From: Thermoplasmata archaeon
GTDB lineage: Archaea; Thermoplasmatota; Thermoplasmata; Lutacidiplasmatales; UBA184
Reading direction: 5' to 3'
Assembly: GCA_035622275.1 (NCBI GenBank)
Contig: DASPVQ010000015.1
Coordinates: 1 to 64,000 of the forward strand
Length of the DNA: 64,000 nucleotides
Below the pieces are notes generated by a model that was not told where the DNA came from, made no database searches, and was given only the letters and a program-made list of their open reading frames with translations. The translations under genes were made by a program, and so were the position numbers. Position 1 is the first letter of the stretch, and the number at the start of each line of letters is the position of its first letter. This document shows, one piece after another, positions 1 through 64,000 of this stretch.

Positions 1-253
1 CCGCCTCCTTCTCGGCGGCGGCCTCGCCCGCTTCGAGTCGCCGAGCGCGTTCCGCCTCGGCCTCCGTGCCGACCGCCTTCACGGTAGCCTCGGATTCGTC
101 GCGCGCCCGGCGCACAGCGTCCTCGGCCTCACCGCGCGCCGCGCGAAGCTTCAGCTCCCACTCGCTCTCGACGGCCTTGACGCGGCGGAGCGCCTCGACC
201 GTCGCGACGTCGGAAGGGGCCGCGGCGGCCGCCGTGGTGGGGGTATCGGTCAC
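1..253 (-). CDS. A-type ATPase coiled-coil subunit H-like (partial, N-terminal part)
   Basis: The N-terminal 84 residues are visible; the rest lies beyond the window edge. After a short Thr/Ala-rich start the sequence is a long charged helix rich in Glu, Arg and Ala, with heptad-like spacing and no membrane segment. This is what the peripheral-stalk subunit H (AhaH) of archaeal A-type ATPases looks like, and it follows the F-A-B-D genes directly. The GTG start at 253-251 overlaps the stop of the upstream small ORF (GTGA), suggesting translational coupling. Subunit E would be the alternative; the N-terminus favours H. The assignment rests on coil character and position only. Confidence 0.6.
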   Translation of the reverse strand, partial: MTDTPTTAAAAAPSDVATVEALRRVKAVESEWELKLRAARGEAEDAVRRARDESEATVKAVGTEAEAERARRLEAGEAAAEKEA

Positions 254-381
254 AGTCCCCCGCCGCCGGTGAGCCGGACGACCAGCACCAGGAAGACGAC
301 GAGGGCGGCGACCTTCCAGAGCACGCTCAGCTGGAGGAGGAGCGCGAACCGTCGGACGGACGGGCTAAGCGGCAGCGACAC
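250..381 (-). CDS. Putative 43-residue single-span membrane protein in the ATPase operon
   Basis: A short ORF between the D subunit and the H-like subunit. It starts with GTG at 381-379 inside the 3' end of atpD and ends with a TGA overlapping the GTG of the next gene. The product has a basic N-terminal stretch followed by one strongly hydrophobic segment of about 20 residues (Trp-Lys, then Val/Leu/Phe-rich) and a Gly-rich end, so a single-pass membrane micro-protein is predicted. The tight start and stop overlaps on both sides argue that it is translated. No family is recognised; it could be an accessory peptide of the ATPase or simply spacer that reads open. Confidence 0.45.
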   Translation of the reverse strand: MSLPLSPSVRRFALLLQLSVLWKVAALVVFLVLVVRLTGGGGL

Positions 382-1009
382 CCTCGCCCTCCTGCTCCAG
401 TTTGCGCTTGACCGTCTTCAGCATGCTGAACGAGTCGCGCTCCATCTCGTCGAAGCGGAACTTGATGTACCGCACGATCCCGTCGAGCCGGGGGATCAGC
501 ACGTTCTCGATCGCGCTCGCGCGGCGCTTCGTTTTCTCGATCTCGCGCAGGAGCCGGCGCAGGGCGTTCTCCTTCTCCGCGATCTCCAGGACGACGTCGT
601 AGATCTCCTGGAACCGACGGACCGCCTCGCCGATCGAGGTCGGCAGGTCGAGCAGCGAGATCGTCGGGAGCGGCTGATAGTTCCCGCCGTCGACCCGCGG
701 GGTCCGCACCCCCATCACGTTCTTCGTCCCGACCGCGACCGCCGGCACGTCGGGCAGCAACATCGAGATGTTCTCGAGGCGGGTCGGCCCCTCGGTCGTC
801 TCGGCGAGGCGGATCGCCTCGTAGCCCTGGGCGATCCGCGAGCGGAGGTCCCCCCGCAGGCGCATCGCCTCCTTCGAGATGCGGAAGAACTCGGCGATCA
901 GCGCCGTCCGCTTGAGCTTGAGCAGGTTGAGCCCGCGCTTCGCGACGACGATCCGCCGCCGGGTACGCAGCAGTTCGAGCCGTGTCGGCCGTACGTTCTC
1001 GACCGCCAC
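365..1009 (-). CDS. atpD: A-type ATP synthase subunit D
   Basis: 214 residues, the usual length for the central-shaft subunit D that couples rotation between the A3B3 head and the membrane ring. The N-terminus, with V-R-P-T-R-L-E-L and then repeated Arg/Lys-rich helix, is typical, as is the long C-terminal antiparallel coiled coil near residues 125-210. The start ATG is at 1009, 14 nt after the stop of atpB, consistent with one transcript F-A-B-D. No anomaly is seen except that the last codons overlap a tiny membrane ORF in another frame. Confidence 0.95.
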   Translation of the reverse strand: MAVENVRPTRLELLRTRRRIVVAKRGLNLLKLKRTALIAEFFRISKEAMRLRGDLRSRIAQGYEAIRLAETTEGPTRLENISMLLPDVPAVAVGTKNVMGVRTPRVDGGNYQPLPTISLLDLPTSIGEAVRRFQEIYDVVLEIAEKENALRRLLREIEKTKRRASAIENVLIPRLDGIVRYIKFRFDEMERDSFSMLKTVKRKLEQEGEGVAAA

Positions 1010-1023
1010 GGGACGCTCCCGCC

Positions 1024-2454
1024 CTACACGCCGGCGACCGGGGGGTGCGCGCGGTACTGCTGGAGGAACTCCGGGCGGATCCGCTTGAGCTCGGAGTCCG
1101 GGAAGTCCGACAGGATGTCCCAGGCGATCTTCAGGCTCTCGTCGATCGTCCGGTCCTCGTCCGGCCGCTGCGTGACGAACTCGCGCTCGAAGCGGTCGGC
1201 GACCTTGAGGTAGAGCCGGTCGACCGCGCTGAGCGCCTCCTCGCCGACGATCGCGGACAGCGCGCGCTGGTCCTTGCCGGTGGCGTAGGCCGCGAACAGC
1301 TGGTCAGAGACGCCGCGGTGATCGTCGCGCGTCCGGTCCTTGCCGATCCCCTGGCCCATCAGCCGCGATAGGCTGGGCAGGATGTCGATCGGGGGGTAGA
1401 TCCCCTTGCGCTGGAGGTCCCGGCTGAGGTACATCTGGCCCTCGGTGATGTAGCCGGTGAGGTCCGGGATCGGGTGCGTGACGTCGTCGGCCGGCATCGT
1501 CAGGATCGGGAGCTGGGTGATCGAGCCCTTGCGGCCGTGGATCTTGCCGTCCCGCTCGTAGATCGTCGCGAGGTCGGTGTAGAGGTAGCCCGGGTACCCC
1601 CGGCGGCCCGGCACCTCCTCCCGGGCGGCCGAGACCTCGCGGAGCGCCTCGCAGTAGCTCGTCATGTCGGTGAGGACGACGAGCACGTGGAGGTCCTCCT
1701 CGTAGGCGAGGTACTCCGCGGCGGTGAGCGCCATCCGCGGGGTGACGACCCGCTCCATCGACGGATCGCTCGAGAGGTTGAGGAACGCGACCGTCCGCTC
1801 GAGCGCGCCGGTGGTCTCGAACTCCTTGAGGAAGTAGTTCGCCTCCTCGCTAGTGATCCCCATCGCCGCGAAGACGACGGCGAACCCCTCGCTGGAGTTC
1901 CGGAGCTTCGCCTGACGGACGATCTGGGCCGCCACCTGGTTGTGGGGCAGGCCGGCGCCCGAGAACAGCGGAAGCTTCTGGCCGCGGACGAGCGTGTTGT
2001 TGACGTCGATCGTCGAGATGCCGGTCTGGATGAACTCGCTCGGCTCCTCGCGCGAGTACGGGTTCATCGCGTTCCCGACGATCTCGAGCTCCGTCTGGCT
2101 GACGATCTTCGGCCCGCCGTCGCGGGGTTCGCCGAGCCCGTTGAAGACGCGGCCGAGCAGCTCGTCCGAGACGGGGAGGGTCGCGACCTCGCCGAGGAAC
2201 TTCACGCTCGTCGCCTCGATGTTCATCCCCATCGTCGGGCCGAACACCTGCACGATCGCGAGGCCCTTGCGCGAGTCGAGCACCTGGCCCTGCCGGCGCT
2301 CACCGCTCGGGAGGCTGATCTCGACGATCTCGCCGTACGCCGCGTTCGAGACGTCGCGCACGAAGAGCAGCGGTCCCGTCACGCGGTCGACCGTTCGGTA
2401 GTCGACCGGCACGTCGGCCGCGGAGGACGGGGGCGCCGCGCCCTTGACCGCCAT
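1024..2454 (-). CDS. atpB: A-type ATP synthase subunit B (non-catalytic)
   Basis: 476 residues. The regulatory nucleotide-binding B subunit alternates with A in the hexameric head. The beta-barrel domain starts with a [10 protein letters not shown] motif near residue 18; the core contains S-G-A-G-L-P-H-N where a catalytic subunit would have a full Walker A, as expected for B. The open frame extends upstream, but the ATG at 2454 lies 2 nt after the atpA stop and gives the family N-terminus, so it is chosen. Co-transcribed with atpF, atpA and atpD. Confidence 0.96.
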
Positions 2455-2456
2455 CG

Positions 2457-4217
2457 CTACGAGCCTCCCGCCGCGGCGAGCTGGCCCACGGCCTCGCCCA
2501 TTTCTAGCTCGAGCTGGTCGAACTGCTGGGCGAGCTCCGCCTCGGGGATCCACTTCATCCGGGAGAGCTTCGTGCGGACCGGGAGCTTCTGCATCTGCGC
2601 CACGGTCGCGCCCTTGCCGATCGCCTCCTGCTCCCGCTCGCCGAAGGAGAGGATCGCGCGGAGCATCCGGTACTGCTTCTGGATCGACGAATAGGTGTCG
2701 ACGTCGTCGTAGGCGCTCTGCTGGAGGTAGTCCTCGCGCAGCATGCGCGCGAGGTCGAGGATCGCCTTCTCCCGTTCGGGCAGCGCGTCCACGCCGACGA
2801 GCTGGACGATCTCCTGGAGCTCCGCCTCCTTCTGGAGGACCTCGAGCGCCCTCTGCCGGAGCGGCACGAACTCCTTCGCGAGGTTCGCGGCGAACCACGC
2901 GGCGAGGTCGTTGACGTAGAGCGAGTAGCTCTGCAGCCAGTTGATCGAGGGGAAGTGCCGGCGCGAGGCGAGCGACGCGTCGAGCGCCCAGAAGACCCGC
3001 GCGACCCGGAGCGTGTTCTGGCTCACCGGCTCAGAGGTGTCCCCGCCGGCCGGGGAGACGGCCCCGACGACCGTGACCGAGCCCGGGCGCTGGTCGGGGG
3101 AGAGCGTGATGACCCGCCCCGCCCGCTCGTAGAACTCGGCGATCCGCCGGCCGAGGTACGCCGGATACCCCTCCTCTCCCGGCATCTCCTCGAGGCGGCC
3201 GGAGATCTCGCGCATCGCCTCCGCCCACCGGCTCGTCGAGTCGGCCATCAGCGCGACGTCGTAGCCCATGTCGCGGTAGTACTCCGCGATCGTGATCCCC
3301 GTGTACACGCTCGCCTCCCGGGCGGCGACCGGCATGTTCGAGGTGTTGGCGATCATCACCGTCCGCTCCATCAGCGGGCGCTTGCTCTTCGGGTCGACGA
3401 GCGTCGGGAACAGCGTGAGCATCTCGGTCATCTCGTTGCCCCGTTCGCCGCAGCCGACGTAGACGACGATGTCCGAGTCCGCCCACTTCGCGAGCTGCTG
3501 CTGGATGACCGTCTTCCCGCTCCCGAACGGTCCCGGCACGCACGCCGTCCCTCCCTTCGCCACCGGGAAGAACGAATCGACCACGCGCTGGCCGGTCACG
3601 AGCGGAATGCCCGGTGCGAGCTTCTGCTGGACGGGGCGCGGGATCCGGACGACCCAGCGGTGGCTCAGGTAGAGGGGTCGGGCACCGGACGCGGTCGTGA
3701 GCGCGCCGATCGGTTCGCGGATCGTGTAGGTGCCGCTCGCGAGCTTGCTGATCGTCCCCTCGACGCCGGGCGGGACGAGGATCTTGTGCAGGATGAGGGG
3801 TGTCTCCTGGACGGTGCCGAGGATGCTGCCCGCGGCGACGGCGTCCCCGGGCTGGGCGCCCGCCGTGAACGCCCACGTCGCCTTCTCGTCGAGCGGCGGC
3901 GCGACGAATCCGCGGGTGATGAAGTCCCCGAGGCTCTTCTGGATCACATCGAGCGGACGTTGGACGCCGTCGTAGATCGACTTGAGCAGACCCGGCCCGA
4001 GCTCGACCGAGAGCGCCTGGCCCGTGTTCTCGACCGGATCGCCCGGGCGGATGCCGGTCGTGTCCTCGTACACCTGGACCGTGGCGGTGCCTCCGACCAG
4101 CCGGATGATCTCGCCGACCAGGCCCATCGATCCGACACGCACGACGTCGAACATCTTGGCGCCCTCGAGGCCGTCGGCGAGGACGACCGGACCCGTGACG
4201 CGTCCGACGACCCCCAT
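2457..4217 (-). CDS. atpA: A-type ATP synthase catalytic subunit A
   Basis: 586 residues, full length. Catalytic subunit that makes or hydrolyses ATP in the soluble head. Walker A (GPFGSGKT) lies at about residues 229-236, after the subunit-A-specific non-homologous insert (about residues 110-200). The later S-R-W-A-E-A-M and Y-P-A-Y-L stretches are typical of the family. ATG at 4217 is 11 nt after the end of atpF. No intein is present, although atpA is a known intein site in some archaea. Confidence 0.97.
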
Positions 4218-4228
4218 CGACGTCGCTC

Positions 4229-4567
4229 CTAGTTCGTCACCGCGAGGGTGACGCCGAGCACGCGCTTGGCGAGCGCGCTCAGGCTTTCGACCTCGTAGTC
4301 CCCGCTCGGGGTCGGGACGAAGACGACCAGCGGCGCGAGCGAGGCGTCCGCGTGCGCACGCTGCAGCTCGGACAGGCGGGGACGTATCGACTGGCTCGCG
4401 ATCACCAGGTTGAACCGCCCATCGCCCATCACGCGCTGGAACTCGCTGACCGCGTTGTCGGGACGGACCTCGACCACGTCCTTGAGGCCGATCAGGCGAA
4501 ATCCGATGGCGAGCTCGCGCTCCCCGAGCACGACGGTGCGCCCTCCTCCGGTCGGCGTATCGGGCAC
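4229..4567 (-). CDS. atpF: A-type ATP synthase subunit F
   Basis: 112 residues. Small Rossmann-like stalk subunit that binds D and regulates the head. The family pattern is clear: a short strand with V-V-L-G-E-R-E-L-A-I-G-F-R-L-I-G, then N-L-V-I-A-S near residue 55 and V-V-F-V-P near residue 85. A TATA-like box at 4591-4598 places the transcript start at or next to the ATG, so atpF appears to be the first gene of the transcript. In many euryarchaea F instead follows H, I, K, E and C. Confidence 0.93.
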   Translation of the reverse strand: MPDTPTGGGRTVVLGERELAIGFRLIGLKDVVEVRPDNAVSEFQRVMGDGRFNLVIASQSIRPRLSELQRAHADASLAPLVVFVPTPSGDYEVESLSALAKRVLGVTLAVTN

Positions 4568-4590
4568 GGCGCCTCTGGCGGGGCCGCCGG

Positions 4591-4598
4591 CTATTTAA
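4591..4598 (-). promoter_or_regulatory. TATA-like box of the atpFABD operon
   Basis: Reads TTAAATAG on the minus strand, 24-31 nt before the atpF start. In a background of about 70% GC this is a marked A/T island. Spacing predicts a leaderless mRNA. Confidence 0.6.
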
Positions 4599-4691
4599 CG
4601 GCTGCTCGGGCGGCGATGCGGTCGACGCTCTCGGAGCCGTACGCGGGCCGACCGGACCCGACGTCGCGCAGGACCGGAGCGGTCCGCCCGC

Positions 4692-4970
4692 TCACTTGTA
4701 GGTCGAGTGGTGGACGTGGCCCTCTTCGTCGGTGATCAGGATGCACTCACCCTCGCACTCGAAGAGGCACGCTTCGCAGACGATGCACTCCGGGCCGAGG
4801 ACCGCGAGCGACTTCTCGCCGCGGAACTGGAACTTTGCTGCGACCGTCGGATCGTCCACCACGTCGGGCACCTGGTCCCGGGGACGGAGTTCGAAGACGT
4901 TGACGGGACAGACGTCCTTGCAGTGCGAGCAGCCGGTGCACTTCGCGATGTCGATGTCGACCTGGACCAT
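4692..4970 (-). CDS. Ferredoxin, two [4Fe-4S] clusters
   Basis: 92 residues, cytoplasmic electron carrier. Two cysteine motifs are visible: C-T-G-C-S-H-C-K-D-V-C-P near residues 11-22 and C-I-V-C-E-A-C-L-F-E-C near residues 62-72, each able to bind one 4Fe-4S cluster. About 40 residues separate them, a loop longer than in minimal clostridial ferredoxins and similar to ferredoxin-like proteins associated with electron-transfer flavoprotein or oxidoreductase systems. A CTAAGA box at about 4994-5001 is 24-31 nt upstream of the start. The partner enzyme is not visible here. Confidence 0.9.
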   Translation of the reverse strand: MVQVDIDIAKCTGCSHCKDVCPVNVFELRPRDQVPDVVDDPTVAAKFQFRGEKSLAVLGPECIVCEACLFECEGECILITDEEGHVHHSTYK

Positions 4971-5003
4971 GGCGACCGGACCGCAGAGGAGCGGCCCGGG
5001 CTC

Positions 5004-5684
5004 TTAGCCGTTCCCCGGCGGCGGACCCCCACTCGGTGCGGCGGAGGGGGTGCCGGGTCCGGCGGGCGGGCTCGACGGGGTCGGAGGGCGCGGCCGGCGC
5101 GAGAGTACCAGGACCACGACCGCGATCACGACGAGGACCCCGATCGCGATCCCGACCTCGAGCGCGAGCGAGAGCGGCATCGAGCCGGACGGCGACGGGC
5201 TCGATCCGACGGTCATCGTTCCGATCATCCCACTGGAGAAATGGATCAGGCAGACGAACTCGTAGGTCCCCGGCGCGGGCGCGCTGAAGTTCGCGAAGTA
5301 CGGCTCGCCGACGGTCGAGCCGAGCGTCAGGTTCACGATCGGCGGGTGGGCGGTGAAGTAGGCGTTGAGCTCGCTCGCGGAGTCGCCGGACGGGATCGTC
5401 CGGTTCGCGACGGGCGAGAGCGTGAAGGTGTGCGCGAAGTCCGCGAGCTGGGTCACGATGAGGTGCACGAAGGCGCCCGGGGGAACGGTGAAGGCGTCCG
5501 GGGAGAACGAGAGGCTGGAGGTCGCGCTGACGTTCACGAACACCGCCGCGTCGGTCGCCGTCGAGGTCCCCGCCGCGGGGGCGGCGACGGCGAGCGGGCC
5601 CCCGAGCGCGAAGGCGAGGAGGAGAGCGACGCCGAGGCCCGCCGCGAACGCCGGCCCGCCTCGTCCGCGGGGTCGGGGGCTCAT
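5004..5684 (-). CDS. Membrane-anchored cupredoxin (halocyanin/plastocyanin-like)
   Basis: 226 residues. An N-terminal hydrophobic segment (about residues 15-35) acts as signal or anchor, followed by a Thr/Ser-rich linker and a cupredoxin domain. The type-1 copper ligands His85, Cys145, His148 and Met153 can be read; the C-x2-H-x4-M cluster is typical. A second hydrophobic segment (about 170-192) anchors it to the membrane, and a Pro-rich tail ends the protein. At least four N-x-S/T sequons lie in the outer domain, consistent with a glycosylated exported protein. Likely a mobile or tethered electron carrier of a respiratory chain (inference). ATG at 5684 is chosen because a TTCTTAAC box lies about 22-29 nt upstream. 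Confidence 0.85.
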   Translation of the reverse strand: MSPRPRGRGGPAFAAGLGVALLLAFALGGPLAVAAPAAGTSTATDAAVFVNVSATSSLSFSPDAFTVPPGAFVHLIVTQLADFAHTFTLSPVANRTIPSGDSASELNAYFTAHPPIVNLTLGSTVGEPYFANFSAPAPGTYEFVCLIHFSSGMIGTMTVGSSPSPSGSMPLSLALEVGIAIGVLVVIAVVVLVLSRRPRPPTPSSPPAGPGTPSAAPSGGPPPGNG

Positions 5685-5804
5685 GGCGGCCCCACGCGAA
5701 GCCCGGGTTAAGAATCCGGAACGCCGTTCCCTCGCCTGGGAATCGTCGACCCACGAAGCGGCAGCCGTTAACGGGACCCGGCGGTTCCGTCCGCGAGCGC
5801 GATC

Positions 5805-6572
5805 GTGGGGGAGATCCGACTCGGGACGAGCGGCTGGGACTATCCGGAGTGGGTCGGGCGCGTCTACCCGCCGCACGGCGCGTCGGACCGGCTGCGCTAC
5901 TACGCGGGCCTGTTTCCGATCGTCGAGGTCAACTCGACGTTCTACCGCCTGCCGCTCGTCTCCGTCGCGGGGTCGTGGGTCCGTCGCACGCCCGCCGGCT
6001 TCCGCTTCGCGGCGAAGTTCCCGCAGACGATCACCCACGACCTGCGCCTGGTCGGCACCGACGAGGAGCTCGCCCGCTTCCTCGCGGTCCTCCGGCCGAT
6101 CCGGGAGGCCGGCAAGTTCGCGGTCGCGCTCCTCCAGCTTCCGCCCTCGCTCCCGTTCGAGCCGGGCACCGTGCGCACGTTCTACCAGTCGCTGCCCCGC
6201 GATCTGCCGGTCGCGGTCGAGTTCCGGGAGCGCTCGTGGCTGGTGCCCGAGTCGTACCGGCTCCTCGAGGAGTTCGGGCTCGCCTACGTCGTGATCGACG
6301 GGCCGCACCTGCCCATCGACCTGCGGGTGACCGCGCCGTTCGCCTACGTGCGCTGGCACGGCCACGGCAGCCCGACGTGGTACGACTACACCTACTCGGA
6401 GGCCGAGGTCGCCGCCTGGGTCCCGCGGGTGCGCACGCTCGCCGAACGGGCGGAGGTCGTCTACGGGTTCTTCAACAACCACTTCCGCGGCGACGCGGCG
6501 GTGAACGCCCGCTCGCTCGGCGAGCTGCTGGGGCTCCCCCCACCTCCGGGGAGCTCGCGACTCGACCCGTAG
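5805..6572 (+). CDS. DUF72 (YecE-like) TIM-barrel protein
   Basis: 255 residues starting with GTG. The N-terminal L-G-T-S-G-W-D-Y-P-E-W and the later E-V-N-S-T-F-Y-R and F-N-N-H-F-R-G-D-A are hallmarks of the DUF72/YecE family, a TIM-barrel fold of unknown biochemical function found in bacteria and archaea. Expressed divergently from the cupredoxin. A GTTAAC element lies near 5767-5772, slightly far (about 33-38 nt) from the start codon. Nothing around it reveals a substrate. Confidence 0.9.
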   Translation: MGEIRLGTSGWDYPEWVGRVYPPHGASDRLRYYAGLFPIVEVNSTFYRLPLVSVAGSWVRRTPAGFRFAAKFPQTITHDLRLVGTDEELARFLAVLRPIREAGKFAVALLQLPPSLPFEPGTVRTFYQSLPRDLPVAVEFRERSWLVPESYRLLEEFGLAYVVIDGPHLPIDLRVTAPFAYVRWHGHGSPTWYDYTYSEAEVAAWVPRVRTLAERAEVVYGFFNNHFRGDAAVNARSLGELLGLPPPPGSSRLDP

Positions 6573-6625
6573 TCGCACCGCGGCCGGCGCGCGCCGCCTC
6601 CCCCACCGAGGGATGACCACCGGCC

Positions 6626-6641
6626 GATGGCGCGCGCCATC
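6626..6641. repeat. 16-nt perfect palindrome
   Basis: GATGGCGC followed directly by its reverse complement GCGCCATC, between the DUF72 gene and the RadA-like gene. It has no loop, so it suits a dimeric DNA-binding protein better than an RNA hairpin; chance occurrence in GC-rich DNA is possible. Confidence 0.35.
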
Positions 6642-6671
6642 CGGCGCGTTCTCTCGGGATGTCGGGCGCTG

Positions 6672-6698
6672 GAAACGCTTCGTTCCCGGCCCTGTTTC
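6672..6698. promoter_or_regulatory. GAAAC/GTTTC inverted repeat upstream of the RadA-like/PolB promoter
   Basis: GAAAC at 6672-6676 and GTTTC at 6694-6698 are reverse complements with centres 22 nt apart, about two helical turns. The pair lies 20-45 nt upstream of a TTTAGA box (6719-6724), a usual place for archaeal activator sites. Candidate operator only. Confidence 0.35.
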
Positions 6699-6718
6699 AA
6701 CGTCTCCCGAGCCGCCGC

Positions 6719-6724
6719 TTTAGA
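6719..6724 (+). promoter_or_regulatory. TATA-like box of the RadA-like/PolB operon
   Basis: TTTAGA, 26-31 nt before the in-frame GTG at 6750. This spacing is the main reason for preferring that GTG over the ATG at 6627, which lies upstream of the box. Confidence 0.5.
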
Positions 6725-6749
6725 GCGCACCGGCCCCTCGGTCGAAGCG

Positions 6750-7637
6750 GTGGCTTCGATGGCGTACGCGGTCGAGATCGAGCCGGCGCTCGCGCCGGAG
6801 GACGCCGAGCCGTTCGCGCTCCCCGGGCGCGACGCACCGGCGATGCCCCGGCCGATCCCGGACGCCCCGCTCCCACGGATCCGCCTCGCGCCGCGGCCCC
6901 GGCGATCGCGCTCGCCGGCGATCCTTCCGCGCGAGCCCGCGCTGTTCCCCTGGCTCGCCCGACGGTTCGCACCGGGCGAGGCGACGGTCTGGACCGGCCC
7001 GCGGACCGCGCTCGAACCGATCCTCGAGCTCCTGTATGCGGGGAGCGCGCGCGCCCGCGGCCGGATCTCGCTGCTCGAGGGGGCGAACCGCTTCCATCCG
7101 TACCGCGTCGGCGAGCTCGGGCGGTCGCTGGGGGTCGACGCGACCGAGACGCTCCGGCGGATCCGCCTTGCCCGCGCGTTCACGGCCTACCAGATGGTCG
7201 CGCTCGTCGACGGCTGGGCCGCCGAGGTGCGCCGGCACCGGCCGACGCTCCTGGTCGCCCACGAGCTCCCCGCGCTCTTTGCCGCGGACGAGGTCCCCGA
7301 CGACGAGCGCGTGGCGCTCCTGCGCCACGTCGCCCGGGTCCTGCGCGCGCTCGCCGACCGTGTCCGCGCGCCGCTCCTCGTCACGCTCGCCCCGGGCGGC
7401 CTCGCCCGGTTCCCCGGCCTCGCCGAGGAGGGTCCGCGCTGGTGCGACTACCTCTCGTTCGTCCGCGGGCCGTCGACCGTGCGCGTGCACGCGCTGCGCG
7501 ACGACGGCCGCCTCACGCTCATCCCGCGGGCCGGGGGCCAGCGCGGCATCGAGGAGTTCGGGAGCCCGTCCAACGAGGAGGTGATCGCGTGGGGCGCACC
7601 GCCCCGACGTACCGCCAGGCGCTCGAGGAGCGGATGA
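6750..7637 (+). CDS. RadA/RecA-fold paralogue lacking Walker motifs
   Basis: About 295 residues. The middle aligns by eye with the RadA recombinase core: L-L-E-G-A-N-R-F-H-P-Y-R-V fits the D-T-E-x-x-F-R-P-E-R segment, and R-L-A-R-A-F-T-A-Y-Q-M near residue 140 fits the V-A-R-A-F-N-S-N-H-Q-M segment. The place of Walker A reads W-T-G-P-R-T-A-L-E-P with no Gly-Lys-Thr, and the Walker B aspartate position reads V-A-H-E. It should not hydrolyse ATP in the usual way. It overlaps the next small gene, which is followed 2 nt later by a family-B polymerase, so a scaffold role for that polymerase is inferred. GTG at 6750 is preferred; an ATG lies at 6759. Confidence 0.7.
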   Translation: MASMAYAVEIEPALAPEDAEPFALPGRDAPAMPRPIPDAPLPRIRLAPRPRRSRSPAILPREPALFPWLARRFAPGEATVWTGPRTALEPILELLYAGSARARGRISLLEGANRFHPYRVGELGRSLGVDATETLRRIRLARAFTAYQMVALVDGWAAEVRRHRPTLLVAHELPALFAADEVPDDERVALLRHVARVLRALADRVRAPLLVTLAPGGLARFPGLAEEGPRWCDYLSFVRGPSTVRVHALRDDGRLTLIPRAGGQRGIEEFGSPSNEEVIAWGAPPRRTARRSRSG

Positions 7638-7843
7638 AGCGCTGGGACGAGTTCGCCCGTCTCCTCACGACGCCGGAGGAGCGCGCGGCGTTCGAGACGC
7701 TGCGCACCGGCGCCCGACGCTACGCCGCCCAGGCGACGTACGTCGGGAGCCCGGACCTCCTAGAGTCGATCCTCCTCTCCGTCCTCCTGGACCTCGCGCG
7801 CCGGCTCCCCGCGGAGCCGCCGGCCCGGGCGCTGCCCCGCTGA
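7589..7843 (+). CDS. Small conserved-looking protein between RadA-like and PolB genes
   Basis: 84 residues with a GTG start inside the 3' end of the RadA-like gene (49-nt overlap), ending 2 nt before the polymerase start. The product is predicted to be helical: a charged N-terminal half (R-W-D-E-F-A-R-L-L) and an amphipathic C-terminal half (L-L-E-S-I-L-L-S-V-L-L-D-L-A), ending in a Pro/Arg-rich tail. No known domain is recognised. Position implies a small subunit of the same complex. Confidence 0.65.
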   Translation: MGRTAPTYRQALEERMKRWDEFARLLTTPEERAAFETLRTGARRYAAQATYVGSPDLLESILLSVLLDLARRLPAEPPARALPR

Positions 7844-7845
7844 CC

Positions 7846-10155
7846 GTGGGGAGCGCGGCGCCGGACGGCTGGCTGCTCGACATCACCGAGAGCGACGACG
7901 GCCGCTCGGTCGTGCTCTGGGTCAAGGAGCGCGCGACGGCGCGGGTCCGGCGCACCGCGGTCGAGTTCCGCCCGCCGTTCCTCGTCGCCGGCGCCCGGGC
8001 CGACCTCGCCGCGCTCGAGCGCCGCCTCGCCCCCGAGGCGTCCGTCGCCCGGATCGAGCGGCGGGTGCTCGCGCCGTCCCTCTACGACCGGCGGCCGCGC
8101 ACGGTCCTCGCGCTGACCCCGGCGCGCCACCCGCTGCGGCGCGCCCTCGCGCGCACGGTCGACGCGCTCGGAGGGTTCGAGCGCTACCGCCTCTACGACG
8201 TCGACCTCGGGGCGCCGCAGCTCTACCACCTCGGGCACGACCTCTACCCGTTCGCCCCGGTCGTCGGCCAGGGCGCGGACCTCCGTGCGACCGAGCCCGC
8301 CGAGACGATCGACTACCCGACGCCCCCCTTGCGCGTCGCGCGGTTGGAGGTCCGCCTCGCCGGGACGCGACGGGGCCGCCTGCCGCCGGCCGACGCGCGG
8401 ATCGGCGCGATCCGGCTCGGGGAGGTGACGATCGAGGGGAACGAGGGGGCCATCCTGCGCGCGCTCGTCGACGAGCTCGCGCGCAGCGACCCCGATGTCC
8501 TCCTCACCGGGGGCGGGGACGCCTTCGACCTGCCGTGGCTCTACCGACGGGCGAGCGCCGTCGGCCTCGGGCCCGAGGAGTTCGGTCTCGGCCGGGAGCG
8601 CGCGTCGTTCCGCCCGTCCCGCGGGGCGCGCACGTTCGAGTCGTACGGCCGGGTCTACCACCGCGCGGCCGCCTACCCGGTGCCGGGCCGCTTCCACCTC
8701 GATCGGGAGAACTCGTTCCTGTACGACGACACCGAGATCCCGGGCCTCGTCGACGCGGCGCGGCTCTCGCGCCTGTCCCTTTCGACGGTCGTCCGCCAGT
8801 CGCCGGGGACCTGCTTCACCGCGATGGAGATGGCCCATGCCCTCGCCCTCGGTGCCCACGTCCCGTGGAAGAAGAACCGGCCCGAGATGTTCCGGCGCGG
8901 CGACCACCTGGTGAACGCCGATCGCGGCGGGGTGATCTTCCTGCCGCCGGTCGGGGTGTTCGACCGGATCGACGAGTTCGACTTCGCGAGCCTCTACCCG
9001 TCGATCATGGTGCGGAACAACCTGTCCGCGGAAACGCTCGAGTGCCGGTGCTGCCCGGCGAGCCCGATCCGCGCCCCCGGGCTCGGCTACCGCTCGTGCG
9101 TGCGCCGGGTCGGCCTGATCCCCCGGACGCTCGCGCCGCTGCTCGCGCGCCGTCACGCCTACAAGGCGGCGATGAAGCGGCCCGGGACGCCCCCCGAGGA
9201 GGTCGTGCGCCTGAAGCGGCGGGTCAAGATGCTCAAGTGGATCCTCGTCACCGCCTTCGGCTACCAGGGCTATCGCAACGCCCGCTTCGGGCGGATCGAG
9301 TGCCACGAGGCGATCAACGCCTACGCGCGGCGCCTGCTCGCCGACCTCGTGCCGGCCGCGGAGGCCGCCGGCTACCGCGTCGTCCACGGGATCGTCGACT
9401 CGCTCTGGCTGAGGCCGCTCGTTCCGGACCGGTGCCCGGACCCGGAGGCGTTCGCGCGGGCGATGAGCGAGCGCTTCGACCTGCCGCTCGGCTACGAGGG
9501 TCGGTACCGGTGGATCGTCTTCCTGCCCGCGACGACGCACGGGCTGGGCGTGCCGAACCGCTACTACGGGCTCTACGAGCACGGGGAGTTCAAGCTCCGC
9601 GGGATCGGCTCGCGCCGGCACGACACCCCGCTGCTCCTGCGCCGCTTCGAGGGGGAGGTGCTGAGCCTCTTCCGCGGGGCCCGGGACGCCGCGGGCGTGC
9701 GCGCGCTCCTCCCCCGGGCGCTCGCCCGGGCGGACCTGTTCGCCGAGCGCGTGCGCGACGGCGCCTGGCCGGTCGACGAGCTCGTGATCGCCCACCGGCT
9801 CGGCCAGGCACCGGAGGCGTTCGTGACGTTCACCGACAGCGTCGCGGCGCTCCGCCAGCTCGCCGAGGCCGGGGCACCGCGCGGGGCCGGCGAGACCGTG
9901 CGCTACGTCGTCCTCGACCGGACGAGCCGTTCGTTCCGCGCGCGCGTGCGGATCGTCGAGGCGCTCACCGGCGACGAGCGCTACGACCGGGACGCCTACC
10001 TCGAGCTCCTCGCGCGGTCGGCGGAGACGCTCCTCGCGCCGCTCGGCGTCGATCGGGAGGATCTCCTCGCGCGCTGGGGGGTCGCCCCGCCGCCCGAGCG
10101 CGAGCCGTACCGGTCCCCCGAGGCGATCGAGCAGGGCGCCCTCGACGCCTCGTGA
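7846..10155 (+). CDS. Divergent family-B DNA polymerase (PolB2-like, exonuclease apparently lost)
   Basis: 769 residues, GTG start. Polymerase motif A is intact (Asp379 in D-F-A-S-L-Y-P-S-I). Motif B is altered: K464 is followed by L-V-T-A-F-G-Y-Q-G-Y instead of the N-S-x-Y-G core. Motif C reads H-G-I-V-D-S, so Asp518 remains but the first Asp of the usual D-T-D is Ile516. In the exonuclease domain the D-I-E of motif I reads R-L-E (166-168) and motif II keeps only F-D. Proofreading is therefore probably absent, while the two main catalytic aspartates persist. Such degenerate motifs are known from the archaeal PolB2 group (Dpo2 of Sulfolobales). A damage-tolerance polymerase is inferred. Confidence 0.85.
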   Translation: MGSAAPDGWLLDITESDDGRSVVLWVKERATARVRRTAVEFRPPFLVAGARADLAALERRLAPEASVARIERRVLAPSLYDRRPRTVLALTPARHPLRRALARTVDALGGFERYRLYDVDLGAPQLYHLGHDLYPFAPVVGQGADLRATEPAETIDYPTPPLRVARLEVRLAGTRRGRLPPADARIGAIRLGEVTIEGNEGAILRALVDELARSDPDVLLTGGGDAFDLPWLYRRASAVGLGPEEFGLGRERASFRPSRGARTFESYGRVYHRAAAYPVPGRFHLDRENSFLYDDTEIPGLVDAARLSRLSLSTVVRQSPGTCFTAMEMAHALALGAHVPWKKNRPEMFRRGDHLVNADRGGVIFLPPVGVFDRIDEFDFASLYPSIMVRNNLSAETLECRCCPASPIRAPGLGYRSCVRRVGLIPRTLAPLLARRHAYKAAMKRPGTPPEEVVRLKRRVKMLKWILVTAFGYQGYRNARFGRIECHEAINAYARRLLADLVPAAEAAGYRVVHGIVDSLWLRPLVPDRCPDPEAFARAMSERFDLPLGYEGRYRWIVFLPATTHGLGVPNRYYGLYEHGEFKLRGIGSRRHDTPLLLRRFEGEVLSLFRGARDAAGVRALLPRALARADLFAERVRDGAWPVDELVIAHRLGQAPEAFVTFTDSVAALRQLAEAGAPRGAGETVRYVVLDRTSRSFRARVRIVEALTGDERYDRDAYLELLARSAETLLAPLGVDREDLLARWGVAPPPEREPYRSPEAIEQGALDAS

Positions 10156-10176
10156 GCGGGGCGCGGGAGCGGGGAC

Positions 10177-10183
10177 CTTTTAG
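10177..10183 (+). promoter_or_regulatory. TATA-like box of the HEAT-repeat gene
   Basis: CTTTTAG, 22-28 nt before the ATG at 10205; predicts a leaderless transcript separate from the polymerase operon. Confidence 0.5.
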
Positions 10184-10204
10184 CCCCCGCCGTGTCGTTC
10201 GAGC

Positions 10205-11701
10205 ATGGCCGCGACGCGACGAGCCCGCGCCCCCCGACCGACCGGGCGCGGGCGCCGACGGCCCGGGACACGGGCGGCCCCGAGCCCCGCGCGCCGGGCC
10301 GCGGCGATCCGCGCGAGCGTCGCCCGCGGACGGCTCGACGACCTCACGCCGCTCCTCGCCGCCCTCAGCGATCCGACCGCGGGCGTCCGCCAGACGGCGG
10401 CGATCGCCCTCGGGATCCTGAAGGACCCGCGGGCGCGCAGCACGGTGTCGACCGCGCTCAGCGACCCGGATCCCGCCGTGCGCGCGTGCGCTGCCGAGGC
10501 GCTCGGGGCGATCGGCCGGGCGGAGAGCCGGGAGGTGCTCGAGCAAGCGCTCGACGACCCCGTCGCGCACGTCCGGGCGCGAGCGGCCGGTGCGCTGAGG
10601 GCCCTCGCCGACGCCCGGAGCGCCGGCGCGCTCGCCGCTCGCGTGGGGGACCCCTCGGTCGAGGTCCGCCAGACGATCGCCATTGCGCTCGGGGGCCTCG
10701 AGGGGCCCGAGGCCGAGGCTGGCCTGCGCGGGCTGCTCGCCGATCCGGCCGACCGGGTCCGCCGCGAGGCCGTGCTCGGCCTCGGACGACGTCGCGGCGA
10801 GGAGGTCGCGCGGTCGATCCGCCCGTTCCTATCCGATCCGGCCCGCCGGGTGCGCGCCGCCGCGGCGGTCGTCCTGGGCCGTCACCGCGACCGCGACAGC
10901 GTGCCCGCCCTGCTCACGCGACTCGCGCAGCCCGAGACCTGGGAGAAGCCGGCCGTCCTGGTCGCCCTCGGTCGCATCGGCGATCCGTCGGCCGGGGCGG
11001 CGCTCGTCGCGGCCGCGGACCACCCGGCGCCGTGGGTCCGGGTCTGCGCGGTCCACGCGCTGGGTGAGCTCGGAGGCGAGGCCGCGGGCCGGGTCGCACG
11101 CGCCCACGCCCGGGATCCGGCCTGGTCGGTGCGCGGGGCGTGTGCGCTCGCCCTCGGAGCGGTCGGGGGGCCGGACGACCTGGCCCTCCTGCTCGAGCTG
11201 CTGCGCGACGAGAACCCCTGGCCCCGTCGCGGCGCGATCTACGCGATCGGCCGGCTCGGGCTCCAGGAGGCCGCGCCGCGGATCCGCGACGAGCTCGCCG
11301 ACCCGGCGGCCGAGGTCACGCTCGCCGCGATCTGGGCGCTGGGCCGGCTCGGCGACGACGGTGCCCGCGAGGCCCTCGTCCGGCGACTGGTCCAGTGGCG
11401 CGCGGCCGCCGGCCCGGGACGGCCAGCGGCGGCCGACTCCGCCGGTGGCCTCGTCTCCGACGCCGAGAGCCGTCTGTTCGACGCCGCGGTGCAGGCGCTC
11501 GGGCGGATCGCGATCGGCGCGGACGACCTCTACGTCGCGCGGGCCCTGCGCGACGCGCGCGGGGCGCTCAGCGAGGAGGACCTCGACCGGGTCGCCCGCC
11601 TGCCGCTCCCCGAGCTCGGGGTCGACGCGGCGCCTCCGACCTTGCGGGCGCTCTTCGACGCCGCCCTCCCCGGCTCGATCGCGGACGACGAGTCCCCATG
11701 A
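10205..11701 (+). CDS. HEAT-repeat (PBS-lyase-type) scaffold protein
   Basis: 498 residues. After a basic, Arg/Pro-rich N-terminus of about 30 residues, the protein is built of about a dozen helical repeats of some 31 residues with the recurring pattern D-P-x-x-x-V-R-x-x-A-A-x-A-L-G. This is the short HEAT/PBS-lyase repeat, a protein-protein interaction solenoid. No catalytic domain is attached. The stop overlaps the next start (ATGA), so it is probably translated together with the acetyltransferase that follows. Partner unknown. Confidence 0.85.
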   Translation: MAATRRARAPRPTGRGRRRPGTRAAPSPARRAAAIRASVARGRLDDLTPLLAALSDPTAGVRQTAAIALGILKDPRARSTVSTALSDPDPAVRACAAEALGAIGRAESREVLEQALDDPVAHVRARAAGALRALADARSAGALAARVGDPSVEVRQTIAIALGGLEGPEAEAGLRGLLADPADRVRREAVLGLGRRRGEEVARSIRPFLSDPARRVRAAAAVVLGRHRDRDSVPALLTRLAQPETWEKPAVLVALGRIGDPSAGAALVAAADHPAPWVRVCAVHALGELGGEAAGRVARAHARDPAWSVRGACALALGAVGGPDDLALLLELLRDENPWPRRGAIYAIGRLGLQEAAPRIRDELADPAAEVTLAAIWALGRLGDDGAREALVRRLVQWRAAAGPGRPAAADSAGGLVSDAESRLFDAAVQALGRIAIGADDLYVARALRDARGALSEEDLDRVARLPLPELGVDAAPPTLRALFDAALPGSIADDESP

Positions 11702-12627
11702 TCCGGGACTTCCGGGCCTCCGACGCGTCCGACCTGTTGCGCCTGTTGCAGGCGAACTTCCCGGAGGAGGAGGCGCTCAGCGGCACCCGGCCCGAGGGGT
11801 TCCTCGCGACCGTGCGGCGGATCTACCGCTGGGACGCCCGGTTCGTGCTCGGCCTCCTCGCGCTGTTCGGCCGCCGGATCTTCCGGTTCCTCGTGATCGA
11901 GGAGGACGGTCACCTCGTCGCGACCACGCTGCTCACGCTGCCTGCGCGGGCGGGATTCGTGAGCATGGTCGTTGTCGATCCGGCCTACCGGCGCCGGGGC
12001 CTCGCCCGCACGCTCGTCGAGCGGGCGCGGGCGTTCAGCGCGCGGGCGGGTCGCCCGTACGTCGCCCTCGACGTGCTCGAGGCGAACACGCCGGCCCGGA
12101 CGCTCTACGAAGCGCTCGGCTACCGACCGCTGCGCGAGCTGCGGCGGATGGCCTGGGAGCCGGACCGCGGCGTGCCGACCGCCCGCTCCCCGCACGTGCG
12201 GCCGTTCCGGCGGGCCGACGCGGCCCCGCTCGCGGAGATCCTGCGGCGGAGCGCGCCGCCGGCGGTCGAAGAGGTCCTGCCGGTCTCGGCCCGGTCGATC
12301 GGCGGCTGGGGCGTCGCGCGCGCTCTCCTGAGCGAGGAGGCGGGCTGGGTCGTGGACCGCGGTCGGGGCCCGGAGGCGTACCTGTCGGTCGTCCGCTCGG
12401 AGGCGACGACGGCGATGCACTGCTCCGCCCCCATCGTCGCGGAGTCGACGGACCCGAACGACGTCGCGGCGCTCGTGGGGATGGGCCTTTCCTGGTGCAC
12501 CGCCCGCGGCGCCCCCCGGGTCCTCGCCGAGGTCGCGGTCGCGAACGCGCGCGGTCGCGCGGCCCTCGAGGGAGGTGGCTTCCGCGACGCGCTCGCGCTC
12601 TGGACGCTCTACCGGCCGAGCGGGTAG
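11698..12627 (+). CDS. Tandem-domain GNAT acetyltransferase
   Basis: 309 residues. The first half is a GNAT domain with a clear acetyl-CoA pyrophosphate loop, V-V-V-D-P-A-Y-R-R-R-G-L-A, followed by the E-A-N-T-P-A-R-T-L-Y-E-A-L-G-Y motif near residue 140. The second half (about 160-309) repeats the fold without a good R/Q-x-x-G-x-G/A loop and ends with A-L-E-G-G-G-F; it may be structural or bind substrate. Substrate unknown. ATG overlaps the HEAT gene stop by 4 nt. Confidence 0.85.
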   Translation: MIRDFRASDASDLLRLLQANFPEEEALSGTRPEGFLATVRRIYRWDARFVLGLLALFGRRIFRFLVIEEDGHLVATTLLTLPARAGFVSMVVVDPAYRRRGLARTLVERARAFSARAGRPYVALDVLEANTPARTLYEALGYRPLRELRRMAWEPDRGVPTARSPHVRPFRRADAAPLAEILRRSAPPAVEEVLPVSARSIGGWGVARALLSEEAGWVVDRGRGPEAYLSVVRSEATTAMHCSAPIVAESTDPNDVAALVGMGLSWCTARGAPRVLAEVAVANARGRAALEGGGFRDALALWTLYRPSG

Positions 12628-13909
12628 CGGCGCCCGGGACCGAGTCGCGCTCGACGTCTACCTGTTCCCGGCCGTCATCGGAGGCGGGCTCGGCGACATC
12701 GAGGAGGTGCTCGCCGCCGGCCGCGCGCTCTCGCGCTCGGGCGTACGGCTGCGCCTCTTCCGCGCTCCCGGCCGAGCGCTGCCGCGAAGCGTCGACGGAC
12801 CCTGGGCGTGGCCCCCACTGCGGCGGGTCCGGTCCGTGGGCCGTCGGGCTCCCGCCGCCCTGACGGTGGCCCCGGCCTGGGGCGTCAGCGCCGGACCCGG
12901 GCGGGCGGAGGCGTTCGGGCGCGCCGGCCCGTGGGAGCCCGAGGCGGCCGCGATCGAACGCGCCTACGGCGCGGGCGCCACGATCCACATCAGCCTCGAG
13001 GAGTTCGCCCGAACGCTAGCGGCGGGCGCCGAGAGCCGCGAGCGCTTTCGCGAAGGCGGCGTCCCGAGCCGTGCGATCGGCGCTCGCCTCGCCCGGGCCC
13101 GACGGTCCGGCGAGGTCGCCGAGTTCCGTGCCGCGTTCGCGCGCTTCCGTGCGCTCGACCGGGCCAACGTCCTCCATCTGTTCTGCGCGTTCCGGCCCGA
13201 CCCGCGGTTCGTGCGGGCGTTCCCGCCCGCGATCGTCGCCGGGCCCCTGTGGCCGCGGCGCTTCCGTCCACCGACCTGGGCGCGCCGGCGCGGACCGCGC
13301 GAATGGATCTGGTACGCGAGCCCGTCGAGCGCCGAGGCGATCGCGCCGGCGGTCGTCGACGCGCTCGCGGCGAGCCGACCGGCGGTCCGTCTGCTCGTCC
13401 GCACGGACCGCCCCTGGGCCTACCGCCCGCGCCCGGAGGTGGTGGAGCTCGCGCGCCGACCGATGCCGGCGTCGGCCTGGCACCGCCGCTTCGCGCGCGC
13501 CGAGCTGCGGATCGTGACGGGCAGCCGCACGCTGCTCGAGGCGATCGAGCTCGGGGGACCGTTCCTCTACTTCAACGGCGTCCTGGGGCGCGGGGCCCGA
13601 CGCCGACGGCACCGGCCGGAGAAGATCCAGCAGCTCCTATCGCTCGCGCGGGAGCAGGGCGCCCCGGCGGACCTGGTACGCGACCTCGACGACTTCTCCC
13701 GCGGCCGCCGGATCGGGGCGGTCGTCGCGCGCGCGGCGGCGCGCGCCGGTGGCTGGCGCCGGTTCCCGTCCGGGCTGCGGGCGCGCGGCTTCCGGCCGCC
13801 GTACGACGACGCGGGCCGCCTGATCGTGGCGGTCGCGCACGCGCTCGCGCGCCGACCCGGCGAGGCCGCACGGATCGTGGCCGACGTCCGGGCCGGCCGG
13901 GCCCTTTAA
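12575..13909 (+). CDS. Putative GT-B-fold glycosyltransferase-like protein
   Basis: About 444 residues from a GTG at 12575 that overlaps the preceding gene by 53 nt; no other ATG, GTG or TTG lies between that gene's end and the first conserved segment. Near residue 36 a G-G-G-L-G-D-I stretch before an L-A-A-G-R-A-L-S-R-S-G helix recalls the N-terminal loop of GT-B enzymes. Near residue 310, I-V-T-G-S-R-T-L-L-E-A-I-E-L-G-G-P resembles the donor-binding region of the same fold (compare MurG and UDP-GlcNAc epimerase). Sugar and acceptor are unknown; the fold call is by eye. Confidence 0.5.
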   Translation: MASATRSRSGRSTGRAGSGARDRVALDVYLFPAVIGGGLGDIEEVLAAGRALSRSGVRLRLFRAPGRALPRSVDGPWAWPPLRRVRSVGRRAPAALTVAPAWGVSAGPGRAEAFGRAGPWEPEAAAIERAYGAGATIHISLEEFARTLAAGAESRERFREGGVPSRAIGARLARARRSGEVAEFRAAFARFRALDRANVLHLFCAFRPDPRFVRAFPPAIVAGPLWPRRFRPPTWARRRGPREWIWYASPSSAEAIAPAVVDALAASRPAVRLLVRTDRPWAYRPRPEVVELARRPMPASAWHRRFARAELRIVTGSRTLLEAIELGGPFLYFNGVLGRGARRRRHRPEKIQQLLSLAREQGAPADLVRDLDDFSRGRRIGAVVARAAARAGGWRRFPSGLRARGFRPPYDDAGRLIVAVAHALARRPGEAARIVADVRAGRAL

Positions 13910-13910
13910 G
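13905..13910 (+). promoter_or_regulatory. TATA-like box of the M29 peptidase-like gene
   Basis: TTTAAG, 26-31 nt before the ATG at 13936, overlapping the end of the previous gene. Confidence 0.55.
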
Positions 13911-13935
13911 GGGAGCCCTTCTCCCTGCGCCTTGG

Positions 13936-15045
13936 ATGCCCGCGTTGGAGGCGAGCCCCGCGGCCGTCGCGCGCGCCCTCGTCGGCAGCGCGGTCCGGCT
14001 CAAGCGGGGGGAGCACCTCGCGATCCTGAGCTGGAGCCACACGCTGGCCTGGGCGGCCGCGTGCGTCGCGGAGGCGCGCCGCGTCGGCGGGGTCCCGTTC
14101 CTCGTCGTCGAGGACGAGGCTGCGTTCTGGCGGAGCGTCGATCTCGCGCCGGCCACGGCCCGCTGGGCCGGTCCGTCCGCGCCGCTCGCGAGCGCGGTCG
14201 CCCGCGCCGACGCGCTCCTGTACTTCCCCGGTCCGGCCGACCGACCCCGGCTGCACGCGCTCCCGCCCGCGCAGCTCGCCCCGTTCCTCTCGGCCGACGA
14301 CCAGTGGCTGCGGCGCACCCGCCGGGCGCACGTGCGGGCCGTGCGGTGCCTGCTCGGCTACGCCTCCGACGCGCAGGCCGACCATTGGGGCGTGCCCGGC
14401 GCGATGTGGCGCAGCCAGCTCATCCGCGGGATCGCCGAGGTCGATTACGCCGAGCTCGGCCGCGAGGCCCGCCGCGTGAGCGAGCGGCTCCGTGGGGGGC
14501 GGCAGGTCCGGGTCACGGCCGCGAACGGCACCGATCTCGAGCTGCGATTGCGCGGCCGACGGCCGTGGGCCGACGACGGGGTCGTCGACGCCGACGACCG
14601 GCGTCGGGGTCGCACGCTCGCGAGCGCGCCGGCGGGTTCGGTGGTGGTCGCGATCGACGAGGCGAGCGCCACGGGAACGCTGGTCGCGAACCGCCCCAGC
14701 TTCCTGAGCAGCGGCCGGACCGAGGGCGGGCAGTGGGAGGTGGATCGGGGTCGCCTGAGGAACTACTGGTACACGGAGGGGGCCGCTCCGTTCGAGGCAG
14801 GGTTCGCGGCCGCACCGCGGGGGCGCGAGGTGGTCGGGCTGCTCGCGATCGGCCTCAACGCGGCGTTGCCGGGCGGCGTGCCCCAGGCCGAGGACCTCGA
14901 GGCCGGTGCGGCCACGCTCGCCATCGGCGGCAACGTGGTCTACGGCGGGCGGAACCGGTGCCGTTACCTCTCCTGGATCACCATCGGGGAGGCGAGCGTC
15001 GCGGTCGATGGCCACCCGCTGCTCGATCGGGGCAAGGTCCTCTGA
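13936..15045 (+). CDS. M29-family (aminopeptidase T-like) protein, metal site doubtful
   Basis: 369 residues, the usual length for the M29 family. The N-terminal half has the family's nucleotide-like fold (K-R-G-E-H-L-A-I-L near residue 24), and the A-N-G-T-D-L-E-L-R region near residue 200 and the G-G-x-P-Q-A-E segment near residue 320 match. Active M29 enzymes bind two metals through Glu, His and Asp, including a C-terminal His-x-Asp-type motif; here that region reads R-Y-L-S-W-I without His. It may be an inactive relative. The TGA overlaps the start of the DNA glycosylase gene. Confidence 0.75.
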   Translation: MPALEASPAAVARALVGSAVRLKRGEHLAILSWSHTLAWAAACVAEARRVGGVPFLVVEDEAAFWRSVDLAPATARWAGPSAPLASAVARADALLYFPGPADRPRLHALPPAQLAPFLSADDQWLRRTRRAHVRAVRCLLGYASDAQADHWGVPGAMWRSQLIRGIAEVDYAELGREARRVSERLRGGRQVRVTAANGTDLELRLRGRRPWADDGVVDADDRRRGRTLASAPAGSVVVAIDEASATGTLVANRPSFLSSGRTEGGQWEVDRGRLRNYWYTEGAAPFEAGFAAAPRGREVVGLLAIGLNAALPGGVPQAEDLEAGAATLAIGGNVVYGGRNRCRYLSWITIGEASVAVDGHPLLDRGKVL

Positions 15046-15698
15046 GCGCCGCCGTCCGCCGCCTCGGCCGTGGGTTCTTCGACCGCCGTGCCGCGGTCCT
15101 CGCCCGCGCCCTCCTCGGCACGCGCCTCGAGCTACGATCGCGCACGGGTCGTCGCGTGGCCCGGCTCGTCGAGACCGAGGCCTACCCCCGCGGCGACCCG
15201 GCGAGCCACGCATTCCACGGACCGACCCGCCGTAACCGCTCGATGTTCGTCGGCCCCGGGACGCTCTACGTCTTCCGGATCCACCAGGTCGTCTGCGCGA
15301 ACCTGGTCGCGCGGGTCGGCGAGGCCGTCCTGCTGCGCGCCGGGGCGGTCGAGGGGCTGGCGCCCGGGGCCGGGCGCGGGCCGGGCCGCCTCGCGCGCGC
15401 GCTCGGGATCTCGATCGAGGATGACGGCCTCGACGCGGTGCGGAGCCGGCGGGTCGCGCTCCGACCGCGCGACGGACCCGTCGGCCGGATCGCGCTCACG
15501 CCCCGGATCGGGATCCGGCGGGCGCGCCGGCGCCGACTGCGCTTCGTGCTGCTCGGGGAGCCGGCGGTCTCGCGCGCGCCTAGCGCCGCAGCTTCGCCCA
15601 GTCGTAGCCGCGCCGGCGGGCGGAGGCCCCGAAGCCGCACGACGCGCAGACCTTCTTCTGCCGGTGGTAGGAGTGTCGGCCGCACCGGCGGCAGATGA
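15042..15698 (+). CDS. mpg: 3-methyladenine (alkyladenine) DNA glycosylase, AAG family
   Basis: Removes alkylated purines in base-excision repair. The catalytic-site motif [17 protein letters not shown] is present, followed by [15 protein letters not shown] and, near the end, I-A-L-T-P-R-I-G-I. Codons before the conserved F-F-D-R-R-A segment contain no ATG, GTG or TTG; the CTG at 15042 forms a CTGA overlap with the preceding stop and gives the family N-terminal length, so it is chosen. A GTG at 14958 is possible. The conserved domain ends near 15582, but the frame stays open to 15698, antisense to the eL37 gene, adding a basic tail of about 38 residues. Confidence 0.85.
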
Positions 15699-15744
15699 TG
15701 TGGACGATCTTGCCACCGCGGCTCGATGCGGTCCCCTTCGTCAC
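15580..15744 (-). CDS. rpl37e: Large-subunit ribosomal protein eL37
   Basis: 54 residues, GTG start. Binds 23S rRNA through one zinc. The [10 protein letters not shown] and C-A-S-C-G-F-G motifs give the four cysteine ligands, and the N-terminal T-K-G-T and C-terminal Y-D-W-A-K ends fit the family. It starts 11 nt after the LSm gene, the classic archaeal LSm-eL37 pair. The 3' half overlaps the 3' end of mpg on the opposite strand. Confidence 0.95.
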
Positions 15745-15755
15745 GGATGCCCTCC

Positions 15756-15968
15756 CTACGGCGAGATGTAGATGATCGAGTCGCCGCGCAGCAGCGTGAG
15801 GCCGCTGTGCGGCGTCACGACGTCCCGCACGACCTCTTCGGCGGAGGACAGGACGAGGTTCAGGTGCTGGTCGTAGGCGTCGAGCACGCCGCGGTACGAG
15901 CGCCCGCCCTTCATCTCGACCAGGACGCGCTTGTGCAGGCTCTGTTGGAGGACGTCGAGCGGCCGCAT
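15756..15968 (-). CDS. LSm/Sm-like archaeal RNA-binding protein
   Basis: 70 residues. Forms heptameric rings that bind U-rich RNA. Sm1 (residues about 10-40: [20 protein letters not shown]) and Sm2 ([10 protein letters not shown] near the C-terminus) are both present. ATG at 15968 is chosen over the longer open frame because it gives the family N-terminus and lies about 30-38 nt downstream of a GGTTAAGAA box (15998-16006). Confidence 0.95.
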
Positions 15969-15999
15969 CGGGAGGGGCCAGCGACACGAGGACGGCTTC

Positions 16000-16782
16000 T
16001 TAACCCTTTTCGCGAGCACGGGAGCCGGGCGGACGAGGGGGGGCGCCGCGTCGCCCGCCTCCGGTCGCACGGGGTCGGTCCCGAGGGGCGAGCGCGCGCA
16101 GGATCGCGCGCGCGATCGCCGGGCCGGTGGGACGGATCGGGCGGCGTGCCAGGGCGCGGAGGAGCCGCTCGGTCACCGCGCCCGGAGGGCCCCCGCCGGG
16201 CACCCACCGGAGCCGGCGCCCCAGTCGGGGCGCGAGCCGGCGACGATAGAGCTCGTGCTCGAGGCGTCCGGCCGCCTCGTGCCGCGCGGCGAGGGATCTC
16301 GGGTGCCCGACCGGGTCGCCGGCCACCCGACGGGCTCGCTCGCCCGCCGGGGTCTCGAGGTAGAGGATCAGGTCGGGCAGACCCCAGCGACCCTCCCCGA
16401 GGAGGAGCTCCGCGCGCGCGCCGAGGCGCTCGAGCAGCGGGAGGGAGGCGAGCCCCCGGCGGACGAGGGCGGCCGTGTAGGTGAGCGGGCCGAGGAAGCC
16501 GGTGTCGAGCAGCACGTCCTGGCCCGAGCGGGCCCGGCGCACGGCGCGCCGGAACCGCCGGGCCTCGGCGTCCAGGAGCCGAAGCTCCAGACGCTCGAGC
16601 TCCGACGCGGAGCGCACGGCGAGCGACGGTCGCGGCCGCAGATCGCAGTACGCTTCGGCCAGCAACGGCGCGCCCACGGCGCTCGCGAGGCGGCGCGCGG
16701 CGGTGGACTTGCCGGCCCCGGACGGTCCCTCGATGGCAACGATGGCGCCCCGCGGCGTGGCCTCCCCCCCGAGCGCCCGGAC
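16000..16782 (-). CDS. P-loop deoxynucleoside/nucleotide kinase-like protein (start codon unclear)
   Basis: About 250 residues. A Walker A motif (G-P-S-G-A-G-K-S-T) is followed about 60-70 residues later by V-L-L-D-T-G-F-L-G-P-L-T-Y, resembling the D-R-x-x-x-S motif of deoxynucleoside and thymidylate kinases, then an Arg-rich lid region. The P-loop lies upstream of the first ATG (16677), so the protein must start earlier, yet no in-frame ATG, GTG or TTG exists between the P-loop and the TTTAGG box at 16794-16799. Coordinates take a GTC at 16782 as a nominal start. A rare start codon or a sequence error are both possible. Substrate unknown. Confidence 0.65.
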   Translation of the reverse strand, partial: VRALGGEATPRGAIVAIEGPSGAGKSTAARRLASAVGAPLLAEAYCDLRPRPSLAVRSASELERLELRLLDAEARRFRRAVRRARSGQDVLLDTGFLGPLTYTAALVRRGLASLPLLERLGARAELLLGEGRWGLPDLILYLETPAGERARRVAGDPVGHPRSLAARHEAAGRLEHELYRRRLAPRLGRRLRWVPGGGPPGAVTERLLRALARRPIRPTGPAIARAILRALAPRDRPRATGGGRRGAPPRPPGSRAREKG

Positions 16783-16822
16783 CGCTCCCGCGCCTAAACC
16801 GTCTGGGCGCCTACGCGGTCCG

Positions 16823-16829
16823 TTTTATC
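16823..16829 (+). promoter_or_regulatory. TATA-like box of the dihydropteroate synthase-like gene
   Basis: TTTTATC. It predicts transcription starting near 16850, some 50 nt before the GTG at 16902, so this gene would have a short leader or an undetected earlier start. Confidence 0.45.
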
Positions 16830-16901
16830 GGGCGGGCGGGTCCCGCCGTCGAGGGCCCTACGTCCGCATCGGAGCGCTCGGGCCACCGATTCAACGCGCG
16901 G

Positions 16902-18131
16902 GTGCTGGAGAGCCAGCAGCTCGCAGAGATCGCCCGGGAGATCGAGCGGACCGATAGCGATCCCGAGGGCGTAGGGATCATGACCCGGAAGGGTCGGATC
17001 TTTCCCGTCCGGCTCGACGCGGTGTCGCTCAGGGCCTCGCCCCTCCTGAAGCAGGAACTGCTCTCGGTCGGCGGGGATGCCGCGCACGCGAAAGGGATCG
17101 CGGACCACTCCGTGGCCGAAAGCCCGGTGGTGCTGCTCGCGACCTGGGGCCAGTACCGACGGCTCCTTCCGAAGCTCCGTCGCCAGCCCTTCGGACTCGC
17201 GGAGCTCGCGGGCGAGCTCGACCGTGCGCTGCGCGCCTACGCCGCGCGCGGCCCCCGGACCGTGCCCGGGGCGCATGCCGCGTTCGTCGTGGGCGACCGA
17301 CCGCGCGTCATGGGCGTCGTGAACGTCACGCCGGACTCCTTCAGCGACGGCGGCCGCTTCCTCGCGCCCGAGGCGGCGGTCGAGCGGGCGCTCCTCCTCG
17401 CGGCCGAGGGTGCCAGCCTCGTGGACGTCGGCGGCGAGTCGACCCGACCCGGCGCGACGCCGGTGTCAGCCGAGGCCGAGTGGGCCCGGGTCGCCCCGGT
17501 CCTGGACGCCCTGCGGGGCCGCCTGCCGGTGCCGATCTCGATCGACACGCGCCACAGCGAGGTCGCCGCGAAGGCCATCGAGGCGGGCGCGGACGTCGTC
17601 AACGACGTGGAGGGACTGCGTTCGGCCGACATGCGACGCGTCGTCGCCCGCACGGGCGCGGCGGCCGTGGTGATGCACATGCGCGGCACGCCGGCGACGA
17701 TGCAGGAGCGCACCGACGACCCGGACATCCGCTCGACGGTGTTCCGCGAGCTCGCGGCGGCGACCGACGGGGCGATCCGGGACGGCGTCAGCGCCGAGCG
17801 GCTGCTCATCGACCCCGGCCTCGGCTTCGGCAAGTCCCCCGAGCAGAGCCTCGAGCTCCTCCTCCACGCGGGCGAGCTGCGGAGCCTCGGCTTCCCGGTC
17901 GTGCTCGGCGCCTCGCGCAAGTCGTTCCTCGGCGCGGCGCTCGCGGGCGCTCCCCCGGCCGAGCGCCGGGAGGCCGGGCTGGCCGCCGCCGTGCTCGCCG
18001 CGGAGCGGGGCGTCGCCCTCGTGCGCACCCACGACGTGGCGCCGACGCTCCGCGCGCTCGCGCTCGTCGCGGCCAGCGCCGGCGCGAGGGCGGCCGACGC
18101 CCGGCTGGGCCCGGACGGACCGGACGACTGA
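16902..18131 (+). CDS. folP: Dihydropteroate synthase-like protein with N-terminal extension
   Basis: 409 residues. Residues about 137-395 form a pterin-binding TIM barrel with all family motifs: M-G-V-V-N-V-T-P-D-S-F-S-D-G-G, G-E-S-T-R-P-G-A, S-I-D-T, N-D-V, D-P-G-L-G-F-G-K, G-A-S-R-K-S-F-L-G and R-T-H-D-V. The first 130 residues (K-Q-E-L-L-S-V-G-G-D-A-A near residue 50) match the extra N-terminal domain known from archaeal DHPS-like proteins. Role: tetrahydrofolate or related C1-carrier synthesis. A gene start slightly upstream of the GTG is possible. Confidence 0.9.
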   Translation: MLESQQLAEIAREIERTDSDPEGVGIMTRKGRIFPVRLDAVSLRASPLLKQELLSVGGDAAHAKGIADHSVAESPVVLLATWGQYRRLLPKLRRQPFGLAELAGELDRALRAYAARGPRTVPGAHAAFVVGDRPRVMGVVNVTPDSFSDGGRFLAPEAAVERALLLAAEGASLVDVGGESTRPGATPVSAEAEWARVAPVLDALRGRLPVPISIDTRHSEVAAKAIEAGADVVNDVEGLRSADMRRVVARTGAAAVVMHMRGTPATMQERTDDPDIRSTVFRELAAATDGAIRDGVSAERLLIDPGLGFGKSPEQSLELLLHAGELRSLGFPVVLGASRKSFLGAALAGAPPAERREAGLAAAVLAAERGVALVRTHDVAPTLRALALVAASAGARAADARLGPDGPDD

Positions 18132-18132
18132 G

Positions 18133-18292
18133 CTATCCCTCGGGCCGCGGGGTGCCGTCCGCGCCGACCTCGACCTCGAGGACGAGCGAGCCGAGGTAGT
18201 GGCAGTCCAGGCAGTGGTAGACCTGGCCCGTGATCGATCCGGTGCTGAGGACGATCCGGATCGAGCCGCAGCTCGGGCAGCGCAGGATCCGC

Positions 18293-18321
<29 letters not shown>
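18133..18321 (-). CDS. Small zinc-finger protein
   Basis: 62 residues. Two C-x2-C knuckles, C-P-S-C-G (about 15-19) and C-L-D-C-H (about 37-41), spaced as in a single zinc ribbon, with a basic N-terminus and an acidic C-terminal end. It begins inside the 3' end of gyrA (29-nt overlap) and is the last gene of the uS15-recJ-gyrA transcript. Function unknown; the stop lies 1 nt from the stop of the convergent folP gene. Confidence 0.75.
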
Positions 18322-20925
<2,604 letters not shown>

Positions 20926-20929
<4 letters not shown>

Positions 20930-22323
20930 GGGACCCCGGCCACGGGGGCGATCTGCCCACCGATCACGCGGTCCGCGGCCTCCAGGAACGCCGGCGCCGC
21001 GCCCGCCGGGATCGTCGCCCCGCTCGCGATGCGGTGCCCGCCGCCCTCGCCGCCGACGCTCCGGGCCGCCTCGCGGCAGGCGGCGGCGAGGTCGAGCCCT
21101 CGCTCGACGAGCCCGCGGGTCGCGCGGGCGCTGACCTTGCTGGGCCCGCGCTCGCCGTGGGACAGCACGAAGACGGGCCGGTTCGGGTCGAGGAGGTAGA
21201 GGATCGCCATACCGGCCTGGGTGCCCGCGAGCGTGGTGTCGGGGCTCTCGAACCACTGCAGGAAGCTCATCGAATTTACACCCTCTTCTTCGAGGCGAAG
21301 CAACCCCTTCAGGATGCCGCCCCGCCAGCCCTCCTCGGCGCGCCGGAGGCGTTCGGCCGCCGCGCGATCGCCGAGGGCGAAGGCGATGCCGAGGCCGGGG
21401 CTCCTCGCCCGCCCGGCGGCGCTCTGCCGATTCGACACCTCCTCGGCGTCGAGGCCGAGCGCCGGAAGGAACCAGCGCTCCTGGTCGATGAGCTCGAGCG
21501 CCTCGGGCGGGACGCGGGTGGCGACGAGGCGATCTCGCAGCGCCGAGGCGAGGCGCGCGCTCTCCTCGGGGGAAAGGGACGCGGGCGATCGGTCCGCTTC
21601 GACGCCGACGCTCGCGAGGAACGCCGCCGTCTCGGACGGGTGTCCCGAGAGGCCGCGGACGAACGGGTCGATGCTCGTTGAGACCGCGGCTCCGACGCTC
21701 GCGCCGAAGAGCGGGAGACCGGCGCGCCGCACGACCAGCGAGCGGCGGACCGCCTCGTCGACGAGGAGGCGGTTGAGCCCGCGGAAGCCGCCGACGTGCT
21801 GGCGGTCGCCGATGCCGCCCGAGAGGCCCCAGGCCGCGTTGTCCCAGTTCCTCGGATCGAGGAAGATCGTGAACAGCCAGCTCAGGGTCGCAGCGCACAT
21901 CTCCGACATCCCATCGACCCCCCAGTCGAGCGGATTGACCAGGGCGACGTGCGACGGCAGGGCCGGCGGGGTGGGAACGCCCGGGTACTGGTGGTGGTCG
22001 AGGACGACCACGGGGTGGGGGTGGCCACCGTACAGGTCGAGCCAGCTCGCGCCGGTGTCGGCGACGAGCACGGGGCTCGCGGTCGCCCGCAGGAGCTCGG
22101 CCATCCGCTCCCGCTCGACGCCGGAAAGCGCGGTCGCCTGGGCCGCGTAGCCCAGGCGGGAGAACGCCCGAAGGATCGACGAGGCGCTCGCGATCCCGTC
22201 CGCGTCGTAGTGGTAGATGACGCGCCAGCGGCCGGGGTGGCCGAGGACGAGGCCGCGCGCGCGCTCGAACTCGGTCCGGTAGGCCGGATCGGCGACGAAG
22301 CCGTCCGGGCCCGAAGGCATCAC
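20926..22323 (-). CDS. recJ: RecJ-like DHH-family single-strand exonuclease/phosphoesterase
   Basis: 465 residues. N-terminal DHH domain: H-Y-D-A-D-G at 38-43 and L-D-H-H-Q around 108-112 supply metal ligands. C-terminal DHHA1 motif [12 protein letters not shown] near residue 430. The archaeal RecJ family includes the GINS-associated nuclease, Cdc45 relatives and NurA-like repair nucleases. The gene sits between uS15 and gyrA with 4-nt ATGA overlaps on both sides; the uS15-recJ pairing is widely conserved in archaea. Confidence 0.9.
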
Positions 22324-22775
22324 TCCACCTGGAGCGCCGCCCCGGCGGCCGAGTACCGCCAGTCCTCGGGAAGGCGGTGCCGGCGCCGGTAGTACCGCGC
22401 CAGGCGTCGGATCCGCGACTCCATCAGGGTCAGCCCCCGACGGTTCGACCGGTCCTTCGGGTGGGCTTGCAGGTGGCGCTGGAGATGGACGACGCGTTTC
22501 AGCAGCGCCTGGAGGTCGTCCGGGAGGTCGGGCGTGACCCCGTTCTCGCGCAGGAGCTGCGTCAGGCGCTTACCCGTGACGAGGCGGCTGAGCGGCACGC
22601 CGTAGCTGTCGCGCAGCGTCTGCCCGATCAGCGCCGGGCCCGTGCCGGCCTTTGCGAGCTGGACGGACTGGGAGGTGACCTCCTCGGTCGTCGCGCTCAC
22701 CCAGTCGGGCTTCGTGAGGGGGAACGGCCGGTGCGAGCCGGCACGACCCTTGTGGCCCGAGTGGATCCTCGACAT
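22320..22775 (-). CDS. rps15: Small-subunit ribosomal protein uS15
   Basis: 151 residues. The archaeal/eukaryotic-type N-terminal extension ([14 protein letters not shown]) is present, followed by the four-helix body with [18 protein letters not shown] near residue 100. The frame has an ATG five codons earlier, but the ATG at 22775 gives the conserved N-terminus and lies 26 nt from a GTTAAGTA box. Confidence 0.97.
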
Positions 22776-22800
22776 GAGGGGTCCGCCCACCGGCGGGGCC

Positions 22801-22808
22801 TACTTAAC
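22801..22808 (-). promoter_or_regulatory. TATA-like box of the uS15-recJ-gyrA operon
   Basis: GTTAAGTA on the minus strand, 26-33 nt before the uS15 ATG; leaderless start predicted. Confidence 0.6.
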
Positions 22809-22851
22809 GGTTCTAGCGCGCCCGAGATCGCGCCGGCTCCGGGGGCGGATC

Positions 22852-23202
22852 TCAGGGGATCCGGTCGGTCTGCTGCTGGGCATCGACGAGGAACTGCTTG
22901 CCGACCGCGGTGATCTGGTAGCGGGCCCGCGGTGCCGGCGCGGCGGCGCGGCCGCTCGCCGGGAAGTCGCCGCTGGCCCGGGCCTCGACCATACCGTTGC
23001 GCACGAGCAGGCCGAGTGCGAGCGGGATCTTCACGAGCCCCTTGTCGACGGCCCAGAAGTCGGAGAGCAGACGGTCGAGATCGGCGAGCTCGAGCGACTG
23101 CTCGCCCTTGCGCTCCTCGTTGATCGACTCGGCGCGGTTGAGCTGCTGCAGGATCGCGACGAGCGTCGCCCGGACCGGGTCCGGGGCGTCCCGGGATGGC
23201 AT
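22852..23202 (-). CDS. Small winged-helix-like protein (paralogue 1)
   Basis: 116 residues. Predicted helix-rich N-terminus (L-V-A-I-L-Q-Q-L-N-R-A-E), a middle L-G-L-L-V-R-N-G-M-V-E segment typical of the recognition-helix-plus-wing region, and a C-terminal Y-Q-I-T-A-V-G-K-Q-F-L. The same layout recurs in the next gene upstream, so the two are likely duplicated. DNA-binding or structural role in transcription is inferred, with no known target. Own promoter box at 23228-23237. Confidence 0.65.
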   Translation of the reverse strand: MPSRDAPDPVRATLVAILQQLNRAESINEERKGEQSLELADLDRLLSDFWAVDKGLVKIPLALGLLVRNGMVEARASGDFPASGRAAAPAPRARYQITAVGKQFLVDAQQQTDRIP

Positions 23203-23227
23203 GCGCGTTAGCTACGCGGGCTTCCCC

Positions 23228-23237
23228 TACTTAAATC
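23228..23237 (-). promoter_or_regulatory. TATA-like box of winged-helix paralogue 1
   Basis: GATTTAAGTA on the minus strand, 26-35 nt before the ATG at 23202. Confidence 0.6.
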
Positions 23238-23256
23238 GGGAGGAGGCGTCGAACGT

Positions 23257-23592
23257 CTAGACACGCCCGACGCGCTCGATCTCCTTGAGCAGTAGCTGCT
23301 TGCCCTCGAGGGTGATCGTGTATCGCTCGCCGACGATCCGGCCGCGGTCCCAGGCGTACTCGGGGTTGGTGATCGCGCGGGCGAGCCCGTTCGCGACGAG
23401 CACGCTCAAGGTCCGGTCGACGTCCTGGAGCGTGGCGTTCGCGACGCCGAGCCGCGGGAGCAGGTGAAGGACCTCCTCCCGCTCGAAGCCGTCCGCACCG
23501 CCGTGCTCCTCCTCGATCCGGTTCAGCAGCTTGAGGACCTCGACCATCTCGAGGTGGAACTCGCGCGCCTGCTCGTCCCCGGTCGCGGACAT
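23257..23592 (-). CDS. Small winged-helix-like protein (paralogue 2)
   Basis: 111 residues. Shares layout with the gene downstream: N-terminal L-K-L-L-N-R-I-E-E helix, a middle L-S-V-L-V-A-N-G-L-A-R segment and a C-terminal Y-T-I-T-L-E-G-K-Q-L-L. Winged-helix fold likely. Probably transcribed separately, since paralogue 1 has its own strong promoter box. Function unknown. Confidence 0.65.
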   Translation of the reverse strand: MSATGDEQAREFHLEMVEVLKLLNRIEEEHGGADGFEREEVLHLLPRLGVANATLQDVDRTLSVLVANGLARAITNPEYAWDRGRIVGERYTITLEGKQLLLKEIERVGRV

Positions 23593-23663
23593 CGGAGAGC
23601 GTTCGCGCGCTCCCCGCTCTTGAGGCTATGCGTCCACGGGCGCACCGGCGTCGGCCGTGGGTC

Positions 23664-23670
23664 TTTTAGA
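23664..23670 (+). promoter_or_regulatory. TATA-like box of the zinc-protein/trpS unit
   Basis: TTTTAGA, 26-32 nt before the ATG at 23696. Confidence 0.5.
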
Positions 23671-23695
23671 CCGGTCGAGCAGGTACCCTAGGGCC

Positions 23696-24004
23696 ATGAC
23701 CTGCACCTGCCGCAACCCGGCCCGCTGCCCGGTCTGCAACCAGCCGGTCCGCGTGCCCCTCTCCAACCTGGAGAACCAGGCCGGAGGAGCGATCCTGGTC
23801 GAGCGGTTCGCGCGGCGGGACTCGTCGACCAGCCGCGAGGGGCTCCGCCGCCTGATCGAGGGATGGGCGACGTGCCCGTCGTGCGGTCACAGCATCCACC
23901 ACGAGCATTCGCGCTCGTGCGTCGCCGAGGCGCTCAGCGCCGCCGGCGTCCCGCTGAGCGAACGCGAGTCGATCCTCGCGAAGATCACGTTCCCCGAAGG
24001 CTGA
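23696..24004 (+). CDS. Cysteine/histidine-rich small zinc protein
   Basis: 102 residues. Two metal-binding patches: M-T-C-T-C...C-P-V-C at the extreme N-terminus, and C-P-S-C-G-H-S-I-H-H-E-H...C near residues 60-77. Eight or more Cys/His residues could bind two zinc ions. The middle is a charged helix. Starts 26 nt after a TTTTAGA box and is followed 11 nt later by trpS, so the two are probably co-transcribed. No named family recognised. Confidence 0.7.
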   Translation: MTCTCRNPARCPVCNQPVRVPLSNLENQAGGAILVERFARRDSSTSREGLRRLIEGWATCPSCGHSIHHEHSRSCVAEALSAAGVPLSERESILAKITFPEG

Positions 24005-24015
24005 CCGGGGCCCGG

Positions 24016-25164
24016 ATGTCGCCGCCCGAGGAGTTCGTCGTCACCCCGTACGAGGTCAAGGGGAAGATCGACTACGACCGATTGCGCGAGCAGTTCGGCA
24101 CCGAGCCGCTCACCCCGGAGCTGCTGGCGCGGATCCACCACCTCGCCGGCGGCGAGCTCCCGCCGCTCCTGACACGCGGCATCTACTACTCGCACCGGGA
24201 CCTCGGGCCGCTCCTCGACGGCTACGCGCACGGCCAGCCGTTCTTCCTCTACTCGGGCCGGGGACCGTCGGGACCGCTGCACACCTCCCACCTCATCCAG
24301 TTCGACCTGTGCCTGTGGTTCCAGAAACGGCTCGGGCTCCCGATGTACCTCCAGATCACCGACGACGAGAAGTTCTGGGCGAGGAGCGGCCTCACGCGGG
24401 AGGAGACCGCCCGCTGGGGTCTCGAGAACCTCTACGACATCCTCGCGCTCGGCTTCGATCCGAAGCGCACGCACGTCTTCTTCGACTCGCGATCGATCGC
24501 GGCGCTCTACCCCCTCGCGATCCGGGTGGCGCGCAAGATCACCTTCTCCAACGTGAAGGCGGTCTTCGGCTTCGTTCCGAGCACCAACATCGGCCTCGTC
24601 TTCTACACCGCGCTCCAGTCGGTGCCGTGCTTCTGGCCCTCGTGGGCGGAGGGACGCAGCGTGCCGTGCCTCGTGCCGTGCGGTATCGACCAGGACCCGC
24701 ACTTCCGGCTCACCCGGGACATCGCCGAGGGCCTCGGCTACCCGAAGCCCGCGCTCCTGCATTCCAAGATGGTCCCCGGCCTGCTCGGCGAGGGGGCGAT
24801 GAGCACGACCGGCGCCCGGGCGGACGACGCCCTCTTCCTCAACGACCCGCCCCCGGAGGTCGAGCGCAAGCTCCGCAACGCCTTCACCGGCGGAAGGGCG
24901 ACCGTCGAGGAACAGCGACGCGAGGGAGCGACCCCCGAGATCTGTTCGATCTGGGCGCTGTGGCGGACGCGCTTTGCCGAGTCGGACGCCCACTTCCAGG
25001 AGATCACGCGGACCTGTCGATCGGGCGAGCTCCTCTGCGGGGACTGCAAGGGCCAGCTGATCGAGCGGGTCCACCGCTTCTTCGAGCAGCACGCGGCGGC
25101 GCGCGATAAGGCGAAGGAGTGGGCCGAATCGGTGATCGTCACGAGCGCGCCGAAGCCGATCTAG
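24016..25164 (+). CDS. trpS: Tryptophanyl-tRNA synthetase (archaeal type), unusual signature motifs
   Basis: 382 residues. Charges tRNA-Trp. The archaeal/eukaryotic layout is clear: F-L-Y-S-G-R-G-P-S-G-P-L-H, V-P-C-G-I-D-Q-D-P-H-F-R-L-T-R-D and L-F-L-N-D-P. The HIGH-type motif reads H-T-S-H (89-92), where related enzymes usually have H-x-G-H. The KMSKS-equivalent reads A-M-S-T-T (261-265), lacking the first Lys. Either the loop chemistry differs or it is compensated. Stop TAG is shared with the convergent TPR gene in a CTAG. Confidence 0.9.
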   Translation: MSPPEEFVVTPYEVKGKIDYDRLREQFGTEPLTPELLARIHHLAGGELPPLLTRGIYYSHRDLGPLLDGYAHGQPFFLYSGRGPSGPLHTSHLIQFDLCLWFQKRLGLPMYLQITDDEKFWARSGLTREETARWGLENLYDILALGFDPKRTHVFFDSRSIAALYPLAIRVARKITFSNVKAVFGFVPSTNIGLVFYTALQSVPCFWPSWAEGRSVPCLVPCGIDQDPHFRLTRDIAEGLGYPKPALLHSKMVPGLLGEGAMSTTGARADDALFLNDPPPEVERKLRNAFTGGRATVEEQRREGATPEICSIWALWRTRFAESDAHFQEITRTCRSGELLCGDCKGQLIERVHRFFEQHAAARDKAKEWAESVIVTSAPKPI

Positions 25165-25922
25165 CGGATCTCGGGCCGTCCCTCGTCCGGCGCGTCCGGA
25201 CGCACGAGCGGGCGCTTCGGCCGCTCGGGCCCCTCGATCGGGGTCGTCGGGGGCTCGGGCACGCCGGCGCCCTGGACGGCCGTGAGCAGCTTGAGCATCG
25301 GGCGGAAGAGCGAGCGCGAGGCGCGCTCGGGGTCGAGGGTGTAGGCCCGATCGTAGGCCGCGATCGCTTCCTCCTCCTCGCCGAGCGTGAGGAGGCTCAA
25401 CGCGAGCTCGAGCCAGCTCTTCGCCTCGCGGCCCCCCTCGCGCTGCGCGCTCTCGTCGACGTGGTCCTCGCCGAGCGCGCGACCGCCCGCGCGCAGCGCG
25501 GCGTCCTGGCTCGGCTCGGCCCGCGACAGCACGAGCGCCCGCTCGAAGGCGGCGGCGGCCCCGGTCTCGTCGCCGGACTCGGCGAGCGCGACGCCGAGCC
25601 GGTGCCAAGCGACCATGTCGCCCGGCGCCAGCGCGACCGCCCGCCGGTAGGCGAGCGCGGCGGCGCTCCACTCCTCGCGCAGGGAGCGCGCCACCCCGAG
25701 GTGGAACCACGCCTCCGCGTTCTGGGGGTCGAGCGCGATCGCGCGCGAGAGGGCCCCCTCCGCCTCCCGCGCCTGGCCAAGGTGGGCGAGGCAGATCCCG
25801 TAGTACGACCAGGCGCCCGAGTGGTCGGGGTGCTCCCGGACCTCGTCTCGGAACTCCTGCTCGGCGAGGTCGAACTCGCGCCGCCCGAAGTGCTGGACTC
25901 CACTGTCGAAGCGCTCGGACAC
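25161..25922 (-). CDS. Tetratricopeptide-repeat protein
   Basis: About 253 residues from the GTG at 25922. At least five TPR units fill residues 1-205 (for example A-W-S-Y-Y-G-I-C-L-A-H-L-G and A-W-F-H-L-G-V-A), each with the A-x-x-x-x-x-x-A-I-x-L-D-P spacing. A Pro-rich charged tail follows. TPRs mediate protein-protein contacts; partner unknown. A TTG at 25958 would add 12 basic residues; I favour the GTG because the repeat starts there. Shares CTAG stop bases with trpS. Confidence 0.8.
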   Translation of the reverse strand: MSERFDSGVQHFGRREFDLAEQEFRDEVREHPDHSGAWSYYGICLAHLGQAREAEGALSRAIALDPQNAEAWFHLGVARSLREEWSAAALAYRRAVALAPGDMVAWHRLGVALAESGDETGAAAAFERALVLSRAEPSQDAALRAGGRALGEDHVDESAQREGGREAKSWLELALSLLTLGEEEEAIAAYDRAYTLDPERASRSLFRPMLKLLTAVQGAGVPEPPTTPIEGPERPKRPLVRPDAPDEGRPEIR

Positions 25923-26028
25923 GGGCCGCTCGCGGGCGGCAGGCGCCCGGCGGGCCAAAAGCGTGACGGCACAGCCGCACCGCGCTCCGGGCCACCGGCG
26001 TGCGTCATCGTCGCGCGGGGCCGCGGTC

Positions 26029-26035
26029 TTTATAT
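26029..26035 (+). promoter_or_regulatory. Strong TATA box of the SSB-like gene
   Basis: TTTATAT, one of the best TATA matches in the window. The first plausible start codon of the gene is about 145 nt downstream, so a leader of roughly 115-120 nt is predicted, unlike most neighbours. Confidence 0.6.
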
Positions 26036-26103
26036 CCGCGGTCCGGTCCCGCTACCTGAGGAATCCGCGAGCCCAGCCAGTTCGAGCGTCCCGCCCGTCT
26101 TTT

Positions 26104-26132
26104 CTCGACGAGTGTTCGCACGGATAGTCGAG
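26104..26132 (+). promoter_or_regulatory. Predicted hairpin in the 5' leader of the SSB-like gene
   Basis: CTCGAC (26104-26109) pairs with GTCGAG (26127-26132). Inside lies GTG-TTCG-CAC, a 3-bp stem with a TTCG tetraloop. Together they form a two-part stem with a small internal loop, about 45 nt upstream of the start codon. Possible translational control element. Confidence 0.4.
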
Positions 26133-26176
26133 CCCCGATTCCCTCCGCAAAACGCGAACCGAGAAGGCGACGAGCG

Positions 26177-26668
26177 ATGGTAGACAAACCCCTGACGAAA
26201 GTGCGCGACCTGACGCCGAATTCGAAGCAAGTGAACGTCCTCGCGAAGGTCTTGAGCGTGGGCGAGCCGAAGGAGGTCATGGGCAAGTTCGGCGACCCGA
26301 GGAAAGTGTGCGAGGCGGTCGTCGGCGACGACACCGCCGTGATCACGCTCTCCCTCTGGAACGAGCAGATCGGGACGATCGCCAAGGACGAGGTCGTCCT
26401 CGTCGACAACGGCTACGTCTCCCTCGTGCGCGGCCACATGCGCCTCAACGTCGGACGCTACGGCAACCTGTCGAAGTCGACCGAGGCAATCGCCGAGGTC
26501 AACAACTCCCTCGACATGAGCCAGCAGGAGTTCGAGAGCGAGCGTCGGAGCTTCGGCGGCGGCTTCCGCGACCGCGGCGGCGGCGGCTACGGCGGCCGCA
26601 GCTACTCCGGCGGTGGCGGGAGCGGCGGCGGGAGCCGCGAGCGCTCGGACAACTACAAGCGCTACTAG
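26177..26668 (+). CDS. ssb: Single-OB-fold ssDNA-binding protein with Gly/Arg-rich tail
   Basis: 163 residues. Residues 1-105 form one OB fold of the crenarchaeal-SSB/SOSS-B type (V-R-D-L-T-P-N-S-K-Q-V-N-V-L-A-K-V near residue 9, L-S-L-W-N-E-Q near residue 58). The C-terminal 40 residues are Gly/Arg/Ser/Tyr-rich with RGG-like repeats and end N-Y-K-R-Y, a tail suited to protein or nucleic-acid contacts. GC content is lower than in neighbours, suggesting high expression. ATG at 26177; see the leader hairpin upstream. Confidence 0.85.
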   Translation: MVDKPLTKVRDLTPNSKQVNVLAKVLSVGEPKEVMGKFGDPRKVCEAVVGDDTAVITLSLWNEQIGTIAKDEVVLVDNGYVSLVRGHMRLNVGRYGNLSKSTEAIAEVNNSLDMSQQEFESERRSFGGGFRDRGGGGYGGRSYSGGGGSGGGSRERSDNYKRY

Positions 26669-26743
26669 GCCCGGTCGCCCCACGGCGCGCCGGTCGAACC
26701 CTTTCCCCCCGGCCGGGGGCGCGGCGCGCGCCCCGCCGCATCT

Positions 26744-26753
26744 GATTAAATAG
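26744..26753 (+). promoter_or_regulatory. TATA-like box of the thioredoxin-fold/RAM gene
   Basis: GATTAAATAG, 27-36 nt before the ATG at 26780. Confidence 0.6.
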
Positions 26754-26779
26754 ACCGCTCCGCTTGGGCCGACCCACCG

Positions 26780-27475
26780 ATGGCCGACGACGACCGGACC
26801 CTCGCGCTCTACGTGAAGTCGAAGCGGGCGGTCACCTCGTTCTACCACGCCCCGAGCTCGACCCCGTACGCGCACGATGCGCCGACCTCCAACGTGCCGG
26901 GGCCCTATCCGACGACCGCGGGCCCGGCGGGCGCGGAGTACGACACCCGGGCGGACGAGCCGGTCCATTTCCTCTCCGACGACCAGGCCCGATGCGTCGC
27001 GCTCGTCGAGGAGCTCGCGGCCCGGCGGGGCTACACGACGCACGTCGTCGACATCGAGAAGGTCGGTCGCGTCGAGCGCCTGATCGCCGAGCACCTGCGC
27101 GGGGTCCAGCACTTCCCCGTGCTGATCAGCCCGAAGGGCGGGCGCCTCGAGGGCTGCGACGCGTTCACGGAGGAGAACCTGGCTGCGCTGATGCCGACCG
27201 AGCTCAAGGGCGTCCGCGCGTTCTCCTACATCAAGGTCCGCGGCGGCGACCTCGACCGGATCCGGCACCTCCTCGAGAACCTGAACGAGGTCAAGGAGCT
27301 GCACTTCCTCACCGGTGACTGGGACGTCGTCGTCGTCCTCGACTTCGCCCCCGGCGCCGGCGGCAAGCGCACCGTGCTCGACTTCGTCACCGAGCGGATC
27401 CGCGGGATCCCCGAGGTGCTCGACACCTCGACGGTCGTGCCCGAGTTCTCCGTCACGAAGTTCCCCCTCCCCTAG
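26780..27475 (+). CDS. Thioredoxin-fold plus RAM (Lrp/AsnC ligand-binding) fusion protein
   Basis: 231 residues. The N-terminal part (about 58-140) looks like a thioredoxin/glutaredoxin fold: V-H-F-L-S-D-D-Q-A-R-C near the start, V-V-D-I-E-K, and F-P-V-L-I-S-P-K-G-G (cis-Pro type), but with one Cys rather than C-x-x-C. The C-terminal part (about 145-231) matches an Lrp/AsnC effector-binding domain: A-F-S-Y-I-K-V-R-G-G-D, then V-K-E-L-H-F-L-T-G-D-W-D-V-V-V-V. There is no DNA-binding domain. A small-molecule or redox sensor acting on a partner is inferred. Confidence 0.7.
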   Translation: MADDDRTLALYVKSKRAVTSFYHAPSSTPYAHDAPTSNVPGPYPTTAGPAGAEYDTRADEPVHFLSDDQARCVALVEELAARRGYTTHVVDIEKVGRVERLIAEHLRGVQHFPVLISPKGGRLEGCDAFTEENLAALMPTELKGVRAFSYIKVRGGDLDRIRHLLENLNEVKELHFLTGDWDVVVVLDFAPGAGGKRTVLDFVTERIRGIPEVLDTSTVVPEFSVTKFPLP

Positions 27476-27499
27476 CCTCGGGCGCCGACGGGCCTCGCG

Positions 27500-27817
27500 T
27501 CAGGGTCGGCGGGCGTCTCGCGTCGCGCGGACGCGGGCCGCCGCGAGATCCGACCGGGGCGCGGAGGGCGAGAAGATGCGGGCGAGCCCCTCCGCGATGA
27601 AGCGGTGGGCCTCCTGTCCCTTGGAGGTCAGCGCGATCCGGCCGTCGCCGGTCGGCGTGCCGGCGACCAGACCGAGCCGCAGCAGGAGGTCGAGGTAGCG
27701 CTGGAAGACCGTGTAGTTGAGGCCGGCCCGCTGCTGCAGCGGTGTCTTCAACAGGGGACCTGCCGCGAGCGCCTCGAGGAGCCGACCGACGACGAACAGG
27801 TCGGGCCGCTCGGTCAT
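27500..27817 (-). CDS. Winged-helix transcriptional regulator
   Basis: 105 residues. The pattern V-G-R-L-L-E-A-L-A-A-G-P-L-L-K-T-P-L-Q followed by Y-T-V-F-Q-R-Y-L-D-L-L-L-R-L-G-L-V and D-G-R-I-A-L-T-S-K-G matches the archaeal single-domain winged helix (HTH_45-like/PadR-like). ATG at 27817 overlaps the stop of the upstream membrane-protein gene (ATGA), so it may control, or be controlled with, that gene. Confidence 0.75.
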   Translation of the reverse strand: MTERPDLFVVGRLLEALAAGPLLKTPLQQRAGLNYTVFQRYLDLLLRLGLVAGTPTGDGRIALTSKGQEAHRFIAEGLARIFSPSAPRSDLAAARVRATRDARRP

Positions 27818-28542
27818 GGGGTGGGGCCGGTCCCGACGAACCGCCAGAAGAACTCCGCTTCGAGCTCGCCGAGCTCGCGCGATTCCCGCTCGAGCAGCGC
27901 CTGGTCGGCCTCCAGCCACTGCTTCGCCCCGCGGTAGAGGGGCCAGAGCACGGCGAGGGAGGCCACGGCGGCCGCGCCGGCCACCGCGAGGAACGCGACC
28001 GGCAGGCTGGCGGCCAGGGCGTAGGCTCCCGCGACCCCCGCGATGATCTGGCCGAGGGAGAGCAGCCCCAGGGCGAGGGGAACGAACGACCACTCGGCGT
28101 CCCGGCCGGCGCGCGCGAGGAGCTCCTGGGCGCGTCGGATCGACTCGATCCAGGGGGTCGTCTCCTCCGCGGCCGGTGCGTCGGCCGGCCCGGTCCCTCG
28201 TCTTCGGGCCGGGGTCCCGCGCCGCCCGAGCACGACCTCGCGCACCGCGAGGCCGAGGAGCGCCACGGCGGGCGCGAACGCGACGAACGGGCCCCACTCG
28301 GGGGGCATCGAGCTCGTCGACGTCCCGGCAGCGCCGGTGGTGGTCGTCACGACGGAGACGTACAGGTCGATCAGGCTGAGCGCGGCATCGCCGAGGGCGA
28401 CGGCGAACAGGAACGCCCAGGCGAACGTGGAGAAGCGCCGGCTCCGCTGCGCGTGGCGCGTCACGCGGTCGTCGACCTCCTGGAGCTGGGCCTGCGCGGC
28501 CGCGACCGAGGCGGCGGCGCGGGACTCCGAGGGGCCCGTCAC
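27814..28542 (-). CDS. Membrane protein, about four spans, coiled-coil N-terminus
   Basis: 242 residues. A helical, Gln/Ala-rich N-terminus (about 1-35) precedes hydrophobic segments at about 40-65, 85-105, 150-172 and 175-198; a charged cytoplasmic helix (L-L-E-R-E-S-R-E-L-G-E-L-E) closes the protein. No family recognised. It forms a two-gene unit with the winged-helix regulator that follows. Confidence 0.7.
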   Translation of the reverse strand: MTGPSESRAAASVAAAQAQLQEVDDRVTRHAQRSRRFSTFAWAFLFAVALGDAALSLIDLYVSVVTTTTGAAGTSTSSMPPEWGPFVAFAPAVALLGLAVREVVLGRRGTPARRRGTGPADAPAAEETTPWIESIRRAQELLARAGRDAEWSFVPLALGLLSLGQIIAGVAGAYALAASLPVAFLAVAGAAAVASLAVLWPLYRGAKQWLEADQALLERESRELGELEAEFFWRFVGTGPTP

Positions 28543-28619
28543 GGCCGTGGCACGGGGGCCACGGACCTTACCTCTTCCTCCGCGCCGGTCCGTCTCCGCC
28601 GCGCCCCCGGCGGACGGGG

Positions 28620-31600
28620 CTAACCGCGGCGGCGGCGTCGCCGTCGCCCCGGCACGACCGGAAGCTGTCGCGCGGCGGTCTCGGGCCCCGCCCCCGGCTC
28701 CGGCGAGCCGTAGAGCGGCTCGACGGTCAGCGGGTGGTCCTCGAGCCAGGCCACGCCCTCGACGTACGCCGCGAATGCCTCGAGGCTCGTGAACAGCGGG
28801 ATCCCGAGCTCGATCGCGCGCCGGCGCAGGACGTACTCGTCCTCGAGCATCCGCTCGAACTTCTCCTGGGTGAGCGAGAGCGGCACGTTGAGGAGCAGGT
28901 CGATCTCGCCGTGGTCGAGCGCGCCGAGCACGTTCGGGTGGCGGTCCGGCTCGCTCACCTTGTGCAGGATCCGCACGCCGCGCAGCCCGCGGTTGGCGAG
29001 GAACGCGCCCGTGTCCTCCGTCGCGGCGATCCGCAGGCCGAGGGAGCGCAGCCGCTCTGCGATCGGCAGCAGCTGCTCCTTGAGCGCCGGACCGCCGACG
29101 CTGAGGAACGCGCTGCCCCGGCGGGGGACGAGGCGGACGCCGGTCGCGACCAGGGCCTTGACGAGCGCGTCGGAGAAGGTCGGCCCGAAGCAGGCGACCT
29201 CGCCGGTCGACTGCATCTCGACCCCCAGAAGCGGGTCGGAGCCCGCGAGCTGAAGGAAGGAGAACTGGGGGACCTTGACGCCCCAGCGACCGGGCGGCAG
29301 CGGCGCGAGGCCGTCACGGGTGATCGGGCGGCTCAGCATCGCCCGGGCCGCCTCGCGCAGGAGCGGGATCCCGGTCGCTTTGGCGAGGAACGGCAGCGAC
29401 CGGCTCGCCCGCAGGTTGAGCTCGATGATCTGGTAGCGCTCGTCCTTGACGAGGAACTGGACGTTGAACGGGCCCCGGATGGCGAGCGTGCGCGCGAGGC
29501 GTCCGGCGGCGTCGAGCAGGCTCGCCTGCACCGCGGCCGACGTGTGCCGCGGGGGCAGGCAGAAGATCGCGTCGCCGGAGTGCACGCCCGCGCGCTCGAC
29601 GTGCTCGAGGATGCCCGCGACGAGCACGCGCGTACCGTCCGAGATGCCGTCGAGCTCGACCTCGTCAGCCCCTTCGACGAACTTCGTGATCACGACCGGG
29701 TGCTCGGGCGAGACGCGCGCGGCCTCGGAGAGGAAGCGGCCGAGGTCGGCGCGGCCAGCGATCACTCGCATCGCCTGGCCGCTGAGGACGTACGACGGGC
29801 GGACGAGCACGGGGTACCCCACCTCGTCCGCGAACGCCGCCGCCTCGTCGATCGTCGTGAACGCCCGCCAGGCCGGCTGCGGGATCCGAAGGCGCTCGAG
29901 CAACCGCGCGAAGCGCGCGCGGTCCTCGGCCGTGTCGATGGACTCGGGGGCGGTGCCGAGCACCGGGATCCCGCACATCTGGAGCAGCGGCGTGAGGTTC
30001 TGGGCGAGCTGGCTGCCAACGCACGTCACCACCCCACCGAACGACTCGAAGTCGACCAGATCGCGCACCCGTTCGAGGGTGATCTCCTCGAAGTACAGCC
30101 GGTCCGACCGGTCGTAGTCGGTGGAGACCGTCTCGGGGTTCGAGTTGAGGAGCGCGACGCCGGGCACGCCCTCCGCCTTGAGCCCGTCCACGAGGTTCAT
30201 CGTCGACCAGTCGAACTCGACGCTCGAGCCGATCCGGTACGGGCCCGCGCCGATCACGAGCACCGAGCCGCCGGGCATCGGCCGGACGTCGTCCGCGTCC
30301 GCGCGGTAGGTGACGTAGAGGTAGTTCGTGCGGGCGGGCCACTCCCCCGCGAGCGTGTCGATCATGCGCACCCGCGGCCGGATCCCCTCGGCCAGCCGGC
30401 GCCGGCGGATCTCCTCCTCGTCCTGGTGCGCCGTGCGGGCGATCGCGCGGTCGGAGAAGCCGAGCTCCTTCGCCCGGCGCAGGAGCGGGGCCGGCACCTC
30501 GGCGCCGGCCCGCCCCGCGATCGCGCGGTGCGTCGCCTCGATCTCCGCCAGGCAGTCGACGAACCATCGGTCGACCCAGGAGGTGCGGCTCACGGTCGCG
30601 GCGTCCACGCCGGCGCGCAGTGCCTCGAGGATCCGGTAGAGGATCTCGGGCGTCGGCGCGGCGAGGTCCTCGAGGATCGCGTCGCGCGCGCGGACCTCTT
30701 CCGGCGGCAGGAGGTCGGCTCGGGGGTCGCCCATCCGGACCGCCTTCGCGATCGCCTCGGGGAACGAGGCGCCGATCCCCATCACCTCGCCCACCGACTT
30801 CATCGTGGGGCCGAGGCGGCGATCGGCCCGGGGGAACTTGTCGAGGTCCCAGCGGGGGAGCTTGACGACGACGTAGTCGAGCGCCGGCTCGAAGCAGGCG
30901 GTCGTCACGCCGGTGATGCGGTTCTTGAGCTCGGGCAGGGTGTAGCCGAGCGCGAGCTTCGCCGCGACGTAGGCGAGCGGATAGCCGGTCGCCTTGCTCG
31001 CGAGCGCGCTCGAACGCGAGAGCCGCGCGTTGATCTCGATCGCGTAGTACTCCTCGCTCGTCGGATCGAGGCAGAACTGGATGTTGCACTCCCCGACGAT
31101 CCCGCACGCCTCGACCGCGCGCAGCGCGGCCTGCCGCAGCATCTGGTACTCGTGGTCGGTCAGCGTCTGGCTCGGCGCGATGACGATGTTGTCGCCCGTG
31201 TGCACGCGCATGCCGAGGACGTTCTCCATGTTGCAGACGGTGAGCGCGTTGCCCTTCGCGTCGCGGACCACCTCGTACTCGAGCTGCTTGAACGATCCGA
31301 CGTACCGTTCGAGCAGCACTTGGCCGACCGGGCTCGCGCGCAGCCCCCGGCCGACGACCTCGGCGAGCTCCTCGCGCGTGCGCGCGACGCCGCCGCCCTT
31401 GCCGCCGAGCGTGTAGGCGACCCGCGCCATCACGGGGTAGCCGAGCTTCTCCGCCGCGGCGACCGCTTCGTCATAGGAGTACACCGCGGTGCTCGGGAGG
31501 GTGGGCACGCGGGCGCGCGCCATCGTGCGCACGAACTTCGCGCGGTCCTCGGTCGCCCGGATCCCGGCGAGCGGTGTGCCGAGGACGCGGGTGCCGCTGC

Positions 31601-31925
31601 GGCGCAGCGCGCCCGTGTCGGCGAGCTGGACGCCGCAGTTGAGCGCCGTCTGGCCGCCGAACGACAGCAGGATCCCCTCCGGCCGCTCCGCATCGAGGAT
31701 CGGCGCGACGAACTCCGGGACGAGCGGCTGGAAGTAGACCCGGCCGTGCCGGGAGGGGTCCGTCTGCAGGGTCGCGATGTTCGGGTTCACCACGACCGCG
31801 TAGACGCCCTCCTCCTCGAGCGCCTTCAGGCACTGGCTGCCGGAGTAGTCGAACTCCCCGGCCTCTCCGATCTTGAGGGCTCCGCTGCCGAGGACCAGGA
31901 CCTTGGAGGGGACTGCGGGGGTCAT
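28620..31925 (-). CDS. carB: Carbamoyl-phosphate synthase large subunit
   Basis: 1101 residues, the full two-half enzyme. Makes carbamoyl phosphate from bicarbonate, ammonia delivered by CarA, and 2 ATP, for pyrimidines and arginine. Two ATP-grasp halves are visible, each with an N-terminal L-G-S-G/I-G-A-G-P-x-R-I-G type motif (near residues 13 and 555) and E-I-N-A-R/E-L-N-L-R-A-S-R metal-binding stretches. An MGS-like allosteric domain closes the protein near residues 935-1060, followed by an Arg-rich tail. ATG at 31925 overlaps the carA stop. Confidence 0.97.
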   Translation of the reverse strand: MTPAVPSKVLVLGSGALKIGEAGEFDYSGSQCLKALEEEGVYAVVVNPNIATLQTDPSRHGRVYFQPLVPEFVAPILDAERPEGILLSFGGQTALNCGVQLADTGALRRSGTRVLGTPLAGIRATEDRAKFVRTMARARVPTLPSTAVYSYDEAVAAAEKLGYPVMARVAYTLGGKGGGVARTREELAEVVGRGLRASPVGQVLLERYVGSFKQLEYEVVRDAKGNALTVCNMENVLGMRVHTGDNIVIAPSQTLTDHEYQMLRQAALRAVEACGIVGECNIQFCLDPTSEEYYAIEINARLSRSSALASKATGYPLAYVAAKLALGYTLPELKNRITGVTTACFEPALDYVVVKLPRWDLDKFPRADRRLGPTMKSVGEVMGIGASFPEAIAKAVRMGDPRADLLPPEEVRARDAILEDLAAPTPEILYRILEALRAGVDAATVSRTSWVDRWFVDCLAEIEATHRAIAGRAGAEVPAPLLRRAKELGFSDRAIARTAHQDEEEIRRRRLAEGIRPRVRMIDTLAGEWPARTNYLYVTYRADADDVRPMPGGSVLVIGAGPYRIGSSVEFDWSTMNLVDGLKAEGVPGVALLNSNPETVSTDYDRSDRLYFEEITLERVRDLVDFESFGGVVTCVGSQLAQNLTPLLQMCGIPVLGTAPESIDTAEDRARFARLLERLRIPQPAWRAFTTIDEAAAFADEVGYPVLVRPSYVLSGQAMRVIAGRADLGRFLSEAARVSPEHPVVITKFVEGADEVELDGISDGTRVLVAGILEHVERAGVHSGDAIFCLPPRHTSAAVQASLLDAAGRLARTLAIRGPFNVQFLVKDERYQIIELNLRASRSLPFLAKATGIPLLREAARAMLSRPITRDGLAPLPPGRWGVKVPQFSFLQLAGSDPLLGVEMQSTGEVACFGPTFSDALVKALVATGVRLVPRRGSAFLSVGGPALKEQLLPIAERLRSLGLRIAATEDTGAFLANRGLRGVRILHKVSEPDRHPNVLGALDHGEIDLLLNVPLSLTQEKFERMLEDEYVLRRRAIELGIPLFTSLEAFAAYVEGVAWLEDHPLTVEPLYGSPEPGAGPETAARQLPVVPGRRRRRRRG

Positions 31926-33064
31926 GCGCGCCGCCGCACTTTCTGGACGAACCGGTCGAAGACGAACCCCGCCTCCTGCGGACCGGGGTGGCCTTCGGGG
32001 TGGCCCTGGAGCGCGAGGACCCGGCCGGCCCGGTCGCGCAGCCCCTCCAGAGTCCCGTCGTCCGGGTTGGTGGCCCACGCCTCGAGCCCGGTGCCGGCGA
32101 GCGACGCCGGGTCGACCGCGTAGCCGTGGTTCTCGCTGACGATCAGCGCGCGCCCGTCGGGGAACTCGATCGTTTTGTTCTGCCCGCGGTGGCCGTACTT
32201 GAGCTTGAACGTGCGGGCCCCGCGAGCGAGCGCGATCAACTGGTGCCCGAGGCAGATGCCGAGGGTCGGAAGCGCCCGGGTCGCGGGGCGCCGCAGTTCC
32301 TCGATCGCCGGCGCGAGCTCGGCCGGGTCCCCCGGCCCGTTGCCGACGAGCAGCCCGGCGACGCGACGGCCTTCCCACCGGCTCGGCACCTCGTGGTCGT
32401 AGGGCAGGCGCAGCACCGAGACCCGGCGCGCGAGCAGCGCGCGCAGGATGCTGGCCTTGATCCCGCAGTCGAGGACGGCGACGATCGGTCCGCCGTCGCG
32501 GGCGATCAGGCTCGCGCGCTTCGGCGCGACCTCGGCCATGAACGACTCCTCGCGGTAGGGCGGCGCGGCCCGGATCGCCTTCGCGAGCTCGGCGTCGCTC
32601 GGACGTCGGTCGGCCGGCCCCACGTCCAGCACGCCGGGGACGACGCCCCGGGTGCGCAGGTGCTCGGTGAGTCGTCGCGTGTCGACCCCGCGGATCCCCG
32701 GCACGCCCTCGGCCGATAGCCACGCCTCGAGGCTGCGCGCGCTCGACCAGTGCACGGGCGACGTCGTCCCCCGGACGATCACACCGCGCGGCTGGATCTC
32801 CTCGCTCTCGAGGAGGGGAAGGCCGTCGCGGTCGCGGCCGTCGGACGGCACGCCGTAGTTGCCGAGGAGCGGGTAGGTGAACGTGAGCAGCTGGCCTCGG
32901 AACGACGGATCGGTCAGCGACTCGGGATAGCCGACCATCCCCGTCGTGAAGACGACCTCGCCGACGCGGCGCCCGGCCGCGCCGACTCCTTCGGCATCGA
33001 AGCGAGTCCCGTCCTCGAGAAACAGAGTCCCCCCGAGCGCGACCTCGTCGGCGCGAGCCGGCAC
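31922..33064 (-). CDS. carA: Carbamoyl-phosphate synthase small (glutaminase) subunit
   Basis: 380 residues from a GTG at 33064. Hydrolyses glutamine and channels ammonia to CarB. The N-terminal domain has the T-G-M-V-G-Y-P-E-S-L-T-D-P-S signature; the class-I amidotransferase domain has the nucleophile Cys in G-I-C-L-G-H-Q and the His-x-Glu pair in G-H-P-E-G-H-P-G-P-Q near residue 358. A box AATCTTAAGG at 33104-33113 implies a short leader of about 20 nt; no better in-frame ATG or GTG lies between. Confidence 0.95.
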   Translation of the reverse strand: MPARADEVALGGTLFLEDGTRFDAEGVGAAGRRVGEVVFTTGMVGYPESLTDPSFRGQLLTFTYPLLGNYGVPSDGRDRDGLPLLESEEIQPRGVIVRGTTSPVHWSSARSLEAWLSAEGVPGIRGVDTRRLTEHLRTRGVVPGVLDVGPADRRPSDAELAKAIRAAPPYREESFMAEVAPKRASLIARDGGPIVAVLDCGIKASILRALLARRVSVLRLPYDHEVPSRWEGRRVAGLLVGNGPGDPAELAPAIEELRRPATRALPTLGICLGHQLIALARGARTFKLKYGHRGQNKTIEFPDGRALIVSENHGYAVDPASLAGTGLEAWATNPDDGTLEGLRDRAGRVLALQGHPEGHPGPQEAGFVFDRFVQKVRRRA

Positions 33065-33103
33065 GGGCGTCGGGAACCCGAAGGGAAGCAGGCCGGGCGG
33101 CGA

Positions 33104-33113
33104 CCTTAAGATT
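33104..33113 (-). promoter_or_regulatory. TATA-like box of the carAB operon
   Basis: AATCTTAAGG on the minus strand, 40-49 nt before the chosen carA GTG. Confidence 0.5.
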
Positions 33114-33170
33114 TGCCGTCGGACGACGCGCGCGAGCGCGCGTCGGAGCGACCGGCGCGCACGTGGAGCG

Positions 33171-33178
33171 CTCTTAGG
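33171..33178 (+). promoter_or_regulatory. TATA-like box of the thioredoxin-reductase-like gene
   Basis: CTCTTAGG, 22-29 nt before the GTG at 33200. It decides the start: the open frame runs upstream, but residues before this GTG match no family. Confidence 0.5.
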
Positions 33179-33199
33179 CCCGCGCCGGCTGGAGCGCGC

Positions 33200-34195
33200 G
33201 TGCCGGGGTTGGCGCGGCTCCAGCCGTCCTACGACGTCGTGATCGTCGGCGGTGGCCACGCGGGCCTGCAGGCCGGACTCAAGGCCGCGCTCCTCGGCCA
33301 CACGGCGGCGATCATCGACCGGGGCCCGAAGTACTCGCGCTCGTACTACGCACCGAAGATGGACAACATCCCGGGCTACCCCGAGGGGATCTCCGGGCAC
33401 AAGCTGCTCGACCAGCAGATCGCCGCGGTCCGCAAGGTCGACGCGGCGGTGAGCTACTTCGCGCCGGCCCGGGCCTCGCGCGCCGACCGGACGGCCGACG
33501 GCTTCGCCGTGACGTTCGACTGGCTGAAGCAGACGCTGGTCGCACGGGGACGGGCGGTCGTGCTCGCGATGGGAGTGGTCGACCGCATCCCGGAGGTCGG
33601 CGGACGCATCGATCCGATCTTTCCGTGGGCGAACCAGGCGATCGTCGACTTCTGCATCCTGTGCGACGGTCACGAGCTCACCGGCCGGTCGGTGGCCGTC
33701 ATCGGCCACGATGCCTTCGCCGCGCGCACCGCGCTCGACCTGATCCACTTCGGGCCAGCGTCGCTCGAGATGTTGACACACGGCCGCCCGCTGCTCGACG
33801 GCGTGCCCGAGCCCGAGCGGGCCGCGCTCGCGACGGCGCTCGCCGAGGCCCACGTTCCCGCGACCGAGCTCGAGATCGTCGGCTTCGACGGGATCCGCGA
33901 GGGACGCTTCGGCGTGCGGTTCGCCGACGGCAGCCACCGCGAGTTCGACCGTGGCTTCAGTGCCCTGGGCTGGTACGACCTGCACCAGGACCTGCCGCGC
34001 GCGCTCGGCTGTCGGTTCGACCCGGACGGCTACGTCGTCACCGACTCGGACGCCCGGGCCCTCGCGGAGGACGGCGGGGCGCCGATCCCGGGCCTCTACT
34101 GCGTCGGCGACCAGTCGAGCGGTTGGAAGCAGATCCCGGAGGCGTGGGCGACCGCCGAACGGGCGGTCATCCACGCCTACGCCGAGTACCTCTGA
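33200..34195 (+). CDS. Thioredoxin-reductase-like flavoprotein with altered NAD(P)H site
   Basis: 331 residues. The FAD-binding motif V-I-V-G-G-G-H-A-G-L lies at about 13-23, and the redox pair C-I-L-C-D-G at 152-157 matches the family C-x-x-C. A late G-L-Y-C-V-G-D-Q motif contacts FAD. The second Rossmann motif, normally G-G-G-x-S-A, reads V-I-G-H-D-A-F-A, so NAD(P)H binding is doubtful. The Thermoplasma acidophilum enzyme is known not to use NADPH, which fits. Likely reduces a thioredoxin-like partner with an unknown electron donor. Confidence 0.85.
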   Translation: MPGLARLQPSYDVVIVGGGHAGLQAGLKAALLGHTAAIIDRGPKYSRSYYAPKMDNIPGYPEGISGHKLLDQQIAAVRKVDAAVSYFAPARASRADRTADGFAVTFDWLKQTLVARGRAVVLAMGVVDRIPEVGGRIDPIFPWANQAIVDFCILCDGHELTGRSVAVIGHDAFAARTALDLIHFGPASLEMLTHGRPLLDGVPEPERAALATALAEAHVPATELEIVGFDGIREGRFGVRFADGSHREFDRGFSALGWYDLHQDLPRALGCRFDPDGYVVTDSDARALAEDGGAPIPGLYCVGDQSSGWKQIPEAWATAERAVIHAYAEYL

Positions 34196-34208
34196 GTCGC
34201 GGGCCGGC

Positions 34209-34961
34209 CTACTCGGCGGGAGCGGCGTGGCGCGCCCCGCCGACGTCGAGATGGCGGGCGAGCTCGGTTAGGTCCTTCGCGACCGCGGCGGCCCCCGCCG
34301 CGAGGAACCGGTCGTCGGTGAGCCCCTCCCCCGACGCCTCGGACGGATCCGGCAGGACGCCGTAGAACCGGATCCCCGCGCGCGTCGCGCACTCCGCGTC
34401 GATCAGGTGATCGCCCACATACAGGGCGCGTTCGCTCGGGATGCCCATCTCGCGCAGCAAGAGATGCAGCGCCTCGGGCGACGGCTTCTGCGGCCCGGGC
34501 GCGCTGCGCGTCCTCAGATAGGGGAAGTACGGGTCGAGGCCGGTGCGGGCGAGCGCGTTCCGGGCGAAGAACTCCGAGCTGCGGGTCAGGATGCCGAGGC
34601 GGAAGCCGCGCTCCGTGAGCGCGCGCAGGAGGCCCTCCGCTCCGGGCCGGACGACCGTGTGGGGGAGGGCCTCGGCCTCGATCGCGTCGATCCGCTTCGC
34701 GTACTCGGCTTCGAATCGGAACAGGTTCCCCTCGGGGGCCCCGGACGCCAGGAGCTCGGTCCGGGCGGCCTCCACGATCCGGTGCACCGGCTCGGAGACC
34801 GAGAGGTGTCCCGGGGGAACGCCGTAGCGCTCGGCGACGCGGATCACCTCGGCCCGGATGCGCCCGAAGTCGTGGTGCGAGAGGACCAGGGTGCCGTCGA
34901 GGTCGAAGACGACCCCGAGCAGGGGCTCGAGAAAGTGCGGAGCGCCGTCGCGGGGCGTCAT
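34209..34961 (-). CDS. HAD-superfamily phosphatase
   Basis: 250 residues. Motif I V-F-D-L-D-G-T-L (nucleophile Asp20, acid/base Asp22), motif II I-L-T-R-S-S near residue 130, motif III K-P-S-P-E-A-L and motif IV V-G-D-H-L-I-D near residue 184 with an alpha-helical C1 cap between. Phosphoglycolate-phosphatase-like subfamily; substrate not predictable. A helix-breaking A-T element near 34989-34999 may be the promoter. Confidence 0.9.
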   Translation of the reverse strand: MTPRDGAPHFLEPLLGVVFDLDGTLVLSHHDFGRIRAEVIRVAERYGVPPGHLSVSEPVHRIVEAARTELLASGAPEGNLFRFEAEYAKRIDAIEAEALPHTVVRPGAEGLLRALTERGFRLGILTRSSEFFARNALARTGLDPYFPYLRTRSAPGPQKPSPEALHLLLREMGIPSERALYVGDHLIDAECATRAGIRFYGVLPDPSEASGEGLTDDRFLAAGAAAVAKDLTELARHLDVGGARHAAPAE

Positions 34962-35041
34962 CTCCCCTCGCCCGAGACGGGCCGCTCGGTTAGGTAAGCG
35001 TTTGCCTCCAGCGGAACCGCACGTCCGGCGCCGGCGTGAGG

Positions 35042-36550
35042 CTAGGCCCCTCTCGCCCGTTCGAGGGTGACGATGGACTCGCGCAGGAGGAAGGAACGCC
35101 GCTGGCCGCTGCGCCGGGTGCGGGCCACGTTGACCGAGAGGATCCGGTACCCGAGGGAGGCACCGAGTCGCGCCGTGAGCAGGTCGCCGGGGACGTAGGT
35201 GCCCGCGAGCAGCGAGTCGCCGACGACGAGAACCAACTGGCCAGCCGGAGCCAGCGCCTCACGCACCGCCCGCAGCACGCGCGCGAGATCGGCGAAATAG
35301 CGGTGCACCACCGCGTGCACGTCATCGCGCCGGTAGGAGCCCTTGCGCTCGACGTTCGAGCGCAGCCGGGGCAGCAGTTCGTCCAGCCACGGATCCGGCG
35401 TGCCGACCACCGAGCGGAACGCGAGGGTCTCGGTGCGCGGGAGGTTGTCGCAGGCGACCTGGGCCCGCCGCACGTCGGCGAGGTCCCGGTACGAGTGGGC
35501 GTATCCGAGCCAGGCGAGGTCCAGCTTGTAGTTCATCACGTAGTCCATGCCGTTGACGTAGGGCGGGCTCGTGATCGCGAGGTCGACCGAGCCGGCGGGC
35601 CACGTGGCAGCCCGGGCGTCCTCGAGGCGGATTTCCCCGCGTGGCCCCCAGGCCGGACGCGTTTCGCGCAGCGCGTCGAGGTCCTGGCCCATCTCCTCGA
35701 TCGCCGCGGCGAAGCGCTGGAAGACCGACCGGCCGTCGTCGCTGGGCCGTCGCGCGTAGCCGAGGCAGGGCGACCGATGGAGGCGGCTCGACGGCACCAG
35801 GATGCGACCGAACGCCAGCCGCAGGGCGTCCGAGACCGGCCCTCCCGGTGCCGGCAGGGCGTCGCGCAGGCGGGTGAGGTCGTCCCGAGATCGTTCGTCG
35901 AACTGCCGGTCCGTCGCCCGCAGGAACGGTGGCGGCCCCGGCCCGCGCCGTTCGGCGGCGCCCAGGGTCCGTTGAGCCGCCTGCGCCAGCGCCCGCGGCG
36001 ATAGCTCGAAGCGGGTCTTCACGCGCGCGGCGAGGACAGCCGGGGCGAGGAGCTCCGTGCCGAGCGCCCGGGCGCCGGCCCGCCGCGCCTCGACGAGCGT
36101 GGTGCCGCTCCCCGCGAACGGATCGAGCACGCGGGCGCCGGCGGGCAGGGCCGCCGAATCGAGCACGCCCCGAACGAAGTCGGCGGAGTAGCCCTGGACG
36201 TACGGCCACCACCGATGGACCGGCAAGGTCTCGTTGGCGCGGAACGTGATCGGTCCCCTCGCCGCGCCGAGCGAGATCCCGTCCTCGCGCTCGAACCGCT
36301 CGAGGTAGGCGCGCGGATCCACGAAGTCACGGCGCTCGTCCAGGTGTTCGAAGGCGCTCAGGACGTAGAGGCCCCGACCCATCCGCAGCACCGCCCCCCG
36401 GCGCGCGAGCGCGACGAGCGCGCGCTCGACCGGCCCCGCGGGAGCGTCGAGGCGCGCCGCGAGCTGTCGCACGGTCGCCCCGATCGCCCCGGTCTCGCCG
36501 AGCGCGATGCGTAGCTCCACGCCGAGCGCGCTCGGCCCGGCGCGACTCAT
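35042..36550 (-). CDS. Orphan DNA methyltransferase (N4-cytosine/N6-adenine type) with winged-helix N-terminus
   Basis: 502 residues. Residues about 10-62 look like a winged helix (V-R-Q-L-A-A-R-L...R-G-A-V-L-R-M-G-R-G-L-Y). The SAM-binding motif D-P-F-A-G-S-G-T-T is at 143-151 and the catalytic motif T-S-P-P-Y at 327-331. With motif I before motif IV and some 175 residues between, the order is not that of the common beta class. T-S-P-P-Y is more typical of N4-cytosine enzymes. No restriction endonuclease gene lies nearby, so an orphan modification or regulatory methylase is inferred. Confidence 0.85.
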   Translation of the reverse strand: MSRAGPSALGVELRIALGETGAIGATVRQLAARLDAPAGPVERALVALARRGAVLRMGRGLYVLSAFEHLDERRDFVDPRAYLERFEREDGISLGAARGPITFRANETLPVHRWWPYVQGYSADFVRGVLDSAALPAGARVLDPFAGSGTTLVEARRAGARALGTELLAPAVLAARVKTRFELSPRALAQAAQRTLGAAERRGPGPPPFLRATDRQFDERSRDDLTRLRDALPAPGGPVSDALRLAFGRILVPSSRLHRSPCLGYARRPSDDGRSVFQRFAAAIEEMGQDLDALRETRPAWGPRGEIRLEDARAATWPAGSVDLAITSPPYVNGMDYVMNYKLDLAWLGYAHSYRDLADVRRAQVACDNLPRTETLAFRSVVGTPDPWLDELLPRLRSNVERKGSYRRDDVHAVVHRYFADLARVLRAVREALAPAGQLVLVVGDSLLAGTYVPGDLLTARLGASLGYRILSVNVARTRRSGQRRSFLLRESIVTLERARGA

Positions 36551-36573
36551 CGCCGATCGAGAGGTCTACGGGT

Positions 36574-37485
36574 CTATGAGGATGCTGCGGGCGAGCGGCG
36601 GGGGCCCCGCGCGGTGCGACGGGACCCACGGCGCCAGGGCCAGTCTCTCGCCCGGAGGACCCGCCGCAGCCCCGCCCGCAGCGCCCGGCGCTCCTCGCGC
36701 ATCGCCTCCGCCCACCTCGAGCCTCGGAGATCGGCGTCGAGGCCGGTGAGCACGATGTCGAGGTCGTGCAGCCGGCCGAGCTGGGCCTGAAGGCGGCGGA
36801 CCGCGGTCGCGTTCGGGACCGGGAACGCGGGATCGAGCCGGGCCCGCAGCTCGTCGAGATGGCGGAGGCGGCGGATCTGCAGTCGGAGTCGGTGCAGGCG
36901 GTTCACGCTCGATTTGCGGCGAGCGCGTCGGTGCGCGGCACGGACCCGCAGACGGCGTCGCTCGTCCTCGTCTTCCAGGAGCCGACGGACGCTCGGGACC
37001 CGATCCGCGCGCGCCGGGCGGCGCAGCAGGGTCTCGAGATGCTCGGCGAGACGGCCGTCGATCTCGGAGCGGGCGAATACCTTGAGGAGCTCGCGGCCGG
37101 TGCGCGCGTCGTCGCGAAGGCGGGCGCGCAGTCGCAGGAGCCTCGGCAGATCGTCGGCCGACGGGCGAGGCAGGTTGGCGCTCTCGATAAGCCCGAGCAT
37201 CACGTCGCGGTCCCGGACCCGGCCGATGAGCCGCGCGAGGCGAGCGACGCGCCGGTCCAGCGGTCGAAGGGCCCGTCGGTCCGCCGGGCCGAGCAGCCGC
37301 GCCCACAGGGCCAGCGCCTGGCGGAGCCGGCGCAGCGCCCGGTGGAGATCGTGCAGGCTCTCCGGGGTCGCGTGCGGGCGGGTCGCGAGCGCCTCGAGCT
37401 CGCCCCGCACCGCGGCGAGCGAGCGCCGCACGTCGCGCAGGAGGCCCGCGAGCCCCGGAACGGTGCGGGCGCGGTCCGACGCCAT
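36574..37485 (-). CDS. CHAD-domain protein (polyphosphate-associated)
   Basis: 303 residues, almost all a CHAD domain: conserved His in S-L-H-D-L-H-R-A-L-R-R-L-R (about residue 45), R-V-R-D-R-D-V, H-R-L-R-L-Q-I-R-R-L-R-H near residue 205 and L-G-R-L-H-D-L-D-I near residue 243. CHAD domains are Arg-rich helical bundles that bind inorganic polyphosphate. The tail is very basic. It is divergent from a Ppx/GppA phosphatase, with promoter boxes for both genes in the 100-nt gap, supporting a polyphosphate role. Confidence 0.88.
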   Translation of the reverse strand: MASDRARTVPGLAGLLRDVRRSLAAVRGELEALATRPHATPESLHDLHRALRRLRQALALWARLLGPADRRALRPLDRRVARLARLIGRVRDRDVMLGLIESANLPRPSADDLPRLLRLRARLRDDARTGRELLKVFARSEIDGRLAEHLETLLRRPARADRVPSVRRLLEDEDERRRLRVRAAHRRARRKSSVNRLHRLRLQIRRLRHLDELRARLDPAFPVPNATAVRRLQAQLGRLHDLDIVLTGLDADLRGSRWAEAMREERRALRAGLRRVLRARDWPWRRGSRRTARGPRRSPAASS

Positions 37486-37510
37486 GGGCCTCGGCGCGGG
37501 GAGTCCGCCG

Positions 37511-37520
37511 GGGGTTTAGC
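37511..37520 (-). promoter_or_regulatory. TATA-like box of the CHAD gene
   Basis: GCTAAACCCC on the minus strand, 26-35 nt before the ATG at 37485. Confidence 0.45.
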
Positions 37521-37556
37521 GGGTGCGGCACCCTCGAGGCCCGCGGGCGGCGCGCC

Positions 37557-37566
37557 TTCTATTAGG
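37557..37566 (+). promoter_or_regulatory. TATA-like box of the ppx-tmk-tmk unit
   Basis: TTCTATTAGG, 21-30 nt before the ATG at 37587. Confidence 0.55.
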
Positions 37567-37586
37567 GTGTCCTCCTCCCGGGACGC

Positions 37587-39149
37587 ATGGACCGGGCGCG
37601 GGCGGCGGACGTCGCCCGTGCCTCGGAGCTCCGCCCGGGCCAGATGCGCCGGGCGATCGGCGTCATCGACGTGGGCTCCAACACGGCGCGCTTCGTCGCG
37701 TTCGAGGCGAGCGCCTCGGGCTGCGTGCGCCCGGTCTACGAGACGAAGGAGGCGCCCCGGCTCGGCTCCGGCACCGGCCCGGACGGCCGGCTCTCGTCCA
37801 GCGCGATGGAGCGAGGGGCCGCCGCGGTCGAGCGGTTTTCCCGGGCGGTCCGCACGCTCGGGATATCGCGGACCCTCGCGGTCGCGACCAGCGCGGTCCG
37901 CGACGCGCCGAACGGCGCCGAGTTCGTCCGCCGGGTCGAGCGGTCCACGGGCGTCCTGCTGCGGGTGATCTCGGGCGCGGAGGAGGCGCGGTACGCCTAC
38001 CTCGGGGTCGCGAGCGCCTGGGTCCTCGACAACGACCTCGTCTGCGACCTCGGCGGGGGCTCGCTGCAGCTGGCCGAGACCCGCGGGGGACGCCTGCAGA
38101 ACTCCGTGAGCGTGCCCCTGGGCGCTCTGCGCCTCTCGCAGCGCTACCTCGAGCACGATCCGCCGAAGCGCAAGGAGGTCGAGGAGCTGCGGGAGTACGT
38201 CCGCGAGACGCTCGCGTCGGTGCTCGACGCGTTCGGCGGCAAGCGCTACCGCCTCTTCGGGATCGGAGGCACGGTCCGCTCGCTCGCACGGGCGGCGATC
38301 GAGCTGCGCGACTACCCGATCCAGCGGGTCCACGGCTACCCGCTCTGGGATCACGACCTCGAGTCGCTCGCCGAGCTGCTCGGCGAGATGCCGGCACCGA
38401 AGCGCCGGGCGGTGCCCGGGATCGGGCCCGACCGGGCCGACGTCGTGATCGCCGGCCTCGTCGTCCTGCGCGAGCTGCTGCGCGCGACGGGGGCGGAGCG
38501 GATCACGGTCGCGGGAACGGGGATCCGCGAGGGGATCGCGCTCGAAGCGATCGGGGCACCGCTGCCGGTGCCGGCCGAGGAGCTGGCCGCGCGCTCGGCC
38601 GCCGCCGCGGCCGAATCGTTCGCCTTCGACCTGGATCGCGGACGGGAGGTCGCGGAGCGGGCGATCGACCTCTTCGCGATCCTCGCGCCGCGCTTCGACT
38701 GGGGCGAGAGCGAGGGCCTCGCGCTGCGGGTCGCCGCCTGGATGCACGACGCGGGCACGGCGATCGACCTGTGGCGCCACCCCAACCACTCGGCCTACCT
38801 CATCCAGAACTACCCGATCTGGGGCCTCGACCAGCGCGAGGTGCTGCTCGCCTCGCTGGCCGCCCGGCTGCACGCGGGCGGGGAGCTCCCGTCGACCGCG
38901 AAGAAGGGCTATCTGCCGATCCTGCGGCCCGGGGACCTCGACACGGCCCGGCGCCTGGGCGGCGTGCTCGAGGTGGCGGTGCTCACCGTCGGGGCGCGCC
39001 CGCGGTTTTCCTCGAGCGGGAGCGGCCGCAGTGTGACGCTGACGTTTTCTCCTTCCGCCCGTACGACGCTCGACGAGGCGTGGGAGGAGAAGGTCCGCAA
39101 GACGATGGAGCGGGTCCTCGACTCGGAGGTGAGGTTCCGTGATGCCTGA
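37587..39149 (+). CDS. ppx: Exopolyphosphatase/pppGpp phosphatase with HD domain
   Basis: 520 residues. The actin-like Ppx/GppA core shows phosphate-loop 1 (G-V-I-D-V-G-S-N-T-A-R-F near residue 25), the A-T-S-A-V-R-D-A motif, the catalytic Glu in G-A-E-E-A-R-Y-A-Y-L-G near residue 132, and phosphate-loop 2 D-L-G-G-G-S near residue 155. A C-terminal HD-like domain contains W-M-H-D-A-G near residue 388. Hydrolyses terminal phosphates of polyphosphate; archaea generally lack (p)ppGpp, so Ppx activity is favoured. It overlaps the first kinase gene by 8 nt. Confidence 0.9.
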   Translation: MDRARAADVARASELRPGQMRRAIGVIDVGSNTARFVAFEASASGCVRPVYETKEAPRLGSGTGPDGRLSSSAMERGAAAVERFSRAVRTLGISRTLAVATSAVRDAPNGAEFVRRVERSTGVLLRVISGAEEARYAYLGVASAWVLDNDLVCDLGGGSLQLAETRGGRLQNSVSVPLGALRLSQRYLEHDPPKRKEVEELREYVRETLASVLDAFGGKRYRLFGIGGTVRSLARAAIELRDYPIQRVHGYPLWDHDLESLAELLGEMPAPKRRAVPGIGPDRADVVIAGLVVLRELLRATGAERITVAGTGIREGIALEAIGAPLPVPAEELAARSAAAAAESFAFDLDRGREVAERAIDLFAILAPRFDWGESEGLALRVAAWMHDAGTAIDLWRHPNHSAYLIQNYPIWGLDQREVLLASLAARLHAGGELPSTAKKGYLPILRPGDLDTARRLGGVLEVAVLTVGARPRFSSSGSGRSVTLTFSPSARTTLDEAWEEKVRKTMERVLDSEVRFRDA

Positions 39150-39840
39150 GCAGCCGAGCCCGACCCACGGCTTCCCCGGCCGCCTCTTCGTCTTCGAGGG
39201 GCTCGACGGGAGCGGGAAGTCGACCCAGGCGGCGCTCCTCGGGAAATGGCTGCAGGCCCGGGGCTACCGCGTGTTCTTCACGGAGTGGAACTCCTCGGAG
39301 CTCACCGCCGAGGTGATCCGCCGCGGCAAGAAGAAGAACCTACTCACCCCGACGACCTTCTCGCTGCTGCACGCCACGGATTTCGCGGACCGCTTCGAGC
39401 GCAAGATCCTCCCGCCGTTGCGGGCCGGATACGTCGTCGTCTGCGACCGCTACGCCTACACCGCGTTCGTCCGGGACGCCGCCCGCGGCTGTGACCCGTC
39501 CTGGGTGCGCAACATCTACTCCTTCGCGCCCCGGCCGGACCGCGTCTTCTACTTCCGCGTCCCGGTCTCGGTGACGCTGAAGCGCAAGATCGCCTCCCGC
39601 CTCAAGATCAACTACTACGAGGCCGGCATGGACCTCGGCCTCTCCGACGATCTGCACGACAGCTACGAGCGATTCCAGTCGCGGCTCAAGCGCGAGTACG
39701 ACCGCATCGCGCGGTCCGACGGCTTCGTCGTGATCGATTCCACCCGCCACGTCGAGGCGATCCAGGCCGACCTGCGCGGCCACGTGGACCCGATCCTACG
39801 GGATTTCCCGACGGGGGAGCGCCTGCTGCATGACGATTAG
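39142..39840 (+). CDS. Thymidylate-kinase-like P-loop kinase, copy 1 (intact Walker A)
   Basis: 232 residues from the ATG at 39142 (GTG at 39139 also possible), overlapping ppx. Walker A G-L-D-G-S-G-K-S-T at 20-28; the D-R-Y motif V-V-C-D-R-Y-A-Y-T-A-F near residue 100. Between the lid and C-terminal helices a segment Y-Y-E-A-G-M-D-L-G-L-S-D-D-L is shared with the next gene but is not typical of housekeeping Tmk. PPK2 polyphosphate kinases belong to the same P-loop kinase group, so polyphosphate or an unusual nucleotide is a plausible substrate (inference). dTMP kinase remains the default. Confidence 0.8.
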   Translation: MPEQPSPTHGFPGRLFVFEGLDGSGKSTQAALLGKWLQARGYRVFFTEWNSSELTAEVIRRGKKKNLLTPTTFSLLHATDFADRFERKILPPLRAGYVVVCDRYAYTAFVRDAARGCDPSWVRNIYSFAPRPDRVFYFRVPVSVTLKRKIASRLKINYYEAGMDLGLSDDLHDSYERFQSRLKREYDRIARSDGFVVIDSTRHVEAIQADLRGHVDPILRDFPTGERLLHDD

Positions 39841-40588
39841 GACCTACGGGACGCGCCTACCGGGGCTACCCGACGAGCCCCTCCCCGGCCGGCTGATCGT
39901 GATCGAGGGCGCGGACGGGTCGGGCCGCTCGACCGAGGTCGCGATGCTCAAGGAGTGGCTCGAGATCGAGGGCCACGCCGTCGTCGACACGGGGCTGCGG
40001 CGCTCGACCCTGGTCGCGCAGGAGATCGATCGCGCCAAGCAGGGCCACACCCTCGGCGCGACGACGATGGCCTTGCTCTATGCGGTCGACTTCGCCGATC
40101 AGCTCGAGAACAAGATCGTCCCGGCGCTCGCCGCCGGCTCGACCGTCCTCGCGGATCGCTACGTCTACACGCTGATGGCGCGGGCGGTGGTCCGCGGCGC
40201 GTCGCGCGACTGGGCCCGGCGCCTCTACGGCTTCGCGCTGCGTCCGGAGCTCGTCGTCTTCCTCGAGGCGCGCTCGGAGATCCTCCTGCACCGCGCGATC
40301 TCGAAGTACGGCTCGCTCGACTACTGGGAGAGCGGGATGGATCTCTCGCTGTCGCGCGACCTGTTCGAGAGCTTCTTCCTCTACCAGGAGCGCCTTAGCC
40401 AGGAGTTCGCCTGGGTCGCCCAGGAGTACGGGTTCCACCGAGTCGACGCGAACCGGCACCCGGAGCAGGTCCACGCGGACGTGCGCGCGCTGGTCGCGCC
40501 CCTCTACGGGAGCCGCGCGGCGGCGGCGACGTCGCGGGGGCCCGCGATCAGCGCGCGGCGCCCCGGGCCGCCAGCTGCTTCCGGGTGA
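39830..40588 (+). CDS. Thymidylate-kinase-like P-loop protein, copy 2 (Walker A Lys replaced)
   Basis: 252 residues. Paralogue of the preceding gene, overlapping it by 11 nt. Walker A reads G-A-D-G-S-G-R-S-T (27-35), with Arg33 in place of the invariant Lys. The L-A-D-R-Y-V-Y-T motif and the Y-W-E-S-G-M-D-L-S-L-S-R-D-L segment are retained. Likely a weak or regulatory partner in a heterodimer with copy 1. The last 41 nt overlap the 3' end of the convergent sixA gene and encode a low-complexity Ala/Arg/Pro tail. Confidence 0.78.
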   Translation: MTIRTYGTRLPGLPDEPLPGRLIVIEGADGSGRSTEVAMLKEWLEIEGHAVVDTGLRRSTLVAQEIDRAKQGHTLGATTMALLYAVDFADQLENKIVPALAAGSTVLADRYVYTLMARAVVRGASRDWARRLYGFALRPELVVFLEARSEILLHRAISKYGSLDYWESGMDLSLSRDLFESFFLYQERLSQEFAWVAQEYGFHRVDANRHPEQVHADVRALVAPLYGSRAAAATSRGPAISARRPGPPAASG

Positions 40589-41117
40589 GAAGCCAGCGCA
40601 GCCGGCCGGCGCCGGGACGCAGCGCCACCGGGAATTCGAGGCAGGCCGCCCCCCCTTTGCTCAGGCGGACGATCGACGCTCCCTCGCCGGTCACCGCGAG
40701 CCCGACGAGCTCGCTGAGCGACGGCTCGTGGCCGACGAGGACGATCGTGGCCCGGGGGCCCGCGACCCGACGGGCGCGCGCGAGGATCGGCTCGGCCGAT
40801 CCGTCGACGTCGAGCTCGATCCACAGCTCGAGGGCCGCCGGTCGGCCGAGGCTCCGGGCGAGAAGCTCGGCGGTGCGCCGGGCGCGGAGCGCCGGGCTGC
40901 TCGCGACCTGTCGGACGGGGCCGATCAGGCCCGCCAGCCCGCGGACGACCCGTCGCGTCTGGGCGAGGCCCTTCGCGCTGAGCGGGCGCCGCCGATCGTC
41001 CGGCCAGCGCACCGGGTCGCGCGTCTCGGCGGGACCGTGGCGGAGGACCACGATCCGGACCGGGCGGACGGACCGCCCCCGCCGCGGGCGGCGCGGACGC
41101 GACGGGCGTCGGGCCAC
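40548..41117 (-). CDS. sixA: SixA-like histidine phosphatase (RHG family)
   Basis: 189 residues from a GTG. Catalytic R-H-G in I-V-V-L-R-H-G-P-A-E near residue 22-31 and the second-His motif V-L-V-G-H-E-P-S-L-S near residue 128; length and the S-S-P-A-L-R-A-R-R-T segment fit SixA phosphohistidine phosphatases. The first 20 residues are Arg/Pro-rich and may not be translated; the start is uncertain. Lies 16 nt downstream of phoU on the same strand. Phosphate-signalling or polyphosphate-related role inferred. Confidence 0.82.
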   Translation of the reverse strand: MARRPSRPRRPRRGRSVRPVRIVVLRHGPAETRDPVRWPDDRRRPLSAKGLAQTRRVVRGLAGLIGPVRQVASSPALRARRTAELLARSLGRPAALELWIELDVDGSAEPILARARRVAGPRATIVLVGHEPSLSELVGLAVTGEGASIVRLSKGGAACLEFPVALRPGAGRLRWLLTRKQLAARGAAR

Positions 41118-41133
41118 GCGCGAGCCTCGTGGG

Positions 41134-42189
41134 CTAGCGGGCCCGCGCGGGGCTCGCGCTCTCGGCGGCCAGGAGCGGATCGGAGAAGGCGACGGGGATC
41201 GCGCGGTCGAGCGCGACCTCGGCGATGTCCTGGGAGTAGGCGACGGTCCGGCCGATCGACTCGAGGATGCGCGCGACCGCGGCCGCGGTCGCCGGCGGGA
41301 CCGCCCCGCCGCCGACCGCCGGCAGGAGGCGATCGGAGAGCGAGCGTCCGGAGGCGATCAGCGCCTCGCCGAGGTCGAGCAGGTCGTTGGCGCTCGCGTC
41401 GTCCGGCGCGGAGAGGGCCCCCTCGAGGTGGGCCATCGCCTGCTCGTGGAATTGCCGGAGCGAGGTGATCGGCGCGGACCCACGGGGCAGCTCGATCAGG
41501 CGGCCGCCCGTCTCGCCGAGCACGATCGCGTGATCGGCGATCCGCTCCAGGCTCCGGGCGATCGTCCAGACGCCGAGCATCGAGGCACCCGCCTCGTCCG
41601 GACCGAAGCGGTGCGCGGCCAGCCGCTGCACGTACCAGGCCTCGCGGTCGATCTCGTCGTCCCGCCGCTCCCACTGGCCGTCGTCGGCCAGGGGCAGCTG
41701 GCCCCAGCTCTCGACCGCATCGCGGTGGAACTGGACGACGATGCGACCCATGCGGCCGAGCCGCTGGGCGATCGGCACCGGGCTCTCGTAGGCGAGGTCC
41801 TTGAGGCGCATCTGGCCGTCGTCGTCCCAGACGATCTCGGGCTGCCGGGTGCGTCGGCAGAAGGTGTGGACGACCTCCCGCGTCGCGGGCGTGACGCGCG
41901 GCGCCTCCCGGATCACGAACTCCCGGGCACCCCCGAGATAGGCGCCGAGGAGGCGGCGGAAGAGGTGCTCGGGCAGCTCGCCGCGGCGGACAACGACCTT
42001 GGCGATCGACGGCCGGCCGAGGACGAAGGCGCCGTACGGCGGCGCGACCCGGCTCACGGGCAGCTCGGTCCGGGGCGGCCCCCCCGCCGGTGCCGTGGGT
42101 CCGGCGGCCTTGCGCGTTCGGGGGGAGGGAGGCGGATCGGTCGGCGCGGTCCCCCGGGCCGCCGCCCCGTCGGCTCGTTTCGGTCTCAT
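41134..42189 (-). CDS. phoU: PhoU-like phosphate regulator
   Basis: 351 residues. The first 35 residues are Pro/Ala-rich. Residues about 50-125 loosely resemble the AbrB/SpoVT-like N-terminus seen in archaeal PhoU regulators. The C-terminal half is a PhoU-type helical repeat, with R-S-L-E-R-I-A-D-H-A near residue 220 and I-G-R-T-V-A-Y-S-Q-D-I-A-E near residue 325. PhoU proteins report phosphate status to transporters and regulators. The ATG at 42189 sits 24-32 nt from a strong TATA box, and two copies of CTATAGTC lie just upstream. Confidence 0.82.
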   Translation of the reverse strand: MRPKRADGAAARGTAPTDPPPSPRTRKAAGPTAPAGGPPRTELPVSRVAPPYGAFVLGRPSIAKVVVRRGELPEHLFRRLLGAYLGGAREFVIREAPRVTPATREVVHTFCRRTRQPEIVWDDDGQMRLKDLAYESPVPIAQRLGRMGRIVVQFHRDAVESWGQLPLADDGQWERRDDEIDREAWYVQRLAAHRFGPDEAGASMLGVWTIARSLERIADHAIVLGETGGRLIELPRGSAPITSLRQFHEQAMAHLEGALSAPDDASANDLLDLGEALIASGRSLSDRLLPAVGGGAVPPATAAAVARILESIGRTVAYSQDIAEVALDRAIPVAFSDPLLAAESASPARAR

Positions 42190-42212
42190 CGGAGCGACGA
42201 GGGCCGTCACCG

Positions 42213-42221
42213 AATATATAG
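42213..42221 (-). promoter_or_regulatory. TATA box of the phoU-sixA unit
   Basis: CTATATATT on the minus strand, the most canonical TATA element of the window; 24-32 nt before the phoU start. Confidence 0.7.
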
Positions 42222-42233
42222 AATGCCGATTGA

Positions 42234-42253
42234 GACTATAGGTGTGACTATAG
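42234..42253 (-). promoter_or_regulatory. Direct repeat CTATAGTC-N4-CTATAGTC upstream of the phoU TATA box
   Basis: Two identical octamers with a 12-nt period, 13-32 nt upstream of the TATA box. Each contains the self-complementary CTATAG, so the pair can also be read as an inverted repeat. Candidate binding site of a phosphate-responsive regulator. Confidence 0.5.
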
Positions 42254-42263
42254 TTAGCGGCGC

Positions 42264-42755
42264 CTACCGGTTGACCTCCACGAGCAGCACCCAGCTGCTC
42301 AGGATCGCCTCCGTGTAGCTCAGCAGGATCCCCGGCACGACCAGGTACAGCCCGGCCAGCCCGACCAGCGCGAGGGTCGCGCCCCCGGCGACGTAGAGCG
42401 ACGAAGCACCGAGGCACATGGCGACGTCGACGAGCCGGCCCCGCCGGTACTGCCGCTCGGTCCGCTGGAGCACGCGACGGACGAGGAGCGCCAGTGCCGC
42501 GAAGGCGATCGCGCCCACCCCGACCACCTCGATCCCGAGCGAGGTGGAGGTCGCGACCGGCACGAGGGTCAGCGAGCCCAGGATGAGGATGGTGACGAGC
42601 AGGATCAGCGCCTGCATCGCGCGCAGGACCAGGACGGGGAACTGCAGGATGCGGGTCATGTTGATCGAGATGCCGACGAACAGGAGGCCCGCGAGGGCGG
42701 CCGACGCCCCGACTTGGGCGACGAAGAAGTTCTCCCACGCGGCGAGCGGCACCAT
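42264..42755 (-). CDS. Small four-span membrane protein
   Basis: 163 residues. Hydrophobic segments at about 10-32, 42-68, 72-92 and 115-155; the N-terminal A-W-E-N-F-F-V-A-Q-V-G-A-S-A-A-L-A-G signature recurs in uncharacterised membrane proteins of bacteria and archaea (from memory). Unlike its neighbours it has a clear Shine-Dalgarno GGAGGAG about 9 nt before the ATG, and a TCTTAAAG box (about 42799-42806) that implies a leader of some 20 nt. Ends 74 nt before phoU on the same strand. Confidence 0.75.
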   Translation of the reverse strand: MVPLAAWENFFVAQVGASAALAGLLFVGISINMTRILQFPVLVLRAMQALILLVTILILGSLTLVPVATSTSLGIEVVGVGAIAFAALALLVRRVLQRTERQYRRGRLVDVAMCLGASSLYVAGGATLALVGLAGLYLVVPGILLSYTEAILSSWVLLVEVNR

Positions 42756-42905
42756 CCCGCGAGCTCCTCCGTGATCCGGTCGCCCGGTCAGCCGCCCCGC
42801 GCTTTAAGACCGGTCGTCGCGGCGCGCGTCCCGGGGCGGGTGGCGCCCCTCTCGGCAGCATCGACGGCCGCCGGGAGGCCCAGGGGCACCGTGCCGCGTG
42901 GCGAC

Positions 42906-42978
42906 TGGGCCGGGACGGATTCGAACCGCCGATCTCCGCGTTGTAAGCGCGGCGTCCTCACCGCTAGACGACCGGCCC
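42906..42978 (-). tRNA. tRNA-Val (anticodon UAC)
   Basis: 73 nt, full cloverleaf: acceptor GGGCCGG/CCGGCCC, D-arm GTCT...GGAC, anticodon stem CCGCG/CGCGG with loop CTTACAA, T-arm GGCGG-TTCGAAT-CCGTC (one G-U pair), discriminator A. No intron and no encoded CCA, as usual in archaea. Confidence 0.95.
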
Positions 42979-43003
42979 CGCGCCCCGCGAGGGCGGACCT
43001 CGG

Positions 43004-44830
43004 TCAAGGCGGTGTCGGTGGGCGGGCGGCCCGGTGCCGGACCCGGACCGCCAGCCCGTGGCCGAGCTCCGTCATCATCCGTCCGTCGAGGACGGCCTCG
43101 CCGACGCCGGCGAGCTCGGTCTCGCGCCGCAGGACCACGCTGTCACCGGGGCGGATCGCCGGGTCGGCGTCGCGGACCCCCGGGGCGAACAGGTCTCCCG
43201 AGAGGGAGAGGCGCGGGTCGACGTCGACCCAGAGGGGTGGCTCGGGGAAGAGCCGGCGCGCGCCGGCGGCCGTGAGGAAGAACAGCCCCCGCTCCTCGCG
43301 CAGCGTGGCGAGATCCGAGCGTCCGTCCGTGAGGCGCTGGAACCACGGCCGCCCAGCCAGTCGGAGCGGCGGCGCGAACAATCGCTCGGCGGCGGCGCGG
43401 CCGAACTGGACGCTCGCGACCTCGGCGAGCTCCTCGCGCACCACCGCGAGCGGTCCACCGGCGACCGGCGCCTCGGCGGCGAGGGCGTCCTCCAGCGCGG
43501 CGCGCAACGCCGCGAGCGCGCTCGCGCTCGTCGTCCGGTCGTCCGGGATCGTCCAGCGGACGCCGGGCGCGGCCTCGAGCGCCGGCGCGAGGAACGCGTA
43601 CTCGCGCGGGTCCAGGTGGACGACGACCGAGCGGTAGGGCCCGTGCGAGAGCAGGTGCGCGATCCCGGCGAGCACGACCTCCCGTTCGGGCTCCGACCAG
43701 TCGCCGGTCACCGGAATGTCGTAGTGCCGGGCGGGGGGGACGTCCTCGAGCTCCTGCGGGACCAGGCCGATCGGGGCGCTCACCGAGACGAGGTGGACCC
43801 GCTCGATGGCCGGCAGCCCTTCGAGCGCCGAGGAGAAGCGCCGGTGGGAGTGCGAGCGCCGGTACGGCTTGGTCTTCGAGCAGGGCACGAGTAGGAGGAC
43901 GCGCTTGGACGGCGGAGGGCGGTATCGCTCGAGCACGCGTCGCCGGAACCGCGCCATCTCGGGCCGACGGAACGACTCGCTGAGGACGTACGTGCGGGGC
44001 CGACCGACCACGGGCTCTCGCTCCTCGAGCGCTCCGGCGAGCTCGCGGTCCGCGTAGCGGAGCAATTCGGCGAGCGTCGGTTCGCTCGTCTGCCGGGACT
44101 CGACGAGCTCGCGCAGCCGGCCGACGCGCGCCGCGGTCCGCGCTTCGGCCAGGGCCCGAGCGTAGGCGGCCGAGAGCCCGGCGCGACCGGAGGCCACGGT
44201 TCCTCCGACGGCCGGATCCGGCTCGTCAAGCTGCTCGGAGCGGGCGGCGGAAGGGTCGAGCCGTCCGAACACCGGATCGAGCCGACCCCCGTCGGCGAGC
44301 ACCCACCGTCCCTCCGTGTCATCCAGGAGGTCGACGCCGACGTACGCGAGGAATGCGACCCGGTGCGGGAGCGCGACCCGCGGGGCCCAGACGACCGGCC
44401 GGCCGCCCCAGCGCTCCCGGATCGCGCGAACCGCCTCGACGAACGGCCGTCCCTCGGCCCACAAGGCCCGGGCGTTCCCGAGCACGATGAGCTCGGGTAC
44501 GTCCCGGCCCACAGCCTCCCGGGGTCCGGGCGGCAACGGGGCGTGGACCAGCCGGACGCCGGGGGCGACCCGAAGGGCATCGCTCGGGGGGCCGAGTATC
44601 TCGGGGGCGAGGACCGGTAGCTCGAGAGGGAGGCGCGCCCCGTCGGCCGACAGCGTCAGGCGCCGCAGGCCCGCCGGCGCCGGAGCGGACTCGAGGTGCA
44701 GCCGGGACGAGGGCCCCTCCGGGGGGCCGGCAACGGCGATCTCGGGCGTCCGGACCCAGAGCTCGCCGAGCGGGGCCCGGCCGAGAAGGCAGAGCCCGTC
44801 CTGTCCTTCGATCGAGCGGGCGCCGGGCAT
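43004..44830 (-). CDS. arcS: Archaeosine synthase ArcS (TgtA2)
   Basis: 608 residues. Converts preQ0 at position 15 of archaeal tRNA toward archaeosine. The diagnostic P-C-S-K-T-K-P-Y-R-R-S-H-S-H motif lies near residue 315 (DUF5591 core). The N-terminal part is a degenerate Tgt-like domain and the C-terminal 75 residues form a PUA domain (L-W-V-D-V-D-P-R-L-S...V-R-D-A-D-P-A-I-R-P-G-D-S-V). ATG at 44830 gives the expected start, with a GGTTAAGC box near 44860. It lies next to tRNA-Val. Confidence 0.92.
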   Translation of the reverse strand: MPGARSIEGQDGLCLLGRAPLGELWVRTPEIAVAGPPEGPSSRLHLESAPAPAGLRRLTLSADGARLPLELPVLAPEILGPPSDALRVAPGVRLVHAPLPPGPREAVGRDVPELIVLGNARALWAEGRPFVEAVRAIRERWGGRPVVWAPRVALPHRVAFLAYVGVDLLDDTEGRWVLADGGRLDPVFGRLDPSAARSEQLDEPDPAVGGTVASGRAGLSAAYARALAEARTAARVGRLRELVESRQTSEPTLAELLRYADRELAGALEEREPVVGRPRTYVLSESFRRPEMARFRRRVLERYRPPPSKRVLLLVPCSKTKPYRRSHSHRRFSSALEGLPAIERVHLVSVSAPIGLVPQELEDVPPARHYDIPVTGDWSEPEREVVLAGIAHLLSHGPYRSVVVHLDPREYAFLAPALEAAPGVRWTIPDDRTTSASALAALRAALEDALAAEAPVAGGPLAVVREELAEVASVQFGRAAAERLFAPPLRLAGRPWFQRLTDGRSDLATLREERGLFFLTAAGARRLFPEPPLWVDVDPRLSLSGDLFAPGVRDADPAIRPGDSVVLRRETELAGVGEAVLDGRMMTELGHGLAVRVRHRAARPPTPP

Positions 44831-44885
44831 CGCGGAGGGCGGCCACCCGCTCCCGCGGCTTAACCTTCCCGAGGCCGGCGGTCGG

Positions 44886-45779
44886 TTACGGGAGGAGGGG
44901 CCGCGGACCGAAGGGGACGAAGACGGCGAGGACGACCCCGGCGAGGAAGATCGCCCCGAGAGCGAAGTGCCGCTCGAACGGCAGCCGGGTCTCGGTCGGG
45001 CGCCGCGCGAGGTCCCGGTCCGTGAGCGCGGCGAGCCCGGCCATCGCGGCCAGCGCGACGTAGTACGGGAGAGCGAGCCCGACCGCGAGGCCGAAGAGGG
45101 CGAGCAGGGCGAGCGCCGCCGCATGGAAGAGCGGAACGAGCCGGGCGGCGGTCGCGGTGCCGACGGCCGCCGGCAGCGAACGAAGGCCGAGCTCCCGGTC
45201 GCTCGCGAGGTCCCCGAGGGAGTGGATCGTCTCGAACGCAGTCCCCCACGCGAGGAGGGCGCCGACCGCTAGGAGGGCGGGGAGCGGCAGCGTGCCACGG
45301 ACCGCGACGTACGCGGCCGCGGGCGTGATCGACTCGACCAGACCGAGGAACACGGTGGTCAGCGACGTGACCCGCTTGGTATAGCTGTAGCCGAGGACCA
45401 GGAGGAGCGCGAGAGGCGCGAGCGCGAAGGCGAGCGGGTTCAGCAGGTACGCCGCACCCAGGAGGACCCCTCCGCTGGCGGCCGTGATCGCGAGCGCGAG
45501 GCCCGGGCGCGCGCGGCCCGCCGGTAGCAGGCGATCACGGGTACGGGGGTTGCGCGCGTCGATCACGCGGTCCGCCCAGCGGTTGAAGCTGTGGCCGGCG
45601 TTCCGTGCGGCGACGAACGCGATCACGACCAGGACGAAGGTCCGGAGGCTCGGAAGCCCGTTCGCCGCGAGGAGGAGGAAGCCGAGCGCGAAGGTCAGGT
45701 TGAGCCCGAGGTTCTGGATCTCGAGGAAGCGGGCGAGCTCCCGCACCGCCGACCGGGGCCGAGCGTCGGGGGCGCTCAC
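44886..45779 (-). CDS. ubiA: UbiA-family polyprenyltransferase
   Basis: 297 residues, about eight membrane spans. The two Asp-rich substrate motifs are present: N-R-W-A-D-R-V-I-D (about 65-73) and D-L-A-S-D-R-E-L-G (about 188-196). Attaches a polyprenyl chain to an aromatic acceptor. It follows ubiD with an ATGA overlap, as in ubiquinone and futalosine-type menaquinone clusters, so it is likely the quinone prenyltransferase rather than a lipid or heme-A enzyme. Confidence 0.9.
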   Translation of the reverse strand: MSAPDARPRSAVRELARFLEIQNLGLNLTFALGFLLLAANGLPSLRTFVLVVIAFVAARNAGHSFNRWADRVIDARNPRTRDRLLPAGRARPGLALAITAASGGVLLGAAYLLNPLAFALAPLALLLVLGYSYTKRVTSLTTVFLGLVESITPAAAYVAVRGTLPLPALLAVGALLAWGTAFETIHSLGDLASDRELGLRSLPAAVGTATAARLVPLFHAAALALLALFGLAVGLALPYYVALAAMAGLAALTDRDLARRPTETRLPFERHFALGAIFLAGVVLAVFVPFGPRPLLP

Positions 45780-47257
45780 CGAGGCGCCCCGCCCAGCAGT
45801 CGGGCGAGCGCGGGATCGTCCCGTATCGCCGCTTCCGCGCGGCGGGCGGCGTCCGGGTCCGAGCGGATCTCCTCCGGCCAGGGTCGAGGGAAGCCATCGT
45901 CCGCCCGCTTGCGGGTCGCATCGATGCCGACCTTGCCCCCGAGGTTCGGGATCGCGTTGGAGATCGACAGCTGGTCGACCGGTCCCTCGACGAGCTCGAG
46001 GTCACGGGCCGGGTCCGCCTGGAGCCCGACGCGGTAGAGGACCTCGGAGAGATCGTGGACGTTCACGTCGTCGTCGACGATGACGAGGTAGCGCACGAAC
46101 ATCATCTGGCCGAGGCCCCAGAGGGCGTGCATCACCTTGCGCGGCTGTCCCGGATACGACTTGCGGATCGAGACGATCCCGACGTTGATGAACAACCCGG
46201 GCACGGGCAGGTCCATGTCGACGATCTCGGGCAGGACGAGGCGCACGACCGGCAGGAAGATCCGCTCGATCGCCTTGCCGAGCACGGCGTCCTCGGTGGG
46301 GGGCTTGCCGGTCACGGTGGCGAGGTAGACCGGCCGCTCCCGGCGGGTGATCCGGCCGACGTGGAAGACCGGGAAAGGCTCGGGCGAGGAGTAGTAACCG
46401 GTGTGGTCCCCGAAAGGACCCTCGATCCGCTCCTCGGCGGGGTCGACGTAGCCCTCGAGCACGATCTCGGCCCGCGCCGGCACCTCGATCGGGACCGACC
46501 GTGCCGGAACGACCTCGAGCGGCTCGCCGCGCAGGAAGCTCGCGAAGGCAAAGTTCGAGATGCCCTCGGGCACCGGCGCGAGACCGGAGAGCACGGTGGC
46601 CGGGTCTGCGCCGATCACCGCCGCCACCGGCATGCGCTCGCCGCGCGCGGCCCACTTGCGCAGGTTGTTCCGGCCGACCCGGTGCAGCTGGGCGTGGAAG
46701 CCGAGCGTGTCCGGTCCGTACTGCTGCAGCCGGTAGATGCCCGTGTGGGGCTCGCCGGTATCGGGGTCGGTGGTGATCACGATCGGGAAGGTGATGGTCC
46801 GCCCGCCGTCCTTCGGCCAGCACTTGAGGATCGGTAGGCGATCGAGGTCGACGCTCGCCTCCTCCACCTCCTGGCACGGACCGGAACGCACGCGCTTCGG
46901 CGCGAGCGAACGCAACGTCGCGAGCGCCTCGATCGTCCCGGAGAGGTCGCGCACCGCGGCGACGATCCCCGCGGGCGGCCGCAGGTGGACGAGGCGCGCG
47001 ATCCGATCGGCGACCCGATCGAGGTCGGGGGCGTCCAGCGCGAGCGCGATGCGTCGCGGGGAGCCGAGCAGGTTCGTGACGACCGGCATCGACGCGCCGG
47101 GGACCGACTCGAACAGGAGCGCCGGCCCGTCCGCCCGGACGGCCCGCTGCGTGACCTCGGTGATCTCGAGGTCGCGCGCGACCGGGCGCCGCACGCGGAC
47201 GAGCTCGCCCGCGCCCTCGAGCCGCTCGAGGAACTCGCCGAGGTCCCGGAACGTCAT
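45776..47257 (-). CDS. ubiD: UbiD-family prenylated-FMN decarboxylase
   Basis: 493 residues. Decarboxylates aromatic or unsaturated acids with prenylated FMN, normally supplied by UbiX/Flx (not in this window). Family signatures: G-I-Y-R-L-Q-Q-Y-G and Q-L-H-R-V-G-R-N-N near residues 173-200, then the catalytic-Glu region I-E-G-P-F-G-D-H-T-G-Y-Y near residue 280. Paired with UbiA in one transcript from the box at 47279-47289; a quinone head-group decarboxylase is the likely role. Confidence 0.92.
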   Translation of the reverse strand: MTFRDLGEFLERLEGAGELVRVRRPVARDLEITEVTQRAVRADGPALLFESVPGASMPVVTNLLGSPRRIALALDAPDLDRVADRIARLVHLRPPAGIVAAVRDLSGTIEALATLRSLAPKRVRSGPCQEVEEASVDLDRLPILKCWPKDGGRTITFPIVITTDPDTGEPHTGIYRLQQYGPDTLGFHAQLHRVGRNNLRKWAARGERMPVAAVIGADPATVLSGLAPVPEGISNFAFASFLRGEPLEVVPARSVPIEVPARAEIVLEGYVDPAEERIEGPFGDHTGYYSSPEPFPVFHVGRITRRERPVYLATVTGKPPTEDAVLGKAIERIFLPVVRLVLPEIVDMDLPVPGLFINVGIVSIRKSYPGQPRKVMHALWGLGQMMFVRYLVIVDDDVNVHDLSEVLYRVGLQADPARDLELVEGPVDQLSISNAIPNLGGKVGIDATRKRADDGFPRPWPEEIRSDPDAARRAEAAIRDDPALARLLGGAPR

Positions 47258-47278
47258 GGGGGCGGCCGAGCCGTCCGG

Positions 47279-47289
47279 CTTATTTAACC
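47279..47289 (-). promoter_or_regulatory. TATA-like box of ubiD-ubiA
   Basis: GGTTAAATAAG on the minus strand, 22-32 nt before the ubiD ATG. Confidence 0.65.
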
Positions 47290-47311
47290 GACCGAGCGCG
47301 CCGTCCGAGGG

Positions 47312-47319
47312 TTCATATC
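47312..47319 (+). promoter_or_regulatory. TATA-like box of the HTH_10 regulator
   Basis: TTCATATC, 23-30 nt before the ATG at 47342, only 22 nt from the divergent ubiD box. Confidence 0.5.
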
Positions 47320-47341
47320 GGAACCTCGGGTCCGGCGGCCG

Positions 47342-48076
47342 ATGCAGTCGATCACGCTCGAGTTTCGCAGCGAGGATCTCGCACTCCTCGGCATCATCCC
47401 GCCGGGGCTCTTCGCGAAGTACGAGGAGATCGAGCTCCTCGAGACGCTGCGGCTCGAGCAGGGCTGGCGGCTGCAGCTGTTGCGGGTGCGCCGTCGGGGG
47501 CCCCTGCGCACCGCGGCGGAGCTGGAGCGGGAATCTCGCCGCATCCGCGCGCTCTACGGGCTCGAGAGCTTCGAGCTCGTGGAGCGACGGCCGCGCAGCC
47601 GCGACTACATCGTGCTGGTGCGCCAGCGCAATCCCGAGCGGCTGCGGCGACTGTTGAGCCTGGCCGGCGGCGAGATCGCTCCGACGGCCCCGTTCCGCCT
47701 CGACGCCGAACGCGTGATCGCGTCGTTCCGGGGCGAGGAGCGGGCGCTGCGCCGCGTCTTGCGCCGGCTCGACCGCGAACAGTTCCCGTACCGGGTCCTG
47801 CGCGCTTCGGGTCGTCCGTTCGCCCCGGGCGGCTCACCCGAGGCGCTCACCCCGCTGCAGGCGGCGCTCCTCGGCCGCGCCTGGGTCCTCGGCTACTACG
47901 CGGTCCCCCGCCGGGTCACCCTCAGCCGGCTCGCGCGACTGACCGGCCGGAGCCCGCCCGCCCTCGGAAAGGTGCTCCGCCGCGCCGAGGGCCGCCTGGT
48001 CGCCCGCTGGCTCGCCTCGGAGGGCGAGGTGCCCGCGGAGGGGCACGGCCCCGGCGGGTCCGCCCGGGAAGCGTAA
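47342..48076 (+). CDS. HTH_10 (bacterio-opsin-activator-like) regulator
   Basis: 244 residues. The C-terminal 60 residues (L-T-P-L-Q-A-A-L-L...L-A-R-L-T-G-R-S-P-P-A-L-G-K-V-L-R-R-A-E) form the helix-turn-helix of archaeal Bat-like regulators; the N-terminal 160 residues are an uncharacterised beta-rich sensor region starting M-Q-S-I-T-L-E-F. It faces ubiD-ubiA across an 84-nt gap with two promoter boxes, so control of quinone genes is possible. dut follows on the same strand. Confidence 0.8.
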   Translation: MQSITLEFRSEDLALLGIIPPGLFAKYEEIELLETLRLEQGWRLQLLRVRRRGPLRTAAELERESRRIRALYGLESFELVERRPRSRDYIVLVRQRNPERLRRLLSLAGGEIAPTAPFRLDAERVIASFRGEERALRRVLRRLDREQFPYRVLRASGRPFAPGGSPEALTPLQAALLGRAWVLGYYAVPRRVTLSRLARLTGRSPPALGKVLRRAEGRLVARWLASEGEVPAEGHGPGGSAREA

Positions 48077-48101
48077 AGAGAACTCCCCGCTCCCCGCGAG
48101 C

Positions 48102-48545
48102 GTGCCCCGCGCCCCACCGACCGTCGTCGTCGAGCGCGTCGCGGACGCGCCCGACGTCGGGCAGCCGGCCCGGGCGACGCCGGGGTCGGCCGGCTTCGAC
48201 CTCGCCGCCGCGGAGATCGTCGAGCTCGTCCGCGACCGGGTGTCGCTGGTGCGGACCGGCCTCCGGGTGCGCTGCCCGCCCGGGACGTTCCTCGAGGTGC
48301 GGCCCCGCAGCGGGCTGAGCGCGCGCGGCGTCCTGATGGTCAACGCCCCCGGTACGATCGACCGGGACTACTCCGGCGAGGTACGCGTCCCGCTCACCTA
48401 CCTGTTCCCGGGCTCCTACCGCATCGAGGTCGGCGACCGCATCGCCCAAGTCCGGCTTGTCGACGACCGACCGACCCGCTTCCGCCCGGGCCGCGTGGGG
48501 GCGGTACGGGGCCGGACCGGCGGGTTTGGCAGCACCGGCCGCTAG
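48102..48545 (+). CDS. dut: dUTPase (dUTP diphosphatase)
   Basis: 147 residues, GTG start. Trimeric dUTPase: motif 1 G-S-A-G-F-D-L, motif 2 R-P-R-S-G-L-S, motif 3 G-T-I-D-R-D-Y-S-G-E, motif 4 G-D-R-I-A-Q, and motif 5 R-G-R-T-G-G-F-G-S-T-G all present in order. Prevents uracil incorporation and makes dUMP. A CGTAAAGAG box lies 22-29 nt upstream. TAG stop shares CTAG with the convergent helicase. Confidence 0.96.
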   Translation: MPRAPPTVVVERVADAPDVGQPARATPGSAGFDLAAAEIVELVRDRVSLVRTGLRVRCPPGTFLEVRPRSGLSARGVLMVNAPGTIDRDYSGEVRVPLTYLFPGSYRIEVGDRIAQVRLVDDRPTRFRPGRVGAVRGRTGGFGSTGR

Positions 48546-50143
48546 CCGGTCGAATAGAGCGTAGTCTGCACGGTCTTCGGCTTCGGCGGCGGGAGGCCAC
48601 GACCGCGGGCGGCCTCCTCCTGGACCTCCTCGAGCATCGCGTGCATGCGTCGCTCGCGGGCGGTGGCCGCGCGCTGGAGACCGACGTCCCGCGTGCCCTG
48701 GGCGACGAGGACCACGACGCGACCGGTCCGGGCGCGGCCGGTGCGCCCCCGCCGTTGGATCGTGCGGATCACGTCCGGGGTCGGTTCGTAGAAGATGACG
48801 AGGTCGGTCGCCGGCACGTCGAGCCCTTCCTCCGCGACCGAGGTCGCGACCAGCACGTTTAGGGCGCCGGAGCGAAAGCCGTCGAGGACCCGGATCTGCT
48901 CGCGCTGGCTCAGCCCGGCCTCCTCCCCCCGCGCGGCCTGCCCGACGAACCGGGCGGCCCGCACCCCGGGATTTCCGAGGCGAGCGAACGCATCGACCAG
49001 ACGGTCGACGGTGTCGCGGTACTGGGCGAAGACGATGGCGCGCGCCGGCGGGTTCCGGCGGAGCTCGTCGACCACGATCCGCTGGGCGGTCGCCAGCTTC
49101 GGATGCTCGAGCGTGAGTCCCGCGAGCCGCCGCGTGACCTCCACGACATCCGGATCGGAGAGGAACGCGCGCTGGGCCGGGGTCGTGCGTCGGCCGGGCA
49201 CCGGTGCCTGGCGCGCCAGGAACTCCCGGAGCGAGGCGACCCCCTGGCTCTCGATGAGCTCGAGGGCGTGAAGGGACTTCATCGCCGTCGCCTGCGCGGT
49301 GACCGCGCGCCAGAGCTCGGGCGCGGGGTTCCCGCTCGCGCGGGCGCCGCCGATCGCCGCGTGCAGGCGGCTGCCGGCGTCCAGGAGCGCGCGACGGCCG
49401 ACCTCGCCGGCCGGCACCAGGTTGAGCCGGCGGAGCGTGTCGATCGGCCGCTGCGCCGCGGCGCGGAGCCGGATCGCGAGGTCCCGGACCTCCACGGGCA
49501 CCGGTACCTCGACCGTCTCCACGCCGATCCCGTGGATGTACGGGACCACGTCCGGCGAGCGATCGGTCCGGTACTCGAATCGCTCGATGTCGAGGTGGTT
49601 CCACACCTCCCGGATCCGAGCGAGCGAGCCTCCAGGGGAGGCGGTCATCGCCAGCACCCGGGCGCGGGGCCCGTCGCGGTTCGCCCTCCCAATCCCCACG
49701 TACGGGTAGTCGCCGACCGCCCGGTGGGCCTCGTCGAAGACGATCAGCCCGAACGTGTCGAGCGGGAAGGTCCCGCCGGTGAGATCGTTCGCGATCACCT
49801 GCGGGGTCGCGACGACGACCTGCGGGGGCGCCAGCAGCGCGGCCCGTCGGGCCGGGGCGATTGCGCCGGTCAGGGTCAGCGGCTCGGGGGCGAACAGGGT
49901 CGCGGCGACGCTGCGCGCGTGCTGCACCACGAGGGGTCGCGTCGGGGCCAGGAACAGGACCGAGCGGGTGGGGCCGTCGAGCAGGGACTGGGCGATGACG
50001 CGGAGCGCGATCGCGGTCTTGCCGAGACCGGTCGGCAGCACTACGAGCGTGTTGTGGGCGACGGCGGTCGCGGCGATCCGTTCCTGGTAGGCGCGGTCCT
50101 CCAGGACGCCGGGGCGGATCCGCGCATGCTCGACGGTCGCCAC
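48542..50143 (-). CDS. hef: Hef/FANCM-type SF2 helicase without nuclease domain
   Basis: 533 residues. Q-like N-terminus, Walker A P-T-G-L-G-K-T near residue 37, D-E-A-H box near residue 136, T-A-S-P motif, and helicase C-terminal R-R-G-R-T-G-R near residue 470 match the Hef/FANCM family that remodels stalled forks. Euryarchaeal Hef usually carries an XPF-type nuclease C-terminally; here the protein stops after the helicase. The last residues, K-T-V-Q-T-T-L-Y-S-T-G, hint at a weak PCNA-interacting peptide but lack the aromatic pair. Confidence 0.88.
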   Translation of the reverse strand: MATVEHARIRPGVLEDRAYQERIAATAVAHNTLVVLPTGLGKTAIALRVIAQSLLDGPTRSVLFLAPTRPLVVQHARSVAATLFAPEPLTLTGAIAPARRAALLAPPQVVVATPQVIANDLTGGTFPLDTFGLIVFDEAHRAVGDYPYVGIGRANRDGPRARVLAMTASPGGSLARIREVWNHLDIERFEYRTDRSPDVVPYIHGIGVETVEVPVPVEVRDLAIRLRAAAQRPIDTLRRLNLVPAGEVGRRALLDAGSRLHAAIGGARASGNPAPELWRAVTAQATAMKSLHALELIESQGVASLREFLARQAPVPGRRTTPAQRAFLSDPDVVEVTRRLAGLTLEHPKLATAQRIVVDELRRNPPARAIVFAQYRDTVDRLVDAFARLGNPGVRAARFVGQAARGEEAGLSQREQIRVLDGFRSGALNVLVATSVAEEGLDVPATDLVIFYEPTPDVIRTIQRRGRTGRARTGRVVVLVAQGTRDVGLQRAATARERRMHAMLEEVQEEAARGRGLPPPKPKTVQTTLYSTG

Positions 50144-50176
50144 CGGCCGACCCCGCCGCCGCTGGAGCGGCCGGGG

Positions 50177-50186
50177 CTTTATTAGG
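50177..50186. promoter_or_regulatory. Shared A/T element between divergent helicase and GT2 genes
   Basis: CTTTATTAGG, 20-29 nt before the plus-strand ATG at 50206. On the minus strand it reads CCTAATAAAG, 34-43 nt before the helicase ATG at 50143. It is the only A/T-rich element in the 62-nt gap. Confidence 0.5.
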
Positions 50187-50205
50187 GGCCAGCTAGGCGG
50201 GGCCG

Positions 50206-51348
50206 ATGCTCCCGCTGCTCGTCGTCGTGCTCCTGCTCGTCGGCGCGGCGCTCGTCCTGCTCTACCAGGGAGCGGCGATCGTGCTCGCGCTCCAGATCAC
50301 CCGGCTCGGGCCGGCCGCGCCGGCGCGCCCGGGGGCCGCCGACCGGCGGGTCAGCGTGGTGATCGCCGCCCGGAACGAAGCGAACGACCTCGGGCCCACG
50401 CTCGACGCGCTGCTGGCGCAGGACTATCCCGCGCTCGAGGTCGTGGTCGTCGACGGCGGATCCACCGACGGGACGCGCGAGGTCATCGAGCGGCGGGGTC
50501 CGCGGGTCCGCCGGGTCGAGGAGCCGTCGCTGCCCGCAGGCTGGGTGGGCAAGAACTGGGCGTGCTGGACCGGCGCGAACGCGACGCACGGGGACTGGCT
50601 GCTCTTCCTGGACGCCGACGTGCGGCTCGCCCCCGCGGCCGTGCGCACGGTGATCGACTGGGCGACGCGAGAGCACGCGGACCTCGCCTCGATCGGCCCG
50701 CAGATCGAGATGGTCGGGTTCTGGGAGCGGGTCGTCCTGCCGTTCTACGTCCAGGTGGTGCTGACCTACTTCCGCACCCCCCGGATGCACCGGCCCGGCT
50801 CGCGCGCGGCGATGGCCAACGGCCAGTGCTGGCTGACGCCGCGATCGGACTACTTCGCTCTCGGCGGCCACGAGGCCGTGCGCGGTCGGGTGCTCGAGGA
50901 CGTCGCGATCGCCCGCCGCTACCGTGACGCGGGGCGGCGACTGCGCTTCGCCTGGACGCCGGAGCTCGGCCGTACGCGCATGTATACCGACCGGCGCGAG
51001 ATGTTCGAGGGACTCCTCAAGAACGTACACGGGCTCGACTTCTCCGCGGCGCGGATGGTCGGCTTTCTGGCCGGGCTCGTCGGGCTCTTCCTCCTTCCGC
51101 TCGGCCTGCTCCCGCTTGGCCTCCTGAGCGGGAGCCTCGTGCTCACCGCGGTCGGGGCGTTCCTCTACGTCGCGCTGTTCGGCAAGCACGTCGCCTTCAA
51201 CGCCGGCATCGGGGCTTCGGCGGCCTACGGGCTCCTGTTCCCGCTCGCCGTGGCCTGGTACGTCGTGCTCGTGACGACCTCGCTCGTGCGCGGCGTCCGG
51301 GGCCGACCGGTGGCCTGGAAGGGCCGCCAGTACGCGCTCGACCGCTGA
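50206..51348 (+). CDS. Membrane glycosyltransferase, family 2
   Basis: 380 residues. N-terminal membrane span (5-29), then a GT-A domain: V-V-I-A-A-R-N-E-A-N-D, D-G-G-S-T-D (about 84-89), D-A-D-V (about 142) and E-D-V-A-I-A-R-R (about 231). Two or three C-terminal spans follow. The W-V-G-K-N-W-A-C and E-G-L-L-K-N motifs resemble hopanoid- or carotenoid-associated glycosyltransferases (HpnB/CrtQ-like). Acceptor unknown, probably lipid-linked. Confidence 0.88.
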   Translation: MLPLLVVVLLLVGAALVLLYQGAAIVLALQITRLGPAAPARPGAADRRVSVVIAARNEANDLGPTLDALLAQDYPALEVVVVDGGSTDGTREVIERRGPRVRRVEEPSLPAGWVGKNWACWTGANATHGDWLLFLDADVRLAPAAVRTVIDWATREHADLASIGPQIEMVGFWERVVLPFYVQVVLTYFRTPRMHRPGSRAAMANGQCWLTPRSDYFALGGHEAVRGRVLEDVAIARRYRDAGRRLRFAWTPELGRTRMYTDRREMFEGLLKNVHGLDFSAARMVGFLAGLVGLFLLPLGLLPLGLLSGSLVLTAVGAFLYVALFGKHVAFNAGIGASAAYGLLFPLAVAWYVVLVTTSLVRGVRGRPVAWKGRQYALDR

Positions 51349-51396
51349 GCGTTCGCGAAGGGCTATCTCCTCGAGGGTGCTCGGCGCGGACCGACG

Positions 51397-52881
51397 ATGG
51401 CGGCGACGACGGACGCGACGTTCGAGCTGTTCATCGGGGGACGCGAGGTGCCCTCGTCGAGCGGCCAGCGCGAGCCGCTCACCGATCCCGCGACGGGCGA
51501 AGCGGTCGCCACGGTCGCCGTCGGCACCCCGGACGACGCCCGCGCGGCGATGGAGGTCGCGGAGCGCGCGTTCCGCGATTCGAACTGGTCGACCGATGAC
51601 GGCGCCCGGCGCGCGCGCGCCCTGCGCCGGCTCGCCGACCTGCTCGAAGCGCAGTCCGAGGCGTTCGCCCGCCTCGAGACGCGCAACGAAGGCAAGCCGC
51701 TGCGCGAGTCGCGCGTGGACATCGGCTACGTCGTGCGGACCCTGGAGTACTGCGCGGGCTTGGCCGACAAGATCGAGGGCGAGACGATCCCGGTGCCGGG
51801 CGCACGCTTCGACTACACGGTCCGCGAGCCGCTCGGCGTGACCGTGCATATCGCGCCCTGGAACTATCCGCTGCTGCTCTCCGTCCGCTCGGTCGCGCCC
51901 GCGCTCGCGGCGGGGAACGCGGTGGTGCTGAAGCCGGCGAGCCTGACCCCGCTCAGCGCGATCGCGTTCGCCCGGCTCGCGCACGAGGCCGGGATCCCCG
52001 ATGGGATCCTGAACGTCGTGATCGGCCGCGGCCGGGAGGTCGGCGAGGCGCTCGTCGGAGATCCGCGATGCGGCTCCGTGACGTTCACGGGCAGCGGGGA
52101 GGTCGGCCGGCGGATCGCCGAGCTCGCCGCGCAGCGCATGGTCCCCGCCACGCTCGAGCTCGGCGGCAAGGGACCCGCGATCGTGCTCGCGGACGCCGAC
52201 GTGGAGCGCGCCGCGCGGGCGATCGGCTACGGCATCTTCGGCAATGCCGGGCAGATGTGCTGGGCGGCCTCGCGCCTGATCGTCCACGAGAGCCTGCGCG
52301 CCCCGCTCGTCGAACGGGTGCGAGCGATCGCCGAGGGGCTGCGGCTCGGCCCCGGGCTCGAGGACGGGGTGGAGATGGGACCGCTCGTCTCGCGCGAGCA
52401 GGCCGATCGGGTCCTCGGCTACGTGGACGACGCGCGTTCGAGCGGCGGGACCGTCGTGACCGGAGGGACCCGGGCGAGCGACGGCGCGCTCGCGGCCGGC
52501 CACTTCGTCCGGCCGACCGTGCTCGCGGACGTCCCCCCGGACGCCCGGGCCGTCCGGGAAGAGATCTTCGGCCCGGTCCTCACGGTCTCCTCGTTCACGG
52601 ACCCGGACGAGGCGGTCCGGGAGGCGAACCGGACCCCGTACGGCCTCCTCGCCACCCTCTGGACGCGCGAGCTGGGCCTCGCCCACTCCCTCGCCCGCCG
52701 CATCGAGGCCGGGATGGTCGTCGTGAACGAGGCGCCCGTCACCTTCCCGCAGGCGCCCTTCGGCGGATTCAAGGGGAGCGGCCTCGGCTTCGAGCAGGGC
52801 ACGCGCTCGCTCGAGGCGTACTCCCGTCGCAAGAACGTCCTCGTGAACCTGGGAGCGCCGAAGACCCGGCCGAAGGCGTAG
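51397..52881 (+). CDS. NAD(P)-dependent aldehyde dehydrogenase
   Basis: 494 residues, complete. Catalytic Cys in N-A-G-Q-M-C-W-A-A-S, general-base Glu in L-E-L-G-G-K-G-P, the V-T-F-T-G-S-G-E-V-G cofactor loop and the E-E-I-F-G-P-V-L motif are all present. Closest in flavour to betaine-aldehyde or aminobutyraldehyde dehydrogenases, but substrate cannot be fixed from sequence. A GCTATC element is about 30-35 nt upstream. Confidence 0.93.
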   Translation: MAATTDATFELFIGGREVPSSSGQREPLTDPATGEAVATVAVGTPDDARAAMEVAERAFRDSNWSTDDGARRARALRRLADLLEAQSEAFARLETRNEGKPLRESRVDIGYVVRTLEYCAGLADKIEGETIPVPGARFDYTVREPLGVTVHIAPWNYPLLLSVRSVAPALAAGNAVVLKPASLTPLSAIAFARLAHEAGIPDGILNVVIGRGREVGEALVGDPRCGSVTFTGSGEVGRRIAELAAQRMVPATLELGGKGPAIVLADADVERAARAIGYGIFGNAGQMCWAASRLIVHESLRAPLVERVRAIAEGLRLGPGLEDGVEMGPLVSREQADRVLGYVDDARSSGGTVVTGGTRASDGALAAGHFVRPTVLADVPPDARAVREEIFGPVLTVSSFTDPDEAVREANRTPYGLLATLWTRELGLAHSLARRIEAGMVVVNEAPVTFPQAPFGGFKGSGLGFEQGTRSLEAYSRRKNVLVNLGAPKTRPKA

Positions 52882-52956
52882 GCGGCGCGGGCGCTCCGCG
52901 GCCGCGCGGTTCGTACGAAAGCCGAAAAGGCCCTGCCCGGGTCGAGCGCGGCGCCG

Positions 52957-53586
52957 ATGGCCGGTAGCGCTCCGTCCCCGGGCACCTGGGGCGCCTGCCG
53001 GTTCTGCGGCGTCGCGGTCGCTCCCGGCGCGGCGCGCTGCGGGATCTGCGGGGCGGCCGACCCGGTCCCCGCCGAGCGGGTCCCGAGCGCGCCGGCGTCC
53101 GTGCGTCGCCGGCTGCGGCTGACGGGCCTGCTGCGCTCGGTCATCGTGATCGCCGTCGTCGTCGCGCTCGCCTACACCCTGATCGCCGCGGCGATCAGCG
53201 GTCCGCCGGTCGTGGCCGACCCGCTCACGACCGCGGCGACCTACGTCCTGGGGCCGGGCAACTACACCGTGATCGCGGGCAACATCACCGGCGGGGACTT
53301 CGTGATCGGTAACTGGTCGTCGGTGAGCCCGCCCGGGATGAACATCGCCATCTCGGTCTACAACTCGAGCCAGTTCTCCTACTTCATCACCGGCCAGGGC
53401 TCGCCCGGCGTCCAGTGGAACAACACGCCGACCTGGCAGGGCCGGATCGTCTTCAGCGCGCCGTACACGGACATGTACTACTTCGTGATCACGAACCCGC
53501 TGCCGGCGGCCTCGCACCTCAGCGTGGCGGTCTACGTCGCGACGGAGTACGAGTCGAACGTCGGCGACGACGGGTTCGCGGACTGA
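52957..53586 (+). CDS. Zinc-ribbon, single-span protein with exported beta domain
   Basis: 209 residues. A cytoplasmic zinc ribbon (C-R-F-C-G...C-G-I-C-G, about 14-32) is followed by a membrane span (about 60-82) and an external domain of about 125 residues rich in Ser/Thr/Asn/aromatic residues, with several N-x-S/T sequons. The outer domain resembles a jelly-roll type found in archaeal surface proteins only in general composition. Role unknown. Confidence 0.7.
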   Translation: MAGSAPSPGTWGACRFCGVAVAPGAARCGICGAADPVPAERVPSAPASVRRRLRLTGLLRSVIVIAVVVALAYTLIAAAISGPPVVADPLTTAATYVLGPGNYTVIAGNITGGDFVIGNWSSVSPPGMNIAISVYNSSQFSYFITGQGSPGVQWNNTPTWQGRIVFSAPYTDMYYFVITNPLPAASHLSVAVYVATEYESNVGDDGFAD

Positions 53587-53605
53587 CGACCGCTCCGCGC
53601 CCGGC

Positions 53606-54283
53606 CTAGTCGGCCGGGCCGTCCACCGCGGGAGGCGCGGGCGGCGCGGTGAACTCGGTACGCTTGAGGTACTCGGGCGGCACCTGGTCGACCAGGTAGA
53701 CCGTCTTGCCCGCCTGCATGATCACGATCCCGTCGGCGCGGGCCCGGCCCGCGTCGACCTCGAGGATCACGGGCGAGGGGGTGCGGACCGAGCCCGCCGA
53801 GTGGGCGTCGAGGGCGGTCTTCGACAGGTGGACCTTGCGACGGTCGGACGGCTTGAGCCCGACCTCGAGCACGATCGCCGCCTCGTCCGCCGTCACGGGA
53901 TAGTACAGGTGCTCCGGGATGTTCTGCGTCGGCAGGTCCAGTTCGACCTCGACCGTGTGGGCGTACGTCGCCCGGATCCGGTCGTCCCGGACCTCGTAGC
54001 GCCCCTTGGGGTCGGTCTCGGCGATGGCGACCAGGTGCACGACCCGCAGCCAGTGGTAGGCCGGATGCTTCTGCGCGATCGCCCGGACGATCTGGTTGAG
54101 CGCGATCCAGCCGTGCGCGTCGATCGTCAGCTGGTAGCGGTCGGGGAAGTGGCGGAGGATGCCGGTGAGGATGCGGCCGAGGTGGTCGAGCTCCCGGTCG
54201 TTCATCAGGAACTTCCCAGGCTGCTGACAGACCGGGCACGAGTCCGCCCGGAAGAATCCGTGCTGGGCGCACTCCTTCAGCAT
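53606..54283 (-). CDS. kptA: RNA 2'-phosphotransferase (KptA/Tpt1) with zinc-finger N-terminus
   Basis: 225 residues. Transfers a 2'-phosphate from RNA to NAD+. Motifs: L-G-R-I-L-T-G-I-L-R-H near residue 40, I-R-A-T-Y-A-H-T near residue 102 (canonical R-A-x-x-G-H-S), and V-H-L-S near residue 150. The first 25 residues carry C-A-Q-H...C-P-V-C, a zinc finger seen in some archaeal KptA. It lies directly after rpoL (16-nt gap). Confidence 0.85.
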   Translation of the reverse strand: MLKECAQHGFFRADSCPVCQQPGKFLMNDRELDHLGRILTGILRHFPDRYQLTIDAHGWIALNQIVRAIAQKHPAYHWLRVVHLVAIAETDPKGRYEVRDDRIRATYAHTVEVELDLPTQNIPEHLYYPVTADEAAIVLEVGLKPSDRRKVHLSKTALDAHSAGSVRTPSPVILEVDAGRARADGIVIMQAGKTVYLVDQVPPEYLKRTEFTAPPAPPAVDGPAD

Positions 54284-54299
54284 CGCCCGCGCTCTCCGA

Positions 54300-54587
54300 C
54301 TACGCCTTGACCTTGTCCGCCTTCTTCTCGAAGTCCGTCAGCAGGTCGCCGTAGAGGTCGGCGAGGTCCTTGAGCACGCGCTTGAGCACCTGCTGCGGCT
54401 TCTCGCCCTTCGTCCGGACGAGGAGCGTCGGTCGCTCCAGGTACGGGTGCCCCAGGTAGTAGCGGGCCTCCACGACCTTCTCCTCCTTCTGGAGGGCTTC
54501 GACCAGCGGGATCAGCAGCGTCTCCTCGCCGCGCGGCAGCTCGAAGCGGAGGAGATCGTTCGACTTCTCGACGACGCGGATCTCCAT
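54300..54587 (-). CDS. rpoL: RNA polymerase subunit Rpo11 (RpoL)
   Basis: 95 residues. Pairs with Rpo3 in the assembly platform of archaeal RNA polymerase. The family pattern is clear: L-R-F-E-L-P-R-G-E-E-T-L-L-I-P-L-V-E-A-L, G-H-P-Y-L-E-R-P-T-L near residue 47, and a C-terminal alternating Lys/Leu helix. A CCTTAAGAA box (54621-54629) implies a leader of about 10 nt. Confidence 0.96.
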   Translation of the reverse strand: MEIRVVEKSNDLLRFELPRGEETLLIPLVEALQKEEKVVEARYYLGHPYLERPTLLVRTKGEKPQQVLKRVLKDLADLYGDLLTDFEKKADKVKA

Positions 54588-54620
54588 CAGGCCACCGGAA
54601 GCGGGCCCACCCGGGGTCGG

Positions 54621-54629
54621 TTCTTAAGG
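54621..54629 (-). promoter_or_regulatory. TATA-like box of rpoL-kptA
   Basis: CCTTAAGAA on the minus strand, 34-42 nt before the rpoL ATG. Confidence 0.5.
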
Positions 54630-54701
54630 GTAGCGGCGTACGTGCCCTCGCGCACGGGTGCGACGGCGGCGCGGGCTCGCCCGCGCGTCCGGTTCCGACG
54701 C

Positions 54702-54710
54702 GGCTATAAC
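54702..54710 (+). promoter_or_regulatory. TATA-like box of purD
   Basis: GGCTATAAC, 29-37 nt before the ATG at 54739. Confidence 0.6.
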
Positions 54711-54738
54711 CGCGGTCGCTTCCTCGAGCCCGGGCCGG

Positions 54739-56145
54739 ATGAGATTCCTTGTCGTGGGCGGCGGCGCGCGCGAGCACGCGATCGCCTCGGCGCTGGTTCG
54801 GGCCGAGGCCGAGGTCGCGGTCGCGAGCGCGAACGCGAACCCGGGCCTCGAGCGCCTCGCCCGCGCGAGCGCCCGGATCGACCCGACGGACCCGGAACGG
54901 GTCGTGACGTTCGCGCGGGCGCAGCGGACCGAGGTCGCGGTCATCGGTCCCGAGGCCCCGCTCGCGCGGGGAGTCGCCGACGCGCTTCGCTCGGCGGAGA
55001 TCCCGACCGTCGGGCCGTCCCGGGACGGCGCGCAGATCGAGACCTCGAAGCTGTTCTGTCGCGAGCTGCTGCGACGCCACGACCTCGCGGTCTCGCCGCG
55101 CTGGATCGCTCCGGCGAGCGTCGAGGAGGTCGATCGGGCGGTGGCGGAGTTCGGGGCCCCGCTCGTCGTGAAACCGAGTGGCCTCACCGGCGGCAAGGGG
55201 GTCTGGGTCCAGGGCGCGGACTTCACGGAGCCGCGCGAGGGCGCGACGTACGCGAAGTCGATTCTGATCCAGGGAGGCCGGGTCCTGCTCGAGGAGAAGC
55301 TCGAGGGCGAGGAGTTCAGCCAGATGGCGTTCGTGACCGACGACGGCGTCTACCCGATGCCGGCGGTCCAGGATTACAAGCGCGCCCTGGAGGGCGATCG
55401 CGGCGGCAACACTGGCGGCATGGGCTCCTACTCGCAACGCGACCACACGCTGCCGTTCCTCCCGAGCGCCGATCGCGAGCGGGCGGTCGAGATCGTGCGC
55501 CAGACCGCGCAGGCGCTCCGCGCCGACGGGATTCCCTACCGCGGGATCCTCTACGGGGGGTTCATGCTCACGGCCCAGGGGCCACGGCTGGTCGAGTTCA
55601 ACGCCCGCTTCGGGGACCCGGAGGGGATCAACGTGCTGACCCTCTACGAGGAGGGCGACTTCGCCGAGCTCCTCGCGGGCGTCGCGGGGGGTCGGGTCGA
55701 CCCGACGCTCGTGCGCTTCCGCCTGCGCTCGACCGTGGTGAAGTACGTGGTGCCGCCGGGCTACGGCGACCGCCCGCGGCCGGGGGGCCTCCTCGAGCTC
55801 GACGTTCCGGCGATCGAGGCCGATGGGGTCCACGTGATGTACGGCGAGGTCGACGCGGCCGGTCCGATGACCGTCCGCCTCTCCTCCTCCCGCGGCGTCG
55901 CGCTCGTCGGGGAGGCGAGCGCGATCCACGAGGCGTCGGCCCGCGTCGAGAACGCGCTGGCGCACCTGACCGGCGAGTTCTACGTGCGTCACGACGTCGG
56001 GACCAAGGCCGATCTGCAGCGCCATGTCGAGCACATGCGGCAGCTCTTCGCGCCGGGCGCCAAGCCGAGTCCGCTACCGCTGAGCGTGGCGCCGCCGGAC
56101 GCGCCCCCGTCGAGCGCGGGCGCGCCCGACCAGCGGCTCGACTGA
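54739..56145 (+). CDS. purD: Phosphoribosylamine-glycine ligase (GARS)
   Basis: 468 residues. ATP-grasp enzyme joining glycine to phosphoribosylamine in purine synthesis. N-terminal V-V-G-G-G-A-R-E-H-A-I, the ATP-grasp V-V-K-P-S-G-L-T-G-G-K-G-V, the Q-D-Y-K-R-A...G-G-N-T-G-G-M-G-S-Y signature and E-F-N-A-R-F-G-D-P-E are all present. A Pro/Ser-rich tail of about 30 residues follows the catalytic body. The ATG at 54739 is chosen because of the family N-terminus and the box upstream. Confidence 0.96.
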   Translation: MRFLVVGGGAREHAIASALVRAEAEVAVASANANPGLERLARASARIDPTDPERVVTFARAQRTEVAVIGPEAPLARGVADALRSAEIPTVGPSRDGAQIETSKLFCRELLRRHDLAVSPRWIAPASVEEVDRAVAEFGAPLVVKPSGLTGGKGVWVQGADFTEPREGATYAKSILIQGGRVLLEEKLEGEEFSQMAFVTDDGVYPMPAVQDYKRALEGDRGGNTGGMGSYSQRDHTLPFLPSADRERAVEIVRQTAQALRADGIPYRGILYGGFMLTAQGPRLVEFNARFGDPEGINVLTLYEEGDFAELLAGVAGGRVDPTLVRFRLRSTVVKYVVPPGYGDRPRPGGLLELDVPAIEADGVHVMYGEVDAAGPMTVRLSSSRGVALVGEASAIHEASARVENALAHLTGEFYVRHDVGTKADLQRHVEHMRQLFAPGAKPSPLPLSVAPPDAPPSSAGAPDQRLD

Positions 56146-56174
56146 CGGGCGAGGCGGAGCGGGGGACCGGGCGC

Positions 56175-57167
56175 ATGGACCTGTTCACCCACGTCATCTT
56201 CGGCTACCTGCTCTCCTTCGTCCTGTGGGGGCCGGCGGCCCCCCAGTACATCGCCGCCGGCGCGCTCGCCGCCGGCCTACCGGACGCGGACATCCTGTTG
56301 TTCCCGCTCACGCGCTGGTTCCCCCGCCTCCACCACCGCGGCATCGTCCACACGGTGCTCGGGGTCACCGTGATCGCGGCCGTGGGGAGCCTGCTCGTCC
56401 CGTACCTGCCGTACTTCACCCACGCCTCGACGCTCCTCTACTTCGTCGCCATGGAGGTCGGTGGCCTCTCCCATCTCGCGCTCGACGGCTTCACGAACTA
56501 CGCGGTCGCCCCCCTCGAGCCGTTCGCGCGCCGGACGCTGAAGCTGGACGCCGACCTCGCGGTCAACCTCGTGACGATCGCCCTGACCGCCGGCACCCTG
56601 GTCGTCCTGATCGCCGAGCACGGCACGGTCGCCTTCAACGTCTGGGTCTCCACCGCCTGGATCCTCGTCGGGATCTACGGCGGCTACCTGCTCCTGCGGG
56701 GCGTCGCCCGCTGGCGCGCCGGCGTCGCCGGGCGCCGGGAAGGCTACGCCGCCGTGCTGCCGAGCGCGAGCCCGTGGCGCTGGCTGCTCGTCGACGAGTC
56801 CGACGGTCCCGAGCGCTACCGGATCCGCTACAGGGAGCTCTCGCTCGGCGGCGGTCCGTCCGGCCCGGAGCACTCCCTGGAGGTACGCAAGCTGCCCACG
56901 GCCCCGGGCCCGGTCGACTCGCCTCTCGCCGCGCTCGAACGTACCTACCGGGCGGCGATGGCGAAGAACGAATGGCTGGCGGAGAACTACCACGCGGGCG
57001 CGGCGCTCGAGCGCGGGAACGTCTACGAGGTGTTCTGGTTCCTGATCGGCGCCGGTGGACTGCGTCGAGCCTTCGGCGTGCGCGGCGAGATCGACCGCGC
57101 GACCGGGGCGATCTCGCTGCGCTCGGGCCTCTTGCGCCTTCCGCCGGAGGTCCGGGGAGTGCCCTGA
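56175..57167 (+). CDS. Membrane-bound metal-dependent hydrolase (DUF457/YdjM-like)
   Basis: 330 residues. The N-terminal 180 residues hold about five spans and the conserved H-T-H-V-I-F-G-Y-type start, G-L-P-D-A-D near residue 35, H-H-R-G-I-V-H-T near residue 53 and L-D-G-F-T-N-Y near residue 107, the metal-ligand set of the DUF457/YdjM family. The C-terminal 150 residues are soluble and unrecognised. Follows purD by 29 nt. Substrate unknown. Confidence 0.82.
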   Translation: MDLFTHVIFGYLLSFVLWGPAAPQYIAAGALAAGLPDADILLFPLTRWFPRLHHRGIVHTVLGVTVIAAVGSLLVPYLPYFTHASTLLYFVAMEVGGLSHLALDGFTNYAVAPLEPFARRTLKLDADLAVNLVTIALTAGTLVVLIAEHGTVAFNVWVSTAWILVGIYGGYLLLRGVARWRAGVAGRREGYAAVLPSASPWRWLLVDESDGPERYRIRYRELSLGGGPSGPEHSLEVRKLPTAPGPVDSPLAALERTYRAAMAKNEWLAENYHAGAALERGNVYEVFWFLIGAGGLRRAFGVRGEIDRATGAISLRSGLLRLPPEVRGVP

Positions 57168-57188
57168 GCCCGCGGCCGCCCGCCCAGC

Positions 57189-57199
57189 GTTAAATACCG
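57189..57199 (+). promoter_or_regulatory. TATA-like box of the tfs-asnS unit
   Basis: CGTTAAATACC, 25-35 nt before the ATG at 57224. Confidence 0.65.
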
Positions 57200-57223
57200 T
57201 GCGCCCGGTGATACCTCCTTCCC

Positions 57224-57535
57224 ATGTTCTGCCCCCAGTGCAAGCGGCTCATGCGGCCCGACCGGGTCGCCGGGGTCTGGAGATGCTCGGCCTGCGGTGC
57301 CGAGGTCCCGCTCGGCCGCGGGGTCGAGGTCGGCCGCTCGACCCCGAAGGGACGTGAGGTGGCGGTCGTCGACGAGGCGAAGGCGGCGACGCTGCCGACC
57401 GCGGACGAGCTCTGCATGAAGTGCGGGAACACGCGGGCGTTCTGGGTGCTGCGCCAGACGCGGGGCTCGGACGAGCCCGAGACCCGGATCTTCGAGTGCA
57501 CGAAGTGCGGCTACAAGTGGCGGGAGTACCAGTGA
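57224..57535 (+). CDS. tfs: Transcription factor S (TFIIS-like cleavage factor)
   Basis: 103 residues. Rescues backtracked RNA polymerase by stimulating RNA cleavage. N-terminal zinc ribbon C-P-Q-C...C-S-A-C and C-terminal zinc ribbon C-M-K-C...C-T-K-C flank a linker. The hairpin keeps the two acidic residues (Asp83-Glu84 in R-G-S-D-E-P) that place the catalytic metal, so it should be an active cleavage factor rather than an inhibitory TFS4-like form. GTGA overlap with asnS. Confidence 0.95.
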   Translation: MFCPQCKRLMRPDRVAGVWRCSACGAEVPLGRGVEVGRSTPKGREVAVVDEAKAATLPTADELCMKCGNTRAFWVLRQTRGSDEPETRIFECTKCGYKWREYQ

Positions 57536-58836
57536 GCGCCCCGCCGTTCGCCTCCGTGAGTTCGGTCTTCGCTGCGGATGCGCTCGGCCGGGCCGTGCGC
57601 CTGCGCGGCTGGGTCAGCCGCTCGCGCTCCTCGGGCGGCATCCTCTTCGTCCACCTGCGGGACCGCAGCGGCACCGTCCAGGTCACCGGCCGGCGGGACG
57701 TGCTGGGCAGCGAGCCGTTCGAGGCGGCCGAGCACGTCCAGGTCGAGGGAGCGATCGAGGTCGACGGGACGGTGGCGGACGACCCCCGCGCTCCGGGCGG
57801 CCGCGAGGTGCGCGCCCGACAGATCCACGTCGTGGACGCCGGCGCACCGTTCCCGATCTTCCAGGAACAGACCGAGGAGTTCCGCCTGGACAAGCGCCAC
57901 CTCGTGATCCGCTCGAGCCAGCACGTCGCGACGTTCCGCGTGAAGGCGGAGCTCCTGCGCGTGCTGCGCACGTTCCTCGAGGGCGAAGACGTGCTCGAGA
58001 CGACGCCCCCGATCCTCACCGGGAACCCCGCGGAGGGCGGGGCCGAAGCGTTCACGATCGACTACTTCGGGCGTCCGGGCTTCCTGTCGCAGTCGGCCCA
58101 GCTCTACCTGGAGGCGATGATCGTCCCGCACGAGCGCGTCTACGCGCTCACGCCGTCGTTCCGCGCCGAGAAATCCCGCACGAGCCGCCACCTCACCGAG
58201 TACCAGCATCTCGAGGTCGAGCTCGCCTGGACGGACCTGGACGCCCTGCTCGAGTTCGTCGAGCGCATGATCGTCGCCGCGTGCCACGGGGTCGCCGAGC
58301 GCCGGGCCGACGAGCTGCGCGCGCTCGGGCGGCCCCCCGAGGAGCTCCTGGCCATGCACGCGCCGTTCCCGCGCACCAGCTATGCCGACGCGCTCGAGCG
58401 GCTGAAGGGCCTCGGCTTTCCCGTGGCGTGGGGCAGCGATCTCGGCACGGCGGAGGAGCGCGCCCTGACGCTCGAGTCGGCCGCCCCGCTGTTCGTCACG
58501 CGGTTCCCGCGCGAGCTCAAGGCGTTCTACATGCGCCGGTCGCCGGGGGATCCGCGGACGGTGGAGGCCGCGGACCTGCTCGCGCCCGAGGGTTACGGCG
58601 AGATCGTCGGCGCCTCGTGCCGCGAGACGGACCTACAGGGACTCCAGGAGCGCCTGCACGCCATCGGCGCGAACGTCGCCGACTACGAGTGGTACCTCGA
58701 CCTGCGCCGGCACGGCAACGTCCCGCACGCGGGCTTCGGCCTCGGCATCGAGCGCCTGCTGCGCTGGATGCTGCGCCGCGAGCACATCCGAGAGACGACG
58801 CCGTTCCCGCGGACGCCGTCCCGCCACACGCCGTGA
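57532..58836 (+). CDS. asnS: Asparaginyl-tRNA synthetase
   Basis: 434 residues, GTG start overlapping the tfs stop. OB-fold anticodon-binding domain (about 15-110) followed by a class-II core: motif 2 F-R-A-E-K-S-R-T-S-R-H-L-T-E-Y and motif 3 G-F-G-L-G-I-E-R-L. The E-G-G-A-E-A-F...Y-F-G-R-P-G-F-L-S-Q-S-A-Q-L-Y-L-E region and the terminal F-P-R-T-P-S-R favour AsnRS over archaeal AspRS. An AspRS-type (non-discriminating) identity cannot be excluded by eye. Confidence 0.88.
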   Translation: MSAPPFASVSSVFAADALGRAVRLRGWVSRSRSSGGILFVHLRDRSGTVQVTGRRDVLGSEPFEAAEHVQVEGAIEVDGTVADDPRAPGGREVRARQIHVVDAGAPFPIFQEQTEEFRLDKRHLVIRSSQHVATFRVKAELLRVLRTFLEGEDVLETTPPILTGNPAEGGAEAFTIDYFGRPGFLSQSAQLYLEAMIVPHERVYALTPSFRAEKSRTSRHLTEYQHLEVELAWTDLDALLEFVERMIVAACHGVAERRADELRALGRPPEELLAMHAPFPRTSYADALERLKGLGFPVAWGSDLGTAEERALTLESAAPLFVTRFPRELKAFYMRRSPGDPRTVEAADLLAPEGYGEIVGASCRETDLQGLQERLHAIGANVADYEWYLDLRRHGNVPHAGFGLGIERLLRWMLRREHIRETTPFPRTPSRHTP

Positions 58837-58850
58837 GCGGTCTCCGGCGC

Positions 58851-58856
58851 TTTTAG
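58851..58856 (+). promoter_or_regulatory. TATA-like box of the nucleoside phosphorylase gene
   Basis: TTTTAG, 23-28 nt before the GTG at 58879. Confidence 0.5.
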
Positions 58857-58878
58857 CGCCCGAGGGGTTCGCGCGGGC

Positions 58879-59705
58879 GTGCGGTTCCCGCATCATCCGG
58901 CGAAGCACGCGCGGCCCGCGCTGTTCACGCCGCAGCCGTTCCTGGCCTACCGGCGCCGGCTCGGCGCGCCGATCGCCCGCGCGCCTCCGCAGATCGTGCT
59001 CGGGTTCGCGCCGAATCGCGTGCGGCGGGCCGCGGCGCGCCTCGGCGCCCGGCCGATCCCCGACGCGACGGACCTGTTCGTGAGCGGCCGCGGGCCGGCG
59101 GCGATCGGTCTCGCCGCGACGCGGGGGGTCGGAGGGCCGGCGCTCGCGATCGCGGTCGAGGAGCTCGCGGCGATCGGCGCCCGTCGGTTCCTCTCGGTCG
59201 GCTTCGCGGGTTCGCTGGCCGCCGAGCTCGAGGTCGGCACGACGGTCCTGTGCTCGCGGGCGCTGCGGGACGAGGGCACCTCGTTCCACTACGCGCGGCC
59301 GAGCACGTGGGCGTGGCCGACGCGCGAGCTCTACCTCCGTCTCGCCGACCGGCTGCGCCGCCTCCGGGTCCCGTTCGCGGTCGGGAGCAGCTGGACCGTG
59401 GACGCGCCGTACCGCGAGACGATCGCCGAGGTGCGCAGCGTGCGCGCGCGCGGGGTGCGGACGGTCGAGATGGAGGCGAGCGCGCCGTTCACGGTCGCCC
59501 GGGTGCGCGGGCGACAGTCCGCGGCCCTGTTCACCGTCAGCGACCTGCTCGACGAGCGCGGCTGGACGCCGAGGCCAACGACCCGCTCGATCGATTGTTC
59601 CCGCTCGCGGTCGCGGCGCTCCGGGCCCTCGGCCCCCCGCCGGCGACGCGGGCCCGGCGCGAGCGCGCACGCACCGCGCGCCCCCGAAGGGGCAAGGTTC
59701 AATAG
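58879..59705 (+). CDS. Nucleoside phosphorylase (uridine phosphorylase/PNP type), apparent frameshift near 59567
   Basis: The first 230 residues match the NP-I family: G-R-G-P-A-A-I-G, G-F-A-G-S-L, E-G-T-S-F-H-Y, T-V-D-A-P-Y-R-E, V-E-M-E-A-S-A and T-V-S-D-L. After R-G-W-T-P the reading frame (which continues to 59751) turns Arg/Ser-rich and unrelated, while the frame shifted by one base reads E-A-N-D-P-L-D-R-L-F-P-L-A-V-A-A-L-R, a natural C-terminal helix, and stops at 59705. One missing base around 59567-59570 (a run of C) explains this. It may be a sequence error or a real truncating mutation. Substrate probably a purine nucleoside or uridine. Confidence 0.75.
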
Positions 59706-59755
59706 CGCGGCTGCGCGTTCCCGCGCCACGCTCCTTCGTCGGAGTTCGTAGCATC

Positions 59756-60283
59756 GTGGGACAGCACGGTTCGGACCACGGAGGGGAGCGAGCGCCCGCG
59801 CCCGGCCAGAAACCGTCCGCGGTCGTCGAGCGGATCACGCACCAGGACGTCGCCGAGATCTGCGGCCTCTATAAGCGCGTGTGGGACGCGCCGCCGGTCG
59901 GGGGGCTCCCGAACGAACTGCTCAAGTCCTGGCAGCCGAGCCCGCTCGAGTTCACGAGCTGGATGGAGGGCGTGACCTACTTCGCGGCGCGACGCGAGGG
60001 ACGCCTGGTCGGGGTCATCGGCTGCGAGATCTCGCTGGGGAGCTGCCGCATCGTCAATCTCGCGGTCGATCCGGACGCGCGAAGGGCCGGCGTGGGGACG
60101 GCGCTCGTGGCCGCGGCCGTCGAGTGGGGCCGCCACGCGAACGCGAAGGAGGTCTGGGGCAGCGCGCTGGCGCGCTTCGTCGCGGTCGCGGCGCTCTTCA
60201 AGCACCTGGAATTCGCCGAGTGCGGCGTGCTCCACCAGCACGAGTGGGGCGAGGACGTCCGCCTCTTCGAGCGGACGCTCTAG
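59756..60283 (+). CDS. GNAT N-acetyltransferase
   Basis: 175 residues, GTG start. A polar 25-residue N-terminus precedes a GNAT domain with the acetyl-CoA loop L-A-V-D-P-D-A-R-R-A-G-V-G-T near residue 105 and A-V-A-A-L-F-K-H-L-E-F near residue 143. Substrate unknown; not clearly RimI. The TAG stop shares CTAG with the convergent gene. Confidence 0.82.
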   Translation: MGQHGSDHGGERAPAPGQKPSAVVERITHQDVAEICGLYKRVWDAPPVGGLPNELLKSWQPSPLEFTSWMEGVTYFAARREGRLVGVIGCEISLGSCRIVNLAVDPDARRAGVGTALVAAAVEWGRHANAKEVWGSALARFVAVAALFKHLEFAECGVLHQHEWGEDVRLFERTL

Positions 60284-61320
60284 CGCCGCGCGAGCGTCGA
60301 GCGGGGCGAGCGGCCGGGGGGCGCCCCGTGCGTCTGCTGCAGCGCCCGCAGCCGGCGGAGGCCCTCTTCGGGATGGCCGCGGAAGAACTCGCGCGCCCCG
60401 CGCGCGAGCTCGCTCGCCTCGAGCTCGGTCGCGATCCCGTGGGCCCGCTCCTCGAGGAGGAAGTCGCCGTAGTCCGCGATGTAGCGCGGGAGGCCGGCCT
60501 TGAGCCGGTTGACCGCCTGCAGGCGGAGCTGCCGGATCTGCTGCTTGAGCGGCGCGAGCTTGCCCGCGCGCAGCTCGCCCTCGAGATCGTCCGCCGAGAA
60601 CGCCGGGTCCTGCGGGGGCTCGACCCCGAGGGCCTGCATGTCGCGCAGCAGCGCCACGACCCGCTCGAGCTCGTCCCGGGCCTGGTCGAGGTGACGCTCC
60701 TTGAGCGTCACGACCCGGTCGACCTGCTGGAACGTCGCGATCGCCTGGGCCACGTCGCCGGTCCGAGCGGCGTGCAGCGTCTCCTCGATCTGCTCGCGCT
60801 CGAGCCGGCTGTCGACGGCGTAGGCCTCGAGGCGGGCCAGCCGGGCCTTCGTGCGCTTCTCCCACTCCTCGAACGCCGTGACGATCCGCTTCTGCGCGAT
60901 CCGCTCGATCCCGCGCACCGCCTCGGCCCACGGTTCCGGGTTCGCGGAGCTACGGGCGGCGTCCTCGGCCCACGCCGGCAGCCGCGGGATGGAAACGCCG
61001 AGCGGTCCGGCCCCTTCCGCCCACTGCGCGATACGGGTCAGGCGCCGGGCGAGCTCGCCGGCGAACGGGTTCGGGGCCGAGGGTACCGCGCGCCGCGGCA
61101 GCCCCCGGCCGCCGCGAAGGGTCGACGCCGGCACGACCGGTGGTGCCTCGGCCCCGGGCTCGGCCGGCGCCTCCTCGACGGGCGCCGGGGCGCCCGGCGG
61201 CGCGGGATCGAGTACGGTCGCGGGTACCGGATCGATCGGGGTGTGGCAGCTCGGGCAGACAAGGACGTCCGGCCCGATCGCCGCCCCGCAGTGCGGGCAG
61301 GCGGACGGAGGGTCCGTCAT
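60280..61320 (-). CDS. Zinc-ribbon plus coiled-coil protein of unknown function
   Basis: 346 residues. N-terminal zinc ribbon C-P-H-C-G...C-P-S-C (about 8-25), a Pro/Ala-rich linker (about 30-95), then a long helical region with strong heptads (about 125-330; for example I-V-T-A-F-E-E-W-E-K-R-T-K-A-R-L). No enzyme motif. The layout recalls proteins that tether nucleic acid or membrane complexes, but no family is recognised. It starts 17 nt from the 3' end of tRNA-Leu. Confidence 0.7.
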   Translation of the reverse strand: MTDPPSACPHCGAAIGPDVLVCPSCHTPIDPVPATVLDPAPPGAPAPVEEAPAEPGAEAPPVVPASTLRGGRGLPRRAVPSAPNPFAGELARRLTRIAQWAEGAGPLGVSIPRLPAWAEDAARSSANPEPWAEAVRGIERIAQKRIVTAFEEWEKRTKARLARLEAYAVDSRLEREQIEETLHAARTGDVAQAIATFQQVDRVVTLKERHLDQARDELERVVALLRDMQALGVEPPQDPAFSADDLEGELRAGKLAPLKQQIRQLRLQAVNRLKAGLPRYIADYGDFLLEERAHGIATELEASELARGAREFFRGHPEEGLRRLRALQQTHGAPPGRSPRSTLARR

Positions 61321-61336
61321 CGGATACGGAGAGGTA

Positions 61337-61421
61337 TGCAGGGGGTGAGATTTGAACTCACGAACTCCTACGAGACCAGGACCTCAACCTGGCGCCTTTG
61401 ACCAAGCTGGGCCACCCCTGC
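61337..61421 (-). tRNA. tRNA-Leu (anticodon GAG)
   Basis: 85 nt. Acceptor GCAGGGG/CCCCTGC with discriminator A, anticodon stem CCAGG/CCTGG with loop TTGAGGT, long variable arm (class II), T-arm with TTCAAAT loop. No intron and no encoded CCA. An ACTTATCG element near 61450-61457 may be its promoter. Confidence 0.95.
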
Positions 61422-61541
61422 ACGCCGGTCGCGGCTACGGTGCCCCTGCGATAAGTCTTGCGAAGCGCCTCCTCCACGGGAGTCGAGAACGCACGACGGC
61501 ACGCAAAAAGCCTTGTACGGAGGCGCGGTGGCCGCCCGCCT

Positions 61542-61901
61542 ATGGCCGACGCACGGCAGCGGCCGTTCGACGCGGTGGGCGCGACCGTGTTCATCGGCCT
61601 CAAGCCGACCATGACCTACGTCTTCCAGGTCGTCACGCAGCTCAACAGCGGGGCCGGCGAGGTAGTCGTCCGGGCGCGCGGCAACGCGATCGCGAAGGCG
61701 GTGGACGTGGTCGAGGTGGTGCGCCGCCGCTTCCTCGAGGGTCAGGTCGCGGTCGGATCGATCTCGATCGGCACCGAGCGCCTGGTCAACCGCGAGGGGC
61801 GCGACGCGAACGTGAGCGCGATCGCGATCCCGCTCATCCGGACGGGCCCGGCACCCGCCGCGCCGGGGCCGGCTGCGGCGCCGGCGCCGGGCGGCCCGTA
61901 G
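61542..61901 (+). CDS. alba: Alba chromatin/RNA-binding protein
   Basis: 119 residues. Dimeric DNA/RNA-binding protein. The conserved I-G-L-K-P-T-M-T-Y-V loop (Lys normally acetylatable) near residue 18 and V-R-A-R-G-N-A-I-A-K-A-V-D near residue 45 are diagnostic. The ATG at 61542 gives the family N-terminus. The tail is Pro/Ala/Gly-rich (residues about 100-119) and is encoded antisense to the tail of the convergent membrane protein. Confidence 0.94.
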   Translation: MADARQRPFDAVGATVFIGLKPTMTYVFQVVTQLNSGAGEVVVRARGNAIAKAVDVVEVVRRRFLEGQVAVGSISIGTERLVNREGRDANVSAIAIPLIRTGPAPAAPGPAAAPAPGGP

Positions 61902-63660
61902 CGGTCCGCACGACCCAGGTCCCGGCGACCAGGTCGCCGAAGCGCTGGCGCTCGGGGGTGAGGCCGATGACGAGGACCCCGATCGCGCCGAAGAGACCAA
62001 TCCCGCCGAGCACGACGGCGAGCACCGCGAGGAACTCAAGCAGCCCCGCGGCGATCGCGAGGCCGCCGGTGAAGCCGGGCGTCGCCGCGGCCCCGGTCTT
62101 CAGCAGGAGGAGGAGCCCGACCGCGAGCCCCACGCCGAGGATCGTGAGGGTCGGCAGCTTGGAGACGTTGCGGACCAGCGCCGAGGAGAACGACGGGCGC
62201 TCCAGGTGCCGGTCCCGGACCCCGAGCCGCAATAGGCGCTTTCCGAGGGTGGCGCCGGCCCCGTACTCGAGCAGGACGAAGTAGAGGAACGCGATCGCGG
62301 CGTAGCCGTAGACGGCCGCGTTGAATCCGAGGTTCGCGGCGATGCTGTCGAGCGAACCGGGGCTCGCCAGCACGATCGCCACCCACAGCGCGGCCGCGGG
62401 GAGCGTGACGATGGCGAGGTCGATCACGAACGCGGCGATCCGCGCGCCGATGCTGGCGAAGCGGCGGAGACCGAGTTCCCGGCCCACCAGCACGAGCCAG
62501 CGTGCGGTCAGGAACGCCCGGTACCCCTCGCGCCCGTCGGTCGAGCCGGAGCGGGCCGCGGCGTCGAGGTTCGCCTGGTCGGCCACGATCCAGCCGGGCA
62601 CGGGAAGTCCCTGCCAGGGGCGGTCGGCGGGCGCCGGGGGCAGGCCGAGCAGGCGATGGGCCTGGGCCGCCGCCTCCCGCCCGGCGAGCGAGGAGTCGAC
62701 GATGGACTCCGAGATCGAGCCGCGCACGCCCGACCTCATCGCCCGGGCGAGACGCCCGAGCGGCGTCGGGGCCGGCTCGCCCACGGGACCGACCGGCGCG
62801 TAGCCGCGACCGGAGAGGCGGTGGGCGAGGAACGCGCCCGCGAGACCGAGCAGGCCCGAGAGGTAGACGAGATCAAAGATGCCGGCGCCCCCGATCGCGT
62901 AGAGCCCGGAGGGGCCGGTGCCGTAGAGCGGGGGCTGGCGCAGGACGTCCGCCCCGACGATCACACCGAAGGTCGAGGCGATGTACGCCGCCGGCAGCGC
63001 GAGCGCTTCCGCGCCGGGAAAGGCGCGGTGGGCCACGGCGACCGCCACGAATCCCGCCGCGACCGGGCCGACGAGGTAGGCCGGGAACGACTCCTCGATC
63101 CCGACGCCCGGGATGGCGGTCGACGAGAGGAACGTGACGACGACGACGCCGGAGAACAGGGCGAGGACCGTCGCGATCCGCCCGAGCGAGCGGCCCGGGG
63201 CGCCCGCGCTCGCGAGACCCGCGGCGAGCGGGGTCGCCGCGGCCGCGGCGAGGACCAGGACGAGCTGGGTCGTCGAGGGCGGCACGAACACGACGAGGGC
63301 CAGCAGGACGACGATCTCCACCGCGACGAACGCGAGGAGGGCGGGGAGCGTGCGGCGGAGGGGCGGGGCGACCCGCCCGAACGCGAGCGCCGCGACGAGG
63401 AGCGGGAAGACCGCGCCCGGGTAGCTGATCGCGAGCCAGTCGTTCGCGATCGGCGCGATCGGCAACAGCACGATGGTGCCGAGCAGGCCCCCCGCGACCA
63501 GCAGCCAGAAAGTTCGGCGGCCGAAGCCCACGCTCTCGGCGAAGGCGTTGTGCTGCCAGCCGAGCACGTACAGTAGCGCCCAGAGCAGCGCTGGGATCGC
63601 GAGCAGCGCGACGTCCCCCGAGATGTCGAAGGCGAGCTGGACGGGATCGATCATCGGCAT
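61834..63660 (-). CDS. DUF1614-RDD fusion membrane protein
   Basis: 608 residues. The N-terminal half (about nine spans) ends with G-A-G-I-F-D-L-V-Y-L-S-G-L, the DUF1614 signature. A soluble linker (about 290-400) leads to an RDD domain (about 405-590): I-G-A-R-I-A-A-F-V-I-D at its start and A-T-L-G-K-R-L-L-R-L-G-V in the middle. RDD proteins are proposed transporters or ion-responsive proteins. The Pro/Ala tail overlaps alba by 68 nt. ATG at 63660, with a second ATG two codons on; a hairpin precedes the start. Confidence 0.82.
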   Translation of the reverse strand: MPMIDPVQLAFDISGDVALLAIPALLWALLYVLGWQHNAFAESVGFGRRTFWLLVAGGLLGTIVLLPIAPIANDWLAISYPGAVFPLLVAALAFGRVAPPLRRTLPALLAFVAVEIVVLLALVVFVPPSTTQLVLVLAAAAATPLAAGLASAGAPGRSLGRIATVLALFSGVVVVTFLSSTAIPGVGIEESFPAYLVGPVAAGFVAVAVAHRAFPGAEALALPAAYIASTFGVIVGADVLRQPPLYGTGPSGLYAIGGAGIFDLVYLSGLLGLAGAFLAHRLSGRGYAPVGPVGEPAPTPLGRLARAMRSGVRGSISESIVDSSLAGREAAAQAHRLLGLPPAPADRPWQGLPVPGWIVADQANLDAAARSGSTDGREGYRAFLTARWLVLVGRELGLRRFASIGARIAAFVIDLAIVTLPAAALWVAIVLASPGSLDSIAANLGFNAAVYGYAAIAFLYFVLLEYGAGATLGKRLLRLGVRDRHLERPSFSSALVRNVSKLPTLTILGVGLAVGLLLLLKTGAAATPGFTGGLAIAAGLLEFLAVLAVVLGGIGLFGAIGVLVIGLTPERQRFGDLVAGTWVVRTATGRPAPAPQPAPARRVPGPSG

Positions 63661-63661
63661 T

Positions 63662-63680
63662 CCTCGCCGCGCCGGCGAGG
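63662..63680 (-). promoter_or_regulatory. Hairpin directly before the DUF1614-RDD start codon
   Basis: A perfect 7-bp stem CCTCGCC/GGCGAGG with a 5-nt loop, ending 1 nt before the ATG. The 3' arm on the mRNA contains the GAGG that could serve as ribosome-binding site, so pairing might block initiation. Confidence 0.4.
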
Positions 63681-63738
63681 GGGACGCTAGGAGCGGACCG
63701 GAGTAAAGGGTTTTGTCGCGAATTTGGCTTCCCGCCGC

Positions 63739-64000
63739 GTGGCCGCACCACGGATCGAGAGGGACTCGCTCGGCGCGCGCGAGGTGCCGGGCGACGTCTA
63801 CTGGGGGATCCAGACCCTCCGGGCGCGCGAGAACTTCCCGATCAGCGGGCTCGTCGAGTCCCCGCGGCTGATCCGCGCCTACGCGCTCCTCAAGCTCGCG
63901 GCGGTGCGGGCCAACGTATCGCTCGGCGGGCTCGACGAGCGGCGGGGGCGCGCGCTCGAGCAGGCCGCGGAGGAGATGGCCGCCGGCCGGTTCGACCGCG
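63739..64000 (+). CDS. Aspartase/class-II fumarase family lyase (partial, N-terminal part)
   Basis: The first 87 residues are visible, running off the window edge. R-I-E-R-D-S-L-G-A-R-E-V-P-G-D-V-Y-W-G followed by Q-T-L-R-A-R-E-N-F-P-I-S-G is the N-terminal signature of the aspartase/FumC superfamily. The T-L-R-A wording slightly favours aspartate ammonia-lyase, but class-II fumarase is possible; the catalytic Ser loop is beyond the window. GTG at 63739 is used; an in-frame TTG lies at 63724. Confidence 0.85.
   Translation, partial: MAAPRIERDSLGAREVPGDVYWGIQTLRARENFPISGLVESPRLIRAYALLKLAAVRANVSLGGLDERRGRALEQAAEEMAAGRFDR

Follow-up and report, generated by a model that had tools for sequence, protein, structure and literature searches.

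Three genes at positions 6759-10155 of the window, the whole 64,000-nucleotide stretch analyzed here, very probably form a PolB2 mutasome operon (iRadA–PPB2–PolB2) of an uncultured Thermoplasmata archaeon, working by the mechanism proposed below. A preliminary description had suggested a mutasome-like complex for damage tolerance in this archaeon, its accessory subunits being a dead RadA and a small protein, a view supported by sequence, fold and conservation. This interpretation is essentially right but already published: the PolB2/arCOG07300/inactive-RadA operon was described by Makarova 2014 (PMC4104785), and Timinskas 2025 named the 'PolB2 mutasome' and modeled its complexes with AlphaFold (PMC11791011).

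The three proteins of the trio

The genes are adjacent and lie on the same strand (+, as do all features given here). The iRadA frame runs from an ATG at 6759 to a stop at 7637 (292 aa), PPB2 from a GTG at 7589 to a stop at 7843 (84 aa), and PolB2 from a GTG at 7846 to a stop at 10155 (769 aa). These coordinates agree with the 49-nt overlap and subsequent 2-nt gap reported earlier.

iRadA matches the Pfam family Rad51 (E 6e-6, passing the curated threshold) and RadA/RAD51 chains among the solved structures (E 9e-7), and its best NCBIfam matches are Dmc1/Rad51/RadA. A profile and structure search for the RadA fold had been named beforehand as a check; besides the Pfam match, it shows RAD51, DMC1 or RadA in all of the best 50 Foldseek hits of the predicted model (pLDDT 85.7; E about 1e-11). 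Residues 1-60 are predicted to be coil, with no N-terminal helical domain. Alignment with the RadA of the same genome places TGPRTALEP opposite the Walker A sequence GEFGSGKTQ and LLVAHEL opposite the Walker B sequence LLVVDSL, and the pattern GxxxxGK[ST] is absent from all 54 iRadA sequences collected. Profile, structure and motif comparisons agree on a RadA-like protein without Walker A and B, as first described.

Near the C-terminus of iRadA, a motif resembling a PCNA-interacting peptide is observed (QRGIEEF, 7539-7559). The pattern Qxx[ILM]xx[FY] is present in the tails of 38 of 40 iRadA proteins from the genus and 10 of 14 from the class (shuffled mean 0.1-0.3), and in none of 41 PolB2 tails from the genus. 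The predicted tie to the clamp would be placed on iRadA and not on PolB2.

PPB2 (7589-7843) is an arCOG07300-like protein with no match in Pfam or NCBIfam and no significant one among solved PDB structures. Structure prediction yields three helices and a free arm at residues 1-7. This N-terminal arm, MGRT in the window, is found as MGRT, GRT or GKS in every member, and T7, R9, L26 and E59 are invariant.

The polymerase matches Pfam DNA_pol_B and archaeal PolB models of NCBIfam (E 5e-117). Its motif A, DFASLYPS, is intact. In motif C (HGIVDS, 9385-9402) the first Asp of DxD is replaced and the second is kept, which bears out the earlier reading of I-V-D for D-T-D; relatives from the genus and class in which motif C was located have HG[IL]VDS or HGIIDS. 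Exonuclease motif I is degenerate (ARLEVRL, 8338-8358, aligned with SFDIE of the genome's own PolB3), although the alignment pairs L-E-V-R with F-D-I-E and not, as initially read, R-L-E with D-I-E. The ExoII Asp is retained, and the segment that bears a YxxxD-like ExoIII motif in PolB3 is deleted. Since ExoI is degenerate and the ExoIII segment is missing, we consider the exonuclease lost, in line with the proofreading deficiency claimed for this protein. An HxDR sequence is located at residues 284-287; DR or DK occurs at this site in most genus members and in the class loci L042, L052 and L053, while in the remaining class relatives the residue after D is neither R nor K. The D(K/R) motif of PolB2 contacts PPB2 in the mutasome model (PMC11791011).

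The replacement of the first Asp of motif C, of motif B residues and of the exonuclease motifs would also be compatible with a polymerase that acts mainly as a binding scaffold, in a complex that regulates replication in response to damage or to replication forks; a possible role in replication regulation was proposed by Makarova 2014 (PMC4104785). However, the Asp of motif A and the second Asp of motif C, the two main catalytic residues that the preliminary description had found kept, are conserved in the aligned relatives, and a motif C of this kind does not keep Dpo2 from being active as an extender polymerase. We regard the scaffold role as improbable.

Conservation and proposed mechanism

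Trio conservation in relatives had likewise been named in advance as a check. PolB2 is matched at E <= 1e-30 in 71 of the 101 genomes searched, 51 of these being same-genus relatives. Nearly all genus loci read, and 14 class loci, have iRadA and PPB2 beside PolB2, and the trio is present in further families of the same class. In four other class loci (L054-L057) there is a PolB-like match alone, and the trio partners were not detected. In 39 of 40 genus loci iRadA and PPB2 overlap by exactly 49 nt, and in the remaining one by 37 nt. Reading frames are intact across the genus; inteins are present in two relatives.

Upstream of the trio, a DUF72 family gene (5805-6572; Pfam DUF72, E 1.6e-63) is a linked neighbor that lies outside the trio's own promoter. 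Of the 33 genus loci in which this gene was found, 26 have its end no more than 400 nt from the iRadA core; in the other 7 the distance is 0.8-2.4 kb. DUF72 is among the neighbors enriched beside polB2 (PMC11791011).

A relic or mobile-element cluster devoid of present function could explain why PolB2 was not found in some relatives among the 101 genomes searched, including three of the same order, and would fit the inteins. Such a cluster would hardly be expected to keep its frames intact genus-wide, the same overlap in nearly every locus, PPB2 residues without variation and a conserved promoter of its own, and we consider this explanation highly improbable.

For the PolB2 mutasome we propose the following mechanism. 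DNA damage would switch on the operon via the GTTTC/CTCCC box that its promoter (6672-6725) shares with radA, as the sequence suggests. The overlapping layout points to co-production of the three proteins from a single transcript. iRadA, presumably unable to bind or hydrolyze ATP, would be a structural subunit that holds PolB2 via a RadA-type oligomerization contact, and its conserved C-terminal QxxIxxF motif may tie the complex to PCNA. PPB2, a trimer in published models, would insert its conserved MGRT arm between PolB2, iRadA and DNA, these contacts being those of the models. Finally, PolB2, which retains two catalytic Asp but no proofreading, would extend mismatched or lesion-blocked primer ends, by extrapolation from Sulfolobus islandicus Dpo2.

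The promoter box and a predicted damage regulon

The promoter starts with an operator-like region (GAAACG-CTT-CGTTC ... TGTTTCA, 6672-6699), in which inverted CGTTYC half-sites, exact at 6672-6685, are accompanied by a third copy. This pattern with TATA is found in 34 of 39 genus loci (mean of dinucleotide shuffles, 0.02), and the full, promoter-positioned pattern has one match in the whole genome. Further sites of the longer GRAACG..GTTTC element in this genome are scattered, none of them promoter-positioned at a repair gene. Because no other repair promoter in the genome has it, the longer element appears confined to the PolB2 operon.

The second part consists of the box and TATA (GTTTCA-ACG-TCTCCC-GAGCCGCCG-CTTTAGAG, 6694-6725), and GTTTC..CTCCC..TATA is conserved in the operon promoter (6672-6725). 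The same form occurs at the genome's own radA promoter (GTTTCGGGACCCCTCCCGCACGCTTA, G000:C14) and at radA of 9 more genus genomes. A sister form in the class, ACTTTCR-N-CCYCYCC-TATA, precedes radA, iRadA, PPB2, top6B, XPD-type helicase, xseA and HARP genes, and a looser form is additionally located upstream of RPA and XPF genes. IS605-type transposase genes bear the box in two relatives. The genome encodes two Orc1/Cdc6 paralogues, and the box is absent from the upstream stretch read at each of the two orc1 genes; one paralogue may be a candidate regulator, which is only an analogy with Sulfolobus Orc1-2.

The position of the box directly 5' of TATA, a C-rich half that could belong to a core element, and the transposase genes would suit a core promoter peculiar to the lineage, with an unusual BRE next to TATA, that is uninformative on DNA damage. 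Yet the box is rare genome-wide (12 genus genomes contain 23 sites in total, of which radA and iRadA account for 15), and in a class sample 15 of the 19 genes that begin just past it are recombination or repair genes; the patterns were drawn up after viewing these promoters, which makes the radA and iRadA matches partly circular and leaves those at other repair genes free of circularity. Furthermore, the UV-B-induced radA1 and top6B genes of Halobacterium have a TTTCA-repeat motif at the same position. A mere core promoter is unlikely.

The sharing of the box between the operon and DNA-repair genes of the class suggests one DNA-damage switch, and predicts a damage-inducible regulon that includes the mutasome. 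A more extensive proposal, to which we give an even chance, is an SOS-like regulon of Thermoplasmata. In it, NTTTCR-N2-6-CCYCYCC just upstream of TATA would control radA, joined in various families by RPA, topoisomerase VI, XPF and XPD-type repair proteins, exonuclease VII, the radical-SAM/UDG-linked repair protein and the PolB2 mutasome; within the window's genus, mainly the two promoters of radA and the mutasome operon would remain of it. The box would be cognate with the Halobacterium radA1 UV motif and perhaps with Sulfolobus ANTTTC, so that one ancestral archaeal switch may underlie all three. If true, the box would carry more weight than the operon itself, as little is known of DNA-damage regulons in Euryarchaeota, and the box common to radA and the mutasome, being defined by sequence, yields a directly testable expression prediction.

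Comparison with known systems

In bacterial ImuA-ImuB-DnaE2 systems, too, one operon encodes an error-tolerant polymerase along with two accessory proteins, one of them RecA-family-like. The parallel drawn initially holds as an analogy of plan only: DnaE2 is a C-family polymerase that works with the Y-family-like ImuB, whereas the trio combines the B-family PolB2 with a family-less helical protein of 84 aa. The NCBIfam scan of the trio proteins returned no ImuA model, and ImuA homology of iRadA found no support there, its best hits being Dmc1/Rad51/RadA.

S. islandicus Dpo2 (PMC8764526, PMC7390963) resembles PolB2 in the replaced first Asp of motif C, the loss of proofreading and the operon context; it has been characterized biochemically and genetically, whereas the PolB2 of the window is known from sequence. 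Dpo2 extends mismatches and lesions and replicates undamaged DNA with high fidelity (PMC8764526), and for this reason we take 'error-prone' to denote its extension role.

The TTTC core of the box lies just 5' of TATA, at radA as well as at other damage genes, a placement known from two archaeal damage elements. Halobacterium radA1 and top6B are UV-B induced and share the TTTCA-repeat motif TTTCACTTTCA (PMC2556686), and ANTTTC is a damage-regulated promoter element in Sulfolobus (PMC9738581, PMC5817253); both have a TTTC core in this position, the former at radA and top6B as here. In contrast to both, the box continues after TTTC with a C[TC]C[TC]CC tract, and the iRadA promoter has GAAACG/CGTTC half-sites in addition.

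Among known systems the PolB2 mutasome is the closest; its defining properties include a physical heteropentamer and lesion-extension activity, and its clamp-binding motif is on iRadA or PolB2, rarely on both (PMC11791011). The trio shares with it the three families and their order, the DUF72 neighbor, the MGRT arm, the IxD motif C, the dead exonuclease, the missing Walker motifs and a clamp motif on iRadA with none on PolB2, and we find no structural difference (PMC11791011, PMC4104785). New here are a member from a Thermoplasmata genus, its fixed 49-nt iRadA/PPB2 overlap and the promoter box shared with radA, together with genus counts of the PCNA-type motif (38/40 iRadA versus 0/41 PolB2). 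The recently modeled translesion complex is now extended to a large uncultured archaeal group, in which selection has held the overlap, the MGRT arm and the clamp motif on iRadA fixed.

Gene layout and products

The genome under study is archaeal, 1.73 Mb in size and 97% complete, and its named relatives are Thermoplasmata metagenome-assembled genomes. The trio lies on the forward strand and comprises iRadA (6759-7637), PPB2 (7589-7843, 84 aa, GTG start) and PolB2 (7846-10155), coordinates that bear out the 49-nt overlap and subsequent 2-nt gap noted in the preliminary description. In 39 of 40 loci, iRadA and PPB2 overlap by exactly 49 nt, and the same DNA codes, in different frames, for the PPB2 arm and the iRadA tail. 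Elsewhere this genome encodes an intact RadA as well as a PolB3-like polymerase of canonical type.

The first gene is iRadA. Its product scores over the Pfam Rad51 cut-off and matches RadA and RAD51 chains; the best 50 PDB fold matches of its predicted model (30 sequences used, pLDDT 85.7, pTM 0.79) are all RAD51/DMC1/RadA entries. As previously proposed, it is RadA-like without Walker A and B: alignment with the genome's own RadA (G000:C14) shows a retained ARAF core, and a Walker A pattern is found in none of 54 iRadA sequences. Close to the C-terminus, QRGIEEF matches the PCNA-binding pattern, which occurs in 38/40 genus and 10/14 class members (shuffled mean <0.3); the four class proteins lacking it come from short reading frames of 149-207 aa, which may stop before the true tail. 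The pattern is absent from all 41 genus PolB2 tails examined. This placing fits the published rule for the two proteins, "one or the other, rarely both" (PMC11791011).

PPB2 has no match in Pfam, NCBIfam or PDB. Its N-terminus is MGRTAPTYR, all members collected carry a GRT (or GKS/GRS) arm, and T7, R9, L26 and E59 are invariant. Like the published PPB2, it is predicted to form three helices with a free N-terminal arm (residues 1-7).

The third product is a B-family polymerase with an intact motif A (DFASLYPS) and the motif B sequence KWILVTAFGY. Motif C is altered as described, with HGIVDS here and HG[IL]VDS or HGIIDS in relatives. Exonuclease motif I is indeed degenerate, but its earlier reading as R-L-E does not hold, since alignment with the genome's own PolB3 gives LEVR for FDIE. 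In the same alignment, the ExoII Asp is retained in the genus and absent in other PolB2, and the ExoIII segment is deleted. In two class relatives (loci L052 and L053), motif B contains an in-frame insertion of ~165 aa (frame residues about 456-620), beginning with Cys (CLDSGTEIPF...) and ending ...THN ahead of Cys, which we read as a mini-intein. Elsewhere, two inverted PolB2 copies ~43 nt apart (G037:C153:6074-10657, locus L023) may represent an assembly palindrome.

The trio shows every testable feature of the published PolB2 mutasome (PMC4104785, PMC11791011), and Dpo2 of S. islandicus, a relative with no proofreading, extends primers that are mismatched or blocked by a lesion (PMC8764526). 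Together these argue that the operon, judged by sequence, is a new instance of an already known kind, the PolB2 mutasome, and the damage-tolerance complex suggested earlier agrees with this literature.

Conservation and promoter of the operon

A search of 101 genomes at E <= 1e-30 found PolB2 in 71, of which 51 are relatives from the same genus; three same-order genomes gave no match. The three genes adjoin in almost every genus locus that was read, and also in 14 loci of the class. Upstream lies a DUF72 gene (5805-6572); of the 33 loci in which it was found, 26 have it no more than 400 nt from the iRadA core. A HEAT-repeat protein gene (10205-11701) follows PolB2 directly, after about 50 nt, as it does in many genus loci, and is a possible further operon member.

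In the stretch that separates DUF72 from iRadA, the most conserved DNA is G(A/G)AACG-N-CGTTC-N-(C/T)GTTTCA-N-C(T/C)CCC-N9-CTTTAGAG, with the iRadA ATG ~35 nt after CTTTAGAG. This pattern is present in 34/39 loci (shuffles mean 0.02). Where DUF72 is distant the pattern remains with the trio, which thus appears to own a separate promoter.

A promoter box common to the operon and radA

The promoter of the genome's own radA reads CACCGTTTCGGGACCCCTCCCGCACGCTTAT, and the radA promoters of the genus agree with it. A pattern covering operon and radA promoters, GTTTCRN{2,8}CYCCCN{5,12}CTTW, has 23 sites in 12 genus genomes and 3 when reversed. As it was built from these very promoters, such counts show that it is rare but are no independent discovery of it. 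Ten sites are radA promoters, five belong to this operon and eight are others, including one in the window's own genome (C5:2155) with an alpha/beta-hydrolase-like ORF.

The form seen at the radA and iRadA promoters of other families is ACTTTCR-N-CCYCYCC-TATA; the ACTTTC form is absent from the window's own genus, where the GTTTC form occurs instead. In 14 genomes, a first class-wide pattern matched 33 sites, compared with 9 for reversed controls; RadA, RPA, XPF-like ERCC4 and HARP promoters are among the matches. A stricter one gave 74 matches (overlapping ones included) against 5 controls in 81 genomes. In 19 of 30 such loci read, a gene starts 8-40 nt past the match: fifteen are radA (6), iRadA, PPB2, top6B, rSAM_link_UDG (2), HARP (2), an XPD-type helicase and xseA, and the remaining four are NotI-type, BRO, an IS605 transposase and a short ORF. 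Not all of these loci are independent, since several are from closely related species.

In one class relative (L213), PPB2 is the first gene after the box, directly downstream of it. A further iRadA-type protein with a weak Rad51 match is encoded ~126 nt past a box in another family (L226). The box also lies upstream of IS605 OrfB-type transposase genes (L113, L218), and near-identical copies recur many times in two genomes (G100, G116), in some cases at the end of a contig; the box may be carried by a mobile element that is itself inducible by damage.

Comparison of the box with damage elements of other archaea

A literature search of incomplete coverage found no description of the Thermoplasmata box. 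In Halobacterium, TTTCACTTTCA lies upstream of TATA in radA1, top6B and two more UV-B-induced genes, and it is also found at radA of other haloarchaea and of Methanospirillum (PMC2556686). The Sulfolobus element, ANTTTC, is bound by Orc1-2 (PMC9738581, PMC5817253). The window's genome has two Orc1/Cdc6 paralogues, of which the second, at G000:C20 (L092), is divergent and has Walker motifs; by analogy with Orc1-2, it is a candidate regulator of the box. The Thermoplasmata box resembles these elements in its TTTC core and its position, and two of its target genes, radA and top6B, also carry the Halobacterium motif.
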